DNA of 46,416 nt from a virus (IMGVR_UViG_3300044675_004667:1-46416), one strand, 5' to 3'; shown: positions 1-46,416, numbered from the stretch's first letter. The notes: generated by a model not told the origin, from the letters alone. Numbers and translations are program-made.

Positions 1-1
1 T

Positions 2-454
2 GAAATGAAAGCAAAAACTATAAAAAGATATTTAAAAAATTATTTAAAATTAGATATAAGTGATGTTGAAATGATTTTAGGAATAAGAGCAGATGAACCA
101 AATAGGTATTATAAATTAAAAGATTCTAATAGAAACGGATGGGAAAATGTAATGCCTTTATTTAAAGATAATATAACTAAAAAACATATTTTTGAATTTT
201 GGAAAAAACAACCTTTTGATTTAAATATAAATTCGCATGAAGGAAATTGTGATTTATGTTTTTTAAAAGGTTCAACAAAAAAAATTGAACTTTTAAGACA
301 AAATCCAAAAGTTGCTGATTGGTGGATTGAAATGGAAAAAAATATAAATGCTACATTTAATAAAAATTATTCAGTTAGTGAATTATTAAAAATGTCTAAA
401 GAGCAGTTAAATTTATTTGATAACGATATTGAATGTTTTTGTAATATAGATTAA
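2..454 (+). CDS. PP-loop ATP pyrophosphatase (PAPS reductase/DndC-like), 5'-truncated
   Basis: The frame is open to the left edge, so this is the C-terminal part of a longer protein; the codon before the first ATG is Glu and aligns with the Glu of CTREL in the full-length homologue at 43034-43858. Visible family motifs are GIRADE, the CxxC of GNCDLC and a terminal CFC. The family activates a substrate with ATP through an N-terminal PP-loop, which lies off the window here. By eye it is only moderately similar to the second copy, much less than the downstream ATPase pair. It is followed after 11 bases by the AAA+ ATPase, whereas a DnaB-N gene intervenes in the other copy. The gene is strikingly AT-rich. 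Confidence 0.75.
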   Translation, partial: EMKAKTIKRYLKNYLKLDISDVEMILGIRADEPNRYYKLKDSNRNGWENVMPLFKDNITKKHIFEFWKKQPFDLNINSHEGNCDLCFLKGSTKKIELLRQNPKVADWWIEMEKNINATFNKNYSVSELLKMSKEQLNLFDNDIECFCNID

Positions 455-465
455 ATCATAAGACA

Positions 466-2181
466 ATGAAACAAGACAAACCGATAGACTGGGAACAAAA
501 ACCAAAACAAAATACAAAAAAACCTAAAGCAGAACGTGCAACAGCAGTAGCACCTGAAACCGATAAAAAAGGCTTTATAGGTGGATATTTTAGGCCGCTT
601 GGTTGGGGCATTGAAGACGGGCAAATGCTATATTATTTTTACATTCGTTCTACAATGTCGATAGTAAAGTATAAAGCTGCTGCAATAAACAAGGCTAATT
701 TATTGAGCATTGCGCCTTTAGAATTTTGGCTATTATCATTTCCGAACCGCGACAGTAGTAATTACGATGTAACAACGGCGGCGGATTATCTTATAAATTT
801 CTGCAATCATGTAGGATTTTACAATACTGAAAACATACGCGGTCGCGGTGCATGGCAGGAAAAAAACGGCGTTGTATTTCATGCAGGTCAACAGCTTATA
901 CAAGATAAAAAGCGCTACAATTTAGGCGGCTTAGATACAAAATATAGCTATGTTTATAACAAGGCTATTGATATGCCTATTGAAGCGCCGTTATTACCTA
1001 CAGAGGCGGGAATGCTGCCAAAGATATTAAATAAGCTAAATTGGCAAACTAAGGCCGATGCAATTTTTTTATCAGGTTGGTTAGCCTTAGCACCGATTAG
1101 CGGTATTTTAAAGTGGCGGCCTCACATTTGGATAACGGGCCCGCGCGGAAATGGCAAAAGTTGGGTTTTAGAAAATATAGTAAATGAAATTATAGGAAAC
1201 ATTGCTGTAAGTGTTCAGGGCACGGCCGCAACTGAACCAGCAGTAAGGCAAAAACTAAATAGCGATGCACTACCTGTTACAATTGATGAGGGTGAAGGTA
1301 ATGATGAACGGTCGGCACAACGTATGCAGGAAATAATAGGATTAGCCAGGGCGGCAAGTTCTGAAAAATCGCCCGCAATTGCTAAAGGTGGCAAAGATGG
1401 AAAAGCTATTGATTATTTTGTACGTAGCTGTTTTTTATTTGTAAGCATAAACCCACAACTTGTAAATGATTCTGATAAGCGCCGTTTTTGTGTTTTAGAA
1501 CTAAAGAAATTAGCAGACCCTAAACAATTTAACGAAGTTGAAAAGCTAAAGAATAAAATAATATTCGAAGACTTTGGACCACGTTTTCAGGCGCGAATGC
1601 TAAACTTAGCAGATAACATACAAAAAAGCATAAAGCTATTTACACACGCCGTATCGCTTATAACTGAAGACAGGGCAGTTGGTGACCAGTTCGGGGCGCT
1701 TATGGGCGGTTGGTGGCATACGTTACACGATGACCCTGTAACGCCCGAAGTAGCATTAGAAGAAGCGGCTACAATTTTGGACATGCGCAAATATGAAGAA
1801 GACAAAGAAGATTTAACAGATGAACAAAGATGTTTGCAGCAGATTTTAAGTCAGGAAATACGAATAGAAGCGGAAAACTACGTAGGCACAAAAACCGTTG
1901 GTGAACTTGTAGAATGCGCACACAACTATCAGCCAAGTGTAAGACCATCGCAAGCAGAAGCAAACGAAAGGTTAATGCGTTTAGGGATTCGCGTTATTGC
2001 TGATGATTTATTGATACTAAATAATTCAGTTTTTGTAAAAAAAGTTTTGAATAATACGCCTTGGCAAATATCATGGAATACTATATTATTAAGGCTTAAA
2101 GGTGCATCACGCCGAAGTAATACGCGTTTTGCCGCTGGTATGTCGGGGCGTTGCGTTTCAATAAATTTAAAAAATTTATAA
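466..2181 (+). CDS. AAA+ ATPase, replication primase/helicase-like (left copy)
   Basis: A 571-residue ATPase. Residues 1-30 are a basic, probably disordered tail; residues 35-190 form an N-terminal domain containing a RGRGAW motif and GVVFHAG, reminiscent of DUF927-type phage helicases. A Walker A GPRGNGKS sits near residues 225-232, a Walker B ending in DE near 274-275, and a sensor-like FVSINP follows. The likely role is ATP-driven DNA unwinding at the phage fork; this is inferred from the ATPase core and from the DnaB-N protein beside the other copy. It is colinear over its full length with the copy at 44505-46220, and most differences are third-position changes, so both reading frames have been kept under protein-level selection. 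Exact family assignment is uncertain. Confidence 0.75.
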   Translation: MKQDKPIDWEQKPKQNTKKPKAERATAVAPETDKKGFIGGYFRPLGWGIEDGQMLYYFYIRSTMSIVKYKAAAINKANLLSIAPLEFWLLSFPNRDSSNYDVTTAADYLINFCNHVGFYNTENIRGRGAWQEKNGVVFHAGQQLIQDKKRYNLGGLDTKYSYVYNKAIDMPIEAPLLPTEAGMLPKILNKLNWQTKADAIFLSGWLALAPISGILKWRPHIWITGPRGNGKSWVLENIVNEIIGNIAVSVQGTAATEPAVRQKLNSDALPVTIDEGEGNDERSAQRMQEIIGLARAASSEKSPAIAKGGKDGKAIDYFVRSCFLFVSINPQLVNDSDKRRFCVLELKKLADPKQFNEVEKLKNKIIFEDFGPRFQARMLNLADNIQKSIKLFTHAVSLITEDRAVGDQFGALMGGWWHTLHDDPVTPEVALEEAATILDMRKYEEDKEDLTDEQRCLQQILSQEIRIEAENYVGTKTVGELVECAHNYQPSVRPSQAEANERLMRLGIRVIADDLLILNNSVFVKKVLNNTPWQISWNTILLRLKGASRRSNTRFAAGMSGRCVSINLKNL

Positions 2182-2198
2182 AAATTTTTATAAAAAAG

Positions 2199-2229
2199 CT
2201 TGCAATTATAAAAAAGGGTTGTATATTTG
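2199..2229 (+). promoter_or_regulatory. Bacteroidetes-type promoter for the 58-aa gene
   Basis: CTTG at 2199-2202 is followed after 19 bases by TATATTTG at 2222-2229, matching the Bacteroidetes -33 TTTG / -7 TAnnTTTG arrangement. The sequence continues GTATCA, also seen downstream of the promoter at 31501-31530. It lies 43 bases before the ATG at 2272. Confidence 0.6.
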
Positions 2230-2268
2230 TATCACAATTGATTTATAACACAACAAAAAAACTTCAAA

Positions 2269-2377
2269 ATTATGACAACTTCAGAAAAACTTAGCAAGCA
2301 GTTTACAAAACTTAACAAAGAATATGTTAAAATTGATAAGCAAATGAATGCAATTGCAATGACACAATGCACTTGGG
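2269..2377. repeat. 109-bp repeat, identical to the right end of the window
   Basis: These bases match 46308-46416 without a mismatch. The repeat starts three bases before the ATG of the 58-residue gene and runs to the end of the window. An exact match ending at a contig edge is the usual sign that a circular assembly has run back into itself; here the re-entry point is internal, leaving 1-2268 as an extra tail. Confidence 0.9.
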
Positions 2378-2448
2378 ACTTAGAACAAAAACTTGAAGAA
2401 ATTCAAAACAAAATGTCTAAAATATCAATTCTTTTAGAAAATTTATAA
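2272..2448 (+). CDS. small coiled-coil-like hypothetical protein (58 aa)
   Basis: Starts MTTSEKLSKQ and is rich in Lys, Gln, Glu and Leu with heptad-like spacing, so a short helical or coiled-coil protein is likely. It has its own promoter upstream and a hairpin with a T-run directly downstream. The gene at 31581 also starts MTT and has the same promoter-gene-hairpin layout. Function unknown; it could be an early host-takeover or regulatory protein. Confidence 0.6.
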   Translation: MTTSEKLSKQFTKLNKEYVKIDKQMNAIAMTQCTWDLEQKLEEIQNKMSKISILLENL

Positions 2449-2453
2449 CATCC

Positions 2454-2487
2454 AAGGTTTACGGTTATCCTCAAACCGTATTTTTTT
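2454..2487 (+). terminator. hairpin plus T-run, attenuator-like
   Basis: ACGGTT (2461-2466) pairs with AACCGT (2474-2479), followed by seven Ts after one A. A closely similar element with the same AAGGTTT entry sits at 31785-31812 behind an analogous small gene. Read-through to the gene at 2508 is likely, since no new promoter is seen, so it may act as a partial terminator. Confidence 0.6.
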
Positions 2488-2507
2488 AACTTCAAAACTA
2501 ACTAACA

Positions 2508-2717
2508 ATGGAACTAAAAATGTATTTAGCTTATGATGGTACTTTAATGATACATCAAGTTAATCAAGCGGACAAAGATTTATTTTTTCAAGTCGATATT
2601 AAACGCGGTTACAATACAAACGAATCAGACTTAGACAATCACGAAGATGAAGCCGACTACTTCAAAGCCTTAAAACAATGTATTGCTAACAAATTTAATT
2701 TAGAACAAGAATCATGA
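2508..2717 (+). CDS. hypothetical protein (69 aa)
   Basis: A small acidic protein starting MELKMYLAYDG, with a central Asp/Glu-rich stretch (residues about 38-50). No recognised family. The stop overlaps the start of the next gene by four bases (ATGA), showing translational coupling within the rightward early operon. Unknown function. Confidence 0.6.
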   Translation: MELKMYLAYDGTLMIHQVNQADKDLFFQVDIKRGYNTNESDLDNHEDEADYFKALKQCIANKFNLEQES

Positions 2718-3043
2718 TAGTTCAAACACAAATAACCGAATACGATAATGATAACAAAGAATATATTATCGACATAACAGCTGAATATTACGAATATGAA
2801 AAAGGCAGCCGTGATAGTTTTGGCGTACCTTTAGAACCTGATTACGGTGCTTATTTTGTTATTGAAGACATTATGATAAATGGTAAAAACCATTCGCTTA
2901 ATGAAATTGCTTTGCTTTTAGATTATTCTGTTGACTATGTTAATGACATTATTCAAGAAGCATTAAGCGATAAAATAGAATCTGATTTATATTCTTATTA
3001 TGACAACCAAATTGATGACTACTATGAAAACAATTATTATTAG
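2714..3043 (+). CDS. hypothetical acidic protein (109 aa)
   Basis: A strongly acidic protein with many Asp, Glu and Tyr, ending in a Tyr/Asn-rich tail. The middle (NEIALLLDYSVDYVNDIIQE) could fold as a helix-turn-helix, but this is only a visual impression. An acidic phage protein in an early operon may be a DNA mimic or host inhibitor; nothing specific supports that here. It overlaps both neighbours. Confidence 0.6.
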   Translation: MIVQTQITEYDNDNKEYIIDITAEYYEYEKGSRDSFGVPLEPDYGAYFVIEDIMINGKNHSLNEIALLLDYSVDYVNDIIQEALSDKIESDLYSYYDNQIDDYYENNYY

Positions 3044-3179
3044 TGCCTTAATTGGCATTTTATTCGGCTTAACAGCTGGTTTAACACTCGAAAAAATTTA
3101 TATTATGTTAGCACTTGCATTTATTGGCGGCACATGCCTTGGAATCGGTTTAATTTTGTTAATTGATAAAAAGAAATGA
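3024..3179 (+). CDS. small membrane protein with two TM segments (51 aa)
   Basis: A short frame starting MKTIIISALIG. Two hydrophobic helices, residues about 3-17 and 25-46, are separated by LEKIY and followed by a basic KKK end, a typical two-span hairpin with cytoplasmic C-terminus. It overlaps the previous gene by 20 bases and the next starts one base after its stop, which supports it as real. Unknown role; antiholin or membrane-effector functions are possible. Confidence 0.5.
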   Translation: MKTIIISALIGILFGLTAGLTLEKIYIMLALAFIGGTCLGIGLILLIDKKK

Positions 3180-3180
3180 T

Positions 3181-3393
3181 ATGACAGCAGTAGAATTTTT
3201 AATTAAGCAGGTCGGTTTAGACCATACAGATGTTTGGAAAAAACAAATTGAAATAGCTTTAGAAATGGAAAAGCAACAGATAATAGAGGCTTATGTAACA
3301 TCACTATCAAAAGAATTTTGGTTTAAAAAAGATGACATATTTAATCAACAAGCCGAACAATACTACAATGAAACCTATAAGCCCTCTGCTTAG
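3181..3393 (+). CDS. conserved phage hypothetical protein (70 aa)
   Basis: I place the start at the ATG giving MTAVEFLIKQ, since this MTAVE(F/W) opening recurs in small proteins of Bacteroidetes phages; an in-frame TTG lies 18 bases upstream. The body is amphipathic helix (EIALEMEKQQIIEAY). No enzymatic motif is visible. It is the last gene before the tRNA-like cluster. Confidence 0.6.
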   Translation: MTAVEFLIKQVGLDHTDVWKKQIEIALEMEKQQIIEAYVTSLSKEFWFKKDDIFNQQAEQYYNETYKPSA

Positions 3394-3465
3394 CGCTGAG
3401 CATGGACCGAAGATGATACGACTAAGTATTCCAAATCGTATGTTGGCACTGTTAGCGTTCAGGGG
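3382..3465 (+). ncRNA. possible structured RNA in the spacer
   Basis: CCCTCTG (3382-3388) can pair, with one bulge, to CAGGGG (3460-3465). Inside it CGCT (3394-3397) pairs with AGCG (3454-3457), and ATACGA (3416-3421) pairs with TCGTAT (3436-3441). The nested stems suggest a folded RNA just upstream of the first tRNA-like element, perhaps a very divergent relative of it. It overlaps the end of the preceding gene. Confidence 0.3.
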
Positions 3466-3487
3466 ATAATTCAAAAACGCATTTTAA

Positions 3488-3592
3488 AGTCCTGTGGCGG
3501 AATTAGACGCAAGGATAGTGACCCCTAAAACTATCAGTTAGCAACTAAACTGCAAGGTGAGGCATTACAGGTATCGAATCCTGTCAGGACTA
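3488..3592 (+). ncRNA. degenerate tRNA-Leu-like element, copy 1
   Basis: A 7-bp acceptor stem AGTCCTG/CAGGACT with discriminator A encloses a D-arm-like segment lacking the two Gs of the D loop (AATTAGAC against AATGGTAGAC in the other copies). The T-arm has one extra A in its loop. The middle has GATAGT (3514-3519) pairing with ACTATC (3530-3535) around a 10-base loop, then CAGTT/AACTG. This is not a canonical anticodon arm. Together with copies 2 and 3 it defines a family; the damage suggests decay or release from tRNA function. Confidence 0.5.
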
Positions 3593-3610
3593 CAAACTAA
3601 AAAAATAGAT

Positions 3611-3706
3611 ATGAATTGGACATTTTTTATTATGGGAATATGTTTTGGTATTTTACTTAATATTGACACCATTAGTGAATGTATTAGTAGATACATTAAG
3701 AGGTAG
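3611..3706 (+). CDS. tiny membrane peptide (31 aa)
   Basis: A short frame starting MNWTFFIMG, with one hydrophobic helix (residues 2-16) and a basic end. It fills the gap between tRNA-like copies 1 and 2. The hydrophobic profile resembles the other tiny membrane proteins in this operon (3024, 5604), but its length makes the call tentative. Confidence 0.35.
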   Translation: MNWTFFIMGICFGILLNIDTISECISRYIKR

Positions 3707-3711
3707 TATAA

Positions 3712-3821
3712 AGTCCTGTGGCGGAATGGTAGACGCTAAGAAGTGAATAGATAAGCATGAATGTTGTCACTTAATAAAATTTTAAATACTTATCATACAG
3801 GTTCGAATCCTGTCAGGACTA
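3712..3821 (+). tRNA. tRNA-Leu-like element, copy 2, non-canonical anticodon domain
   Basis: Acceptor AGTCCTG/CAGGACT plus A, a D-arm GGCGGAATGGTAGACGC typical of bacterial tRNA-Leu, and an intact T-arm ACAGG-TTCGAAT-CCTGT are all present. No 5-bp stem with 7-base loop follows the D-arm. Instead AAGTGA (3741-3746) pairs with TCACTT (3767-3772) around a 20-base loop, and GATAAG inside that loop (3750-3755) can pair with CTTATC (3789-3794), forming an H-type pseudoknot. At 110 nt it is about 25 nt longer than a usual tRNA-Leu. It could be an intron-bearing tRNA or a tRNA mimic. Confidence 0.5.
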
Positions 3822-3846
3822 TTTTTTAACTTGAAACTACTAAACC

Positions 3847-4368
3847 ATGAAAACAATACTTTTAATCTTATCAGTTATACTTTTAACTTCAGCAACATTT
3901 CCCGCGTTAAAAAAACAGCCTGCACCAAAATACATAGATAGCTACATAAAACGCTTTTTAAGAACAGCGCAAAACGAAGCTAAGCTATTTAACATTCCCG
4001 TTAGCATAACACTTGCGCAGGGCATTATAGAAAGCAATGCAGGTCGTTCAGCACTTAGCCGCAAGCATAACAACCACTTTGGTATTAAGCACAGCGGAAA
4101 AGGCAAATATGCAGTTTACCGGGATGATACACCAAGAGACAAATTCCAAGTTTATAAATCGCCGTGGTGGTCATATCGGGCGCATAGTAAACTACTAACT
4201 TCAAAACGTTACAAACACCTCACACGGTTAAATAGATTGAATTATAAAGCATGGGCACACGGTTTAAAAAAGTGCGGTTATGCAACCGAAAAAAAATATG
4301 CTGAAATACTAATTTCTGTAATAGAAAAATACGACCTTTGGCAATATGATTTTCCAATTTTTCCATGA
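3847..4368 (+). CDS. exported GH73-type glucosaminidase (endolysin)
   Basis: A 173-residue wall hydrolase of the FlgJ/GH73 type that cuts N-acetylglucosaminyl bonds in peptidoglycan. A signal peptide or anchor spans residues 1-20. The catalytic domain covers about 38-168, with the likely catalytic Glu62 in QGIIESNAGRS, then NNHFGIKH and the YKSPWWSYRAHS segment typical of the family. It follows tRNA-like copy 2 and overlaps the next gene by 23 bases. With the amidase at 6252 and the lipoprotein at 41480 it is one of three wall-active enzymes; the signal sequence suggests export independent of the holin. Confidence 0.85.
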   Translation: MKTILLILSVILLTSATFPALKKQPAPKYIDSYIKRFLRTAQNEAKLFNIPVSITLAQGIIESNAGRSALSRKHNNHFGIKHSGKGKYAVYRDDTPRDKFQVYKSPWWSYRAHSKLLTSKRYKHLTRLNRLNYKAWAHGLKKCGYATEKKYAEILISVIEKYDLWQYDFPIFP

Positions 4369-4588
4369 CAAAATTAAAGGCGATGAATGGTATGTAGTCG
4401 AACAGTTGCCCGGCGGCAATTATAAAGCTATTTGCACGCGTCAAACTAAAGTTTATAAATTAGGCTCAGTTAGAAACTTTTTTTTCGACGATTGCGAAAT
4501 ATGGACAAAAGGAAAATTAAAACCAAATAATCATTCTTTAACACTAAAAACAAAATACGATGGTAAACCGCGTAACGCTAATCGGTAG
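4346..4588 (+). CDS. hypothetical protein (80 aa)
   Basis: A basic protein starting MIFQFFHDKIKG, with a beta-rich pattern (WYVVEQLPGGNYKAICT) that could be a small barrel. It overlaps the glucosaminidase by 23 bases and the SSB gene by 29 bases in different frames, so it is translated in a compact operon. No recognised family. Confidence 0.6.
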   Translation: MIFQFFHDKIKGDEWYVVEQLPGGNYKAICTRQTKVYKLGSVRNFFFDDCEIWTKGKLKPNNHSLTLKTKYDGKPRNANR

Positions 4589-4916
4589 GGTTGGCAAAGA
4601 ACCTGAACAAAAACAATTTGGCGAAAAAACGCTAACAAAATTTAGCTTTGCAACGTCTGAAAGTAGCAAAGACAAAAACGGCGAATGGCAGGAAAAAACA
4701 CAATGGCATCAAGTCAGCTATTGGAATAACATTACAATTGAAAAGGGCGATATGCTATTCATTGAAGGCAAAGTAGAATACCGTGAGCATGAAGGTAAAT
4801 ACTATACTGATATTATTGCTTCATATTGTAGAAAAATGAACACGGGCCAAAAAGCCACGCCTGTTGAAGTTGAAGTATTGCCAGTTAAAAATAATGATGC
4901 TGATTTGCCTTTTTAA
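4560..4916 (+). CDS. ssb: single-stranded DNA-binding protein
   Basis: A 118-residue OB-fold SSB. The opening MVNRVTLIGRVGKEPE, the KFSFATSE strand, the QWHQVSYW core and the GDMLFIEGKVEYRE strand follow the bacterial family in order. It ends with an acidic DADLPF tip, the tail by which SSBs recruit replication and repair proteins. It coats single strands during phage replication and recombination, fitting the annealing protein and exonuclease at 38293-39594. A terminator lies 69 bases downstream. Confidence 0.93.
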   Translation: MVNRVTLIGRVGKEPEQKQFGEKTLTKFSFATSESSKDKNGEWQEKTQWHQVSYWNNITIEKGDMLFIEGKVEYREHEGKYYTDIIASYCRKMNTGQKATPVEVEVLPVKNNDADLPF

Positions 4917-4984
4917 AACTTGTAAATATAAAATTAAAATCTTATTTTTATTATAGTTTTAGTTTTCATTAGTCTTTGGTTTGG

Positions 4985-5018
4985 ACCGCCTGTTTTTGAA
5001 GTTCAGGCGGTTTTTTTT
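4985..5018 (+). terminator. rho-independent terminator after ssb
   Basis: ACCGCCTG (4985-4992) pairs with CAGGCGGT (5004-5011), an 8-bp stem with an 11-base loop, followed by eight Ts. It ends the ssb transcript. The next gene starts at 5030, so it needs read-through or a promoter I do not recognise. Confidence 0.85.
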
Positions 5019-5029
5019 AAAAGTAAGAT

Positions 5030-5455
5030 ATGTATTTAACATTTGAACAGGCATTTAACATGATTAAGCCAAACGGCGCTAAGAATGCCAACTATTCAGC
5101 AACGAGAATCAGACAGCTTATAAATTTAGGTCATTTAATTGAAGCTAAACCTGAAATTTTTGTCGATGATAATAGCATATTTGTAAGTTTAGGCTACATT
5201 AAAACCGAAGGCTTAGTTACTGAGGAATCAGTCAAAAGATATATTTTTGAGCGCAAAGAACTTAAAAACAAGTTAGGTAAGATTCCGAAAAAGAACCGCG
5301 AAGTTAAGGCATATTTTGAAGATGATAGCTATAGTAATTTTATGTCAATTGATGCAGCATGTTTATTTTTTGGCATATCAAGGGATAAGATAATGCGCAG
5401 TATTGAAAAGAAAAAATTTATTAAGGTTAAGAATGAATTGATTAAGTTTGTATAG
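5030..5455 (+). CDS. DNA-binding protein with C-terminal NUMOD-like repeat
   Basis: A 141-residue protein. The N-terminal half (YLTFEQAFNMIKP, RIRQLINLGHLIEAKP) looks like a winged-helix or excisionase-type reader. The C-terminal 50 residues (VKAYFEDDSYSNFMSIDAAC then GISRDKIMRSIEKKKFI) resemble NUMOD1/IENR1 helix-turn-helix repeats known from intron-encoded nucleases. No nuclease domain is attached. The stop codon runs two bases into tRNA-like copy 3. A free-standing NUMOD-like reader beside tRNA-like elements could point to former mobile-element activity; that is inference. Confidence 0.55.
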   Translation: MYLTFEQAFNMIKPNGAKNANYSATRIRQLINLGHLIEAKPEIFVDDNSIFVSLGYIKTEGLVTEESVKRYIFERKELKNKLGKIPKKNREVKAYFEDDSYSNFMSIDAACLFFGISRDKIMRSIEKKKFIKVKNELIKFV

Positions 5456-5589
5456 TCCTGTGGCGGAATGGTAGACGCAAGTGTTAAAATAGTATAAGGT
5501 AAACTATTAAATGCTCCTTGTAAGTTACGGTATGAAATGTGAATCCATTTTGCTTTAGCGCATTACAGGTTCGAATCCTGTCAGGACTA
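5454..5589 (+). tRNA. tRNA-Leu-like element, copy 3, expanded anticodon domain
   Basis: The acceptor stem, D-arm and T-arm match copy 2 base for base, but 136 nt separate the ends. Possible inner pairings are AATAGT (5488-5493) with ACTATT (5503-5508) around a 9-base loop, TAAGG in that loop with CCTTG (5516-5520) as a pseudoknot, and AATGC (5510-5514) with GCATT (5560-5564) closing a long variable-type arm. An alternative outer pair is CAAG/CTTG. No canonical anticodon loop is seen. An intron, an enlarged variable arm or a tRNA mimic are the options. Confidence 0.5.
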
Positions 5590-5603
5590 CAAAAATAAAA
5601 CAC

Positions 5604-5765
5604 ATGAAACACATCGCAGCAATATCGCAAATAATAGTCTATTTTCTTATTAGCTATTTTTTTACATGGCAGTTATCGCTTTTGATATTTTTAGCCATTT
5701 TTTTTAACAACTTAGAAAAAAACACACATGTTCAACGAATTAGCAAAAAGTATCCACGAAGGTAA
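5604..5765 (+). CDS. small membrane protein (53 aa)
   Basis: Starts MKHIAAISQIIVYF; residues about 7-35 are almost entirely hydrophobic (one long or two short membrane helices), followed by a basic end (RISKKYPRR). It overlaps the MazG-like gene by 38 bases in another frame. Position and type resemble the membrane peptides at 3024 and 3611. Function unknown. Confidence 0.45.
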   Translation: MKHIAAISQIIVYFLISYFFTWQLSLLIFLAIFFNNLEKNTHVQRISKKYPRR

Positions 5766-6084
5766 CACAGCACGCGGTTTTTGGGAAGATGAACGCAAAT
5801 TAACCGAAGTTGTAATGCTTACAGTTTGCGAATTAGCCGAGGCAATAGAAGCTGACCGCGCTAGTAAATGGTGTACCGAACAAGATATTTTACAATATAA
5901 AAATATTAGCACACCCGAACGCTTTAAGGAAAACATTAAAGATACCGTTCAAGATGAAATAGCAGATGCAATTATAAGGCTTTTGGATTTTAGCCATAAA
6001 TTCAATATTGACTTAGATTTTCACATCAAGGCTAAATTAGATTATAATGCTACAAGACCGCACAAACATGGAAAATCTTACTGA
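5728..6084 (+). CDS. MazG-like NTP pyrophosphohydrolase
   Basis: A 118-residue all-alpha NTP pyrophosphatase of the MazG/dUTPase superfamily, which hydrolyses (d)NTPs to monophosphate and pyrophosphate. Metal-binding acidic motifs are CELAEAIEADR (residues about 35-45) and DEIADAIIRLLDF (about 76-88), the ExxE and ExxD pair of the family. Phages may use such enzymes to clean the nucleotide pool or lower alarmone (p)ppGpp. It overlaps the second, smaller member of the same superfamily that follows. Confidence 0.8.
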   Translation: MFNELAKSIHEGNTARGFWEDERKLTEVVMLTVCELAEAIEADRASKWCTEQDILQYKNISTPERFKENIKDTVQDEIADAIIRLLDFSHKFNIDLDFHIKAKLDYNATRPHKHGKSY

Positions 6085-6271
6085 TAGTATTGTTGAATCG
6101 GTTGTACAGAAATTTAAACAACGTTCTGATATAGGAATAAAAAAATACGGTAAAACACTTGACAGAAATGATTTAAACTTTATTGAATGGGTTAATCATT
6201 TACAAGAAGAACTTATGGATGCTATTCTTTATGCTGAAAAATTAAAACAAGATGCTAAAACTAAATTCTAA
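6068..6271 (+). CDS. second MazG-superfamily protein, short (67 aa)
   Basis: I start at the ATG giving MENLTDSIVESVV; an in-frame ATG lies 21 bases upstream. The motif IGIKKYGKTLDRNDLNFIEW followed by LQEELMDAILYAEKL is a conserved phage signature of short NTP-pyrophosphatase-like proteins, with EExxDA supplying acidic ligands. It is half the length of its neighbour, so it may act as a dimer or with it. It overlaps both adjacent genes. Confidence 0.65.
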   Translation: MENLTDSIVESVVQKFKQRSDIGIKKYGKTLDRNDLNFIEWVNHLQEELMDAILYAEKLKQDAKTKF

Positions 6272-6962
6272 TTCTTTAGCCGTTGTAAGGCTACAAATGC
6301 AATTAAGACAGCTTGACTTCTATAAAGGTTTAATTGATGGGTTTTTTGATGAAACCTTGCGTAACGCTGTTATTGAATTTCAAAAAAAATATCAGTTAGT
6401 TCCCGATGGTATTGCAGGACCTAAAACGCTAACGGTTGCTAATACAGTTTGCGCTAATGGATTCCATACCTTGTTTTTACATTGTTCTGCGGGTCCTGAA
6501 TTTCGCGATGCTAAAGCTGAACAAATAATAGCTATGCACACTTTGCCCGTTTCAAAAGGCGGCCGCGGATGGTCTAAGCCAGGTTATTCAGATGTTATTG
6601 AAACAAGCGGCAAACTTGTAAACATTTGGAAATATAATGAAGATAATTTAATTAACGAATGGGAACAAACGTGGGGCGTATTAGGCACAACGCTATTAAA
6701 TAGAAATGCACGCCACGTTTGCTATATCGGTGGCATGACAGCCGACATGCGTATGCCAAAAGATACACGCACACCGGGTCAATTACTTACAATGTATAAT
6801 TACATTCATGATATTGTAAAGCAGAATCCAAAAATTATCATTGCAGGCCACAACCAAGTGCAAAATAAAGCATGTCCAAGTTTTGACGTGCCTAAATATT
6901 TGGAATCAATAAATATACCTACTTATAATATCGGCCATTGGTCAAGCAAACTAAAAATATGA
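6252..6962 (+). CDS. N-acetylmuramoyl-L-alanine amidase with N-terminal peptidoglycan-binding domain
   Basis: A 236-residue endolysin. Residues about 5-65 match a PG_binding_1 three-helix domain (VIEFQKKYQLVPDGIAGPKT). Residues about 70-215 form a PGRP/type-2 amidase, with zinc ligands visible as His77 (FLHCSA), His200 (IAGHNQ) and Cys208 (KACPSFDV). It cleaves the amide between MurNAc and L-Ala. No signal peptide is seen, so it depends on the holin at 8101. It overlaps the neighbouring genes by about 20 and 4 bases. Confidence 0.9.
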   Translation: MLKLNSNSLAVVRLQMQLRQLDFYKGLIDGFFDETLRNAVIEFQKKYQLVPDGIAGPKTLTVANTVCANGFHTLFLHCSAGPEFRDAKAEQIIAMHTLPVSKGGRGWSKPGYSDVIETSGKLVNIWKYNEDNLINEWEQTWGVLGTTLLNRNARHVCYIGGMTADMRMPKDTRTPGQLLTMYNYIHDIVKQNPKIIIAGHNQVQNKACPSFDVPKYLESINIPTYNIGHWSSKLKI

Positions 6963-7135
6963 CACATACAGAGCGACATAGATTAACAAGGCTGTTAAAT
7001 TATAACAAAGGCTTTCAAGATGCTTTATTATGGATTCAAAACGACCAGCCTTATGATGAAGAAATAGAACTAAAATTAGACATTATATTACATAAAATTG
7101 AACAAATCGAAAACAGACTAAAGAATGACAAATGA
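6959..7135 (+). CDS. hypothetical basic helical protein (58 aa)
   Basis: The ATG at 6959 overlaps the amidase stop (ATGA), so I prefer it to a further upstream in-frame start. The protein begins MTHTERHRLTRLLNYN and is helical throughout (LKLDIILHKIEQIENRLKND), a likely short coiled coil. It again overlaps the following gene. No family recognised. Confidence 0.55.
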   Translation: MTHTERHRLTRLLNYNKGFQDALLWIQNDQPYDEEIELKLDIILHKIEQIENRLKNDK

Positions 7136-7523
7136 AGAAAAAAAAGCGGCACTAATTGCAAAAGTTGGTGAGCAAAAAGTAAACGAATTGACGCAAAACA
7201 TTTGGTTGTTATTGGGTGCTTTAAGAACTGCGAAATATGCTATTGCACAGTTCGAACCTAATAAGCTAAAGTTTGAAATGAAAAAGCGTTTTTTAGATTT
7301 GCATACAGCTATAAACCTATTTGTTAATACATTTGAAAAGGCTGCAAATCCTGAAGAACGCGAACTATTAAATACTACTTCTTATGAAAACGTTGGCGCT
7401 GTTGCTGAACTGATAGCCATGGCAATAACTTTGCCTGAATCGCAGATTGAATGGTATTTAGATGAATGTAAAAAATTAACTTATGTAGCTTTTAATAGGT
7501 CACAAGATGAATTGCGTAGTTGA
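7125..7523 (+). CDS. hypothetical helical protein (132 aa)
   Basis: An alpha-helical protein (MTNEEKKAALIAKVGEQKVN, then FEKAANPEERELLN). No catalytic motif. It overlaps the previous gene by 11 and the next by 17 bases, consistent with coupled translation in the early operon. I do not recognise its family. Confidence 0.65.
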   Translation: MTNEEKKAALIAKVGEQKVNELTQNIWLLLGALRTAKYAIAQFEPNKLKFEMKKRFLDLHTAINLFVNTFEKAANPEERELLNTTSYENVGAVAELIAMAITLPESQIEWYLDECKKLTYVAFNRSQDELRS

Positions 7524-7902
7524 ATCAGTCAATAAGCTATTTAATATTGATGTCAGTAAGTTTCCTGAACGCGAAGTAGGTTATGCAATGTGCGATATAC
7601 AGCGCATGATACCAAATGAATATTCTGTTTGGATTGTTTACGCTAATCACACTAAATGTATAAACTTTGACTTACTTAAGCAGCTGCCTAAATCCGAAAA
7701 TTACATACCTTTATTTTTCTTTAAATCAATTATGTCAAGCCGATATAATTTGCATTGTGAATTTGCTTTATATGACCGTAATACTGTCAATATAGACGGC
7801 AAAGAATATGACGCGGATGAATACTTTAAACAGAACAAAATAATTCAAGTGGCGGCAATTATTCAATATGACACACATAAAATACTAAGCATCCTAAAAT
7901 GA
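7507..7902 (+). CDS. hypothetical protein (131 aa)
   Basis: A mixed alpha/beta protein starting MNCVVESVNKLFNID. It has strands such as YSVWIVYAN and FALYDRNTVNIDGKEYDADE and no obvious catalytic residues. It overlaps its neighbours by 17 and 4 bases. Unknown function. Confidence 0.65.
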   Translation: MNCVVESVNKLFNIDVSKFPEREVGYAMCDIQRMIPNEYSVWIVYANHTKCINFDLLKQLPKSENYIPLFFFKSIMSSRYNLHCEFALYDRNTVNIDGKEYDADEYFKQNKIIQVAAIIQYDTHKILSILK

Positions 7903-8075
7903 AAAATTTACCGACATTTGAAGAAACTTTTGAACGGCAATTATTTGAAGCTGGCGAAAACAAAAAGTTTTATAATAACGGCTACATAATAGTAAATGAA
8001 TTATGGCTTAGAAACTTTCACAAGTTAGCACAAACAGAAAAACCGCTGCCTAAAAAAGACAGCGGCCACACATGA
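7899..8075 (+). CDS. small hypothetical protein (58 aa), last gene of the rightward block
   Basis: Starts MKNLPTFEETFERQLFEAGE, coupled by ATGA to the previous gene, and ends KKDSGHT. The motif NGYIIVNELWLRNFHKLA is helical. It is followed within 32 bases by a terminator that lies inside the convergent holin gene. No recognised family. Confidence 0.55.
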   Translation: MKNLPTFEETFERQLFEAGENKKFYNNGYIIVNELWLRNFHKLAQTEKPLPKKDSGHT

Positions 8076-8100
8076 AAACACAAAAGAGCAAAACAGTAAT

Positions 8101-8562
8101 TTATTCGCCTGCAGGTTTATCACTTGCAGGCTTTTTTAGCATATCTTTAGGATTAGGAATAAAGCCTTTAAAGTAACCGATAATGTCAACGCCTGTTGTT
8201 TGTGAAACGTTTTCAAAAATAGATTTTAGTTCAATACCACAAACGAATAAAGCAACATAATAAGATAATGTAAATTCAAGGTCTAACATCCAAGTAAAAA
8301 CCTGACTACTTATAATTGCTAAACAATAGTCATTCATTTTATTTATTGTACGTCTAAAACCGCGCGATTGTATTTTTTCGCCAAGTGCTTTTGCTTTGCG
8401 AACACCTGTTAAAAAGTCTACTAATAACAAAAATGATAGGCAAATGATAAGCGGCTTTAAAATAAAAAGTTGCTGTTTAATTTCGGGCAATACTTTCATA
8501 AAAAAGTTAAGCGAATCAGATGCAATACGTAACGAATCGGCGGTAATAGTCAGGGAATCCAT
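8101..8562 (-). CDS. phage holin
   Basis: A 153-residue membrane protein of the phage holin family found in Bacteroidetes and Firmicutes phages. Hydrophobic spans lie at about 33-50, 80-95 and 98-112; the signature DFLTGVRKAKALGEKIQSRG (residues about 49-68) with the following GFRRTINKM is diagnostic. It would permeabilise the inner membrane and let the amidase reach the wall. It is the last gene of the leftward virion block and overlaps its upstream neighbour by one base. Its last codons encode the rightward terminator of the facing operon. Confidence 0.85.
   Translation of the reverse strand: MDSLTITADSLRIASDSLNFFMKVLPEIKQQLFILKPLIICLSFLLLVDFLTGVRKAKALGEKIQSRGFRRTINKMNDYCLAIISSQVFTWMLDLEFTLSYYVALFVCGIELKSIFENVSQTTGVDIIGYFKGFIPNPKDMLKKPASDKPAGE
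8107..8137 (+). terminator. rightward terminator inside the holin coding end
   Basis: GCCTGCA (8107-8113) pairs with TGCAGGC (8125-8131), followed by six Ts. On the other strand the same bases encode the repeated KPAS/KPAG end of the holin. It separates the two convergent operons. Confidence 0.75.
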
Positions 8563-9050
8563 TATGAGATTTTAATATAACGTGAAATAATAACCGCTGT
8601 TGGTGTACCTATGAAGATATACCACCACGGCAGGGGAACAAATATAACAAAGAATGTAAATGTAAATAGTGAAACCCATGTGCCAAAACAGATAGGGCAG
8701 GCGCCAAGCATTGACCACGGGTTATTTTTCATATTGTTTTCGACATCATTATAAACGTGTTCAACTTGCTGCAAATAGTCTTTGTAAATACTATCGGCTT
8801 GTTCAACTGTTTTATTTTGTAGTTGACCGTTTAATTGAATATCACGTTTTATTTTCCAACCGTTATATTTTGCCCACACGCGGTTTTTTTCTTTCTGTTC
8901 AAAGTCTAAGTAGCGTTTAGAAATAAACTTGCCATAAGCCGAAAATATACGGCCTGTATAATATTCGCCCTGCACAGGCGAACCGATGCAATAATGCAAA
9001 AACTTAATTGCAAAGGATGTAAATATTGATAGTGTTATAAGAGATAGCAT
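8562..9050 (-). CDS. membrane protein, DUF1360-like (162 aa)
   Basis: An N-terminal hydrophobic helix (residues 1-17), a hydrophilic helical middle (20-110, with EQADSIYKDYLQQVEH) and one or two C-terminal membrane helices (118-158). The motif GACPICFGTW just before the second membrane part resembles the CPxCxGxW of DUF1360-type phage membrane proteins. Placed immediately upstream of the holin, it may belong to lysis or to the virion; the role is unknown. Confidence 0.65.
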   Translation of the reverse strand: MLSLITLSIFTSFAIKFLHYCIGSPVQGEYYTGRIFSAYGKFISKRYLDFEQKEKNRVWAKYNGWKIKRDIQLNGQLQNKTVEQADSIYKDYLQQVEHVYNDVENNMKNNPWSMLGACPICFGTWVSLFTFTFFVIFVPLPWWYIFIGTPTAVIISRYIKIS

Positions 9051-9051
9051 A

Positions 9052-9276
9052 TTAGTCTATTGGTGGGAATGGTGGTTCGGGTTTAGGTTTATATTCTATC
9101 AAAGGTAATGTTTTTACCCATTGAAATTCAGGATTAACGCAAAATTCCATTTCTTCAACTGAAATTATCCAATCATCATTTGCATCCTGAATTGGGTTAA
9201 AATAACTGTCTTCATCATAAAGCTGACCGGCCAAGCTATCTTTTTCTGCTATTGTTAAAAGTCCAACGTATATCAT
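9052..9276 (-). CDS. small tail-fibre-associated hypothetical protein (74 aa)
   Basis: Starts MIYVGLLTIAEKDSLAGQLY, with several acidic residues and a Pro-rich C-terminus (KPKPEPPFPPID). The start overlaps the stop of the large fibre gene by four bases. Such small proteins after fibre genes are often assembly chaperones or caps; that is only positional inference. Confidence 0.6.
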   Translation of the reverse strand: MIYVGLLTIAEKDSLAGQLYDEDSYFNPIQDANDDWIISVEEMEFCVNPEFQWVKTLPLIEYKPKPEPPFPPID

Positions 9277-10865
9277 ATTCTTCCTAAAGTTGTGTTATAT
9301 GTTAATATTGCATTTCTCAAACTTAATCCTTCTGCTGCTGATAAACCATCTCCTAAACTATGAAAAGCAATTGACATAATAGCATAGTTGGATGCCGTTC
9401 CAGAACCATTGTGAGCAGCAAGATAGCAAGTTAAAGAAGGTAAAGCATTAGTTGCTGTAGTTGTAGTTGGCGTTGTTGAAGTTCCATCAGCTTTAACTAT
9501 AAACATATTGTTATTAGCTGTTCTGGATGATGCCCTAAATCCTTTTAATGAAGATGCTGTAACTGGTGTTTCAGTATTTATTATAGCTAAATCTCTAAAT
9601 GTTAATGTTGCTCCAGATGATTCTATTGTTGTTCTAAAATTTGATGAACTAACACTTTGCGCCCCACCCATACTTCTTAACCCTGTACCTGAGTTATCTG
9701 TATTGTGATAAAAAGCATGATGATGCGAAAATTGTTGAAGCATAGTATTAGCATTCAAAAATGTATCAGCATAACCATTTGTACCATTTGGCAAAGCACC
9801 AGTAGAAGAATGTGTCCATCCACCTATAAAAGAAAGTCTATACGCTGCATTAGTATCTTGTGGATTTACAAGATTCCATTTGTGCGTAGATGCTGTTCCT
9901 CCAATCATTGGGTATACAGCTCTCATCTTAGTCCAAATGCCAGCTGTTTTTAAATCATTTACAAGAGTATTAACTGCTGACTTTTGAGTGTTATCTGTTA
10001 TTTGTGATGCATATAAGAAAGCATTTGTTTCATTATTATATGCTGTATTGTAATAGTTTGGATTGAAAGGATTAACATTTCTACTTAATTCGTATTGATA
10101 ACCTTCAACTATTTGATTTAATACCAATATCTCAGTATCTGTTAATCCATCTCCTATAGTTGCAAATGCACATTCATTAGGAGTATAATATTGTGGAACA
10201 CCATTATTTGCAGCACCAATATAAAAACTTCTATTATTAGATGTTGCTCCTGAAGCATCCGCAGCATTTAAGATTGTAGTATTATTTTTAAATGCCTTAA
10301 TTATATTACTTGCAGTTCTTGATACAGTATAAAATCCTTGATTGTTACCACCACTACTTACAGAAGTATAAACACCTCCATTATTTAATCTAAAAACAGA
10401 TACACCATTCCAGTCTAATGCAATATCAGAAAAACTATCTGGTCCAGGTCTTAATGCGCCAAAATTTATTTTATAATTATTATCAGTAAAATTTGTTCTA
10501 CTATAAAAAGAAGCATGAATACTATTTAAAGATAGTGAACTTGAAAAGAAAAAAGTATCTGCAAAAGCATTAGTCCCATTAGGTTTTGCACCTGTTGAAC
10601 TGTGTGTCCATCCTCCTGAAAACACCAACCTATAAGCTGCATTAGTATCTAAAGGATTTTTTAAATTCCATTTATGAGTGCTTGCAGTACCACCAACAAA
10701 TGGAAAAATGGCTTGCATTTTAGTCCAAATACCAGCAGCTTTGCAATTTATAACTAAAGTATTTATTGCATTTTTTTGCGTGTTATCTGTTATGCCTGCT
10801 GCCGTGATAAAAGCCTGCGCATCGGGGTCATAAGCAACCCCAAAAGAATAAGGATTTATTATCAT
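9273..10865 (-). CDS. tail fibre/receptor-binding protein with internal duplication
   Basis: A 530-residue protein made of two homologous halves (about 15-255 and 283-530). Both carry ITDNTQK, AGIWTKM, GGTASTHKWNL, DTNAAYRL and GGWTHSSTGA in the same order, then a beta-rich body ending in GDGL(T/S) and an L-rich helix. The pattern fits a concanavalin/LamG-like jelly-roll repeated in tandem, as in adhesins. It lies among the distal tail genes. The DNA looks poor in CpG and more A-rich than its neighbours, as expected of a host-range module recently exchanged. Receptor binding is inferred. Confidence 0.65.
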   Translation of the reverse strand: MIINPYSFGVAYDPDAQAFITAAGITDNTQKNAINTLVINCKAAGIWTKMQAIFPFVGGTASTHKWNLKNPLDTNAAYRLVFSGGWTHSSTGAKPNGTNAFADTFFFSSSLSLNSIHASFYSRTNFTDNNYKINFGALRPGPDSFSDIALDWNGVSVFRLNNGGVYTSVSSGGNNQGFYTVSRTASNIIKAFKNNTTILNAADASGATSNNRSFYIGAANNGVPQYYTPNECAFATIGDGLTDTEILVLNQIVEGYQYELSRNVNPFNPNYYNTAYNNETNAFLYASQITDNTQKSAVNTLVNDLKTAGIWTKMRAVYPMIGGTASTHKWNLVNPQDTNAAYRLSFIGGWTHSSTGALPNGTNGYADTFLNANTMLQQFSHHHAFYHNTDNSGTGLRSMGGAQSVSSSNFRTTIESSGATLTFRDLAIINTETPVTASSLKGFRASSRTANNNMFIVKADGTSTTPTTTTATNALPSLTCYLAAHNGSGTASNYAIMSIAFHSLGDGLSAAEGLSLRNAILTYNTTLGRI

Positions 10866-12073
10866 CTTGTTCCGATTAGAGTAATTTTTAAACCTGTTGC
10901 CGTTCCGTTACCGATTTGGTCTATATCAATTGTAATTTCGGCATCGTCTGTTAGTGCAGATGTTGTTATAGTTGCAGGAGTTGCAGCTGTTGTGCTTGTT
11001 TTTTCTGTATTGTCAATGGTTAGCTTTGTACCGAGAACAGAACTACCGCTTTGGTTTATGTCAACCGTGAATATAGAACCGCTTGCCTGTGCCGTTGTAA
11101 GCGATGCACGAACCGAAGTTAGTGTCATAGCGTGTGGCATTCTAAATGTAACTTTTGCCGTTCCCGTTGTTAGTGCTGTAGTTTCATCACTTGCAGCTAA
11201 TTGAATTTCTACAGCTTGTCTTGTATCATTTTGAACATGCAATAAAATGTGTCCATCCGTTGCGCTTTTTTTAGCGACATAACCGACTACAACTATATAA
11301 TTAGGTGATGCAGGTTTAACATTTGTAATTGCACCAGGTGTTGTTGTACTTAGATACAAAATATCACCTTCGGTAAAAGCGTTAGTGTTAACTCCGTGAA
11401 CAATTCCGTTAATTGCCACAAATCCATTTGAACTATCTGCAATGTCTTCGGCAACAATTCCAAAAGCTGTTTCGCTATTTGCTACATTATTAGCTTGTGC
11501 TAAGTTTATACCAACAAATCCGCCTGCAACACCCACAACACGAACAACGCTGCCCTTACTAATCAAAGAACCGCTCGTATTACGTGCCTTTACTACTAAT
11601 TGCTGCCCAAGTTTATTTTTTAAACCGCCCTGCAAACCTAAATCTAAAGTACCATCTGTGTTATTCCACGCCAATTCACCAACACCAACAGAATGTGCTG
11701 CTGCTGTGTCAAAGTCTAAGTAATCCAAATCAATAATTCCATCATTTGCCGAATTACCAATACCTAAAACAGTAGCTAAATCAGATGCACCACCGCTGCC
11801 ACTAACTACAAAAAAAAAATCAGAACTTAACAAGGCTGCTAAGTCGGCACAATCACCTGTAAAAGGTATTGACGCCGCAGGCACTACTTCGGTATTAGCA
11901 ACTTGTGCAGGGTCGATATATTCAACACTTCCGTTATCTTGAACTACTTTAACAGAACCGTTTACATTGCATTCTATTTCTACAATGTCAGGGCTAAGGC
12001 TGTTAATAAAATCGCCTGAAGTCGAATCATAAATAGCTACATTACCGTTAGCTAATTTTACTATGTCTATCAT
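10862..12073 (-). CDS. tail fibre protein with conserved phage C-terminal beta domain
   Basis: A 403-residue protein low in charge and rich in Gly, Thr, Ala and Val. The C-terminal 110 residues (MPHAMTLTSVRASLTTAQ..., DNTEKTSTTAATPATITTS, DDAEITIDIDQIG) form a domain that recurs in fibre and appendage proteins of many phages. The middle (KGSVVRVVGVAGG, GDILYLSTTTPGAIT) looks like stacked beta turns. The start overlaps the next gene's end within the distal-tail operon. It probably forms or decorates the tail tip. Confidence 0.7.
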   Translation of the reverse strand: MIDIVKLANGNVAIYDSTSGDFINSLSPDIVEIECNVNGSVKVVQDNGSVEYIDPAQVANTEVVPAASIPFTGDCADLAALLSSDFFFVVSGSGGASDLATVLGIGNSANDGIIDLDYLDFDTAAAHSVGVGELAWNNTDGTLDLGLQGGLKNKLGQQLVVKARNTSGSLISKGSVVRVVGVAGGFVGINLAQANNVANSETAFGIVAEDIADSSNGFVAINGIVHGVNTNAFTEGDILYLSTTTPGAITNVKPASPNYIVVVGYVAKKSATDGHILLHVQNDTRQAVEIQLAASDETTALTTGTAKVTFRMPHAMTLTSVRASLTTAQASGSIFTVDINQSGSSVLGTKLTIDNTEKTSTTAATPATITTSALTDDAEITIDIDQIGNGTATGLKITLIGTR

Positions 12074-12075
12074 AA

Positions 12076-12414
12076 TTATAAGTTTATTTCAGTATTATAT
12101 AATCCTACTTTAGTGCTAAATTCAATGCAATCATATTCGATACCATCTTTTTCAATGTTTACAATTTCGCCAAGTGGTGAAATTATTTGACCTGTGTATG
12201 TGTAATTTTCGTTTAGGTTTGTCATATCAAATTTAACTTTTGCACCATCGGCAAAATAAAGACTATAATAAACAGAAACACTACCAAATGTAAGCTGCAA
12301 AATCCAAATTCCTTCAGTTAAAGCATCAACTGTTATATTAGTATCTAATCTTGCATTACAACTGTTAATGCAGCCCAAAATTAACGTATTTTCACAACAA
12401 TTACAACAAGCCAT
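12076..12414 (-). CDS. cysteine-rich virion-associated hypothetical protein (112 aa)
   Basis: The first 20 residues hold six cysteines (MACCNCCEN...C...C), then a beta-rich body (ITVDALTEGIWILQLTFGSV, YTYTGQIISPLG) that could be a small Ig-like or jelly-roll fold. It is preceded by a hairpin terminator, so it may be differently expressed from the neck genes upstream. The Cys cluster suggests metal binding or disulfide cross-linking in the particle. Family not recognised. Confidence 0.6.
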   Translation of the reverse strand: MACCNCCENTLILGCINSCNARLDTNITVDALTEGIWILQLTFGSVSVYYSLYFADGAKVKFDMTNLNENYTYTGQIISPLGEIVNIEKDGIEYDCIEFSTKVGLYNTEINL

Positions 12415-12436
12415 ATATATAAAGTTACAAGTTTTT

Positions 12437-12467
12437 AAAATAACGGGGCTATTTATTCCAAGCCCCG
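12437..12467 (-). terminator. leftward terminator or attenuator
   Basis: On the minus strand CGGGGCT (12467-12461) pairs with AGCCCCG (12450-12444), followed by TTATTTT. It sits between the genes at 12511-13083 and 12076-12414 and probably lowers expression of the fibre genes relative to head and neck genes. Confidence 0.7.
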
Positions 12468-12510
12468 ACTAATTGCCCCAAGGTAGCGAAATTTGGCGGC
12501 ATAGTGAATC

Positions 12511-13083
12511 TTAACATATCGTAAACGGCTTACATTTTTCAGTAAGACTAAAATCATAACGTAATTCAAAATCTAAACTAACTATTTGCATAAGACTTAA
12601 CAGCGTTTTAGGGTCTTTGCCCGTTTCAGCAGCGTAAACAGTCCAAGGTAATATTTCATTTGATACCGGGAACAAGCGCGGATTAACTATAGCGTATTGC
12701 CATTGTATGCCTTTAAAATTCGCACCATATAGCGCAAACTTAACCGAATCTAATAATAAACGCGGGTCAGCGCAAAGATGCCAAAAAACTAATTTAAATG
12801 GAACACGCACATCAAGTTCGATACCACAACTTCCCCTTTTAGTATTCGCTGCTTTTCGTACTTCTGAAATAGTACCATTAGTACGGATATAATAGCCCGT
12901 TCCCGCGGTGTCTGTGATGCCAACATAATTACGGTGTCCATTTTGTGTAACATTCAAAGTAACAACCTGACCTGCAGTATTTTTTACAGCTATGCCATTA
13001 CCGTTTACATTTACATTTACGGCTGCCATTGCAGTATCAATCTGTTTGATAAGTTCAGTTATTATATCTTGTGTTACGTACAT
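12511..13083 (-). CDS. virion structural protein, neck/tail region (190 aa)
   Basis: Starts MYVTQDIITELIKQIDTAMA, has a Val/Asn-rich stretch (VNVNVNGNG) and then KRGSCGIELDVRVPFKLVFW. The KRGSCG motif also occurs in the Ig-domain protein at 21056, so the two may share a fold or bind a common partner. Placed four genes after the capsid (in transcription order), it may be a tail-completion or connector protein. No confident family. Confidence 0.6.
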   Translation of the reverse strand: MYVTQDIITELIKQIDTAMAAVNVNVNGNGIAVKNTAGQVVTLNVTQNGHRNYVGITDTAGTGYYIRTNGTISEVRKAANTKRGSCGIELDVRVPFKLVFWHLCADPRLLLDSVKFALYGANFKGIQWQYAIVNPRLFPVSNEILPWTVYAAETGKDPKTLLSLMQIVSLDFELRYDFSLTEKCKPFTIC

Positions 13084-13649
13084 TATAGTAAATCTATTTC
13101 TTCTAAAATTGCTAATAGTTCATTTCGTGCGGCGGTTTCGCCTAATTCGCGTTCATCTGTTGAAACAGTTGAAATGTCTTTTCCGAAACGTGCTTCATTT
13201 GTTTCCATTATACCTGCTAATTCATCATTTGTATAAGTAATAGCGCTAACAGTTCCGCTTTCAGTTACTTTAATACTTTCAAATAATGAACCGCTAAAAT
13301 TTAAATCAACTGTTTCAGAATTCCTATCAGTTAATTGTCTTAGCTGTTTATAACCTTGTGTTAAATATTTAGTTTTATGTGGATTGCCATTTTTAAAAAC
13401 TTTTTGACCGTTTTTACCTTCAGGTATAACACCATCAGCAGCAACCGTTGTTAAACTAAGCGGATTTATATAAAATGGATTAACTGAATATTGACCTATT
13501 GCACTACCATTTGAATCTAAACCGTTTAAAAATATCCTTTGTTTATATTCTGCAATAACTTGAATAGCGGCAACCTGCGAAATTCTACGGGCCGTATTGT
13601 CATTATTTACAACTTCTGATAGTATTTCTAAGCGTTCAGATAAAGTCAT
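13083..13649 (-). CDS. head-tail connector/neck candidate (188 aa)
   Basis: A 188-residue protein overlapping both neighbours by one base. The pattern (helix 1-40, RIFLNGLDSNGSAIGQYS, then YLTQGYKQLRQLTDRNSETV with LNFSGSLFESIKV) resembles virion morphogenesis/tail-completion proteins of the Mu gpG and HK97 gp10 kind, which place a short helix before a beta sheet. This is a weak resemblance backed by gene order, since it sits between capsid and tail genes. Confidence 0.5.
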   Translation of the reverse strand: MTLSERLEILSEVVNNDNTARRISQVAAIQVIAEYKQRIFLNGLDSNGSAIGQYSVNPFYINPLSLTTVAADGVIPEGKNGQKVFKNGNPHKTKYLTQGYKQLRQLTDRNSETVDLNFSGSLFESIKVTESGTVSAITYTNDELAGIMETNEARFGKDISTVSTDERELGETAARNELLAILEEIDLL

Positions 13650-14629
13650 TAGCCAGGGAACATTGGATACATTCTCAATCTTGGTTCACATCTATAGCAA
13701 AAGCGGTCGGCTTCTAATAGCTGAATTATATTATCAATTTCATTATCTAAGGCCTCAATGCTTGCATTTTCCCATTCACCTATTTTAACATTTGCCCATT
13801 CGTTACCGTGTGTTTTAATTAAATTCAAACGGTTATTAGGGCTAACCCATTCCTTTAAAATTTGCACGCCTGTTTGATACAAAATTGCCATACCTAAACG
13901 GTCCAAAAACTGACATATAATATCAGTATCGACACAATCTACACGTACACACGCGCCTAAATAACCCGAAGGCTGCGCACTAACACCATTCCAACCTTCT
14001 ACATTTAACACATTATCGCCGCAAGGTTTGCAATTAAATGCTTGGTTGCATGTGTATAAGTAAGGCGCTATATTAGTAGTGTCAATAGTTATTAACAATA
14101 CATCTTCATTAAATGATTTCTTAACAAAAATGTGCATTTCAGTATCAGCATAACAAGTAACAGCCTGTTGAAATAATTTATTACCTAAAAAATCGGTAAC
14201 ATAAACTGATGCAGTACCATTAACGGTGCTTTTAAAACGTACTGAATCGACAAAAATACGGCTTTGAGGACTATCAATCCATTTCTTAGATACTTTTATT
14301 CCACGATTTACAGCTACGGGAATATCAGATATATTTGAAACACCGCAAACAGTATATAAATTACCAATGCTGTTTAACTTTATGCCACGCGCATTTAAAA
14401 CGGCCTTTAAACGTTTTTCAACTATATCGGCCGCAAAGTACATTTTTTCGCGAACCGTTGCCGTTGCTGATATTAAAGCCTCACTACTAACAGCGGCTAC
14501 ATTATTTATAGTTAATCCTTCAAGATTTTCTAAATAATAGCCCGAAGTCGGAACTGTATCTTCAGGATAACAGCCGTTAAGCGATATGATATAATTATCT
14601 AAGCAATTAGGTGTATTAAGATTCAGCAT
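13649..14629 (-). CDS. virion structural protein (326 aa)
   Basis: Starts MLNLNTPNCLDNYIISLNG and contains about a dozen cysteines, including CKPCGDN and CYRCEP near the end. Helices (REKMYFAADIVEKRLKAVL) alternate with strands (FVDSVRFKS, TASVYVTDFLG). It overlaps neighbours at both ends and is co-directional with capsid and neck genes. The Cys-rich character is shared with several proteins here. Function unknown. Confidence 0.6.
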   Translation of the reverse strand: MLNLNTPNCLDNYIISLNGCYPEDTVPTSGYYLENLEGLTINNVAAVSSEALISATATVREKMYFAADIVEKRLKAVLNARGIKLNSIGNLYTVCGVSNISDIPVAVNRGIKVSKKWIDSPQSRIFVDSVRFKSTVNGTASVYVTDFLGNKLFQQAVTCYADTEMHIFVKKSFNEDVLLITIDTTNIAPYLYTCNQAFNCKPCGDNVLNVEGWNGVSAQPSGYLGACVRVDCVDTDIICQFLDRLGMAILYQTGVQILKEWVSPNNRLNLIKTHGNEWANVKIGEWENASIEALDNEIDNIIQLLEADRFCYRCEPRLRMYPMFPG

Positions 14630-14990
14630 CTATTTGTTTTTTACGACCGCGTTTTTTAGGCTGTTCAGTTTCGGTTATTTCTTCGGCTTCAATGGTTTCA
14701 TTGGCTTCGGTTTCGAAGGCTTCGGGTTGTTCGTATTGTTGTACATTTTGTTGAATTTTAACTACTGATAACATACCTTCAGAATAATAAACATCCTTTG
14801 GAAAGTCTTGTTGTTTAACAGCTTTTTCAATAGCCTTGTTTATCTTTTCAGAACCGATTGTTTTTTTCTGATTGCTATAATCAAACAAATAAATTACATC
14901 TTCATTATCGGTTCTTTGCACATTAACAGCGCTGTAATATTTGCGGATAATGTTTAATGCTTCGTTTAATTTTTTACTTTGATTTTTCAT
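14616..14990 (-). CDS. small head-region protein with basic tail (124 aa)
   Basis: Starts MKNQSKKLNEALNIIRKYYS; the C-terminal third is acidic (TEANETIEAEEITETEQ) and ends KKRGRKKQIDAES, an AT-hook-like RGR flanked by lysines. It follows the capsid gene and its terminator. It may be a head completion or DNA-contacting protein; family not recognised. Confidence 0.55.
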   Translation of the reverse strand: MKNQSKKLNEALNIIRKYYSAVNVQRTDNEDVIYLFDYSNQKKTIGSEKINKAIEKAVKQQDFPKDVYYSEGMLSVVKIQQNVQQYEQPEAFETEANETIEAEEITETEQPKKRGRKKQIDAES

Positions 14991-15002
14991 TGTGTTATAT
15001 TT

Positions 15003-15025
15003 AAAAAGGGGAGGCGAACCTCCCC
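15003..15025 (-). terminator. leftward terminator behind the capsid gene
   Basis: GGGGAGG (minus 15025-15019) pairs with CCTCCCC (15014-15008) around a four-base loop, followed by five Ts. It lies 14 bases after the capsid stop and helps make capsid mRNA the most abundant. Confidence 0.85.
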
Positions 15026-15038
15026 CGAATCATTAAAA

Positions 15039-16757
15039 CTAAATAGTACCGTTAAAAGTATCATTACATGCAGCGCTATCAGTTATGATAAGCTGTGCAG
15101 AACCTGTGTTTGTACTTGTAGTGTAGAAATTAGCATAAGTACCAAATACATTAGTTTCACCTAAAACTTGTGCATTAGGCGCACCATCAAATGTGTTTGA
15201 ATCTAAAGACCAATCAAGGTTAGTAAGGCTTGCACCTGTTGAAGGTGTTGAAGCGCTATAAACATTATAAAGTGTTTCAGTAGCAACTCCAAGTGCAACA
15301 TCTGAACCTGTAGCAGAAACAATAACAACACTTGCAACGGTAGAATTACCGAAAACATAAATTGTTAAGCCTGTACCATCCCAACCACCAGCAACTGTGT
15401 AAATAGAACCTACACTTGCAAGGGCAGCTTGTGCAGCGGCTACAAAACCATTAGCACCACCTGAAGTACCAGTATCAAAAGAACCGCCTACGCTAAATGG
15501 CAAACCGTTAATTTGAATTGCAACAGCATCAGTTACATCGATTTCATCACCTTTGAACAATTCACCTGTTACGGATTTAGAATAAAATACAGCATTACAT
15601 GCTACATCGCAAGAATCGGCAGATTCACAGAAAACAGCATCAGTAGCAACAGGCGCACCTGCAGCACCGCAAGCAGGTTCAATATCGCAGTATCCTGTGT
15701 CAGCGCAAACAACTTCATATTTGAATACGTCAAGAACGCCATCAAACAAACAGTCATTTACGGCCCAACATTTAGGCATACCAACAACCGCCCAGTTAGT
15801 AGCGAATTGGATGTAAAGTTCAATTTCGTCATTACATTTAACGTAAGACATTACTACGTCGTGCTCAATGCCTAACCATGGGTCAACAACTGTAGTGCGC
15901 ATTTGGTCTTCAAAGTCATAAGTGAATTGACCTTTATTTTTTGCGTAAGTTACAAGTTGAAGCGCACCCGGTGCCATTGCGATAATTTCGTTGGTATTAC
16001 CAAGTGCAGCAGGTAGGTTAGTATCGTAGTAAATTGAACGTGTAATGTCAAGTAGTGACGCGTCAAAACCGTTATCATTACCAGCTGCAATAGCACGGGC
16101 TTTACGATATTGGTCAAGCAAAGTACCACCGATAAGAATCATTTGCTGTTCGATTTCAGCTTGTTTGCGGTCGCTATCAAGGATAGATTCACCAACAGGG
16201 TTGATGCCTAAACCACTTGCAAGGAATAAAGGCAAAGACTTAGAAGTAACAGCAGGGGCGTTACATTCGCATTTAACGAATTGACCGATAAAGCCGTTGT
16301 TAGCTACAACAGTAGAAACTTCTTTTCCAAGTTTGTTAATGTGGTTTCTAAGAACTTCATTAACATAGCTGTTTTGATAATCAGCGCGGCTTTCTTTGAT
16401 ACAACGAATTAGTTCATCGTCAATCTTAATTTTCTGAGAAACTGTCTTATTAGTAATTTCAATTTCATCATAAAGCGGCTTAACTACATCGCCATCAGTT
16501 GGGCAATATTCAAGTGAAGTTGCATTAGATTCAGAAAGACGTGGGAAAAAACGGCGTGAAACTTTGTAAACTTTACCGTTACCTTGTTCAACTGCCTGAA
16601 CGTTACCAAGTTTAACCTGTGAAGCGGATTTATTAGCAGCACTAACAAGCAATTGCAATAGTCCGATATTTGGCGATGGCATGGAGCGCATACCGCTGTT
16701 ATTATTCAGCGAAATGTCTATAATTTTCCAAGCATCAGCTAATTTTATTGTTGACAT
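15039..16757 (-). CDS. major capsid protein (HK97-like), with C-terminal extension
   Basis: A 572-residue protein. It has its own promoter and long leader upstream, its own terminator downstream, and a scaffold gene directly before it, the classic capsid setting. Residues about 1-350 carry the capsid-like core (KVYKVSRRFFPRLSES, QQMILIGGTLLDQYRKA, NEIIAMAPGALQLVTYAKN, DPWLGIEHDVVMSYVKCND). From about 370 on follow Cys-containing segments and a Gly/Ala/Thr-rich, beta-type region (VSATGSDVALG...), which may be a surface-exposed Ig-like decoration. Fold assignment is by pattern and context. Confidence 0.75.
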   Translation of the reverse strand: MSTIKLADAWKIIDISLNNNSGMRSMPSPNIGLLQLLVSAANKSASQVKLGNVQAVEQGNGKVYKVSRRFFPRLSESNATSLEYCPTDGDVVKPLYDEIEITNKTVSQKIKIDDELIRCIKESRADYQNSYVNEVLRNHINKLGKEVSTVVANNGFIGQFVKCECNAPAVTSKSLPLFLASGLGINPVGESILDSDRKQAEIEQQMILIGGTLLDQYRKARAIAAGNDNGFDASLLDITRSIYYDTNLPAALGNTNEIIAMAPGALQLVTYAKNKGQFTYDFEDQMRTTVVDPWLGIEHDVVMSYVKCNDEIELYIQFATNWAVVGMPKCWAVNDCLFDGVLDVFKYEVVCADTGYCDIEPACGAAGAPVATDAVFCESADSCDVACNAVFYSKSVTGELFKGDEIDVTDAVAIQINGLPFSVGGSFDTGTSGGANGFVAAAQAALASVGSIYTVAGGWDGTGLTIYVFGNSTVASVVIVSATGSDVALGVATETLYNVYSASTPSTGASLTNLDWSLDSNTFDGAPNAQVLGETNVFGTYANFYTTSTNTGSAQLIITDSAACNDTFNGTI

Positions 16758-16869
16758 TTATTAAAAATTATTTGAATTAAAAAAAATTGTTTAGGCATTT
16801 TCCACGCTGCCAACTGCGTTCTGTTTTTTTTCTGTGCCTTAGCACCCTATTTTGTGAGAGGTCGTACTG
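16758..16869 (-). promoter_or_regulatory. long 5' leader of the capsid gene
   Basis: About 105 transcribed bases precede the capsid ATG. Possible stems are GTGC-TAAG-GCAC, ACGC/GCGT, and GGCA pairing with TGCC; two GGCA segments compete for the single TGCC, and a run of eight Ts follows. This could be a stabilising or regulated leader. No known riboswitch is recognised. Confidence 0.35.
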
Positions 16870-16877
16870 CAAAGATA
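16870..16877 (-). promoter_or_regulatory. -7 element of the capsid promoter
   Basis: TATCTTTG on the minus strand matches TAnnTTTG. No clear TTTG lies 18-20 bases upstream; the upstream DNA is a long A/T stretch that could act as an UP-like element. It sits between the scaffold terminator and the capsid start. Confidence 0.55.
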
Positions 16878-16927
16878 ATAAGTATTTATTTTAATAAAAT
16901 TATTATTTTTTTATAAAATGTTTACAA

Positions 16928-16955
16928 TTAAAAAAGCAGCCCCGAAAGACTGCTT
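16928..16955 (-). terminator. leftward terminator behind the scaffold gene
   Basis: AAGCAG (minus 16955-16950) pairs with CTGCTT (16939-16934), followed by a T-run. It ends the portal-to-scaffold operon just before the capsid promoter. Confidence 0.75.
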
Positions 16956-16975
16956 AACAAACTATTTAACCAAAT

Positions 16976-17800
16976 TCAAATGAGACCGTTTTCCTGCATA
17001 TATTTTAAACGCGCTGGGTGTATTCCTGTTTTTGATTTTTCATCAATTTCAAATGTTTTTGTTTGACCGCCATTTGATTGCTTTTCAAAATTATATTCAG
17101 CTGCTATAATTTCAAATAGTGTTTCATACTTTAGGTTTTCAGTTGGCTTAGTCGGATGTTTTACGCGGTTGCCATCTTTATTAACCCAAATATTACCATC
17201 GGGGTCAATTTCAAAATCTAAGCCACGTTCACGAATTTCAGCTTCTAAGATTGCGCGCATTTCTTTTGGCGATAAACGTGCATTTTTTACAGTTTCAACT
17301 AATGAACCGCGGACCTTTTCAATTTGCTGATTTTTAATGTAGCTTTGAAATTTGCTTTGTTCTTCTTTGATAGCTTGTTGCATTAGCATTTCTTTTTCAG
17401 TTAGTTTAGCGTTGGCAAGTTCTAACTGTTGCGTAAGCTGTTGAAGTTTTTGTGCATCGGCGGATGTATATTCAGATTTTAGCTTTTCCAAAGTTTCTAA
17501 TTGACTATTTTTTAAATCAGAAACAATAGTTTTAAACCTATCTTTTTTGTCTACCAATTCGTATTTCTTTAGGTCAATAGCAAAGGCTTCAGCAATTTGC
17601 TTTTCTGTTTTCGCATAAGCGGCACCAAATAGCTCGGCGCTTTTAGCTTCTTCAATCTGTTTGCCGATTCGTTCCTGAACTGTTTTTTCAAGTTTAGAAA
17701 CATAACCCGTAACAGCATCGTCAAGGCTAATTTCGTTCGATTCAAGTTTTTGAATCAGTTCGGGTTCTATACCCAATTTTTCTACAAATTTGTCAAGCAT
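16976..17800 (-). CDS. capsid scaffolding protein
   Basis: A 274-residue, highly charged, helical protein with a long coiled coil (residues about 25-170, with KLEKTVQERIGKQIEEAKSA and QLTQQLELANAKLTEKEM). The C-terminal segment is basic and globular (GIHPARLKYMQENGLI). It lies immediately before the major capsid gene, as scaffold genes (GP20-like) do. It would direct procapsid assembly from inside and then leave. It overlaps the preceding gene by eight bases. Confidence 0.75.
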   Translation of the reverse strand: MLDKFVEKLGIEPELIQKLESNEISLDDAVTGYVSKLEKTVQERIGKQIEEAKSAELFGAAYAKTEKQIAEAFAIDLKKYELVDKKDRFKTIVSDLKNSQLETLEKLKSEYTSADAQKLQQLTQQLELANAKLTEKEMLMQQAIKEEQSKFQSYIKNQQIEKVRGSLVETVKNARLSPKEMRAILEAEIRERGLDFEIDPDGNIWVNKDGNRVKHPTKPTENLKYETLFEIIAAEYNFEKQSNGGQTKTFEIDEKSKTGIHPARLKYMQENGLI

Positions 17801-18158
17801 TTTCAGGTGTGTTTATATTAAAAAATAATTTTGTAAATTGTTCAAATGATATACTTAGCGGCAATTCAAAACCGCTTTTTAAAATAACCTTAGTAAATTC
17901 ATCACCATTCTCCCATTCAGATTTATAAAATGTTGCAACTTCGTCAAGGTCAACAAAACAATAATCTTCAAGTTCATAAACAGTTTCACAATCGGAACTA
18001 TTGTTTTTGATGTGCAAATCAATTTCTTTTTTTATTTCAGCTGCCAGCTTATAATCTTCAATACTTACAGCATCATCAAATTCACTTTGCAATTCTTCAA
18101 GTGTCGGCGCTTCGGTATTGTATTCTAATTGGATTACAAATTTATAAAATCTTGGCAT
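17793..18158 (-). CDS. hypothetical protein with UVR-like helical hairpin (121 aa)
   Basis: Residues about 19-47 (TLEELQSEFDDAVSIEDYKL then AAEIKKEIDLH) match the pattern of the UVR/UvrB-C interaction motif, L..e...A....fe.AA.l...I. The rest is a small alpha/beta part ending SFEQFTKLFFNINTPE. In a head operon the motif is more likely a protein-protein clamp than a repair function. Resemblance is by eye only. Confidence 0.5.
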   Translation of the reverse strand: MPRFYKFVIQLEYNTEAPTLEELQSEFDDAVSIEDYKLAAEIKKEIDLHIKNNSSDCETVYELEDYCFVDLDEVATFYKSEWENGDEFTKVILKSGFELPLSISFEQFTKLFFNINTPENA

Positions 18159-18159
18159 A

Positions 18160-18351
18160 TTATCTACGTTTATTTGCGCAGCCGCAGCCGCGTTTTGGGG
18201 TTACTGTTCTTTGAATAGGTTGTGCAGGTTCGGCAACGTGAATAGTACCTAAATAATTATAATTGCCCGTTTGTTGTTCTGCATACCATTGCGCAGGGGT
18301 GAACTGATATTCAGTACCTGTTGTTTTATGCTTTGCTTTTATGACTAACAT
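18160..18351 (-). CDS. small hypothetical head-operon protein (63 aa)
   Basis: Starts MLVIKAKHKTTGTEYQFTPA and ends with a basic Cys-containing tail (KRGCGCANKRR). The N-terminus looks like two beta strands and the QWYAEQQTG helix start. It fits in a six-base-spaced operon between the Mu-F-like protein and the UVR-like protein. Function unknown. Confidence 0.55.
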   Translation of the reverse strand: MLVIKAKHKTTGTEYQFTPAQWYAEQQTGNYNYLGTIHVAEPAQPIQRTVTPKRGCGCANKRR

Positions 18352-18357
18352 AATGTT

Positions 18358-19209
18358 TTATTTTTTCTGATAATTAGCCGACCGTACCGGGTAAGCTATA
18401 TGCCTACAATTATAACCGCCGCGATTTTGGCAAAAGTTTTCGGGCGTTGTATTTGGTATCATACCCGTGCCTTCATTTTCTGCAAATAAAATTTGTTCTT
18501 CTAATTCCTCAAATAATATTAAACCTTTTTTACCGTTTTTATCATAATTAACCCATTCCTCACATTGCAATCGGCTATCCTTTACTAAACTGCCAACGTA
18601 TAATAATGCATCTAATTTATAACTTTTTCGCACCGCTTCATTTACTATTCCATCGTATTGTAATAACGCGTCACGTGATGCCTGCAAACTAATTCGTTTT
18701 AATACGCCTTGGCGTGCTTCGCTTGTTGTTAATTGACCTGCTATTGAAGTAACAACATCTGTAAGGCTGCTGCCCTGATTTACTGCTATTAGTAGTTCAT
18801 TCTTAAGCGGATTTATTAAATTAGTATTTAATCCCTGCCCTTGCATTGCAGCAATTACATTATTAACAGCATAGCGTTTAAATGGGTTTAAAAAACTTTT
18901 TGTAATTTCTAAGCCGTTCAATTCCTGTTGCGCAAGCTGAGTATTCGCCCCTATTTCGTCAAAATTTTCTAAGAAACCCGAAACCATTACATTATATCCA
19001 GCTTTTTCTAAGAACCTATTAACAGCAGTTTTAAAAGAACCTAAACGCGCTAAATTTTCTTTTGACCTTACTAAATTGCCTGATGTCGTTCTAAACTTAT
19101 TAACCCAATCGACTACTTGTTTTACAAATTTAGGTTCTACTTTGTCAAACCGCTTTTGTAAAATTTCAAGTGCTTTGTCGTTAATTCTTTCGGGTTTGTT
19201 GAAGTCCAT
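18358..19209 (-). CDS. phage Mu F-like head morphogenesis protein
   Basis: A 283-residue minor head protein. The N-terminal 200 residues are helical (LNPFKRYAVNNVIAAMQGQG, ISLQASRDALLQYDGIVNEA). The C-terminus has the family's Cys/His pattern: DSRLQCEEW, GMIPNTTPENFC, then YNCRHIAYPV. It is the gene right after the portal, as in Mu- and SPP1-like heads, and probably sits at the portal vertex. It overlaps the portal gene by one base. Confidence 0.8.
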   Translation of the reverse strand: MDFNKPERINDKALEILQKRFDKVEPKFVKQVVDWVNKFRTTSGNLVRSKENLARLGSFKTAVNRFLEKAGYNVMVSGFLENFDEIGANTQLAQQELNGLEITKSFLNPFKRYAVNNVIAAMQGQGLNTNLINPLKNELLIAVNQGSSLTDVVTSIAGQLTTSEARQGVLKRISLQASRDALLQYDGIVNEAVRKSYKLDALLYVGSLVKDSRLQCEEWVNYDKNGKKGLILFEELEEQILFAENEGTGMIPNTTPENFCQNRGGYNCRHIAYPVRSANYQKK

Positions 19210-20999
19210 TAGTTGTTATCTTCGTCGTTATCGTCGTTATTGTCTTCGTCATTATCCGAATTATCCGAATTATCAGAATTATTAAATTCATCCATATTAA
19301 CTTCGGGAACTACATTACTTGCAACAGCATCAAAACGCGGCGCTAACTTTTCATCAATTGCATTTTTAATAGCTGTATAATCATTATTCATAATATCAAA
19401 GCCTTCATCATAATACAATTCAGTAACAGCATCAAAAACAAATTGTGCGCTAATTGCATCCTTTTCAGTTATCTGTCCACTTGCCAAAAGCTGTACACGT
19501 TCATCAACTGTATAAAGATAAGCGCTGTTATACATAGCGCAAATGGTTGCTATTTGGCGTGCTACAGCATCAGCATTATATCTGCGGTCAATATAGCTAA
19601 TATAAGATTCGTATCTAATAGCAGTTGGTAAACCTTTTTGTGATAGTGCAAATTCAGCCATTAGTTCCGTTTCGGTTTTAAGGTCAAAACTAATAGGCGC
19701 GTTAACCATAATTGCACTTTCAGTATCCATAAAAACAATAGCCTGAATAATACGCAAAACATCTTTATAACGCGCATAAACATCGTCGCTAATTTTACCA
19801 ACTTCTATATATTCAGGTTCACGGTCCAATTCTTTTGCTACGCCTGATTGTGCAGCTTTTAAACTACGGTTAATATTTAACACCTGTTCAGCTTTGCCTA
19901 ATGCTTCAGTTGCTACCTTGTTAGTTTCCTGAATAGTCGAAACATCGGGCGAATAATAGCGTATCGGTTCAACTTGTTGCTTATCGCTATCCCCAAATTT
20001 AGAAGTAGTTGGGTTCAAATTATAAGCGGCAAGCGGTGTTATGCTTAACGTTTTGCCATGACCACTACATGTTTTACATGTTATACTTGTTTCATAATCA
20101 TTTGGGTCAGGAACACGTCCCACGCCATTACAACTGTTACAATCAACCCCTTCAACAAATTTAATAGGAAAACACGTTGCCAGCATAACCGATTTGTGCT
20201 GATTATCAAAAATAGCAGCATCATTAAGGTAAGGTATCGCAGGGCTAAAATCAGACTTATAAATTTTAAACGTATTGCCATAAGTATCGTATTTAGGAAC
20301 AACGCGACCGCCTAAAGTAACCCAAGGCATAATACCGCTGTTATGTTCGTAAATAACTTCAAACATTGTTTTGTCACCGTATGCGCGCGCTTGTGCATAA
20401 AACATATCGGTAACTATATGATAGTAAAAAGGATTTTCAATACCTAAGTTAGCATATTTGTTTTTGCTTATGCCTTTATATATTAACAGTCGATATTCAG
20501 GGTCATTAAAAACAATCCTATCAGACTGGATAACTTTCATGTCTACATTAACCCTTACATTATCTGTTTCAATGCCATCGCCTTTTGGTTCAATTAACAA
20601 AACCGCGTTAGGGTCTAAAACGCGATTAGGAATAAATACAGAAAATAAAAATGACTGCAAATTGTTTTCACCAAACTTTTCGTTTTCGGCAAATTGTTGC
20701 ATGTCCATGTTTTCAAACCTAACAGAATGTTTAGCAGAACTTAGCAACCTATGCAGCTCAGTAATAGCCTTAACAAGTGGCGATTCTGTTTTAGGCTGAT
20801 AGGTATTTTTTCTATAATTTAATATCTGTTCATCTTCATTTGGGAATGCCTTATCCAACGCTGGCGGCACTTCACCATAGAAATGTGGCTTAATACTTTC
20901 ATATATTTTTTTCCAATCCGATTTAAACGGATGCACGGGCGGATTAAGTATTGTAGCACTTACAGAATCTAAAAATTGATAAAACTGTTCTAAGTTCAT
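19209..20999 (-). CDS. portal protein with embedded zinc-knuckle pair
   Basis: A 596-residue portal, the dodecameric ring through which DNA enters and leaves the head. Context (before the Mu-F-like, scaffold and capsid genes) and length support the call. The middle carries two CxxCxGxG motifs, Cys287/290 and Cys308/311, identical in form to DnaJ zinc fingers, which would bind one zinc. The last about 25 residues are a low-complexity Asn/Asp/Ser/Glu tail, encoded by repeated ATCCGAATT-type units, and probably disordered. A leftward terminator closes the preceding gene. Confidence 0.8.
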   Translation of the reverse strand: MNLEQFYQFLDSVSATILNPPVHPFKSDWKKIYESIKPHFYGEVPPALDKAFPNEDEQILNYRKNTYQPKTESPLVKAITELHRLLSSAKHSVRFENMDMQQFAENEKFGENNLQSFLFSVFIPNRVLDPNAVLLIEPKGDGIETDNVRVNVDMKVIQSDRIVFNDPEYRLLIYKGISKNKYANLGIENPFYYHIVTDMFYAQARAYGDKTMFEVIYEHNSGIMPWVTLGGRVVPKYDTYGNTFKIYKSDFSPAIPYLNDAAIFDNQHKSVMLATCFPIKFVEGVDCNSCNGVGRVPDPNDYETSITCKTCSGHGKTLSITPLAAYNLNPTTSKFGDSDKQQVEPIRYYSPDVSTIQETNKVATEALGKAEQVLNINRSLKAAQSGVAKELDREPEYIEVGKISDDVYARYKDVLRIIQAIVFMDTESAIMVNAPISFDLKTETELMAEFALSQKGLPTAIRYESYISYIDRRYNADAVARQIATICAMYNSAYLYTVDERVQLLASGQITEKDAISAQFVFDAVTELYYDEGFDIMNNDYTAIKNAIDEKLAPRFDAVASNVVPEVNMDEFNNSDNSDNSDNDEDNNDDNDEDNN

Positions 21000-21017
21000 T
21001 CTATTTGATTTTAAATA

Positions 21018-21041
21018 GGGCGGCTGTATTTCAAACCGCCC
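21018..21041 (-). terminator. leftward terminator before the portal gene
   Basis: GGGCGG (minus 21041-21036) pairs with CCGCCC (21023-21018), followed by a weak T-run (TATTTAAAA). It lies 15 bases after the stop of the Ig-domain protein and separates tail and head transcripts, perhaps partially. Confidence 0.65.
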
Positions 21042-21055
21042 TTAAAACTATCTAA

Positions 21056-21934
21056 CTATGGAGTAACAGTAATTACAAGTGAACCAGTAACACCCGAAGC
21101 ATCATTAGCCGTTGCGATAACAGTAACTAAGCCTGCACCTGTAGCAGTAAGCAAACCGCCTACGCTAATAGTAGCAGTACCCGTGCCGTTAACAACCGAC
21201 CATGTAACAGTAGCATCAGTAGCGTTCAATGGCAATACAGCCGCAAGCATTTGCAAAGTATTTCCATCCGCTACAGTTGTAACGTTACCTGTTCCTGTTA
21301 CAACAATCGAAGTAACCCAACATGAGTTATAAGATTGTGTTAATAGGAATGAAAGTTGCTGCTGAGTAAATGTACCAAGCTGTTCGTTATATCTGAATTC
21401 AATTGTCCAGTAAGCATCGTCTTCGTCAGTTTCTGCAATCTGATAGAACGGGCGAACTGTTACGTTTGAATACCAACCTAAGAAACGACCATCGCAAGTT
21501 ACAAAACCGAATTCATAACCCGAAGCATTTGCAGGGTTAGCTAAGAAATTGTAAAGCGCATCGATAGTGAAATCATTGTCGTTTTCAGCATCAGTAAGCG
21601 ATACAACACGGCTTTGTTTTACTACTTCTTCTTGACCGCATGAGCCGCGTTTTTTAGTCGTAAATTCAGGCGCAGGAAGACCACCACTAATACGGCTACC
21701 ATTAACGCGCCCAAAAACTTGTTTAGTTGCAATAGCAGTTTCCCACTCAGTTGAATCGGTAATATCACTAAATTCATAAGAGCATTTTTTAGCAAACCAA
21801 CCTGCGATACCACCTGAATAAACAGTTGAATCGCACGGGTCGCATAGGTAGTTAGGTACGTTTTCATCATCCACGCATGGAGGGCAAACACCGAAAGCGC
21901 CTAAAAAACCGTTAAGAAAAGAAATATTATTCAT
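21056..21934 (-). CDS. tail tube/major tail protein candidate with C-terminal Big_2 domain
   Basis: A 292-residue protein. Residues 1-210 form a body with CPPC and CDPC pairs and a KKRGSCG loop. Residues about 212-292 match a bacterial Ig-like (Big_2) domain: TVADGNTLQMLAAVLPLNAT, VTWSVVNGTGTATISVGG, LLTATGAGLVTVIATAND. Such domains decorate tail tube and capsid proteins and may bind carbohydrates. It has a terminator directly downstream, consistent with high expression. Tail tube identity is inferred from position between the tail tip and head genes. Confidence 0.6.
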   Translation of the reverse strand: MNNISFLNGFLGAFGVCPPCVDDENVPNYLCDPCDSTVYSGGIAGWFAKKCSYEFSDITDSTEWETAIATKQVFGRVNGSRISGGLPAPEFTTKKRGSCGQEEVVKQSRVVSLTDAENDNDFTIDALYNFLANPANASGYEFGFVTCDGRFLGWYSNVTVRPFYQIAETDEDDAYWTIEFRYNEQLGTFTQQQLSFLLTQSYNSCWVTSIVVTGTGNVTTVADGNTLQMLAAVLPLNATDATVTWSVVNGTGTATISVGGLLTATGAGLVTVIATANDASGVTGSLVITVTP

Positions 21935-21975
21935 ATTTTTTGTTTTTAAAATATTATGTAAATGAATTCACGACC

Positions 21976-22929
21976 TCACCTACATTGTTTATTATCAATT
22001 CGACATCTTTTATCAAATGTCAGGTCTAACAAAAACATACGGTTGTCTTCGGGTTTAGAATCATATCTAAAGTTTTGATACTGCACACCATCAACAGTTA
22101 CGTAATTGCCTCTCACAGCTTGTTGTAGTAACTTAATGTAAAACGGTGGAACGGCACCCGAAATAATACCGTAATTTTCTGTTATATCTTTACTGATAAC
22201 TACATTTCTGTCATTTTCTGTAATCGCTTCAGTATCTCCAAAAAATTCTACATTTCCAAAGATTCTAAGCGAATTATAAAACGGTGTATTATTAGAACCT
22301 AAATAATTAGTCAAAGTTCCGTAAAAGTTACCGTTGCAATCATAATTTGCATAGGTGCTATAAATCAAAGACGTGTCATTTAAGTTGCCACAGCCTTCGA
22401 CTTTTTTATAGTATTCTGTAAATAACCTTTTATCTAATTCAGGTTCTAAGGTTATCTGATTTATTTTGTAATAGTCAATATACAATCTAAAACAATCTAA
22501 ATCAGCAGGGAATAAACCCGTATTAACAAACCACGTTTGTATGCTGCCCGTTGCAAGGCTTTGTCCTACATGGTAACTATCTGAAAAGTCATCTATAAAT
22601 TCACTTATAAGTGAACCACAACAATCATATAAGCTAACTACTACGTAATGCGAAGTGCTTGTGCTTGTTTGAAAACCTGCCACTAAAACGCTGTTAGGCT
22701 GATTGTAATTATCTGCAACTTGTGTTTGGAATGGTATAACATCGCCCTGAACATAAGGAATATAAAACGGCAAATCAGAACCGCACAAATTACAGTTCCA
22801 CGCATCTCTTACATGTTGCATTAAGTTGCCAGGCAAAATAGGGCAGGCATACCGAATCGGTACGGGCTGCCTAAATGAATAGGTTCTGCTAATTTCAGCT
22901 GAATATGATACAGGATAAATTACTAACAT
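21976..22929 (-). CDS. tail structural protein (317 aa)
   Basis: I choose the ATG at 22929 (MLVIYPVSYSAEISRTYSFR), because a -7 promoter element covers the earlier in-frame ATG at 22947. The protein has Cys pairs (CNLCG, DCCG) and beta-rich segments, e.g. PFYIKLLQQAVRGNYVTVDG. It lies with the large tail-tip proteins. Precise role unknown. The transcript would be nearly leaderless. Confidence 0.6.
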   Translation of the reverse strand: MLVIYPVSYSAEISRTYSFRQPVPIRYACPILPGNLMQHVRDAWNCNLCGSDLPFYIPYVQGDVIPFQTQVADNYNQPNSVLVAGFQTSTSTSHYVVVSLYDCCGSLISEFIDDFSDSYHVGQSLATGSIQTWFVNTGLFPADLDCFRLYIDYYKINQITLEPELDKRLFTEYYKKVEGCGNLNDTSLIYSTYANYDCNGNFYGTLTNYLGSNNTPFYNSLRIFGNVEFFGDTEAITENDRNVVISKDITENYGIISGAVPPFYIKLLQQAVRGNYVTVDGVQYQNFRYDSKPEDNRMFLLDLTFDKRCRIDNKQCR

Positions 22930-22936
22930 ATATTCG

Positions 22937-22944
22937 CAAAGATA
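22937..22944 (-). promoter_or_regulatory. -7 promoter element in the tail operon
   Basis: TATCTTTG on the minus strand, preceded by an A/T-only stretch with TTTT about 19 bases upstream. It is eight bases from the chosen start at 22929 and may serve as an internal promoter for the tail and head genes. Confidence 0.45.
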
Positions 22945-22969
22945 CAAATAAAAATTAAATTAAAAAATT

Positions 22970-25420
22970 TTATCCCAAATCGCTACATTTATAGTTATTG
23001 TCAAAAGTAACTAACGGTATTAAACTTGGTGCAGGCAACGGAACAGGCATTAAAATTTCGTGTCTTATTGTGTGCGGCCCTGTGCCTGGGTCAAAGTCAG
23101 CATCAACTATAAACCTATAAAAAGCTGTTCCAATTGTTTCGTTAATCTTTATTGCTGTTACAATATTGCCCGCGTAACTTAAAACGCCTACGGGGCTATT
23201 TGCATTATCTACAAAGTTATTTTGAACAATAGTTAAACCGCCTACATAATTTGGATGTGCTAATATTTCAGCTATTACAGCCGTTGGGTTTCCTGTAATA
23301 GTCCACAAAGGTAATACGCCAACAGTTCTATAAGTCGATGTACTTGTAAGCGCAACTAAACCGATAGGGCAATAATCAGGAACCTGCTGATATGCAATAC
23401 CTGTAACCCAATAACGCTGCCCTTGTGTTAATTGTTGGCAGTTTATTCTAAATTGTGCAAAATCATCAAAACCAAATGAAGCATCGACATCGTCAAGTTT
23501 TGCACTAACTAACTGTTGCATTTGCACTACAACAGGCTGCCAGCTTGATTCTTCTTCAATGGCATTATTATTCGTATCGCCCGTTTCGCTTGCAGGGTAA
23601 ATAGTAGCTATAAAGTTAATAGAACCTGTGAAGGCTGGGTCTTTTTCTACTTCTGCTATTATTTGGTCGGCATCGCAAATATCAATTATTTCGGTTTTAA
23701 TGCCTACAATATAATCTTCTAAATCGTAGAATCTAATGTTTAATAATTTTGGCGTTATTGCATCATTTTCAAAAACATCGACATCTAATTTTTGCACATA
23801 ATCTATTTGTGTAAATTGGGTTATGCCATTTGTCGAAGTCGGCTGATTTAAACTAATAGTCCATGTTATCTCTGTCGATGTGCCTGCATATTCTTCAGCT
23901 ATTCTATAGATACAATCTAAAACTAAATCGGTTGCATCATTAGTTATTATTGTCATATCAGCCGTTGTAATTGGCGGTGCTGCAGGTATTAAACCTTGCA
24001 CTTGGTTAACAACGCCTGGCACGTTTGTAAGTTTGCAGATAATGCCTGCTAAACTTCCATCAAAAGTACCTACCAAACCAATAGCATTTAAAGCTGTTAC
24101 GTAGCTTGCTTTGTCAATTGATAAACGGGCCTTAATACGTTGATGTGGTGCAATAGTTAAATTATTGCCGCTGTATTGTGTGTTATATGTACTTAAAAAA
24201 CCTGTTAATATTGGTATTGCAGGCGCTGTATAAGTAGCAACTAATAACGGGCTTAGATGCGAAGTTACATATTCAGGATTTGCGCTGTCATGAATATTTA
24301 CCACTATATAATATTGACCGTTTATTTGTAGCTGTGAACCATCAATAGTGAATTGAACTTCTATATCGTCAGGATTTGGTACATCTTCAAACCAATCCGA
24401 AGGCGAATAAATAGCGCCGTTTAGTTGACCGCTGCCCGGTGTTGCCTGTGGTATTAAAGCATCAGATAATTGTAAGTCAGTAACAAAGTCTGTATTGTTT
24501 ACAACCGTATCAACCCTAAAAAGCAAAACGCGAATATCACTAATAGCAGGATTTGCAACTGAACCGTTAAATGCTTCGCCCCTTAATAATATCCTAACTG
24601 TATTATCCTCACCTACTGCCAACTGATTATTCGTAACTGTAAAAATAGCGTTTGGTATTGTTGATGTATTAGGCTGTGCTGCTGTTGCTGTTGCATTGGT
24701 AAGTAGTGGCAAACTTGCAGCCGTTTGTGATGCTGAACTAATTTCAAGTGTGTTAATATATCGCATCAATAAGCTATACCCTAAATAGTCGGAATTGTAC
24801 CAACGGGCTTGAACAGGTATATTTGCAAATCTTGCACCTACGGGTGTAGTTACAACCATGTCAAAACCCGATGAATCAAAAACTTTACAGCCTAAACTTA
24901 AATTTTTGGTTTGGTTGTAAACTATTTGACCGATATTATTAAGTAAACCCGTAGCGCTTGACGCTAAAAATCTATTGATATTTGAATTAGATGAATTACC
25001 AAATATAAAATTAGTAGTATCATTTGTAACGTAAAATTCAAAAACTACTGTAGCCTCATCATGTGGTGCAGTATTCTTTGACATTTCACAATAGATATTT
25101 TGCAGCGGCGGTATAGGAACGTTTAAAACAGCCTGTTGTGGCGTTGTGCTTAATGGGTTTAATGTTTCATAGCCAAAATCTAAAGCGTTTAAAGGATTTG
25201 ATAAAACATAAAGCCCCGGGTTAAATCTTAGTTGTTTATTTAAAAAGCTATTAGCGCCCGAACTGTTAATAATAAACGTTAGTCGAACTTTTATGCCTAT
25301 TGCTAAGCCTTCAACAGGCACCGCTGGAATTGTAGCAGCCGTAAACGTTGCAATGTTATATAAAACAGTACCGCTGCTATCAATGCAATCTAATTGTATA
25401 TTATCGTAAGTATAAGCCAT
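22970..25420 (-). CDS. large tail-tip/baseplate structural protein (816 aa)
   Basis: An 816-residue beta-rich protein, low in Lys and Arg and rich in Asn, Thr, Ile and Val. Segments such as VEVQFTIDGSQLQINGQYYI-like strands, LRFNPGLYVLSNPLN and SSWQPVVVQMQQLVSAKLDD suggest repeated Ig- or fibronectin-like modules. The stop and start codons abut the neighbours. Placed after the putative hub protein, it is likely a central tail fibre or baseplate component. No enzymatic motif seen. Confidence 0.6.
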   Translation of the reverse strand: MAYTYDNIQLDCIDSSGTVLYNIATFTAATIPAVPVEGLAIGIKVRLTFIINSSGANSFLNKQLRFNPGLYVLSNPLNALDFGYETLNPLSTTPQQAVLNVPIPPLQNIYCEMSKNTAPHDEATVVFEFYVTNDTTNFIFGNSSNSNINRFLASSATGLLNNIGQIVYNQTKNLSLGCKVFDSSGFDMVVTTPVGARFANIPVQARWYNSDYLGYSLLMRYINTLEISSASQTAASLPLLTNATATAAQPNTSTIPNAIFTVTNNQLAVGEDNTVRILLRGEAFNGSVANPAISDIRVLLFRVDTVVNNTDFVTDLQLSDALIPQATPGSGQLNGAIYSPSDWFEDVPNPDDIEVQFTIDGSQLQINGQYYIVVNIHDSANPEYVTSHLSPLLVATYTAPAIPILTGFLSTYNTQYSGNNLTIAPHQRIKARLSIDKASYVTALNAIGLVGTFDGSLAGIICKLTNVPGVVNQVQGLIPAAPPITTADMTIITNDATDLVLDCIYRIAEEYAGTSTEITWTISLNQPTSTNGITQFTQIDYVQKLDVDVFENDAITPKLLNIRFYDLEDYIVGIKTEIIDICDADQIIAEVEKDPAFTGSINFIATIYPASETGDTNNNAIEEESSWQPVVVQMQQLVSAKLDDVDASFGFDDFAQFRINCQQLTQGQRYWVTGIAYQQVPDYCPIGLVALTSTSTYRTVGVLPLWTITGNPTAVIAEILAHPNYVGGLTIVQNNFVDNANSPVGVLSYAGNIVTAIKINETIGTAFYRFIVDADFDPGTGPHTIRHEILMPVPLPAPSLIPLVTFDNNYKCSDLG

Positions 25421-27096
25421 TAAATTAAACCTTGTATAGTTAATGAATTATTATTTGTATCGTAAGTTATTTCTGTTATTTGTACTTGACCCTGCGAAGT
25501 TGTAACGTATTTGTCAATGTCTAAAGTAGTAAGTAGGTCGCAGTCAGCACTTACAGAAATTGTAACTTTGCGCGTTTTAACAGATGTGAGGCGCGGGTCA
25601 TCAATAAAGAATAGTTTTTGGTAGGCGGTGTCGTAACTTTGACCGCTTGCATCGACTAAAGGATTTTCACGAATATGCCATTTATAGTTATAAACACGCA
25701 AACCAGCTGCATCTAAAAACAAATCAGGTCTTGCATAACCTCTTTGAAAATTTGATAAACTTGTATTTTGGTCAATTACTGAATTTAAATTTATAAGTTT
25801 TGGATATGCAGCTGTTCCCTTTTCAATAAACATTGCAAATCTATTTTCAGCATCCTGAATAAAAGCATAATAAATAAAATAGATAAACTTATCAATAGGA
25901 TTAACATCAGGTCTATTAGCATCATATCTAAATTGAGCCGCGCCATATTGTAATTTTTTTGTAAATAATCCTGTTTGTTGTGGGTTATTAGTAGGATTCC
26001 AATCTATTACGCGGTCAGTCCAACTTTTAGCGACTTCATCCCCACTATTATCAACACCATCTTTTGAATATTCATATTCGGCATAACTTGCAGGCCTTTC
26101 AGCCAATGATTCATAGCAAATAGATAGTAATTGATTTTCTGCTAAATTATCAGTATCAAACCATTGCACACCTGAAAAATAATCTTTGCGCTCAATCTGT
26201 AAAACACCATTTACAACACGCCATTCTATATTAAATTGCTTAAGTTGGTCTAAAAATTGAATGCCGTTTAAGTTTGGTTTATTATCATTATAAGCTGCTA
26301 ATCCTTGCGATTGCGTAATTGTTGCTCTTACCCCCGGCACAAAACCAATATCCATTCTTACTGTATTATGATAATAACCGCCGACATCAAATAAACTTGA
26401 CTGATAACCGATATTACATAGCTTACAAAGGTTTTTAAATTGACTATCTAAATAAGGGGTTAAATGTCTAAATCCACAACCTACAATAAAATTCTGTAAG
26501 TTTTGAAATAAATTTTGGTCAACTATAAGTGAAAACAATGCAATAATTGGCGCTAATGATATTTGAATAAAAGAACCTATAATCATTATAGCTTCTTGTG
26601 TTCCACTTGGTTTTGGGTCATTACAATAATATGTAAACGGGGCTACTCTAAACTCATCAAAACCTCTTGTTATATAATTACCATTCTTATCTTGATTATC
26701 CCACGGAAAATGATTTTTCAAACACCTTATCGCTTCAGCATCGACACTATTATCAACTACTGTTACTTGCGCCTCGCATGTCGGGAACGTACACCAGCGT
26801 ACAGAACCGCCTTCAATTTTGCCAGTAAATAATAACCTATCTGAGCCATCGGGATTAGTGCAGCATGTATCGTAAATCAATACTTGTATAGCTGCTATAT
26901 TTGGATTTGGCGCGTTAATTATTTGCTGTTTGACATATTCGTAGGTATCGCCTACTACTGTTAATTCAGGGGCAAAACTGAACGCTGATTCGCCTGCTTC
27001 ATCTTTGCGGCGAAATACAAAACTTGCCGATTCAGTACCGTTGAAGTTGTCAAGGTCTTGAGGTATGCCATCAAAAAATATTAGTAAGCCGTTCAT
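25420..27096 (-). CDS. tail-tip hub-like protein (558 aa)
   Basis: Starts MNGLLIFFDGIPQDLDNFNG. The N-terminal part (RLLFTGKIEGGSVRW, CEAQVTVVDNSVDAEAIRC) and the middle (FLDQLKQFNIEWRVVNGVLQ, IERKDYF) resemble hub/gpD-like tail proteins, in which a barrel is followed by a field-reader loop. The C-terminus (VTISVSADCDLLTTLDIDKY...ITEITYD) again looks like a hub barrel. It follows tape measure and spanin-like genes, the expected place for the distal tail protein or hub. Assignment is tentative. Confidence 0.55.
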   Translation of the reverse strand: MNGLLIFFDGIPQDLDNFNGTESASFVFRRKDEAGESAFSFAPELTVVGDTYEYVKQQIINAPNPNIAAIQVLIYDTCCTNPDGSDRLLFTGKIEGGSVRWCTFPTCEAQVTVVDNSVDAEAIRCLKNHFPWDNQDKNGNYITRGFDEFRVAPFTYYCNDPKPSGTQEAIMIIGSFIQISLAPIIALFSLIVDQNLFQNLQNFIVGCGFRHLTPYLDSQFKNLCKLCNIGYQSSLFDVGGYYHNTVRMDIGFVPGVRATITQSQGLAAYNDNKPNLNGIQFLDQLKQFNIEWRVVNGVLQIERKDYFSGVQWFDTDNLAENQLLSICYESLAERPASYAEYEYSKDGVDNSGDEVAKSWTDRVIDWNPTNNPQQTGLFTKKLQYGAAQFRYDANRPDVNPIDKFIYFIYYAFIQDAENRFAMFIEKGTAAYPKLINLNSVIDQNTSLSNFQRGYARPDLFLDAAGLRVYNYKWHIRENPLVDASGQSYDTAYQKLFFIDDPRLTSVKTRKVTISVSADCDLLTTLDIDKYVTTSQGQVQITEITYDTNNNSLTIQGLI

Positions 27097-27551
27097 TTAA
27101 ATATTGAATATGTTAACGCGCCCAAAGATACACTAATAAAAGCGTAAGTTGTTATTTTCCACATCTTTTTAGAACGTTTTTCTTTTTTGATTTGCTTTGC
27201 ATAGTCATTACATATTACATTGCCGCGTTCATAACTTGCAATCATAGCGTCTTTTAATTTTAGCATGTCTGTTTGCATATTATGTTGTACTTTCATGGCT
27301 GATATAACCATTTCTGCATTATATAATATACTGTCGCATCTATCTATTTTATCAATAGCTTCTTTGTGCGCTACCTTAAATATTTCTAAGCTATCAAAAC
27401 GTGCGGCTATAAATTCAGCATAGTCACGGCTAATTAAAAAACCATTATCGACCTTTGTAATCTGACACGAGGCGACTAATGAGCAAAGTGTCAGAAACAT
27501 TATTGTAATTAACAATCGGTACTTTAATAATCTTAATTCGGGATAAATCAT
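27093..27551 (-). CDS. lipoprotein with C-terminal TM, spanin-like partner (152 aa)
   Basis: An N-terminal hydrophobic signal ends in LVASC, a lipobox that would place the lipidated Cys near residue 29. A helical, coiled-coil-like region (35-125) follows, then a basic KKEKRSKK and a C-terminal hydrophobic helix (132-150). Its first 107 bases overlap the C-terminal part of the TM-coiled-coil gene in another frame, the arrangement known from Rz/Rz1 spanins. The extra C-terminal TM is unusual for an outer-membrane spanin. Confidence 0.55.
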   Translation of the reverse strand: MIYPELRLLKYRLLITIMFLTLCSLVASCQITKVDNGFLISRDYAEFIAARFDSLEIFKVAHKEAIDKIDRCDSILYNAEMVISAMKVQHNMQTDMLKLKDAMIASYERGNVICNDYAKQIKKEKRSKKMWKITTYAFISVSLGALTYSIFK

Positions 27552-27774
27552 ATCTAAAGTGTTTTATTTGTTTGTCTAATGCTAATTGCATAGTGTCTAT
27601 ATGCGCCTGAAGGCTGTCCGATTTTGTCGCAAATTTAGCATATATTTGCGACAAACTGTCACGGGTTTGCTGTTCGTTTTGTTGTATTTGTTTTTGCATC
27701 TTGTTACTGTTATCAATTGTAATGTATAGCAATACAGATACTAAAACTATAATAATAGCTATTAAGTATTTCAT
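27445..27774 (-). CDS. TM-anchored coiled-coil protein, i-spanin-like (109 aa)
   Basis: One membrane helix (residues 2-20), then a charged coiled coil (KMQKQIQQNEQQTRDSLSQI... SLQAHIDTMQLALDKQ), so an N-in, periplasm-out topology like Rz. The 3' part overlaps the lipoprotein gene out of frame, as in spanin pairs that fuse inner and outer membranes in Gram-negative hosts. It starts by ATGA overlap with the tiny gene upstream. Spanin function is inferred from topology and gene overlap. Confidence 0.55.
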   Translation of the reverse strand: MKYLIAIIIVLVSVLLYITIDNSNKMQKQIQQNEQQTRDSLSQIYAKFATKSDSLQAHIDTMQLALDKQIKHFRYDLSRIKIIKVPIVNYNNVSDTLLISRLVSDYKGR

Positions 27775-27896
27775 TTCTTAACCGTATTTAAAGCGATTGC
27801 AACCGCTTGTTCTTGTGGGTAGCCTTCAGCAACTAACTGCTTAATAACTTTTGAAATACATTTGTTATCGCCTGGGATACATTTTTTGATTGGCAT
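27771..27896 (-). CDS. small conserved Cys-containing phage protein (41 aa)
   Basis: A minus-strand frame starting MPIKKCIPGDNKC and ending EGYPQEQAVAIALNTVKK. Both the MPIKKC opening and the EGYPQEQAVAIA helix recur in very small phage proteins. It sits between the tape measure stop and the spanin-like pair and overlaps the latter by four bases (ATGA). Two cysteines may bind a metal. Function unknown. Confidence 0.6.
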   Translation of the reverse strand: MPIKKCIPGDNKCISKVIKQLVAEGYPQEQAVAIALNTVKK

Positions 27897-27931
27897 AATT
27901 CATAATGTTTAAATGTTTATACAAAAGCATG

Positions 27932-30625
27932 TTATTTTGACCAATTACGCGAAAAGTTTTTGCGCGCTTGTCTTTGTTCAACAATTTTAAATATACCGTT
28001 TGCATTTGCGCTAACTGTTGTCCGCGGCATGTATTTAGGCAAATCAGTCAGCACCGCTTCAATACGTTCTAATCTATTTTCCATGCCGCCGTAAGTTTGG
28101 GCTACATTTACAAAGATAGACTTTTGTCCTAATTCAGAACTAAGTGAAACGTTATCGCCAAATGCACCTAAAGCGTTTTTAATACCGCCTTGTTGGTATG
28201 CCTTTGCAAAAGTATTTAGCACATCCGCTGGTATTCTGTTATTGTGTACAGCGCTAAGTACATCCCAATATTTATTGTTTGTATCGGTTGTTATAACGCG
28301 TTCCCCTTCATTTAGCATTGCAGGGATTGTGTCACGGCCTGCTTTATTGTTTCCACGTTCTAAGTATTCAACACCATGAAAAAACGCGTTTCCTGCAGCC
28401 ACACGCGCTTGAGCTAAACCTGCAATAAGTGACGCAAGTGTAAGGGCTATTGTAATTGGTGCAGCCGCTCCACCTTCAGCCGCCGCCTTTGAAATTGCTA
28501 TCGCTGCATTTATTGCCAACTGTACAGATGCTAAATTCTTTTCACGTTCAACAGCACGCGCACGTTCAGCTTCAAGTTTTTCTAAACGTTCTTTTTCAAT
28601 TTCTAATTGCCTTGCGTTGTAATTTTCACTATTAGAACGTATTTCATCCAATGCCGATTTGCTTTTATCTATTGCCTTGTCAAGCCCTGCAATATATGCC
28701 TGCACTTGCGCGTTAAGAACATTGAACACATTATCGGAAACGCCTTGGATAAGTTGTGCCGATTGGTCTATAAGTTCTTTTTGCTTGTCAAGCATTGCCT
28801 TATCATCTTCTTCTTTTTGCTTTTGTTCAGCTTTAGTGCGGTCGGCATTTTGCTTTGCGCCATCGGTATTGATTTTGTTTAGTTCAATGACTTGCAATTT
28901 AGCCTGTTCAATCTGTTTGTTTAATTCGGCTTCGGCTGCTTTATCATTTGAATTTGTAGCTACTAACTTTAAAGATTCTAATAGCTTAATCCTATCATTT
29001 AGAATTTGAATATTAGCCTTCTTTTCAAGTTCTTTTCGTGCATTATTATAGTCTTCATCAATATCTTCAAAAGCCTTTGCAAGTTGTTCTTGGTCAGTTA
29101 TATTTTTAGCTGCATATAATAATTTATCATTTCGTTCTGTTTCAAGTTCAGCTAATTGTTTAGCTAACTTAGCTTCATTATTATTATCATAAATATCTAA
29201 TTCAGCCTTTAAAGAATCATTTAATTCTTTTAGCTTTTGAATCAAATCTTCTTTTGTTGGACCAATTATAGAATCTTTATTTTTGTCCTTTTTTTCTTTT
29301 AAACTTTCATAGTATTTATCGAACAGCTTTTCTCTTTCTTCTAAGCCTTCCAATTGCATTATTCTAAGTTCTGTATCGTCAAGTTCTAATTCTTTTGCAT
29401 ACTTTTGTCTTAAAATTAACAATTGGTCGATTAAATTAGCTTCAGCTTCTACGCGGTCAATGCTACCTTCTTCGGTTCTTAGTATTATTTCTCTTAATCT
29501 GTTTGTTTCATCTTCTATTGCTTTATTTGCAGCGTCAAGGTCTTTTTTACGTTGTTCTTTAATATTTCTGTCATTTAGTTCATTGATTTTATCTTGTGCC
29601 TCTTTTTCAATAGTTAAAATTTCTTGTGTTTGTAAATTCCAAGTTGCTACTTGTTCATCTGTTAATAATTGCCATTTTTTATAATAATCATTTGCGATTA
29701 AATCTTGGCCATTTGCCCTTAATTCTCTTTCTTTTTGTTGAGCTTCTTTAATTTGTATAGCAAATTCAATATCAGTTTTTTTACCTTGTAATATAATTGC
29801 TTTACGTTCATTTTCTAAATTATCTTGTATAGCTTTTACGCTATCACCTCTAAGTTTAATTGCAATTCTATTAGAACGTATTTGCAAATCTTCAATTCTA
29901 TTATAACGGTCTTGTTCTTCTTTAATAATTTGTGCGGAAGTTTCTTCATATACCTTTACTAATTCCCTTCTTTTCTTTTGTTCTTCATCTGTCAAACTTC
30001 CTCTTTGCGTTTCAATAGCGTTAAGCCTATTTAATTCCTCTTCTGCTACGCTCAAACGTTCTTGTAAAGTCAATGTGCTATCATTTAACTTTTCCATGTT
30101 TTCAGCACTTTTATCAGTAGTAGTAAAAAGATTACTAAAAAAATCTATAATAGGTCCTGCAAAACTCATAATTAAACCAAAAGGCAAAGCAGCTGATAAA
30201 GCCCTAAACGCAAATGTTAATGTCGAAGTGACGCGGCGCATTTGACCTATTGCACGGGTGCCAGCTAATAGGTTTTGTCCTAAACTTCTTTGCTGTGTTG
30301 CCGCTTGTCCTGTACTTACTGCTATCTGTTTATTTGTAGTGTCTAATTGTTTGCCAACTTGAACGCCTGCCTTTGATTCATTATTTAACTTATTTTGCGT
30401 ATTGACTAAAACGTTACGCTTCTGATTTAGCTGTTCAACGCCTTTAGCCTCAGTTCCTAAAACGTTAACTAAATTTGCTTGTGCTTCTTCAAGTTCATCG
30501 GCAACATCAACGCCTTGTTCCATAGCGCTGTTAAGTTGGTCGATACTTTGAATTGCTGAATTGATTTCAGTTTGAAACTGACTGCTATTAAATTCTAAAC
30601 TATAAACGTCTTTAATTTCTGCCAT
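27932..30625 (-). CDS. tape measure protein
   Basis: An 897-residue, Lys/Glu/Gln-rich coiled-coil protein, the longest gene here, which sets tail length. A hydrophobic pair of helices lies near residues 130-170 (ALSAALPFGLIMSFAGPIID), and a second hydrophobic region near 725-765 (AAPITIALTLASLIAGLAQA). The C-terminus holds the GRDTIPAMLNEGERVIT motif common to tape measures of this host group. The start codon overlaps the stop of the frameshifted chaperone extension (TAATG). Indicates a long-tailed (siphovirus) particle. Confidence 0.9.
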   Translation of the reverse strand: MAEIKDVYSLEFNSSQFQTEINSAIQSIDQLNSAMEQGVDVADELEEAQANLVNVLGTEAKGVEQLNQKRNVLVNTQNKLNNESKAGVQVGKQLDTTNKQIAVSTGQAATQQRSLGQNLLAGTRAIGQMRRVTSTLTFAFRALSAALPFGLIMSFAGPIIDFFSNLFTTTDKSAENMEKLNDSTLTLQERLSVAEEELNRLNAIETQRGSLTDEEQKKRRELVKVYEETSAQIIKEEQDRYNRIEDLQIRSNRIAIKLRGDSVKAIQDNLENERKAIILQGKKTDIEFAIQIKEAQQKERELRANGQDLIANDYYKKWQLLTDEQVATWNLQTQEILTIEKEAQDKINELNDRNIKEQRKKDLDAANKAIEDETNRLREIILRTEEGSIDRVEAEANLIDQLLILRQKYAKELELDDTELRIMQLEGLEEREKLFDKYYESLKEKKDKNKDSIIGPTKEDLIQKLKELNDSLKAELDIYDNNNEAKLAKQLAELETERNDKLLYAAKNITDQEQLAKAFEDIDEDYNNARKELEKKANIQILNDRIKLLESLKLVATNSNDKAAEAELNKQIEQAKLQVIELNKINTDGAKQNADRTKAEQKQKEEDDKAMLDKQKELIDQSAQLIQGVSDNVFNVLNAQVQAYIAGLDKAIDKSKSALDEIRSNSENYNARQLEIEKERLEKLEAERARAVEREKNLASVQLAINAAIAISKAAAEGGAAAPITIALTLASLIAGLAQARVAAGNAFFHGVEYLERGNNKAGRDTIPAMLNEGERVITTDTNNKYWDVLSAVHNNRIPADVLNTFAKAYQQGGIKNALGAFGDNVSLSSELGQKSIFVNVAQTYGGMENRLERIEAVLTDLPKYMPRTTVSANANGIFKIVEQRQARKNFSRNWSK

Positions 30626-30918
30626 TATTTTTTTATATTTTTTTGAGCTTGTTCAGCCCTATCATTATCTTTTAATATCTGTTCGAGTGCGCTGTAATAA
30701 TCACGAATAACCCAAAACCTAACATTCTGCATTGCCACAGGGTCGCCCTTTGTTATTATATAATCATTTTCACGGTTCTGTTCTTTTAGTTTTTGTATAG
30801 CGTGCTGAAATGTTTGCGGTTTTTTAATCGGTTTTACTTTTGGGTCTATCTTGTTTAGCCTTGGAAAATTTAAACGTTTGAAGCGCTCGAACCTTTCAAG
30901 ATTTGTTCTATACTGTTC
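30625..30918 (-). CDS. tail assembly chaperone extension (gpT-like), made by -1 frameshift
   Basis: An open frame of 97 codons lies in the -1 frame relative to the upstream chaperone and has no good start of its own. It begins EQYRTNLERFERFKRLNFPR and ends EQAQKNIKK, with the stop overlapping the tape-measure ATG by one base. The nine-T run at minus 30927-30919 followed by G contains the heptamer T TTT TTG at which tRNAs can slip back one base. The full product would be about 269 residues. This matches the conserved G/GT arrangement before tape measures. A homopolymer error that splits one gene is the main alternative. Confidence 0.75.
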   Translation of the reverse strand, partial: EQYRTNLERFERFKRLNFPRLNKIDPKVKPIKKPQTFQHAIQKLKEQNRENDYIITKGDPVAMQNVRFWVIRDYYSALEQILKDNDRAEQAQKNIKK

Positions 30919-31433
30919 AAAAAAAAAGCACGCAGTTCGTCATCATTTCTTATCGCATCCATTTTACGCTGTTGGGTTTCGCTATTTATTATGTACGGGT
31001 TTTCGTTATCAATATAGAAGAAATATAAACCAGCTTCAAGTAATAGGTCATCAATCTTAACGCTTTTAAGCCTATAAATAATATCATTCAATTGGTCTTT
31101 AGACTTAGTGTGAAATTCCTTTAACTTATCGCGTGTCATGTTTTGCCAGGGCATATCTTCAACCGTTTCTAAAATGCCTGATAGCTTTTCAACTACTTCA
31201 TTTTTATGAATACCGTAATCTATAGCGGTCATAGCTTCCTCAATCCTTTGCGCACGTTCACGTGTTAAATTTGCAGGGTTTTTCAAAATATAAAAGTTAT
31301 TGCCTGCCCTGTCAGTAAATACCCTTGTTAATTCAATACGCTGCTTTGTTGTTTCAGGAATGTAGGTTTTAAGCCACTTTTGAAAGTTCTTTTCATTCTG
31401 TTCTGCTCTGTTTCGCTTTCTGAATATCATGTG
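30870..31433 (-). CDS. tail assembly chaperone (gpG-like)
   Basis: I choose the ATG at 31433 (MIFRKRNRAEQNEKNFQKWL), since a -7 element covers the earlier in-frame ATG at 31451. The 187-residue protein is helical and basic. Near its end, at residues about 170-172, it contains the slippery T-run, after which normal decoding gives a short tail ending KGSSASNV. In siphoviruses gpG coats the tape measure during assembly and gpGT recruits tail tube subunits. Identity rests on position and the frameshift. Confidence 0.7.
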   Translation of the reverse strand, partial: HMIFRKRNRAEQNEKNFQKWLKTYIPETTKQRIELTRVFTDRAGNNFYILKNPANLTRERAQRIEEAMTAIDYGIHKNEVVEKLSGILETVEDMPWQNMTRDKLKEFHTKSKDQLNDIIYRLKSVKIDDLLLEAGLYFFYIDNENPYIINSETQQRKMDAIRNDDELRAFFLNSIEQILKGSSASNV

Positions 31434-31448
31434 TGTGTATTTTATATG

Positions 31449-31456
31449 CAAAGGTA
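31449..31456 (-). promoter_or_regulatory. -7 element, leftward, tail operon
   Basis: TACCTTTG on the minus strand fits TAnnTTTG; no clear -33 TTTG is present, but a T-rich stretch lies upstream. It is 16 bases before the start of the tail chaperone gene and would drive the tape-measure/tail operon. Confidence 0.5.
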
Positions 31457-31500
31457 ATTCAAAAAAACTTAAATAATTTTATAAAATTTTAATAAAAAGT

Positions 31501-31530
31501 TTTGGAATTTAGAAAATAGGTGTAACTTTG
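31501..31530 (+). promoter_or_regulatory. Bacteroidetes-type promoter, rightward
   Basis: TTTG (31501-31504) is followed after 18 bases by TAACTTTG (31523-31530), then TATCAAC. The GTATCA continuation matches the promoter at 2199-2229. It faces away from the tail promoter and would drive the small gene, the SPOR-like gene and the sigma factor. Confidence 0.7.
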
Positions 31531-31580
31531 TATCAACAAATAAGGGAACGGAATTATTTAAACTTCAAAAAATTAAGATT

Positions 31581-31775
31581 ATGACAACTGAAAATTTCAA
31601 AACAATCGCAACGCAAAAATTAAATACATTATCAACTATTGATTTAATTGCTGAATTAAAAAAACTATCAAATAATTTTTCAGCAGGTGCAGAAATGGTT
31701 TTTGATGTTTGTATGGACATTTTAATGAATAGACTTCCTGAAAATGAATTTATAGAATTATGCGATAGCTTATAA
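31581..31775 (+). CDS. small hypothetical protein (64 aa), module sister of the 2272 gene
   Basis: Starts MTTENFKTIATQKLNTLSTI, continuing LIAELKKLSNNFSAGAEMV. Helical, slightly acidic. It shares the MTT opening, an ACTTCAAAA-type leader, a TAnnTTTG promoter and a downstream AAGGTTT hairpin with the gene at 2272, though the protein bodies differ. It could be a small regulator of the operon that holds the sigma factor. No family recognised. Confidence 0.55.
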   Translation: MTTENFKTIATQKLNTLSTIDLIAELKKLSNNFSAGAEMVFDVCMDILMNRLPENEFIELCDSL

Positions 31776-31784
31776 AATCATCAA

Positions 31785-31818
31785 AGGTTTTCGGTCAACC
31801 TACAAAACCGAATCTTTA
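31785..31818 (+). terminator. hairpin with weak T-run, attenuator-like
   Basis: TTCGGT (31790-31795) pairs with ACCGAA (31807-31812), followed by TCTTTAAC. It aligns with the element at 2454-2487 (AAGGTTT, CGGT, ACC, AAACCG). The weak T-run suggests partial termination before the SPOR-like and sigma genes. Confidence 0.45.
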
Positions 31819-31838
31819 ACTTTTTAAAACTTAACACA

Positions 31839-32156
31839 ATGAAAACACTACTTTTTATTTTACTATTTAGCGCTACAGCTTATGCGCAAACAGACAATAT
31901 GTATTGCATCCAAATACTTAGCACAAAAACACCTGAATATGTTACAGCTGAACAGCTTAACATTATGCCATTTGATACAGTAATGTATGAACAGGCTGGC
32001 GATTATTACAGACTTATGATTGTTTACCCTACTAAGTTCGATGCTGAAATATCTTTGACTTCATGGCAGCGTGCTTATTCAGATGCTTTTATTTGCCAGC
32101 GTAATAATAAACAAGTTGCAAACCTTAGAAAATTTTACGTTAATGAAACGAATTGA
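31839..32156 (+). CDS. secreted SPOR-like protein (105 aa)
   Basis: A clear Sec signal peptide (MKTLLFILLFSATAYAQ, cut after AYA) precedes an 88-residue domain: MYCIQILSTKTP, AEQLNIMPFDTVMYEQAGDY, YRLMIVYPTKFDAEISLTSW. The order of strands with GDYYRLM-like and DAE positions resembles SPOR domains, which bind peptidoglycan stripped of stem peptides at division sites. It overlaps the sigma factor gene by 14 bases. A role in lysis timing or cell-envelope exclusion is speculation. Confidence 0.55.
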   Translation: MKTLLFILLFSATAYAQTDNMYCIQILSTKTPEYVTAEQLNIMPFDTVMYEQAGDYYRLMIVYPTKFDAEISLTSWQRAYSDAFICQRNNKQVANLRKFYVNETN

Positions 32157-32916
32157 TGTTAAGCTAAACATAGCACACGAAAAGAAAGGCATATTGCAGC
32201 GGCTTTTAACTGAGGCCAATAGATATAAGCCTTTGACATTTGAACAAGAGCGCACCGCAACACGTGAACAGCTTATAAATCATAATATGATGTTTGCCAT
32301 TTCTGTAGCGTTTCGCCACCACATGCCAAATGTGGATATTATGGATATCATTTCAGAATCAATGATAGGCTTAGTTAAGGCCGCCGATAGTTTTGACCGT
32401 TCATCTGATAATAAGTTTATTTCCTATGCTGTTTATAGAATGCGGTCCGAAATACAATCATACATGCACACTAAACGCGATATAATACGCTATCCCGATA
32501 AGGCACATATTGTTAAACATCAGATTAGAAACATGCAAGATGAACCTATTGAAACAATAGCCAAACAGATGAACGTATCAGAACACTATGTCAAAATGGC
32601 TAAAGAAATGTTGCAATATGTAAGCCTTGACCATACAGATGATGAAGGCAACGAAATATACACGCCTGCATCGGATTCACAAACAGATTCAAGAACTTTG
32701 CAATCCGATAGCACAAAAGTATTTAAATATCTTGTTAAGTGCCTAAACACTAAAGAATATAAAGTCATTGAACATAGGTATTTAAAAGATTATGCCAAAG
32801 ACTACAAACAGATAGGCGAAATGATAAACGTAACAGGCGAGCGTGCCCGGCAATTAGAAAAACAAGCATTCGACAAAATAAAAAATCAATATGCAAGAAT
32901 CAAAATGGATTCGTGA
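32143..32916 (+). CDS. sigma-70-family RNA polymerase sigma factor
   Basis: A 257-residue sigma factor; I use the ATG at 32143 (MKRIDVKLNIAHEKKG), overlapping the upstream gene, rather than an earlier in-frame start that lies well inside it. Region 2 is seen in NHNMMFAISVAFRHHM and SMIGLVKAADSFDRSSDNKF followed by ISYAVYRMRSEIQSYM (core binding and -10 melting). Region 3 covers about 140-175. Region 4 (TKEYKVIEHRYLKDYAKDYK, then GERARQLEKQAFDKIK) is the -33 reader. It would steer host polymerase to phage promoters, probably the leftward late operons. Confidence 0.88.
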   Translation: MKRIDVKLNIAHEKKGILQRLLTEANRYKPLTFEQERTATREQLINHNMMFAISVAFRHHMPNVDIMDIISESMIGLVKAADSFDRSSDNKFISYAVYRMRSEIQSYMHTKRDIIRYPDKAHIVKHQIRNMQDEPIETIAKQMNVSEHYVKMAKEMLQYVSLDHTDDEGNEIYTPASDSQTDSRTLQSDSTKVFKYLVKCLNTKEYKVIEHRYLKDYAKDYKQIGEMINVTGERARQLEKQAFDKIKNQYARIKMDS

Positions 32917-33280
32917 GCTTATACTATCTGATAACCCTGACAGCATACTGTTAGGGTTAGTTCTTAATGATAGTTTCAATTGTTTTCCAAACGTGCGCAG
33001 GTTTTACCGTAAACATAAACATATTACGTTTTGGCATTTCAATCGGTTACAAACTGTCAACGTTTCAATGATTAGATACTATGCTATTAGTGCCGTGCTA
33101 AACAATGAACTTAAAACAAACCGCTGTTACTTTTGGCTTAACTATTCAGATATAAATCAAACGCCATGGAAGGCATGGCAGCATAGGATAACAATGGGTT
33201 TAAGGACGCAAAAGAATTTAAACTATAGATATTTTGGCAAATGGGTTGCACATCCTTATACTACTATGTTTGTACGTTAG
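32891..33280 (+). CDS. hypothetical protein (129 aa)
   Basis: Starts MQESKWIRELILSDNPDSIL and is rich in Tyr, Trp, His and Arg (NYRYFGKWVAHPY). It overlaps the sigma factor end by 26 bases, so it is co-translated with it, and is the last gene of the block. No catalytic motif. A sigma-associated regulator is possible only by position. Confidence 0.55.
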   Translation: MQESKWIRELILSDNPDSILLGLVLNDSFNCFPNVRRFYRKHKHITFWHFNRLQTVNVSMIRYYAISAVLNNELKTNRCYFWLNYSDINQTPWKAWQHRITMGLRTQKNLNYRYFGKWVAHPYTTMFVR

Positions 33281-33282
33281 AC

Positions 33283-33312
33283 CATGTTGTTGGATTCAAC
33301 GATATGGTTAAT
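33283..33312. terminator. weak bidirectional hairpin between convergent genes
   Basis: ACCAT near 33283 can pair with ATGGT near 33306, with GTTG/CAAC inside, making an interrupted near-symmetrical hairpin between two converging operons. No T-run follows on either strand, so termination is uncertain. Confidence 0.25.
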
Positions 33313-34144
33313 ACATCTTGCCGTTTGCTAAAAACTTATCAGCCCAAACATTAACCTGTTCAACATAGAAATTACCTTGGTCATCGACATTAACAAGGGC
33401 AAAACCATTAGCCCACAGTTGGCGCTGAAAACGTGGCATATAAGAAAACCCTTTGCTTTTAATGTCATATAAACCGCCAATGTTAAACGCTGCTTTGTTC
33501 CCAGTATGATAGCATTGCACGCGGTGTGTATGTCCAAACATAACTGAGTGTTGTGTTTTATCTAAGTGCGCCTTAGCTGCATGAATAGATGTATAAACTC
33601 CGTGAACTATGTCTAAGTGTTTGCCTAATGTGAAATAATCAGACTGCCAATCTGTTTTAACATCCCATCCACGTTCATGAAGGTATAAGGCTTCACATGG
33701 GTTTATAAGTGCGCCACCATATTTCGCGTTGTCCTTTTCTTTTATGTGCCTAAAGTATCGGTCTTCATGGTTGCCAAATAAAAAATATTTCTTAGCACCT
33801 TTAAACACGCTGTTAAGTTCATCAATTCCCTGCAAACCATCAATATATTCATCTTGCAAAGTTAAGCCCGATAAGTTGGCTAATGATTCGGCATTATAAG
33901 AACCTAATGTATACAAGTCTAAATAATCGCCTGCAATAACAAGGCCGTGCAAAGTTGTGCCCATTTCGCTAATAAGCCTTAAAACTTTTTGCCATAGTAT
34001 CTGATTGTGAAAAGGTCTATGCACATCAGATATAACTAACCAGCGCTGCAAAGTTTTATTTTGTCGGCGCTTTTCATTTATTAGGTTTTTCCAATATTCT
34101 ATTTCGGCATCTGTTTGTACACGTATTTTGGGGCGGTATAACAT
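33308..34144 (-). CDS. calcineurin-like metallophosphoesterase
   Basis: A 278-residue enzyme with all motifs of the two-metal phosphoesterases in order: ISDVHRPFH (about 44-52), AGDYLD (73-78), FGNHEDR (122-128), DIVHG (about 173-177) and FGHTHRV (about 203-209). It hydrolyses phosphomono- or diesters; the substrate may be DNA ends, RNA or a nucleotide. The gene follows the terminase genes in the same leftward operon, separated by four bases. A packaging or end-processing link is inference. Confidence 0.85.
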   Translation of the reverse strand: MLYRPKIRVQTDAEIEYWKNLINEKRRQNKTLQRWLVISDVHRPFHNQILWQKVLRLISEMGTTLHGLVIAGDYLDLYTLGSYNAESLANLSGLTLQDEYIDGLQGIDELNSVFKGAKKYFLFGNHEDRYFRHIKEKDNAKYGGALINPCEALYLHERGWDVKTDWQSDYFTLGKHLDIVHGVYTSIHAAKAHLDKTQHSVMFGHTHRVQCYHTGNKAAFNIGGLYDIKSKGFSYMPRFQRQLWANGFALVNVDDQGNFYVEQVNVWADKFLANGKMY

Positions 34145-34148
34145 GGGG

Positions 34149-35600
34149 CTATAATTTAATATCTTGACAAAATGTGTTAAGTAGGTATCTTAAATTGTCT
34201 AATAAGTCGGCTTGCCTTTCTTCACCTTTGCCTTTAATGATTCGGCGGCTATTATCTGATTTAATACGCAAACAGTCCATACGAAGTCCCGGGCATTTAT
34301 CTTCATAAATTTGAAAGTCGGGGCACATGCTTATGATTGTGTTTGTTTGAACGTACGATTCAGCATGTAGGGGATTCGCTTTAGGCACTACAAAGAACCG
34401 CGCTGGTAACTGCAGTTCTTCCTGTATAATTTCGTAGTATGTTTTAGAAACGCGTTGCCTGCCATCGGAACGGTCACCGCTCGCATCGCCTGTTATCAAT
34501 AGCGGAATAGTACAGGGGTAAATAGCAGTATCGGACCAACGACCTATTTTCTTATTTGTTTCGGCAAATACCCATTCCCTAAATGCTTGACACGTGTCAT
34601 AGATTGATGCCTCTCCGCGTTCTTCACTACCTATCTTAAATTCTTTTACGATATGCACACCATAGCGATAACGTGAACGGGCCGATACATCAGGCGCCAA
34701 TGTAGTTTTGCGCATAACGGCCGCTGTCATTGGTATCTTATTAAAGTCAAACGAAACATAAATCTGTTCCGTTTCCCAATTTATTTTCTTTGAAGGCTGA
34801 AATACTTTTTGTTGAATGCTTTTGTCCTTAAGTACGTAAACCCATGCTTCACCTGAATAGTCAACAAAAACTGATTTATACTCTTGTTCAAACGTTAAGC
34901 GGTCAAGGTCGCGGCTGGCATCGGCTACTTCATCAGGGTCTATGTTTGGGTTATCAGTTGTTTCCATGCGAAACGTAATCCAACTGTCGCTTCCGTTTTC
35001 GCTTTGTGGTAAGTCTATGTCATTATAGCAATTCTTTTCGACATTGCCAGCCTTTGCGCCGTTGCGGCATAGTTCATACCAGTAGTTATCTTTGCCCGCT
35101 GCTGTACCAATAAAAAACGCCTCACCTTTGTAGTCAGTCAAGGTAGGGCGGCTTACGGTTTTCCAATGGTATTCAAGTATGTGCGATGGTATCTTTTGCG
35201 TTTCTTCATATATTACCCGGTGATACTTTCGCCCGCGCCCTTTATCTTTTCGCCCTTCATCGCCGATAGACCACACTTCTAAAACGCCGCCGTTTAGAAA
35301 CTGCATTATTTTAGATGTTTCGTCTTTATGTTTAATGATTCCGCCTTCTGATATAGTCTTGTAAGTATCTACAATCTTATTCCAGCTTTGCGCAAAGTCC
35401 TTAAAGTCATCGACAAAGATACCAACAAACTTACCTTCAAACACGGCAGGGCTTATAAGCGGCAATGCAACCGATGTAATAAGTTCTGTTTTGCCAAATC
35501 TGCGGGCGCAAACAATACAGTTAAACCTTCGCTTATTATCTAATATTCGTTTTTGCCCTGTGTGCGGCTTAAACAGTTGTATGTCTATGTTACGCGGCAC
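34149..35600 (-). CDS. terminase large subunit
   Basis: A 483-residue packaging motor. The ATPase half has Walker A CARRFGKTE (residues 31-39), Walker B RVIYEE (128-133) and a coupling motif near FIGTAAG. The nuclease half has FDFNKIPM (acidic cluster I) and LLITGDASGDRSDG (cluster II), with late acidic residues near the C-terminus (DLLDNLRY). It drives DNA into the portal and cuts it. The start overlaps the small-subunit stop by one base. Confidence 0.92.
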   Translation of the reverse strand: MPRNIDIQLFKPHTGQKRILDNKRRFNCIVCARRFGKTELITSVALPLISPAVFEGKFVGIFVDDFKDFAQSWNKIVDTYKTISEGGIIKHKDETSKIMQFLNGGVLEVWSIGDEGRKDKGRGRKYHRVIYEETQKIPSHILEYHWKTVSRPTLTDYKGEAFFIGTAAGKDNYWYELCRNGAKAGNVEKNCYNDIDLPQSENGSDSWITFRMETTDNPNIDPDEVADASRDLDRLTFEQEYKSVFVDYSGEAWVYVLKDKSIQQKVFQPSKKINWETEQIYVSFDFNKIPMTAAVMRKTTLAPDVSARSRYRYGVHIVKEFKIGSEERGEASIYDTCQAFREWVFAETNKKIGRWSDTAIYPCTIPLLITGDASGDRSDGRQRVSKTYYEIIQEELQLPARFFVVPKANPLHAESYVQTNTIISMCPDFQIYEDKCPGLRMDCLRIKSDNSRRIIKGKGEERQADLLDNLRYLLNTFCQDIKL

Positions 35601-36025
35601 TACTTAGCTTCAGGTGGATACTGAATGTTTATGTTAATGTTTTTGTCGTCTTCGGTTGTTTCGTGCTTATCCTTAAAGCCGTAGTTATTGATAAGCATAA
35701 ACTTAGCAACGCCCATATCATAAGTTCTATCTAAGCCGCCTTCAACCTTATTAGCCAGTATTTTCTGCTTTGCGCGTTTAACAACGTCGAAAAAATCTTC
35801 CTTGTTTGAATAATTTATCAAAGTATCGCGGCATGTATCTAAGTAAACTGCTAAACCTTCAACAGTATAAGGGCGTGGAAAACTTTCGACAACTTCCTGC
35901 ACACCGTCTTTAGTAACTAAATGTTTAATTCGTGTTCTTGAATCGCACCATTGAAAATAAGTTTCAATTTTCTTTTGTAATTCTTCAGGTGAATTAAACT
36001 TCAAAGGCCTTCCCCTTTCTTTCAT
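35600..36025 (-). CDS. terminase small subunit
   Basis: A 141-residue DNA-recognition protein. It opens MKERGRPLKFNSPEELQKKI, followed by a helix-turn-helix region (YTVEGLAVYLDTCRDTLINY, then SNKEDFFDVVKRAKQKI) and FMLINNYGFKDKHE, the common pattern of gp3-like small terminases. It binds the packaging start site; the iteron-rich region just upstream, at 36137-36406, is a natural candidate. It precedes the large subunit in the operon. Confidence 0.85.
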   Translation of the reverse strand: MKERGRPLKFNSPEELQKKIETYFQWCDSRTRIKHLVTKDGVQEVVESFPRPYTVEGLAVYLDTCRDTLINYSNKEDFFDVVKRAKQKILANKVEGGLDRTYDMGVAKFMLINNYGFKDKHETTEDDKNININIQYPPEAK

Positions 36026-36136
36026 ATTTTCGTTTTAAGCAACTTTTAATACTTTTTGATATCTACACACCACTTTATAATAAAAATGCCTTAAAATGCC
36101 GTTTAAATACGTTTTAAGCCTATATCTATCTTAAAG

Positions 36137-36178
36137 TTTATTTATTATTTTATATTATTTATTATTTATATTATTATT
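36137..36178. other. 42-bp A/T-only stretch
   Basis: No G or C occurs for 42 bases, next to a cluster of TGTTACA-type repeats. This is the arrangement of a DNA-unwinding element beside iterons at replication origins. It could alternatively be a bendable packaging or promoter region. Confidence 0.5.
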
Positions 36179-36187
36179 GTTAACAGT

Positions 36188-36406
36188 TGTTACACTTAAT
36201 GTAACATATAAAGTATTGATATTCATAGTATGTTACACTGTTACACATGTTACACTAGTTTTTACATACATGTGTGTGTGTTTTAATATTGTTTCACACG
36301 TGTGTATGTGTGTATGTGCGTAGTTTTTGCCGTAACAGCTGTTAACGCGTAACATGTAATGATTATCAACGTTTTGCGTGTTACACTTGCCGTAACATCT
36401 GTTAAC
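36188..36406. repeat. TGTTACA iterons, inverted and direct repeats, in a gene-free region
   Basis: The gap 36026-36503 has no gene. TGTTACA/TGTAACA face each other at 36188-36206. Three TGTTACAC direct repeats start at 36231, 36239 and 36248, with another at 36379. A 20-base unit at 36327-36346 recurs at 36387-36406, exactly 60 bases on, with one mismatch, and contains the dyad GTAACA-(G/T)C-TGTTAAC. Between them is a TG/CA-rich tract (36262-36320). Likely roles are origin, packaging site or a regulator-binding array. Confidence 0.65.
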
Positions 36407-36415
36407 ATTTCAAAT

Positions 36416-36460
36416 AAAAAAACCGCTGCACTTGTTGAACAGCGGTTAGCGGCAAACCGC
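36416..36460 (-). terminator. attenuator: mutually exclusive hairpins and terminator
   Basis: On the minus strand AACCGCTG (36447-36440) pairs with CAGCGGTT (36428-36421) followed by seven Ts, an intrinsic terminator. Upstream, GCGGTT (36460-36455) can pair with AACCGC (36447-36442), using the same 5' arm, so the two hairpins exclude each other. It also serves as the end of the gene at 36504. Confidence 0.65.
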
Positions 36461-36468
36461 AGTTATGG

Positions 36469-36500
36469 CAAAGGTAAGATGAAAAATTTGTAAAATCAAA
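36469..36500 (-). promoter_or_regulatory. Bacteroidetes-type promoter directly before the attenuator
   Basis: TTTG (minus 36500-36497) is followed after 20 bases by TACCTTTG (36476-36469). Transcription would start near 36462 and run straight into the paired hairpins, giving either a short RNA of about 45 nt or a terminase transcript. Confidence 0.6.
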
Positions 36501-36503
36501 GTA

Positions 36504-37190
36504 TTAGGTAAATAAATTTTCTTCAGACTTAAACATACATAAACCTATGAACACATTTCTATGGTTTCTTAAATTACCAATTATCATTCTATTATAGGCA
36601 TTTGTATTGTAATAATCAGGTACAGAACCGTTTTTTTCTAAGCCTACAAAAAAGTGATGTTCATTATAACTTAAATCACGATAACCTTGTTTTATTTCAT
36701 CTGTAGGATACAAAATTCGAATATCTTTGTAAAGTTTATTGCTGTAGCTTTTGCCTTTTAAACTTTCTTTTATTGAATATTCAGTACCTTCAAATAAATC
36801 AAACTGAGAATCATTGACATAGTTTTTAGAAGTTACAACCATTATTTTTTTATCAGTAATGTCAACAACACCCATTGACAAGTGATTAGAATTTAAAGTA
36901 TCGATAGTTGTAAGTTTTATTTTATTAAGAATCATTTGTGTTTGTTCTTTTTTATATAAACCTACTTGTTTAATCTTTAAAGGTCTAAAACTATTTTCGC
37001 GCCTGCATGTCATTGGTTCAACTGTAACTTCATATACACCATGTTTTTGCATTTTATACATTTCTACCGGGTACATTCTTGTAAGTTCGTATGTATCTAA
37101 GTTTATGCCTATAGTACAATGAAACGTGCCTTTTAATTTGTTGTTATGTTCCCATTGGGCAATAGCAACTTGTAAGAATCTAATTTTCAT
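36504..37190 (-). CDS. hypothetical protein, partner of the ParB-DUF4326 gene (228 aa)
   Basis: Starts MKIRFLQVAIAQWEHNNKLK. Beta-rich N-terminal half (GTFHCTIGINLDTYELTRMY, GVYEVTVEPMTCRREN) and a mixed C-terminal half (YRDLSYNEHHFFVGLEKNGS, MIIGNLRNHRNVFIGLCMFK). No known family recognised. Its start overlaps the ParB-DUF4326 gene by 11 bases, so the two are co-translated and probably work together. Conserved-looking His, Cys and Asn residues could be catalytic, but I cannot tell. More AT-rich than the terminase genes. Confidence 0.6.
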   Translation of the reverse strand: MKIRFLQVAIAQWEHNNKLKGTFHCTIGINLDTYELTRMYPVEMYKMQKHGVYEVTVEPMTCRRENSFRPLKIKQVGLYKKEQTQMILNKIKLTTIDTLNSNHLSMGVVDITDKKIMVVTSKNYVNDSQFDLFEGTEYSIKESLKGKSYSNKLYKDIRILYPTDEIKQGYRDLSYNEHHFFVGLEKNGSVPDYYNTNAYNRMIIGNLRNHRNVFIGLCMFKSEENLFT

Positions 37191-38172
37191 CTGCTAATTG
37201 TTTTAAATGGTCACCGTGGCATCTTTGAGGCGCACAATGGCATCCTAAAACTTTACCTTTCAAATCTTTTACTTTGTTATGTAAACTTCTTTTGTGTTTA
37301 AAGTATTCAATATATCCATCACATACTTCATCGCGTGTACCATCAGAATCTAAAAAAAATGGGTTGCCAAATTCTGAATACCTATCTATTTGTTTATAAA
37401 TACCTTTGTCTTTAGCGTATTTCAAAACGTGAAAATGTAAATTCATATTTATAACAACCGTTTCGCCTTGTTCTATCTTATCAAACAAAATTTGTTCATC
37501 AATTGAAATAGGTTGTTCTTGTGTTTTCTGTTCGATTCTTTGCTCAATTTTAGCTTTAAATTCTTGCGCTTTTTGCTCTTTTAATTCTTTAGCCTTTTCA
37601 ATAATTTGCTTTTCTGTAGTTGCGATAAATGTCGGTTCAGCTTTAGCAATAATTTGAATATCTTGTTTGTTTAATGAAGATTTACCTTGCAATACAACGT
37701 TTTTCAAATCATCATTCATTTTGTCAATACCTTTGGCAAATTGCTCGTTGTTTTTTACTTGCTGATGTGATATACCTACTTCATTAGCTATTTTTTGTGC
37801 TGTTGATATGGGTGGCAAAATTTTTTCTATCCCTTTTATTTGACCACCATGTCTTTGTTTGTCATTTTCATACTTTTTACCTATCAAATAATCTTTTTGT
37901 TCAGGTGTAATATTTCTTCTACCTAATTGATTAACCAGCATCCATTCAATAACATCATATTCAGTATCAAAATTTTTGCTAATAGTCTTATAACCCAATT
38001 GCCAATCCTGCGCTATCTTATACCTATTGTGCCCATCAATAATATAACCATTCCAAGTAATAATAGCATCGCGAATACCTTCTTCAATACAATTTGTTTC
38101 AAGCTGTTTGTATTCATCGGGCGTTAGCGGTGGAATCAGCTTTTTAAATTCTTCTTTAATTTTAAGTTCCAT
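37180..38172 (-). CDS. ParB-like domain fused to DUF4326
   Basis: A 330-residue fusion. Residues about 1-110 are a ParB/Spo0J-like N-terminal domain with the motif WNGYIIDGHNRYKIAQDWQL. A helix-turn-helix-like part (AQKIANEVGISHQQVKNNEQ) follows, then a Lys/Gln/Glu helix linker (170-220). The C-terminal about 90 residues match DUF4326: YSEFGNPFFL, then LKGKVLGCHCAPQRCHGDHL with a Cys/His cluster. ParB-like domains bind CTP or DNA in partition and also occur in DNA-modification systems. It is preceded by a promoter and a structured leader and coupled to the unknown gene at 36504. Confidence 0.75.
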   Translation of the reverse strand: MELKIKEEFKKLIPPLTPDEYKQLETNCIEEGIRDAIITWNGYIIDGHNRYKIAQDWQLGYKTISKNFDTEYDVIEWMLVNQLGRRNITPEQKDYLIGKKYENDKQRHGGQIKGIEKILPPISTAQKIANEVGISHQQVKNNEQFAKGIDKMNDDLKNVVLQGKSSLNKQDIQIIAKAEPTFIATTEKQIIEKAKELKEQKAQEFKAKIEQRIEQKTQEQPISIDEQILFDKIEQGETVVINMNLHFHVLKYAKDKGIYKQIDRYSEFGNPFFLDSDGTRDEVCDGYIEYFKHKRSLHNKVKDLKGKVLGCHCAPQRCHGDHLKQLADEN

Positions 38173-38184
38173 AACATATTTTTT

Positions 38185-38270
38185 AAAAAAGTAAGCCCCG
38201 AAATCAATAGGGCAACCACGACCTATATCATTCAGGGCTTTTAATATCTTTTAGTTCTTTTTGTGGTTGC
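38185..38270 (-). ncRNA. structured leader with pseudoknot and terminator before the ParB-DUF4326 gene
   Basis: Read on the minus strand: GCAACCAC (38270-38263), AAGCCC (38240-38235), ATAGG (38226-38222), GTGGTTGC (38219-38212), CCTAT (38211-38207), GGGCTT (38198-38193) and six Ts (38190-38185). AAGCCC/GGGCTT closes an outer stem; ATAGG/CCTAT an inner hairpin whose loop GTGGTTGC is the exact complement of the 5' GCAACCAC. The first element lies just after the predicted transcription start. This looks like a riboswitch- or attenuator-type RNA of about 90 nt; I recognise no known class. Confidence 0.6.
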
Positions 38271-38280
38271 AGAACGTACG

Positions 38281-38288
38281 CAAATATA
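38281..38288 (-). promoter_or_regulatory. -7 element for the ParB-DUF4326 leader
   Basis: TATATTTG on the minus strand fits TAnnTTTG. It lies 10 bases before the GCAACCAC arm, so transcripts would begin with the structured leader. No exact -33 TTTG is seen. Confidence 0.55.
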
Positions 38289-38292
38289 ACAA

Positions 38293-38826
38293 TTATTTTT
38301 CTAATTCGCTATTAAAATCAGATTTTTTTAGCAAATCAGTATAATTCATTGAACCTTTACGGGCTGTATCGCGTCCAAATATTTTACCGAACTTTTCGGC
38401 TGCATCTTTAACGGCGTATGTTTCGGCGGCGGGTGCAGCTTTTTGCACGCCATCGGTTTTAACTGCGTTCCAATCGGTTGCGCCTGCGCCTTTATCTGTT
38501 TGAACTGGTGCGGCACCAATACCATCTTGCCATTCAGTTTCGCCTGTTAGCGGATTTATTACATGTAAGCGAACAGTTACAACAACTGAATTAGCTACTA
38601 TCTGTGTATTGCGAATTTCTACCCACCAACGCGGATAAATTTTGGTTAATAAATATTCTATTTTTTCAATCGGAATGTATTTGTAATCGCGAATCATTGG
38701 GTGCTGAACTAACCACTTAGCAGGCGGGTCTTGGTTCAATAATACAGTAAGCGCGTTTTGCTTTAGGCTGTCTTCGTTATCAGTAAGAAGTTCGTTTAGT
38801 GTCGGAAGTTTTGTTAATTGTGTCAT
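38293..38826 (-). CDS. Rad52-like single-strand annealing protein
   Basis: A 177-residue recombinase-type protein of the Rad52/22 (Sak) superfamily. Diagnostic stretches are YKYIPIEKIEYLLTKIYPRW, WVEIRNTQIVANSVVVTVRL, the EWQDGIGAAPVQTDKG loop and AAPAAETYAVKDAAEKFGKI followed by FGRD. It anneals complementary single strands, helped by SSB. It lies directly after the RecE-like exonuclease, as in other phage recombination pairs. A short acidic-basic tail ends the protein. Confidence 0.88.
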   Translation of the reverse strand: MTQLTKLPTLNELLTDNEDSLKQNALTVLLNQDPPAKWLVQHPMIRDYKYIPIEKIEYLLTKIYPRWWVEIRNTQIVANSVVVTVRLHVINPLTGETEWQDGIGAAPVQTDKGAGATDWNAVKTDGVQKAAPAAETYAVKDAAEKFGKIFGRDTARKGSMNYTDLLKKSDFNSELEK

Positions 38827-38835
38827 AATGGTTTG

Positions 38836-39594
38836 TTATTTAGCCCATCCAGGCAGTGAAATAATATGTATTTTTTTGTCTTCAGTATAGCCGTGCCAGT
38901 TATTAGTTTCAAGGCATTTTTTTAAAGTTTCAATATCTTTTTTGTATTCGATACGACCTTTTTCGATAGCTTCAGGGTCAAGTTCATAAAGTTCGACATT
39001 AAACGGCTTTTCTTTATCTACTGCTATAAAAAAGAATCTTTCAGCCTTAGTAAGGTCCATATAAAACGCAGCTTGCACATGATAGCGATAATTCCAAACA
39101 GATTTACTAAATTCATCAGGTGCGGCGCTATTTGTTGTTTTAAGGTCAACTATTACGTTATGTTTAGTATTCAAAAAGTCAACGCGACATTTAGCGTCTA
39201 AGCCTTCAATTTTACCAAATATAGAAGTTTCAGCTTGACCGTTCTGTAATAATAGTGCTGCCTTATCATGGCTATAAACAGCGTTCTTAATATTTAAGGC
39301 GTGTTCATACTGTTCATGTGTTACTATCAATTCTGTGCCTTTATTAGCTAACATAAACATGTCATAAATCAATTTACCTTCTTTTGTACGGCGGTCCAAT
39401 CCTTCGGGCAATACAGCGTAATTGTTTTGGTTAAATACAACACCATGCACTAAGCTACCTAATATCATGGCGGCGGTTGGTTCCTGTTTTTCGCCTTCAA
39501 GATAAGCCTTATAGTGCGCTGGTGATTTGTGAATCATATCTAATAATGACTTAGATATGTAATTCGTTTTACTGTGATAATCTTGGTTTGTCAT
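38836..39594 (-). CDS. RecE-like PD-(D/E)XK exonuclease
   Basis: I start at MTNQDYHSKTNYISKSLLDM (39594) because a -7 element covers the upstream in-frame ATG at 39627. The 252-residue protein resembles the exodeoxyribonuclease VIII family: AAMILGSLVHGVVF, then the nuclease core with EGLDAKCRVDFL and VIVDLKTT (the D and ExK-type positions) and a YHVQAAFYMDL helix. It resects double-stranded ends 5' to 3' to feed the annealing protein. The two genes are nine bases apart. Confidence 0.85.
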   Translation of the reverse strand: MTNQDYHSKTNYISKSLLDMIHKSPAHYKAYLEGEKQEPTAAMILGSLVHGVVFNQNNYAVLPEGLDRRTKEGKLIYDMFMLANKGTELIVTHEQYEHALNIKNAVYSHDKAALLLQNGQAETSIFGKIEGLDAKCRVDFLNTKHNVIVDLKTTNSAAPDEFSKSVWNYRYHVQAAFYMDLTKAERFFFIAVDKEKPFNVELYELDPEAIEKGRIEYKKDIETLKKCLETNNWHGYTEDKKIHIISLPGWAK

Positions 39595-39626
39595 AAATTT
39601 TAAAAATATTTTATTAAATAATAGCA

Positions 39627-39653
39627 CAAAATTAAAAATTACTTTTATATTTG
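39627..39653. promoter_or_regulatory. divergent promoter pair
   Basis: TAATTTTG on the minus strand (39634-39627) faces TATATTTG on the plus strand (39646-39653). They serve the leftward exonuclease operon and the rightward HTH-helicase operon and lie only 11 bases apart, so occupancy of one may exclude the other. The HTH protein at 39684 is a natural regulator. Confidence 0.55.
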
Positions 39654-39683
39654 CATAACAATTGAACGAAAAATTAAAAATTT

Positions 39684-39932
39684 ATGAAAACATTTACTGA
39701 ATTATTACTTAGATGCGATGCCTTAGATATAAGCATATCAGAACTTTGCAGGCGTGCAGGTGTTGGCAGGCAAACAGTTGAGCACTGGAAAAAAATAGAA
39801 CCGCAAACATTGGTATTTTATAAAAACTTAATAAATGTGCTTAACGAATTAGAAAATGAACACAATACAGCTAAGGCCATATCAATTGAAAAGCGTAAAC
39901 GATATAAGAGGGAGCTACCAACAGGGGAATAA
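39684..39932 (+). CDS. helix-turn-helix DNA-binding regulator (82 aa)
   Basis: A Cro/CI-type HTH near residues 15-38 (LDISISELCRRAGVGRQTVE followed by HWKKIEP). The basic tail KRKRYKRE may contact DNA. It is the first gene rightward from the divergent promoters at 39627-39653 and overlaps the helicase gene by 77 bases. It likely regulates the switch between the early rightward and leftward recombination operons. No lysogeny genes are seen with it. Confidence 0.75.
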   Translation: MKTFTELLLRCDALDISISELCRRAGVGRQTVEHWKKIEPQTLVFYKNLINVLNELENEHNTAKAISIEKRKRYKRELPTGE

Positions 39933-41367
39933 AAAAGTTTTATTTATATTACCTACAGGCGGAGGAAAAACTGAAACCTTTATTTATATGGCATTAGAAG
40001 CTGTGAACAAAGGTAAGCGCGTTTATTTCTTAGTACATAAAAAAAACCTTGTTAATCAGATTTCGGAACGTTGCAAAAGATACGGCTTAAGACATGGATT
40101 TATAGCAGGTAACAGGCCAAAACAGTATTATATACCTGCACAGGTTTGCAGCGTTCAAAGTTTAAAGAATCGGTTAAATGAAGTACCACAGCCTGATTTA
40201 CTTATAATAGATGAAGCGCACCACGCAAACGCTGGAACATGGAAAGATATTTTAGATTTTTACGCGGATTCTGTTTATGTTTTGGGCGTTACTGCTACAC
40301 CGTGGCGCGGCGATGGTCAGGGATTAGGCGATGTATTTTCTGATTTAGTTTTAGGACCGTTGCCAGCTGAATTAGTACAAATGGGAAATTTAGTTATGCC
40401 TGAATATTACAACTTTAAACCGTTGGCGGATTTTACTAAGATTAAAAAAGATAAAAACGGCGAATATAAAGCGGATGACCTATTTAAAGAAATGGATAAA
40501 CCTGCGATTACAGGAAATGCAGTTGAAGAATACAAACGATTGGCACCGGGTGAACCTGCGATATATTCATGCGTAAATATTAAACATGCTGATAATGTAG
40601 CAGCGGCATTTAATGAAGCAGGATTTAAAGCTGTTTCTATAAATGGAAACTTTGACGAAAACGAAATAAAAAATATTATATCGCGGTTCGCGAATCGCGA
40701 TATTCAGATATTAACGTTTTGCGATTTGATAAGCGAAGGTACAGATATACCAGCTGTATCAGTTGTAGGCATGCTTAGACGTACAATGTCACTAAGTTTA
40801 TATTTACAGATTGTAGGGCGTGGATTAAGACCGATGCAAGGCAAAGACCGCTGTTTAATACTTGACCACGTTGGCAATCAAAAACTACACGGGCATCCAC
40901 TAATGACAAGGGAATGGACATTAGAAGGAATGCAAAAGCGAAAACGAAAAGATACAGATGAACAGATTGATAATGAATACAAAGATTGTACAGAATGCTT
41001 TAGGACTTATGAAAAAACACACGCTGCATGTCCTTACTGCGGTTTTGTTGAACCTTTAAAGGTAAGCGAAATTGAACAGGTTGCAGGCGTTGCCGTAAAA
41101 GATGAAACTACACTTGATGAACTATTGAAAGTTAAACGTACTGAGCAGGCAAAAAGCCGAACACTTGAAGACTTATGGCACTTAAAAATTCAGCGCGGAC
41201 ATAAAGACAAATGGGTTTATTTTGTATTTGAAAGTAGGGTTTTAAAAGACAAAGGTTCGATTGAATACATAAACAATAAACACGGATTAAACGCTATAAA
41301 CCGCGATGATTTAAAAGCTGCTGTATTAAGAAAATGGAACGAATTTTATAAAACTAAAAAACATTGA
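39856..41367 (+). CDS. SF2 DEAH-box helicase with C-terminal zinc ribbon
   Basis: A 503-residue superfamily 2 helicase. N-terminal Q-type RPYQLKSV, motif I PTGGGKT (33-39), motif Ia, motif II DEAH (119-122), motif III VTATPWRGDG, motif IV and V ILTFCDLISEGTDIP, motif VI IVGRGLRPM. A C-terminal CxxC...CPYC zinc ribbon (residues about 375-395) precedes a further helical domain. It may unwind branched DNA in replication or recombination. It begins inside the HTH gene, in another frame, and its TGA overlaps a TTG start for a tiny zinc-finger frame. Confidence 0.9.
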   Translation: MNTIQLRPYQLKSVNDIRGSYQQGNKKVLFILPTGGGKTETFIYMALEAVNKGKRVYFLVHKKNLVNQISERCKRYGLRHGFIAGNRPKQYYIPAQVCSVQSLKNRLNEVPQPDLLIIDEAHHANAGTWKDILDFYADSVYVLGVTATPWRGDGQGLGDVFSDLVLGPLPAELVQMGNLVMPEYYNFKPLADFTKIKKDKNGEYKADDLFKEMDKPAITGNAVEEYKRLAPGEPAIYSCVNIKHADNVAAAFNEAGFKAVSINGNFDENEIKNIISRFANRDIQILTFCDLISEGTDIPAVSVVGMLRRTMSLSLYLQIVGRGLRPMQGKDRCLILDHVGNQKLHGHPLMTREWTLEGMQKRKRKDTDEQIDNEYKDCTECFRTYEKTHAACPYCGFVEPLKVSEIEQVAGVAVKDETTLDELLKVKRTEQAKSRTLEDLWHLKIQRGHKDKWVYFVFESRVLKDKGSIEYINNKHGLNAINRDDLKAAVLRKWNEFYKTKKH

Positions 41368-41483
41368 ATTTATCGCAAATCCTGTGTAGTTTATGTGGCG
41401 AAAAACAAGGCTTTATTAAAAGTTCAGGTCTTAAGCGTCGTTCAATCCGATGCCACAGGAATATTAAAAACTTAAAAATATGA
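41364..41483 (+). CDS. tiny putative zinc-binding protein (39 aa)
   Basis: A frame with a TTG start overlapping the helicase stop and a TGA overlapping the next ATG. It reads LSQILCSLCGEKQGFIKSSG, then a basic part with CHR. The CSLCGE...CH pattern suits a zinc-binding knuckle. The non-ATG start and small size make it tentative. Confidence 0.45.
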   Translation: MNLSQILCSLCGEKQGFIKSSGLKRRSIRCHRNIKNLKI

Positions 41484-41935
41484 AATTTATAATTTTTATT
41501 GCAGTACTACTTACAGCCTGCAAACCACAACCCGAAACAATCATTAAAACCGTTTACATAACACGCGATACTTGCGATACTGACAGCGATTTTATAAATG
41601 CTATCGGACATATTGAAACGCTAAACACCGATTCACTTATAGGTGATAGCGGCCGCGCTTTTGGCAGGTATCAGATGCACGCCGTTTGCGTCAAAGGTTC
41701 AGGATTACAAGACTTGTTAAATTACCAGCACAAAGATATGTTTGATTCAATAAAATCAGACCACGTATTTTGGGCAGCCATGGGCGTTCATTGTTATACT
41801 TACGCACAAAAACACGGTAAATATCCTAATTACCGTGAACTTGCACGAATGTGGAACGGCGGACCAAATGGACATAAAAAACAAAGCACATTAAATTACC
41901 TTAAAAAATTTGAACAATGCCAAGGAAAAAATTAA
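41480..41935 (+). CDS. lipoprotein lytic transglycosylase-like protein
   Basis: A 151-residue protein. A lipobox LTAC puts the lipidated Cys at residue 14 after a short hydrophobic signal. The domain then reads DFINAIGHIETLNTDS with the likely catalytic Glu46, GRAFGRYQMHA, and ELARMWNGGPNG, the order of lysozyme-fold transglycosylases. It would cut glycan strands from the membrane side. In Bacteroidetes phages it could aid lysis or modify the wall early; it sits in the early block, away from holin and amidase. Confidence 0.75.
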   Translation: MKFIIFIAVLLTACKPQPETIIKTVYITRDTCDTDSDFINAIGHIETLNTDSLIGDSGRAFGRYQMHAVCVKGSGLQDLLNYQHKDMFDSIKSDHVFWAAMGVHCYTYAQKHGKYPNYRELARMWNGGPNGHKKQSTLNYLKKFEQCQGKN

Positions 41936-42207
41936 CAGATTACGAAATACTTTTAGAAATTTACAGACGCGTTTATGCTGTTAGCGAACCGCCCGCAGAT
42001 TTCGACCAGTTAATAGCTGAAGCCGAAACTAACGATATAGGGCAAAAAGTCATAAAGTATTTAGATTATGAATGCGATGATGATGTAATGAAGGAAATTT
42101 GTGAAAAAACCTTAGATGAATTTAAAGTCAAAGGATGGAAGCGAAAGCAATTTTTTAACAGTTTTTGGCTTGGATGTTCACCAAAAAGTAAGAAAAGATT
42201 ACCATGA
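41917..42207 (+). CDS. hypothetical protein (96 aa)
   Basis: Starts MPRKKLTDYEILLEIYRRVY, helical and acidic in the middle (EAETNDIGQKVIKYLDYECD), ending basic (KSKKRLP). It overlaps the lipoprotein gene by 19 and the next gene by four bases. No family recognised. Confidence 0.6.
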   Translation: MPRKKLTDYEILLEIYRRVYAVSEPPADFDQLIAEAETNDIGQKVIKYLDYECDDDVMKEICEKTLDEFKVKGWKRKQFFNSFWLGCSPKSKKRLP

Positions 42208-42473
42208 GCGGCGGCACATTTGGCTATTCACAGTATAGCATCAAAGATATTTACGAAACAATTGAATATCATTTAGAAATTCAAGGTAAGGAAACAGAAT
42301 ATGGCGGCGAATATCCAATATTTGAACAACAGGTATCAAAACATTTAGAAGATGCTATTGAATGCTTAAAAAAGGCTTATGTTTATGCACATCGTGTTGA
42401 TTGGTTTTTAGCTGGCGATGATGGTAAAGAAAATTTTATTTTAAGATTAAATGAAGAACTAAACGAATTATGA
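42204..42473 (+). CDS. conserved phage hypothetical protein (89 aa)
   Basis: Opens MSGGTFGYSQYSIKDIYETI and ends with AYVYAHRVDWFLAGDDGKEN, features shared by a family of small phage proteins (MSGGAF... RIDWLxSGDDGE). No activity is known for the family as far as I can say. Coupled by ATGA overlap on both sides. Confidence 0.75.
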   Translation: MSGGTFGYSQYSIKDIYETIEYHLEIQGKETEYGGEYPIFEQQVSKHLEDAIECLKKAYVYAHRVDWFLAGDDGKENFILRLNEELNEL

Positions 42474-42844
42474 AAGAACAAGACCTATACAAAGCCCTGC
42501 AATCGCGACACAGCAAACACGGTATTTTATTTCGCAATAATACGGGCACAGCATTTCAGGGCAAAAGGGCGGTAATAAACAGCCGCCCTATAATAACCGA
42601 ACCCCGGCAAATAACATTTGGCTTATGCGTTGGCAGTTCTGATTTAATCGGATGGACTGAAAAAATTATAACTAAAGATATGGTAGGTAAAAAAATTGCT
42701 ATATTTACAGCCCTCGAAGTAAAAAACCTTAGCGGTAAAGCTACAAAAGAACAAATCAATTTTATTAAACAAGTCAGAAAATCGGGCGGCATAGGTGATA
42801 TTTTGCGCTGGGTAGATGAAGACTTTAAAGCGGATGAGATATGA
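42470..42844 (+). CDS. VRR-NUC domain nuclease
   Basis: A 124-residue stand-alone VRR-NUC (PD-(D/E)XK-type) protein. Visible motifs are LFRNNTGTA, FGLCVGSSDLIGW with the metal-binding Asp, FTALEVKN with the E-x-K pair, and EQINFIKQVRKSGGIG. These nucleases recognise branched or flapped DNA and act in replication and repair, sometimes as Holliday-junction resolvers. It overlaps both neighbours by four bases. Confidence 0.85.
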   Translation: MKEQDLYKALQSRHSKHGILFRNNTGTAFQGKRAVINSRPIITEPRQITFGLCVGSSDLIGWTEKIITKDMVGKKIAIFTALEVKNLSGKATKEQINFIKQVRKSGGIGDILRWVDEDFKADEI

Positions 42845-43041
42845 AAACAAACAACGTAAAAATATTATCAGATAAACAAATAGTACAAAATTTAAAAAAT
42901 GAATTAACAGATATAAAACAAGAAATTTTTAATATTTTAGAATTTGATTATAATTTTATTGATAATAAAAAATGTAATAATATTCTTAAAGAATTACGTA
43001 CAAAACAATATTTAATAGAAAAAATACTTGGTTATGAATAA
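42841..43041 (+). CDS. hypothetical AT-rich protein (66 aa)
   Basis: Starts MKTNNVKILSDKQIVQNLKN; helical and Lys/Asn/Ile-rich. It starts with an ATGA overlap and its stop overlaps the PP-loop gene's ATG by eight bases. The third codon positions are almost all A or T, matching the next gene and unlike those upstream. Unknown function. Confidence 0.6.
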   Translation: MKTNNVKILSDKQIVQNLKNELTDIKQEIFNILEFDYNFIDNKKCNNILKELRTKQYLIEKILGYE

Positions 43042-43858
43042 AGAAAATATTTTAATATCTTTTTCAGGTGGAAGAACTTCTGCTTTTTTATGTAAATATA
43101 TGATTGAAAATCATAGTGATAAAAATTTAATTTTTGTATTTGCAAATACTGGAAAAGAAAGAGAAGAAACTTTAGAATTTGTTGATAAATGTGATAAATA
43201 TTTTAATTTAAATTTAGTTTGGATTGAAGCAGATATAAATAAACAACATGGAATAGGTCCTAAATTTAAATTAGTTAATTTTGAAACAGCTTCAAGAAAT
43301 GGTGAACCATTTGAGGAAATCATAAAGAAATTTGGTATACCTAATAAAGCTTTTCCTTTTTGTACAAGAGAACTTAAAACTGTTCCTATAAAAAAATATT
43401 TAAAATCGTTAGGTTTGAATAATACTAAAATGGCAATAGGAATTAGAGCCGATGAAACTCATAGGATAAATTTTGAAACAGCAAAAAAACAAAACTTAAT
43501 TTATCCTTTAGCGACTGAATTTAGAGTTGATAAAGATTATATTAGAAGATTTTGGCAAAGTATGCCTTTTGATTTACACTTAAAAGATTATGAAGGGAAT
43601 TGTGATATGTGCTGGAAAAAATCTGAAAGAAAATTATTAACACTTATATTAGAAAAACCAAAATTAATTAAATGGTGGAATGAAATGGAATTAAAATATG
43701 GCAATGAAGAATATTTTTTTTATAGAAAACATAAAAGTGCCAATGATTTAATTGAATTAAGCAATAAACCATTTAGAAAAGCTCAAGATAATATACCTAA
43801 AAATAATTTATTTACTGATTTAGATATAGAATTTGATTGTTTTTGCAAATCTACTTAG
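43034..43858 (+). CDS. PP-loop ATP pyrophosphatase (PAPS reductase/DndC-like), full length
   Basis: I use the ATG at 43034 (MNKENILISFSGGRTSAF). The PP-loop SFSGGRTS (residues 9-16) binds ATP. FCTREL, GIRADE, a CxxC in GNCDMCWKK and a terminal CFC follow. The CysH ECGLH end is missing, so sulfate reduction is doubtful; the four Cys positions recall Fe-S-containing thiolation enzymes such as DndC or TtcA. A sulfur transfer to DNA or RNA is inferred, not shown. The gene is much more AT-rich than its neighbours. A 5'-truncated homologue is at 2-454. Confidence 0.75.
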   Translation: MNKENILISFSGGRTSAFLCKYMIENHSDKNLIFVFANTGKEREETLEFVDKCDKYFNLNLVWIEADINKQHGIGPKFKLVNFETASRNGEPFEEIIKKFGIPNKAFPFCTRELKTVPIKKYLKSLGLNNTKMAIGIRADETHRINFETAKKQNLIYPLATEFRVDKDYIRRFWQSMPFDLHLKDYEGNCDMCWKKSERKLLTLILEKPKLIKWWNEMELKYGNEEYFFYRKHKSANDLIELSNKPFRKAQDNIPKNNLFTDLDIEFDCFCKST

Positions 43859-43896
43859 AATACAAAACTTTATAAAATTTTAAAAGACTTAAACCC

Positions 43897-44508
43897 ATGA
43901 TAAACGAAGCTGAAAACTTATTATCAGAACTTAAAGATGAAGCGCTTAAAATGGATGCTTATATTAAAGATGATACTAAGCGCCAAAATTACAGGCAATT
44001 GAAAGAACGGCAACTTTTGACGCTGCAAAATATTATTATTGCACTTGAAGAAAAAGAACAAAGCATTTTTGAAAAGTCAATAACGTTTCCACATTCGAAA
44101 GACTTAGAACAGGTTATTTTAGGCGCTATCTTAGTAGATAATAACGCCCGCGATAAAGTTAATTTTTTAAGTCCTGAACATTTTTATTTTGACAATCATA
44201 AACTTATTTTTGAACTTTGCCAATCGGTTGAAGTAGTAGATATAATTACTGTGGCTGAAAAATTAAAATACCGTTGCGGTGGGCCTGCTTATTTATCTGA
44301 ATTGACTAACCGTGTAGGTAGTTCGGCAAATTTAGAATACCACGCAAGAATACTAATTCAAAAGCATGTGCAGCGCGAATTGATAAAAACATCTGTTGAA
44401 ATGATAAACACAATTATGAATGATACCGAAGACGTTTTTGAAACGGTAAAAAGTCACATGCAAAAAATTAAACAATTTAATATTGGCAAACAAATAATAA
44501 GACAATGA
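43897..44508 (+). CDS. DnaB N-terminal-domain protein without the RecA core (203 aa)
   Basis: A helical N-terminal arm (1-60) precedes a DnaB-N domain (about 66-160): DLEQVILGAILVDNNARDKV, HFYFDNHKLIFELCQSVEVV, GGPAYLSELTNRVGSSANLE, YHARILIQKHVQRELI. In DnaB this domain trimerises and binds primase. The RecA-like motor is absent and the next gene, overlapping by four bases, is the AAA+ ATPase, so the pair may form a split helicase. The left-end copy of this locus lacks the gene. Confidence 0.8.
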   Translation: MINEAENLLSELKDEALKMDAYIKDDTKRQNYRQLKERQLLTLQNIIIALEEKEQSIFEKSITFPHSKDLEQVILGAILVDNNARDKVNFLSPEHFYFDNHKLIFELCQSVEVVDIITVAEKLKYRCGGPAYLSELTNRVGSSANLEYHARILIQKHVQRELIKTSVEMINTIMNDTEDVFETVKSHMQKIKQFNIGKQIIRQ

Positions 44509-46220
44509 AACAAGATAAACTAATTGACTGGGAACAAAAACCAAAACAGCAAGCTAAAAAACCTAAAGCAGAACGCGCACAATCCACAGCACCCGAAACT
44601 GACAAAAAAGGTTTTATAGGTGGTTATTTTAGACCTTTAGGATGGGGAACTGAAGAGGGGCAAATGCTTTACTATTTCTACATACGTTCAACAATGTCGA
44701 TTGTAAAGTTTAAAGCCACAGGACTAAACAAAAATAATTTACTTAGTATAGCACCACTTGAATTTTGGTTATCTACTTTTCCAAACCGCGATAATAGTAA
44801 TTACGATGTTACCACAGCATCGGACTATTTGATAAACTTTTGCAATCATGTTGGATTTTACAATACCGATAACATACGCGGCCGTGGTGCATGGTTAGAA
44901 AAAAACGGCGTTGTATTTCATGCAGGGCAGCAGCTTATTCAAGATAATAATAGATTTGGATTAGGCAGTTTAGATACTAATTATACCTATGTGTATAATA
45001 AAAGCATAGACATGCCTATTGAAAATCCGCTATCTTATGGCGAATCTGCAATGCTGCCAAAACTATTAAGCAAGCTAAATTGGCAAACTAAAGCGGATGC
45101 AATGTTATTAACGGGTTGGTTAGCTTTAGCACCTATTTCAGGCATATTAAAATGGCGGCCTCACGTTTGGATAACGGGCCCAAGGGGAAACGGCAAATCA
45201 TGGGTTTTGGAAAATGTAATAAATGAAGTAATCGGAAACATTGCAGTAAGCGTACAGGGAACAGCGGCAACCGAGCCAGCAGTAAGGCAAAAACTTAATT
45301 CAGATGCATTGCCCGTTACTATTGATGAAGGCGAGGGCAATGATGAAAGAGCAGCGCAAAGAATGCAGGAAATTATCGGATTAGCCAGGGCGGCAAGTAG
45401 TGAAAAAAGCCCTGCAATTGCAAAAGGTGGCAAAGATGGAAAGGCAATTGATTATTTTGTAAGAAGCTGTTTTTTATTTGTAAGCATAAACCCACAGTTA
45501 GTAAATGATTCTGATAAGCGTAGATTTTGCGTTTTAGAACTTAAAAAGTTACCTAATCAGTTAACATTTAGCGAAGTTGAAAAGCTTAGGAATAATGTAA
45601 TATTTGAAGATTTTGGCAAGCGTTTTCAGTCCCGAATGCTAAACTTAGCCGATAGCATTATGAAAAGCATTAAAATATTTACACATGCAGTTTCATTACT
45701 TACTGAAGATAGGGCAGTAGGCGACCAGTTCGGGGCATTGTTGGGCGGTTGGTGGCATACTTGGAATGATAAAATAGTTAGTCCTGAGCAGGCATTAGAA
45801 GAAGCAGCAACTATTTTAGACTTAAGAAAATATGAAGAAGACAAAGAAGAACTGACAGATGAACAAAAATGTTTGCAGCAAATACTAAGTCAAGAAATTC
45901 GCATTGAAACTGAAAACTATGTAGGAACAAAAACCATAGGCGAATTAGTTGAATATGCACATAATTATCAGCCTGCTATTAAACCATCACAAGCGGAGGC
46001 AAACGAAAGGTTAATGCGTTTAGGAATCCGCGTAATAAATGATGACTTATTGATACTAAACACATCTGTTTATGTAAAAAAAGTTCTAAGCGGCACACCT
46101 TGGCAAATATCATGGAATACTATCTTATTAAGGCTAAAAGGCGCATCAAGGCGAAGTAATACGCGTTTTGCGGCTGGCATGTCGGGAAGGTGTGTTTCAA
46201 TAAATTTAAAAAATTTATAA
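44505..46220 (+). CDS. AAA+ ATPase, replication primase/helicase-like (right copy)
   Basis: Colinear with the protein at 466-2181 over all 571 residues and identical in Walker A (GPRGNGKS), Walker B (TIDE) and the FVSINPQLVNDSDKRRF sensor region. Most nucleotide differences are synonymous; clusters of amino-acid change lie in the N-terminal tail and around residues 180-190 and 345-365. It is translationally coupled to the DnaB-N gene. It would be the genuine genomic copy if the contig is closed at 46308. Role as for the left copy. Confidence 0.75.
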   Translation: MKQDKLIDWEQKPKQQAKKPKAERAQSTAPETDKKGFIGGYFRPLGWGTEEGQMLYYFYIRSTMSIVKFKATGLNKNNLLSIAPLEFWLSTFPNRDNSNYDVTTASDYLINFCNHVGFYNTDNIRGRGAWLEKNGVVFHAGQQLIQDNNRFGLGSLDTNYTYVYNKSIDMPIENPLSYGESAMLPKLLSKLNWQTKADAMLLTGWLALAPISGILKWRPHVWITGPRGNGKSWVLENVINEVIGNIAVSVQGTAATEPAVRQKLNSDALPVTIDEGEGNDERAAQRMQEIIGLARAASSEKSPAIAKGGKDGKAIDYFVRSCFLFVSINPQLVNDSDKRRFCVLELKKLPNQLTFSEVEKLRNNVIFEDFGKRFQSRMLNLADSIMKSIKIFTHAVSLLTEDRAVGDQFGALLGGWWHTWNDKIVSPEQALEEAATILDLRKYEEDKEELTDEQKCLQQILSQEIRIETENYVGTKTIGELVEYAHNYQPAIKPSQAEANERLMRLGIRVINDDLLILNTSVYVKKVLSGTPWQISWNTILLRLKGASRRSNTRFAAGMSGRCVSINLKNL

Positions 46221-46238
46221 AAATTTTTATAAAAATAG

Positions 46239-46268
46239 TTTGAAATATAAAAAAGCGTTGTATCTTCG
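46239..46268 (+). promoter_or_regulatory. promoter, diverged counterpart of 2199-2229
   Basis: TTTG (46239-46242) is followed after 18 bases by TATCTTCG (46261-46268). The element differs in many bases from the left copy but keeps both motifs and nearly the same spacing. It precedes the partial gene at 46311. Confidence 0.5.
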
Positions 46269-46307
46269 TGTCAGGATTTGATTTATAACACAACAAAAAA
46301 ACTTCAG

Positions 46308-46416
46308 ATTATGACAACTTCAGAAAAACTTAGCAAGCAGTTTACAAAACTTAACAAAGAATATGTTAAAATTGATAAGCAAATGAATGCAATTGCAATG
46401 ACACAATGCACTTGGG
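46308..46416. repeat. 109-bp repeat at the right end
   Basis: Identical to 2269-2377. Upstream of it the two loci differ in many positions, downstream the window ends. This gives a circle of 44,039 bp if joined. Confidence 0.9.
46311..46416 (+). CDS. partial copy of the 58-aa protein gene
   Basis: The first 35 codons (MTTSEKLSKQ...) are identical in DNA to the gene at 2272-2448 and the frame runs off the right edge. It is most likely the same gene seen twice through circular closure. Confidence 0.6.
   Translation, partial: MTTSEKLSKQFTKLNKEYVKIDKQMNAIAMTQCTW

Follow-up and report, generated by a model that had tools for sequence, protein, structure and literature searches.

The tRNA-like fold is itself already known, and the described systems closest to the elements reported here share some of their features and lack others. 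The tRNA-like structures of plant viruses likewise represent viral tRNA mimicry with pseudoknots; they occupy the 3' termini of RNA genomes and build their acceptor through a pseudoknot, whereas in our case the acceptor is an ordinary 5'/3' helix and the carriers are DNA phages. In tmRNA, pseudoknots also lie between tRNA-like ends, but its D domain is reduced, it contains a tag reading frame and it is far longer. Canonical tRNA-Leu (RF00005, type II) has the same acceptor, D arm and T arm, including A73, U8/A14, A15-U48 and the D-loop GG, whereas our elements have neither an anticodon arm nor a normal variable arm and hold instead a structured module of 20-150 nt that is hypervariable and swapped between phages. 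The artificial tRNA-scaffold RNAs of recombinant RNA expression in E. coli, in which a foreign module replaces the anticodon stem, are engineered, and we propose the phage family as their natural counterpart. To our knowledge, no known kind of RNA combines constant tRNA ends, hypervariable covarying inserts and cassette exchange, and it is this combination that appears to be new. Among phage-borne noncoding RNAs, pseudo-ToxI mimics the RNA antitoxin of a type III system and evolves via recombination (PMC3475682); it is a repeat array without a tRNA shell and has one target family, whereas here constant tRNA ends enclose 171 unrelated inserts. GOLLD and ROOL (PMC12286853) are structured phage noncoding RNAs as well and often lie near tRNA islands, but they are hundreds of nt long, have conserved architectures and lack a tRNA shell, and no Rfam match to either was found in the loci scanned.

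The window, i.e. the whole stretch of 46,416 nt analysed here, is a virus record with genes for terminase, DnaB-like helicase, sigma factor, SSB, endolysin and amidase. The three elements that the initial annotation had reported in it were borne out with their lengths and their common acceptor, D and T arms (Table 1). All three share the acceptor AGTCCTG/CAGGACT and a tRNA-Leu D arm, begin with AGTCCTG-TGGCGGAATGGTAGACGC and end with ACAGG-TTCGAAT-CCTGT-CAGGACT-A, which comprises the T arm, the acceptor strand and the discriminator, and their middles measure about 56, 60 and 86 nt, respectively. Element 1 looks like a decayed copy, with a D loop that lacks GG and a T loop of 8 nt, and an undamaged counterpart is present in a related phage (L007). 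The absence of a normal anticodon arm was likewise confirmed: ARAGORN reported 0 tRNAs and 0 tmRNA in the window, a 5-bp/7-nt anticodon arm with U33 is absent from all three elements, and the Rfam tRNA model RF00005 (gathering score 29) fits element 2 (40.6 bits) and element 3 (38.1 bits) solely by skipping the centre and does not report element 1. Neither ARAGORN nor Rfam gave a tmRNA covariance match in the window, and beyond tRNA a permissive Rfam threshold returned only chance opposite-strand matches in the window region (SAM-III, TP53TG1). The two-arm pattern matched once in the window and in 0 of 100 shuffles, and since the family is also seen again in hundreds of phage contigs, chance can be excluded.

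Table 1. Features of the window that are discussed in the text, with positions counted from its first nucleotide.
Feature	Position	Strand	Description
Element 1	3488..3592	+	105 nt; tRNA-Leu-like shell, insert class 1; damaged copy
Element 1 insert, hairpin GATAGT/ACTATC	3514-3519/3530-3535	+	insert class 1
Element 1 insert, hairpin CAGTT/AACTG	3535-3539/3548-3552	+	insert class 1
Element 2	3712..3821	+	110 nt; intact tRNA-Leu-like shell, insert class 2
Element 2 pseudoknot, S1, AAGTGA/TCACTT	3741-3746/3767-3772	+	kept by MFE and centroid
Element 2 pseudoknot, S2, GATAAG/CTTATC	3750-3755/3789-3794	+	position enriched family-wide
Endolysin gene	3847..4368	+	ATG at 3847, 26 nt downstream of element 2
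Element 3	5454..5589	+	136 nt; intact tRNA-Leu-like shell, insert class 3
Element 3 insert, core helix	5481-5485/5510-5514	+	from covariation alignment
Element 3 insert, core hairpin	5490-5493/5503-5506	+	2 pairs changed on both sides
Element 3 insert, core pseudoknot	5496-5499/5516-5519	+	2 pairs changed on both sides

The elements belong to a large virus-borne family, which is apparently undescribed: the literature searched, with incomplete coverage, contained no description of it, and there is no Rfam family. IMG/VR was scanned for the two arms separated by a gap of 40-101 nt, with the acceptor strands left free in the pattern; counts from these scans are lower bounds, and the raw numbers are inflated by near-identical contigs. 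Among at least 261 matches parsed in the fetched loci, 217 had 7/7 acceptor and 5/5 T-stem pairs, and at least 236 elements passed a cut of 6/7 acceptor and 4/5 T-stem pairs, yielding 171 unrelated middles among the matches listed. The D arm and T loop were set by most search patterns and their conservation is thus partly selected for. Among the same 171 distinct-middle elements listed, acceptors were perfect in 160 and represented 51 different sequences, position 48, just 5' of the T stem, was U in 165 (96%, compared with 26% U in middles), and the discriminator was A73 in 145 (85%, compared with 34% A in middles). As U48 and A73 are conserved though free in the search, the tRNA body is under selection. 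The family has the acceptor, T-arm and D-arm pairing of a canonical tRNA, and the losses of pairing and of conserved positions that mark pseudogenes were not seen in the family as a whole, the acceptors being compensated and U48 and A73 kept; in this test element 1 alone had a decayed appearance. The earlier suggestion that constant ends with variable middles reflect a selected tRNA mimic is supported, on a scale far beyond three copies.

A second scan used the T arm and the acceptor 3' strand alone, which avoids the bias of the D-arm pattern. Its matches in new loci had a 7/7 partner strand upstream in 97 of 103 cases, and in 86 of 95 distinct elements this acceptor 5' strand was AGTCAGG itself, a constancy of AGTCAGG/CCTGACT that goes beyond pairing and may reflect a specific binding protein or recombination. 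Several types of D arm were found among these matches, including clearly non-Leu ones, and since the D arm varies, the constant part of the shell is the acceptor plus the T arm, i.e. the upper half of a tRNA. Among the D arms, the Leu-like type is a common one but not the only one, so that the label tRNA-Leu given by the initial annotation fits the window elements but not the wider family, and a strict view of the family as Leu-like only was given up after this unbiased scan. Within one phage record, the same T arm and acceptor can recur in up to 9 elements.

The middles are folded, often as pseudoknots, and covarying pseudoknots occur in two insert classes, one of them that of element 3. For the fold statistics, each cluster of middles was represented once and compared with dinucleotide-preserving shuffles. 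Solutions with two crossing helices were stronger than in the shuffles (z -7.7), as were, to a lesser degree, nested ones (z -5.0). The 3' strand of the second stem (S2) ended exactly 2 nt ahead of the T stem in 48 cases where 15.1 were expected, and the 5-mer at that position had an exact Watson-Crick complement within its own middle in 49 of 171 elements, compared with 9.3 +/- 3.1 when partners were permuted. In a 33-nt insert class (L193, L312, L313 and L295), an H-type pseudoknot was found in which both stems change together and the loops stay nearly constant. Its alignment of 4 sequences has 8 pairs with all cells paired, 3 of them doubly changed, and that of the element 3 core with its relative L344 (3 sequences) has all cells paired with 4 doubly changed pairs and 0 in slid controls; with alignments of only 4 and 3 sequences, the strength of this covariation lies in its agreement with the family-wide statistics.

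For the window elements, the initial annotation had placed in copies 2 and 3 a hairpin whose loop pairs just before the T arm. This holds for element 2, where S1 is crossed by S2 and the latter ends 2 nt ahead of the T stem. Element 3 does have a pseudoknot, supported by covariation, but it lies about 45 nt before the T arm. An 8-bp end helix considered for element 3 was dropped in favour of the covarying core, and no pseudoknot could be defined in the insert of element 1, which folds into two hairpins.

The inserts behave as cassettes that are exchanged between phages. In L180 and L103, unrelated inserts occupy the same slot between flanks that are 95.5 and 99.5% identical over 400 nt, and L098 and L041 differ in the same manner from L084 and L101 within flanks of about 90-94% identity; around swapped inserts overall, flank identity ranges from 90 to 99%, and the shell arms are kept save for a D-loop variant of one base and a single altered base in the acceptor. 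The slot preceding the endolysin gene, which holds insert 2 in the window, is taken in relatives of the window phage by insert 1 (L007) or insert 3 (L270), with inserts 1 and 3 located elsewhere in the window phage. All three inserts of the window thus recur in other phages, at different sites. The shell around insert 1 is intact in L007, whereas that in L271 is damaged as well. Insert 2 was found in a shell of this type in 12 further phage contigs, the other 9 matches to its 16-base probe being unrelated sequence, and insert 3 recurs in L268-L270 and, in diverged form, in L344. In L268 and L269 the acceptor is chimeric, combining AGTCCTG with CCTGACT, and is likely a scar of recombination.

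Outside uncultivated viruses the family is scarce. Among 84,980 species of bacteria and archaea, the Leu-like form was matched 3 times, in each case on a short contig of a metagenome bin, and the T arm with acceptor was found in 1 of 395 genomes of one phylum, this one being the seed itself. Searches of 50,697 named phage records, including BLAST with whole elements, returned only ordinary tRNA arms among the matches listed. The family is thus virus-borne, with almost none in named phages and bacterial genomes.

Our preferred explanation, to which we give roughly an even chance, is that the elements are tRNA-jacketed small RNAs with hypervariable structured modules acting in phage-host conflict; the expression, the processing and the conflict role are what we infer. 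The shell, made up of the acceptor stem, the T arm, usually the D arm, U48 and A73, would fold as a tRNA body. Since the upper half of a tRNA is the part recognised by RNase P, RNase Z and the CCA enzyme, the shell should free the RNA and shield it: excision would probably be carried out by the RNase P and RNase Z of the host, and in some members a host-type promoter would start transcription at the shell. A processing tag for these two RNases, as suggested earlier, is plausible for the role of the shell but fails to explain the inserts. The hypervariable structured module, mostly pseudoknotted, would take the place of the anticodon and variable arms and be traded as a cassette through recombination in the conserved arms. 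Folded modules that turn over this fast while their shells stay constant, with several such elements in one phage, read as the product of an arms race; the modules would thus most likely be trans-acting, either as protein-binding decoys or as inhibitors of functions of the host or of rival phages, comparable to pseudo-ToxI. Hypervariability by itself is no proof of conflict, and the siting of the elements between codirectional genes also fits a cis role.

Such a cis role would consist of punctuation, with the shell serving as a cleavage signal in polycistronic mRNA at which cuts by RNase P and RNase Z liberate the genes downstream with their short A-rich leaders, the insert being of minor importance. 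We consider this unlikely, though it may hold for many of the elements, and it leaves the inserts unexplained; what speaks for it is the siting of the elements. When ORFs of at least 100 aa are counted, the neighbouring ORFs are codirectional on both sides for 176 of 246 elements. In many elements the 3' end lies 10-35 nt before an ATG and the 5' end no more than 15 nt past a stop codon; the window elements also sit between codirectional genes and end 15-26 nt ahead of an ATG, and the 5' end of element 3 overlaps the stop codon of ORF 5030-5455. However, for 103 of the 246 no ORF of at least 100 aa occurs in the 300 nt to either side, these elements being located in RNA-rich arrays, and the inserts are folded, covary and recur in unrelated contexts, unlike indifferent spacers. 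Some elements moreover appear to have a promoter at their own 5' end, with a transcript starting at or near the shell, judging from a TAnnTTTG box that ends 2-9 nt ahead of the acceptor; of 354 distinct upstream regions, 23 have it there (1.75 expected), a count whose independent number is smaller as several of the box-bearing elements come from related phages. TAnnTTTG is the -7 promoter element of Bacteroidota, and for the subset carrying it the box points to Bacteroidota hosts. A boxA-like leader, TTCTTTGA, was not enriched upstream of the elements (4 compared with 3.4 expected).

The most testable rival is a role in leucylation, in which the shell would be charged by LeuRS or occupy it and the middle would vary because LeuRS ignores it. 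The identity set of E. coli LeuRS consists of A73, A15-U48, G18G19, A20a and the D/T-loop contacts, with the anticodon and variable arms dispensable (PMC9976931). This set is kept by the shell, in which U48 and A73 were free in the search pattern, and A73, A15-U48, G18G19 and A20a are present in elements 2 and 3 and in the Leu-like members but not in element 1 nor in members with other D arms. The occurrence of clearly non-Leu D arms on elements with the same acceptor and T arm weakens this explanation, the antideterminant G73 is found in 18 of the 171 elements among the matches listed, and the folded, covarying and swapped inserts are left unexplained, so that we rate a LeuRS function as rather improbable.

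We assign a similarly low probability to the possibility that the inserts imitate the pseudoknotted RNA antitoxins found in type III toxin-antitoxin systems, thereby neutralising nucleases of the ToxN kind. The compact pseudoknots with A-rich linkers would suit such a function, for which phage pseudo-ToxI is a proven precedent (PMC3475682), but there is no repeat array, Rfam at a permissive threshold found no antitoxin family in the window region, and the variety of folds exceeds the need of one toxin family.

In favour of intron-interrupted tRNAs, as also proposed initially, or of decaying tRNA pseudogenes, RF00005 does pass with an insertion and loops are damaged in element 1 and L271. For the family as a whole both are nevertheless highly improbable: middles of down to 20-36 nt leave no room for an intron, the 33-nt middle is fully taken up by a covarying pseudoknot, a canonical anticodon arm is possible in 2 of the 95 distinct elements of the T-arm and acceptor scan, and compensated acceptors, U48, A73 and covarying inserts speak of selection. 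The lack of an anticodon loop that could be cut speaks against a decoy for anticodon nucleases, another of the initial proposals, and decoys of other kinds are conceivable.

Taking tRNA-jacketed, trans-acting RNAs as the preferred reading, we further suggest, tentatively and with somewhat less than even confidence, that uncultivated phages, at least partly of Bacteroidota, carry an unrecognised RNA arsenal of up to nine or more RNAs per phage, which would share one acceptor/T-arm shell, hold different cassette-swapped modules and target, in trans, proteins of the host or of rival phages. If so, phages would have used the tRNA scaffold before biotechnology did, expressing a large and fast-changing set of structured RNAs. 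This would constitute a major unexplored class of viral noncoding RNA and a source of natural pseudoknot modules ready-packaged for expression, give a handle on the host proteins targeted by the modules, and partly account for the odd 'tRNA' calls made in the tRNA islands of phages and for the RNA-rich gaps there.

Several further observations were made at the loci of the family. Of 361 elements, 20 carry a covarying hairpin, TGACA-[4-5 bp]-GAAAGA-[4-5 bp], exactly 4-5 nt ahead of the acceptor, where 0.5 would be expected, with examples in L192, L183, L332, L267, L281, L006 (5041-5064) and others. Structured inserts also occur in the D loop, instead of or besides those in the anticodon region (L077 4272-4460, L222 14001-14075, L108 843, L284 1232 and L310 588). 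In all shells, CAGG/CCTG is common to the acceptor and the T stem, making alternative inter-helix pairing possible. Dense canonical tRNAs, tRNA-like RNAs and further structured-looking noncoding RNAs fill L010 1-4957 and L222 9500-14100, and a phage-borne tmRNA (63 bits) adjoins an element at L012 5468-5866.

In the window itself, the noncoding block 3385-3487 that precedes element 1 has no significant fold (z -0.28) and is kept in L007 at 7370-7480, there without an element after it. The window ends, 453-2377 and 44492-46416, are repeats of each other with a constant spacing of 44039 and 80-96% identity where aligned; they include two 571-aa ORFs, the first primase-like, and represent either a true duplication or a strain-variant overlap in a circular genome. 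Direct repeats of 254 nt with 71% identity (9757-10010 and 10549-10802) lie inside ORF 9273-10865 and perhaps encode a repeated protein domain.
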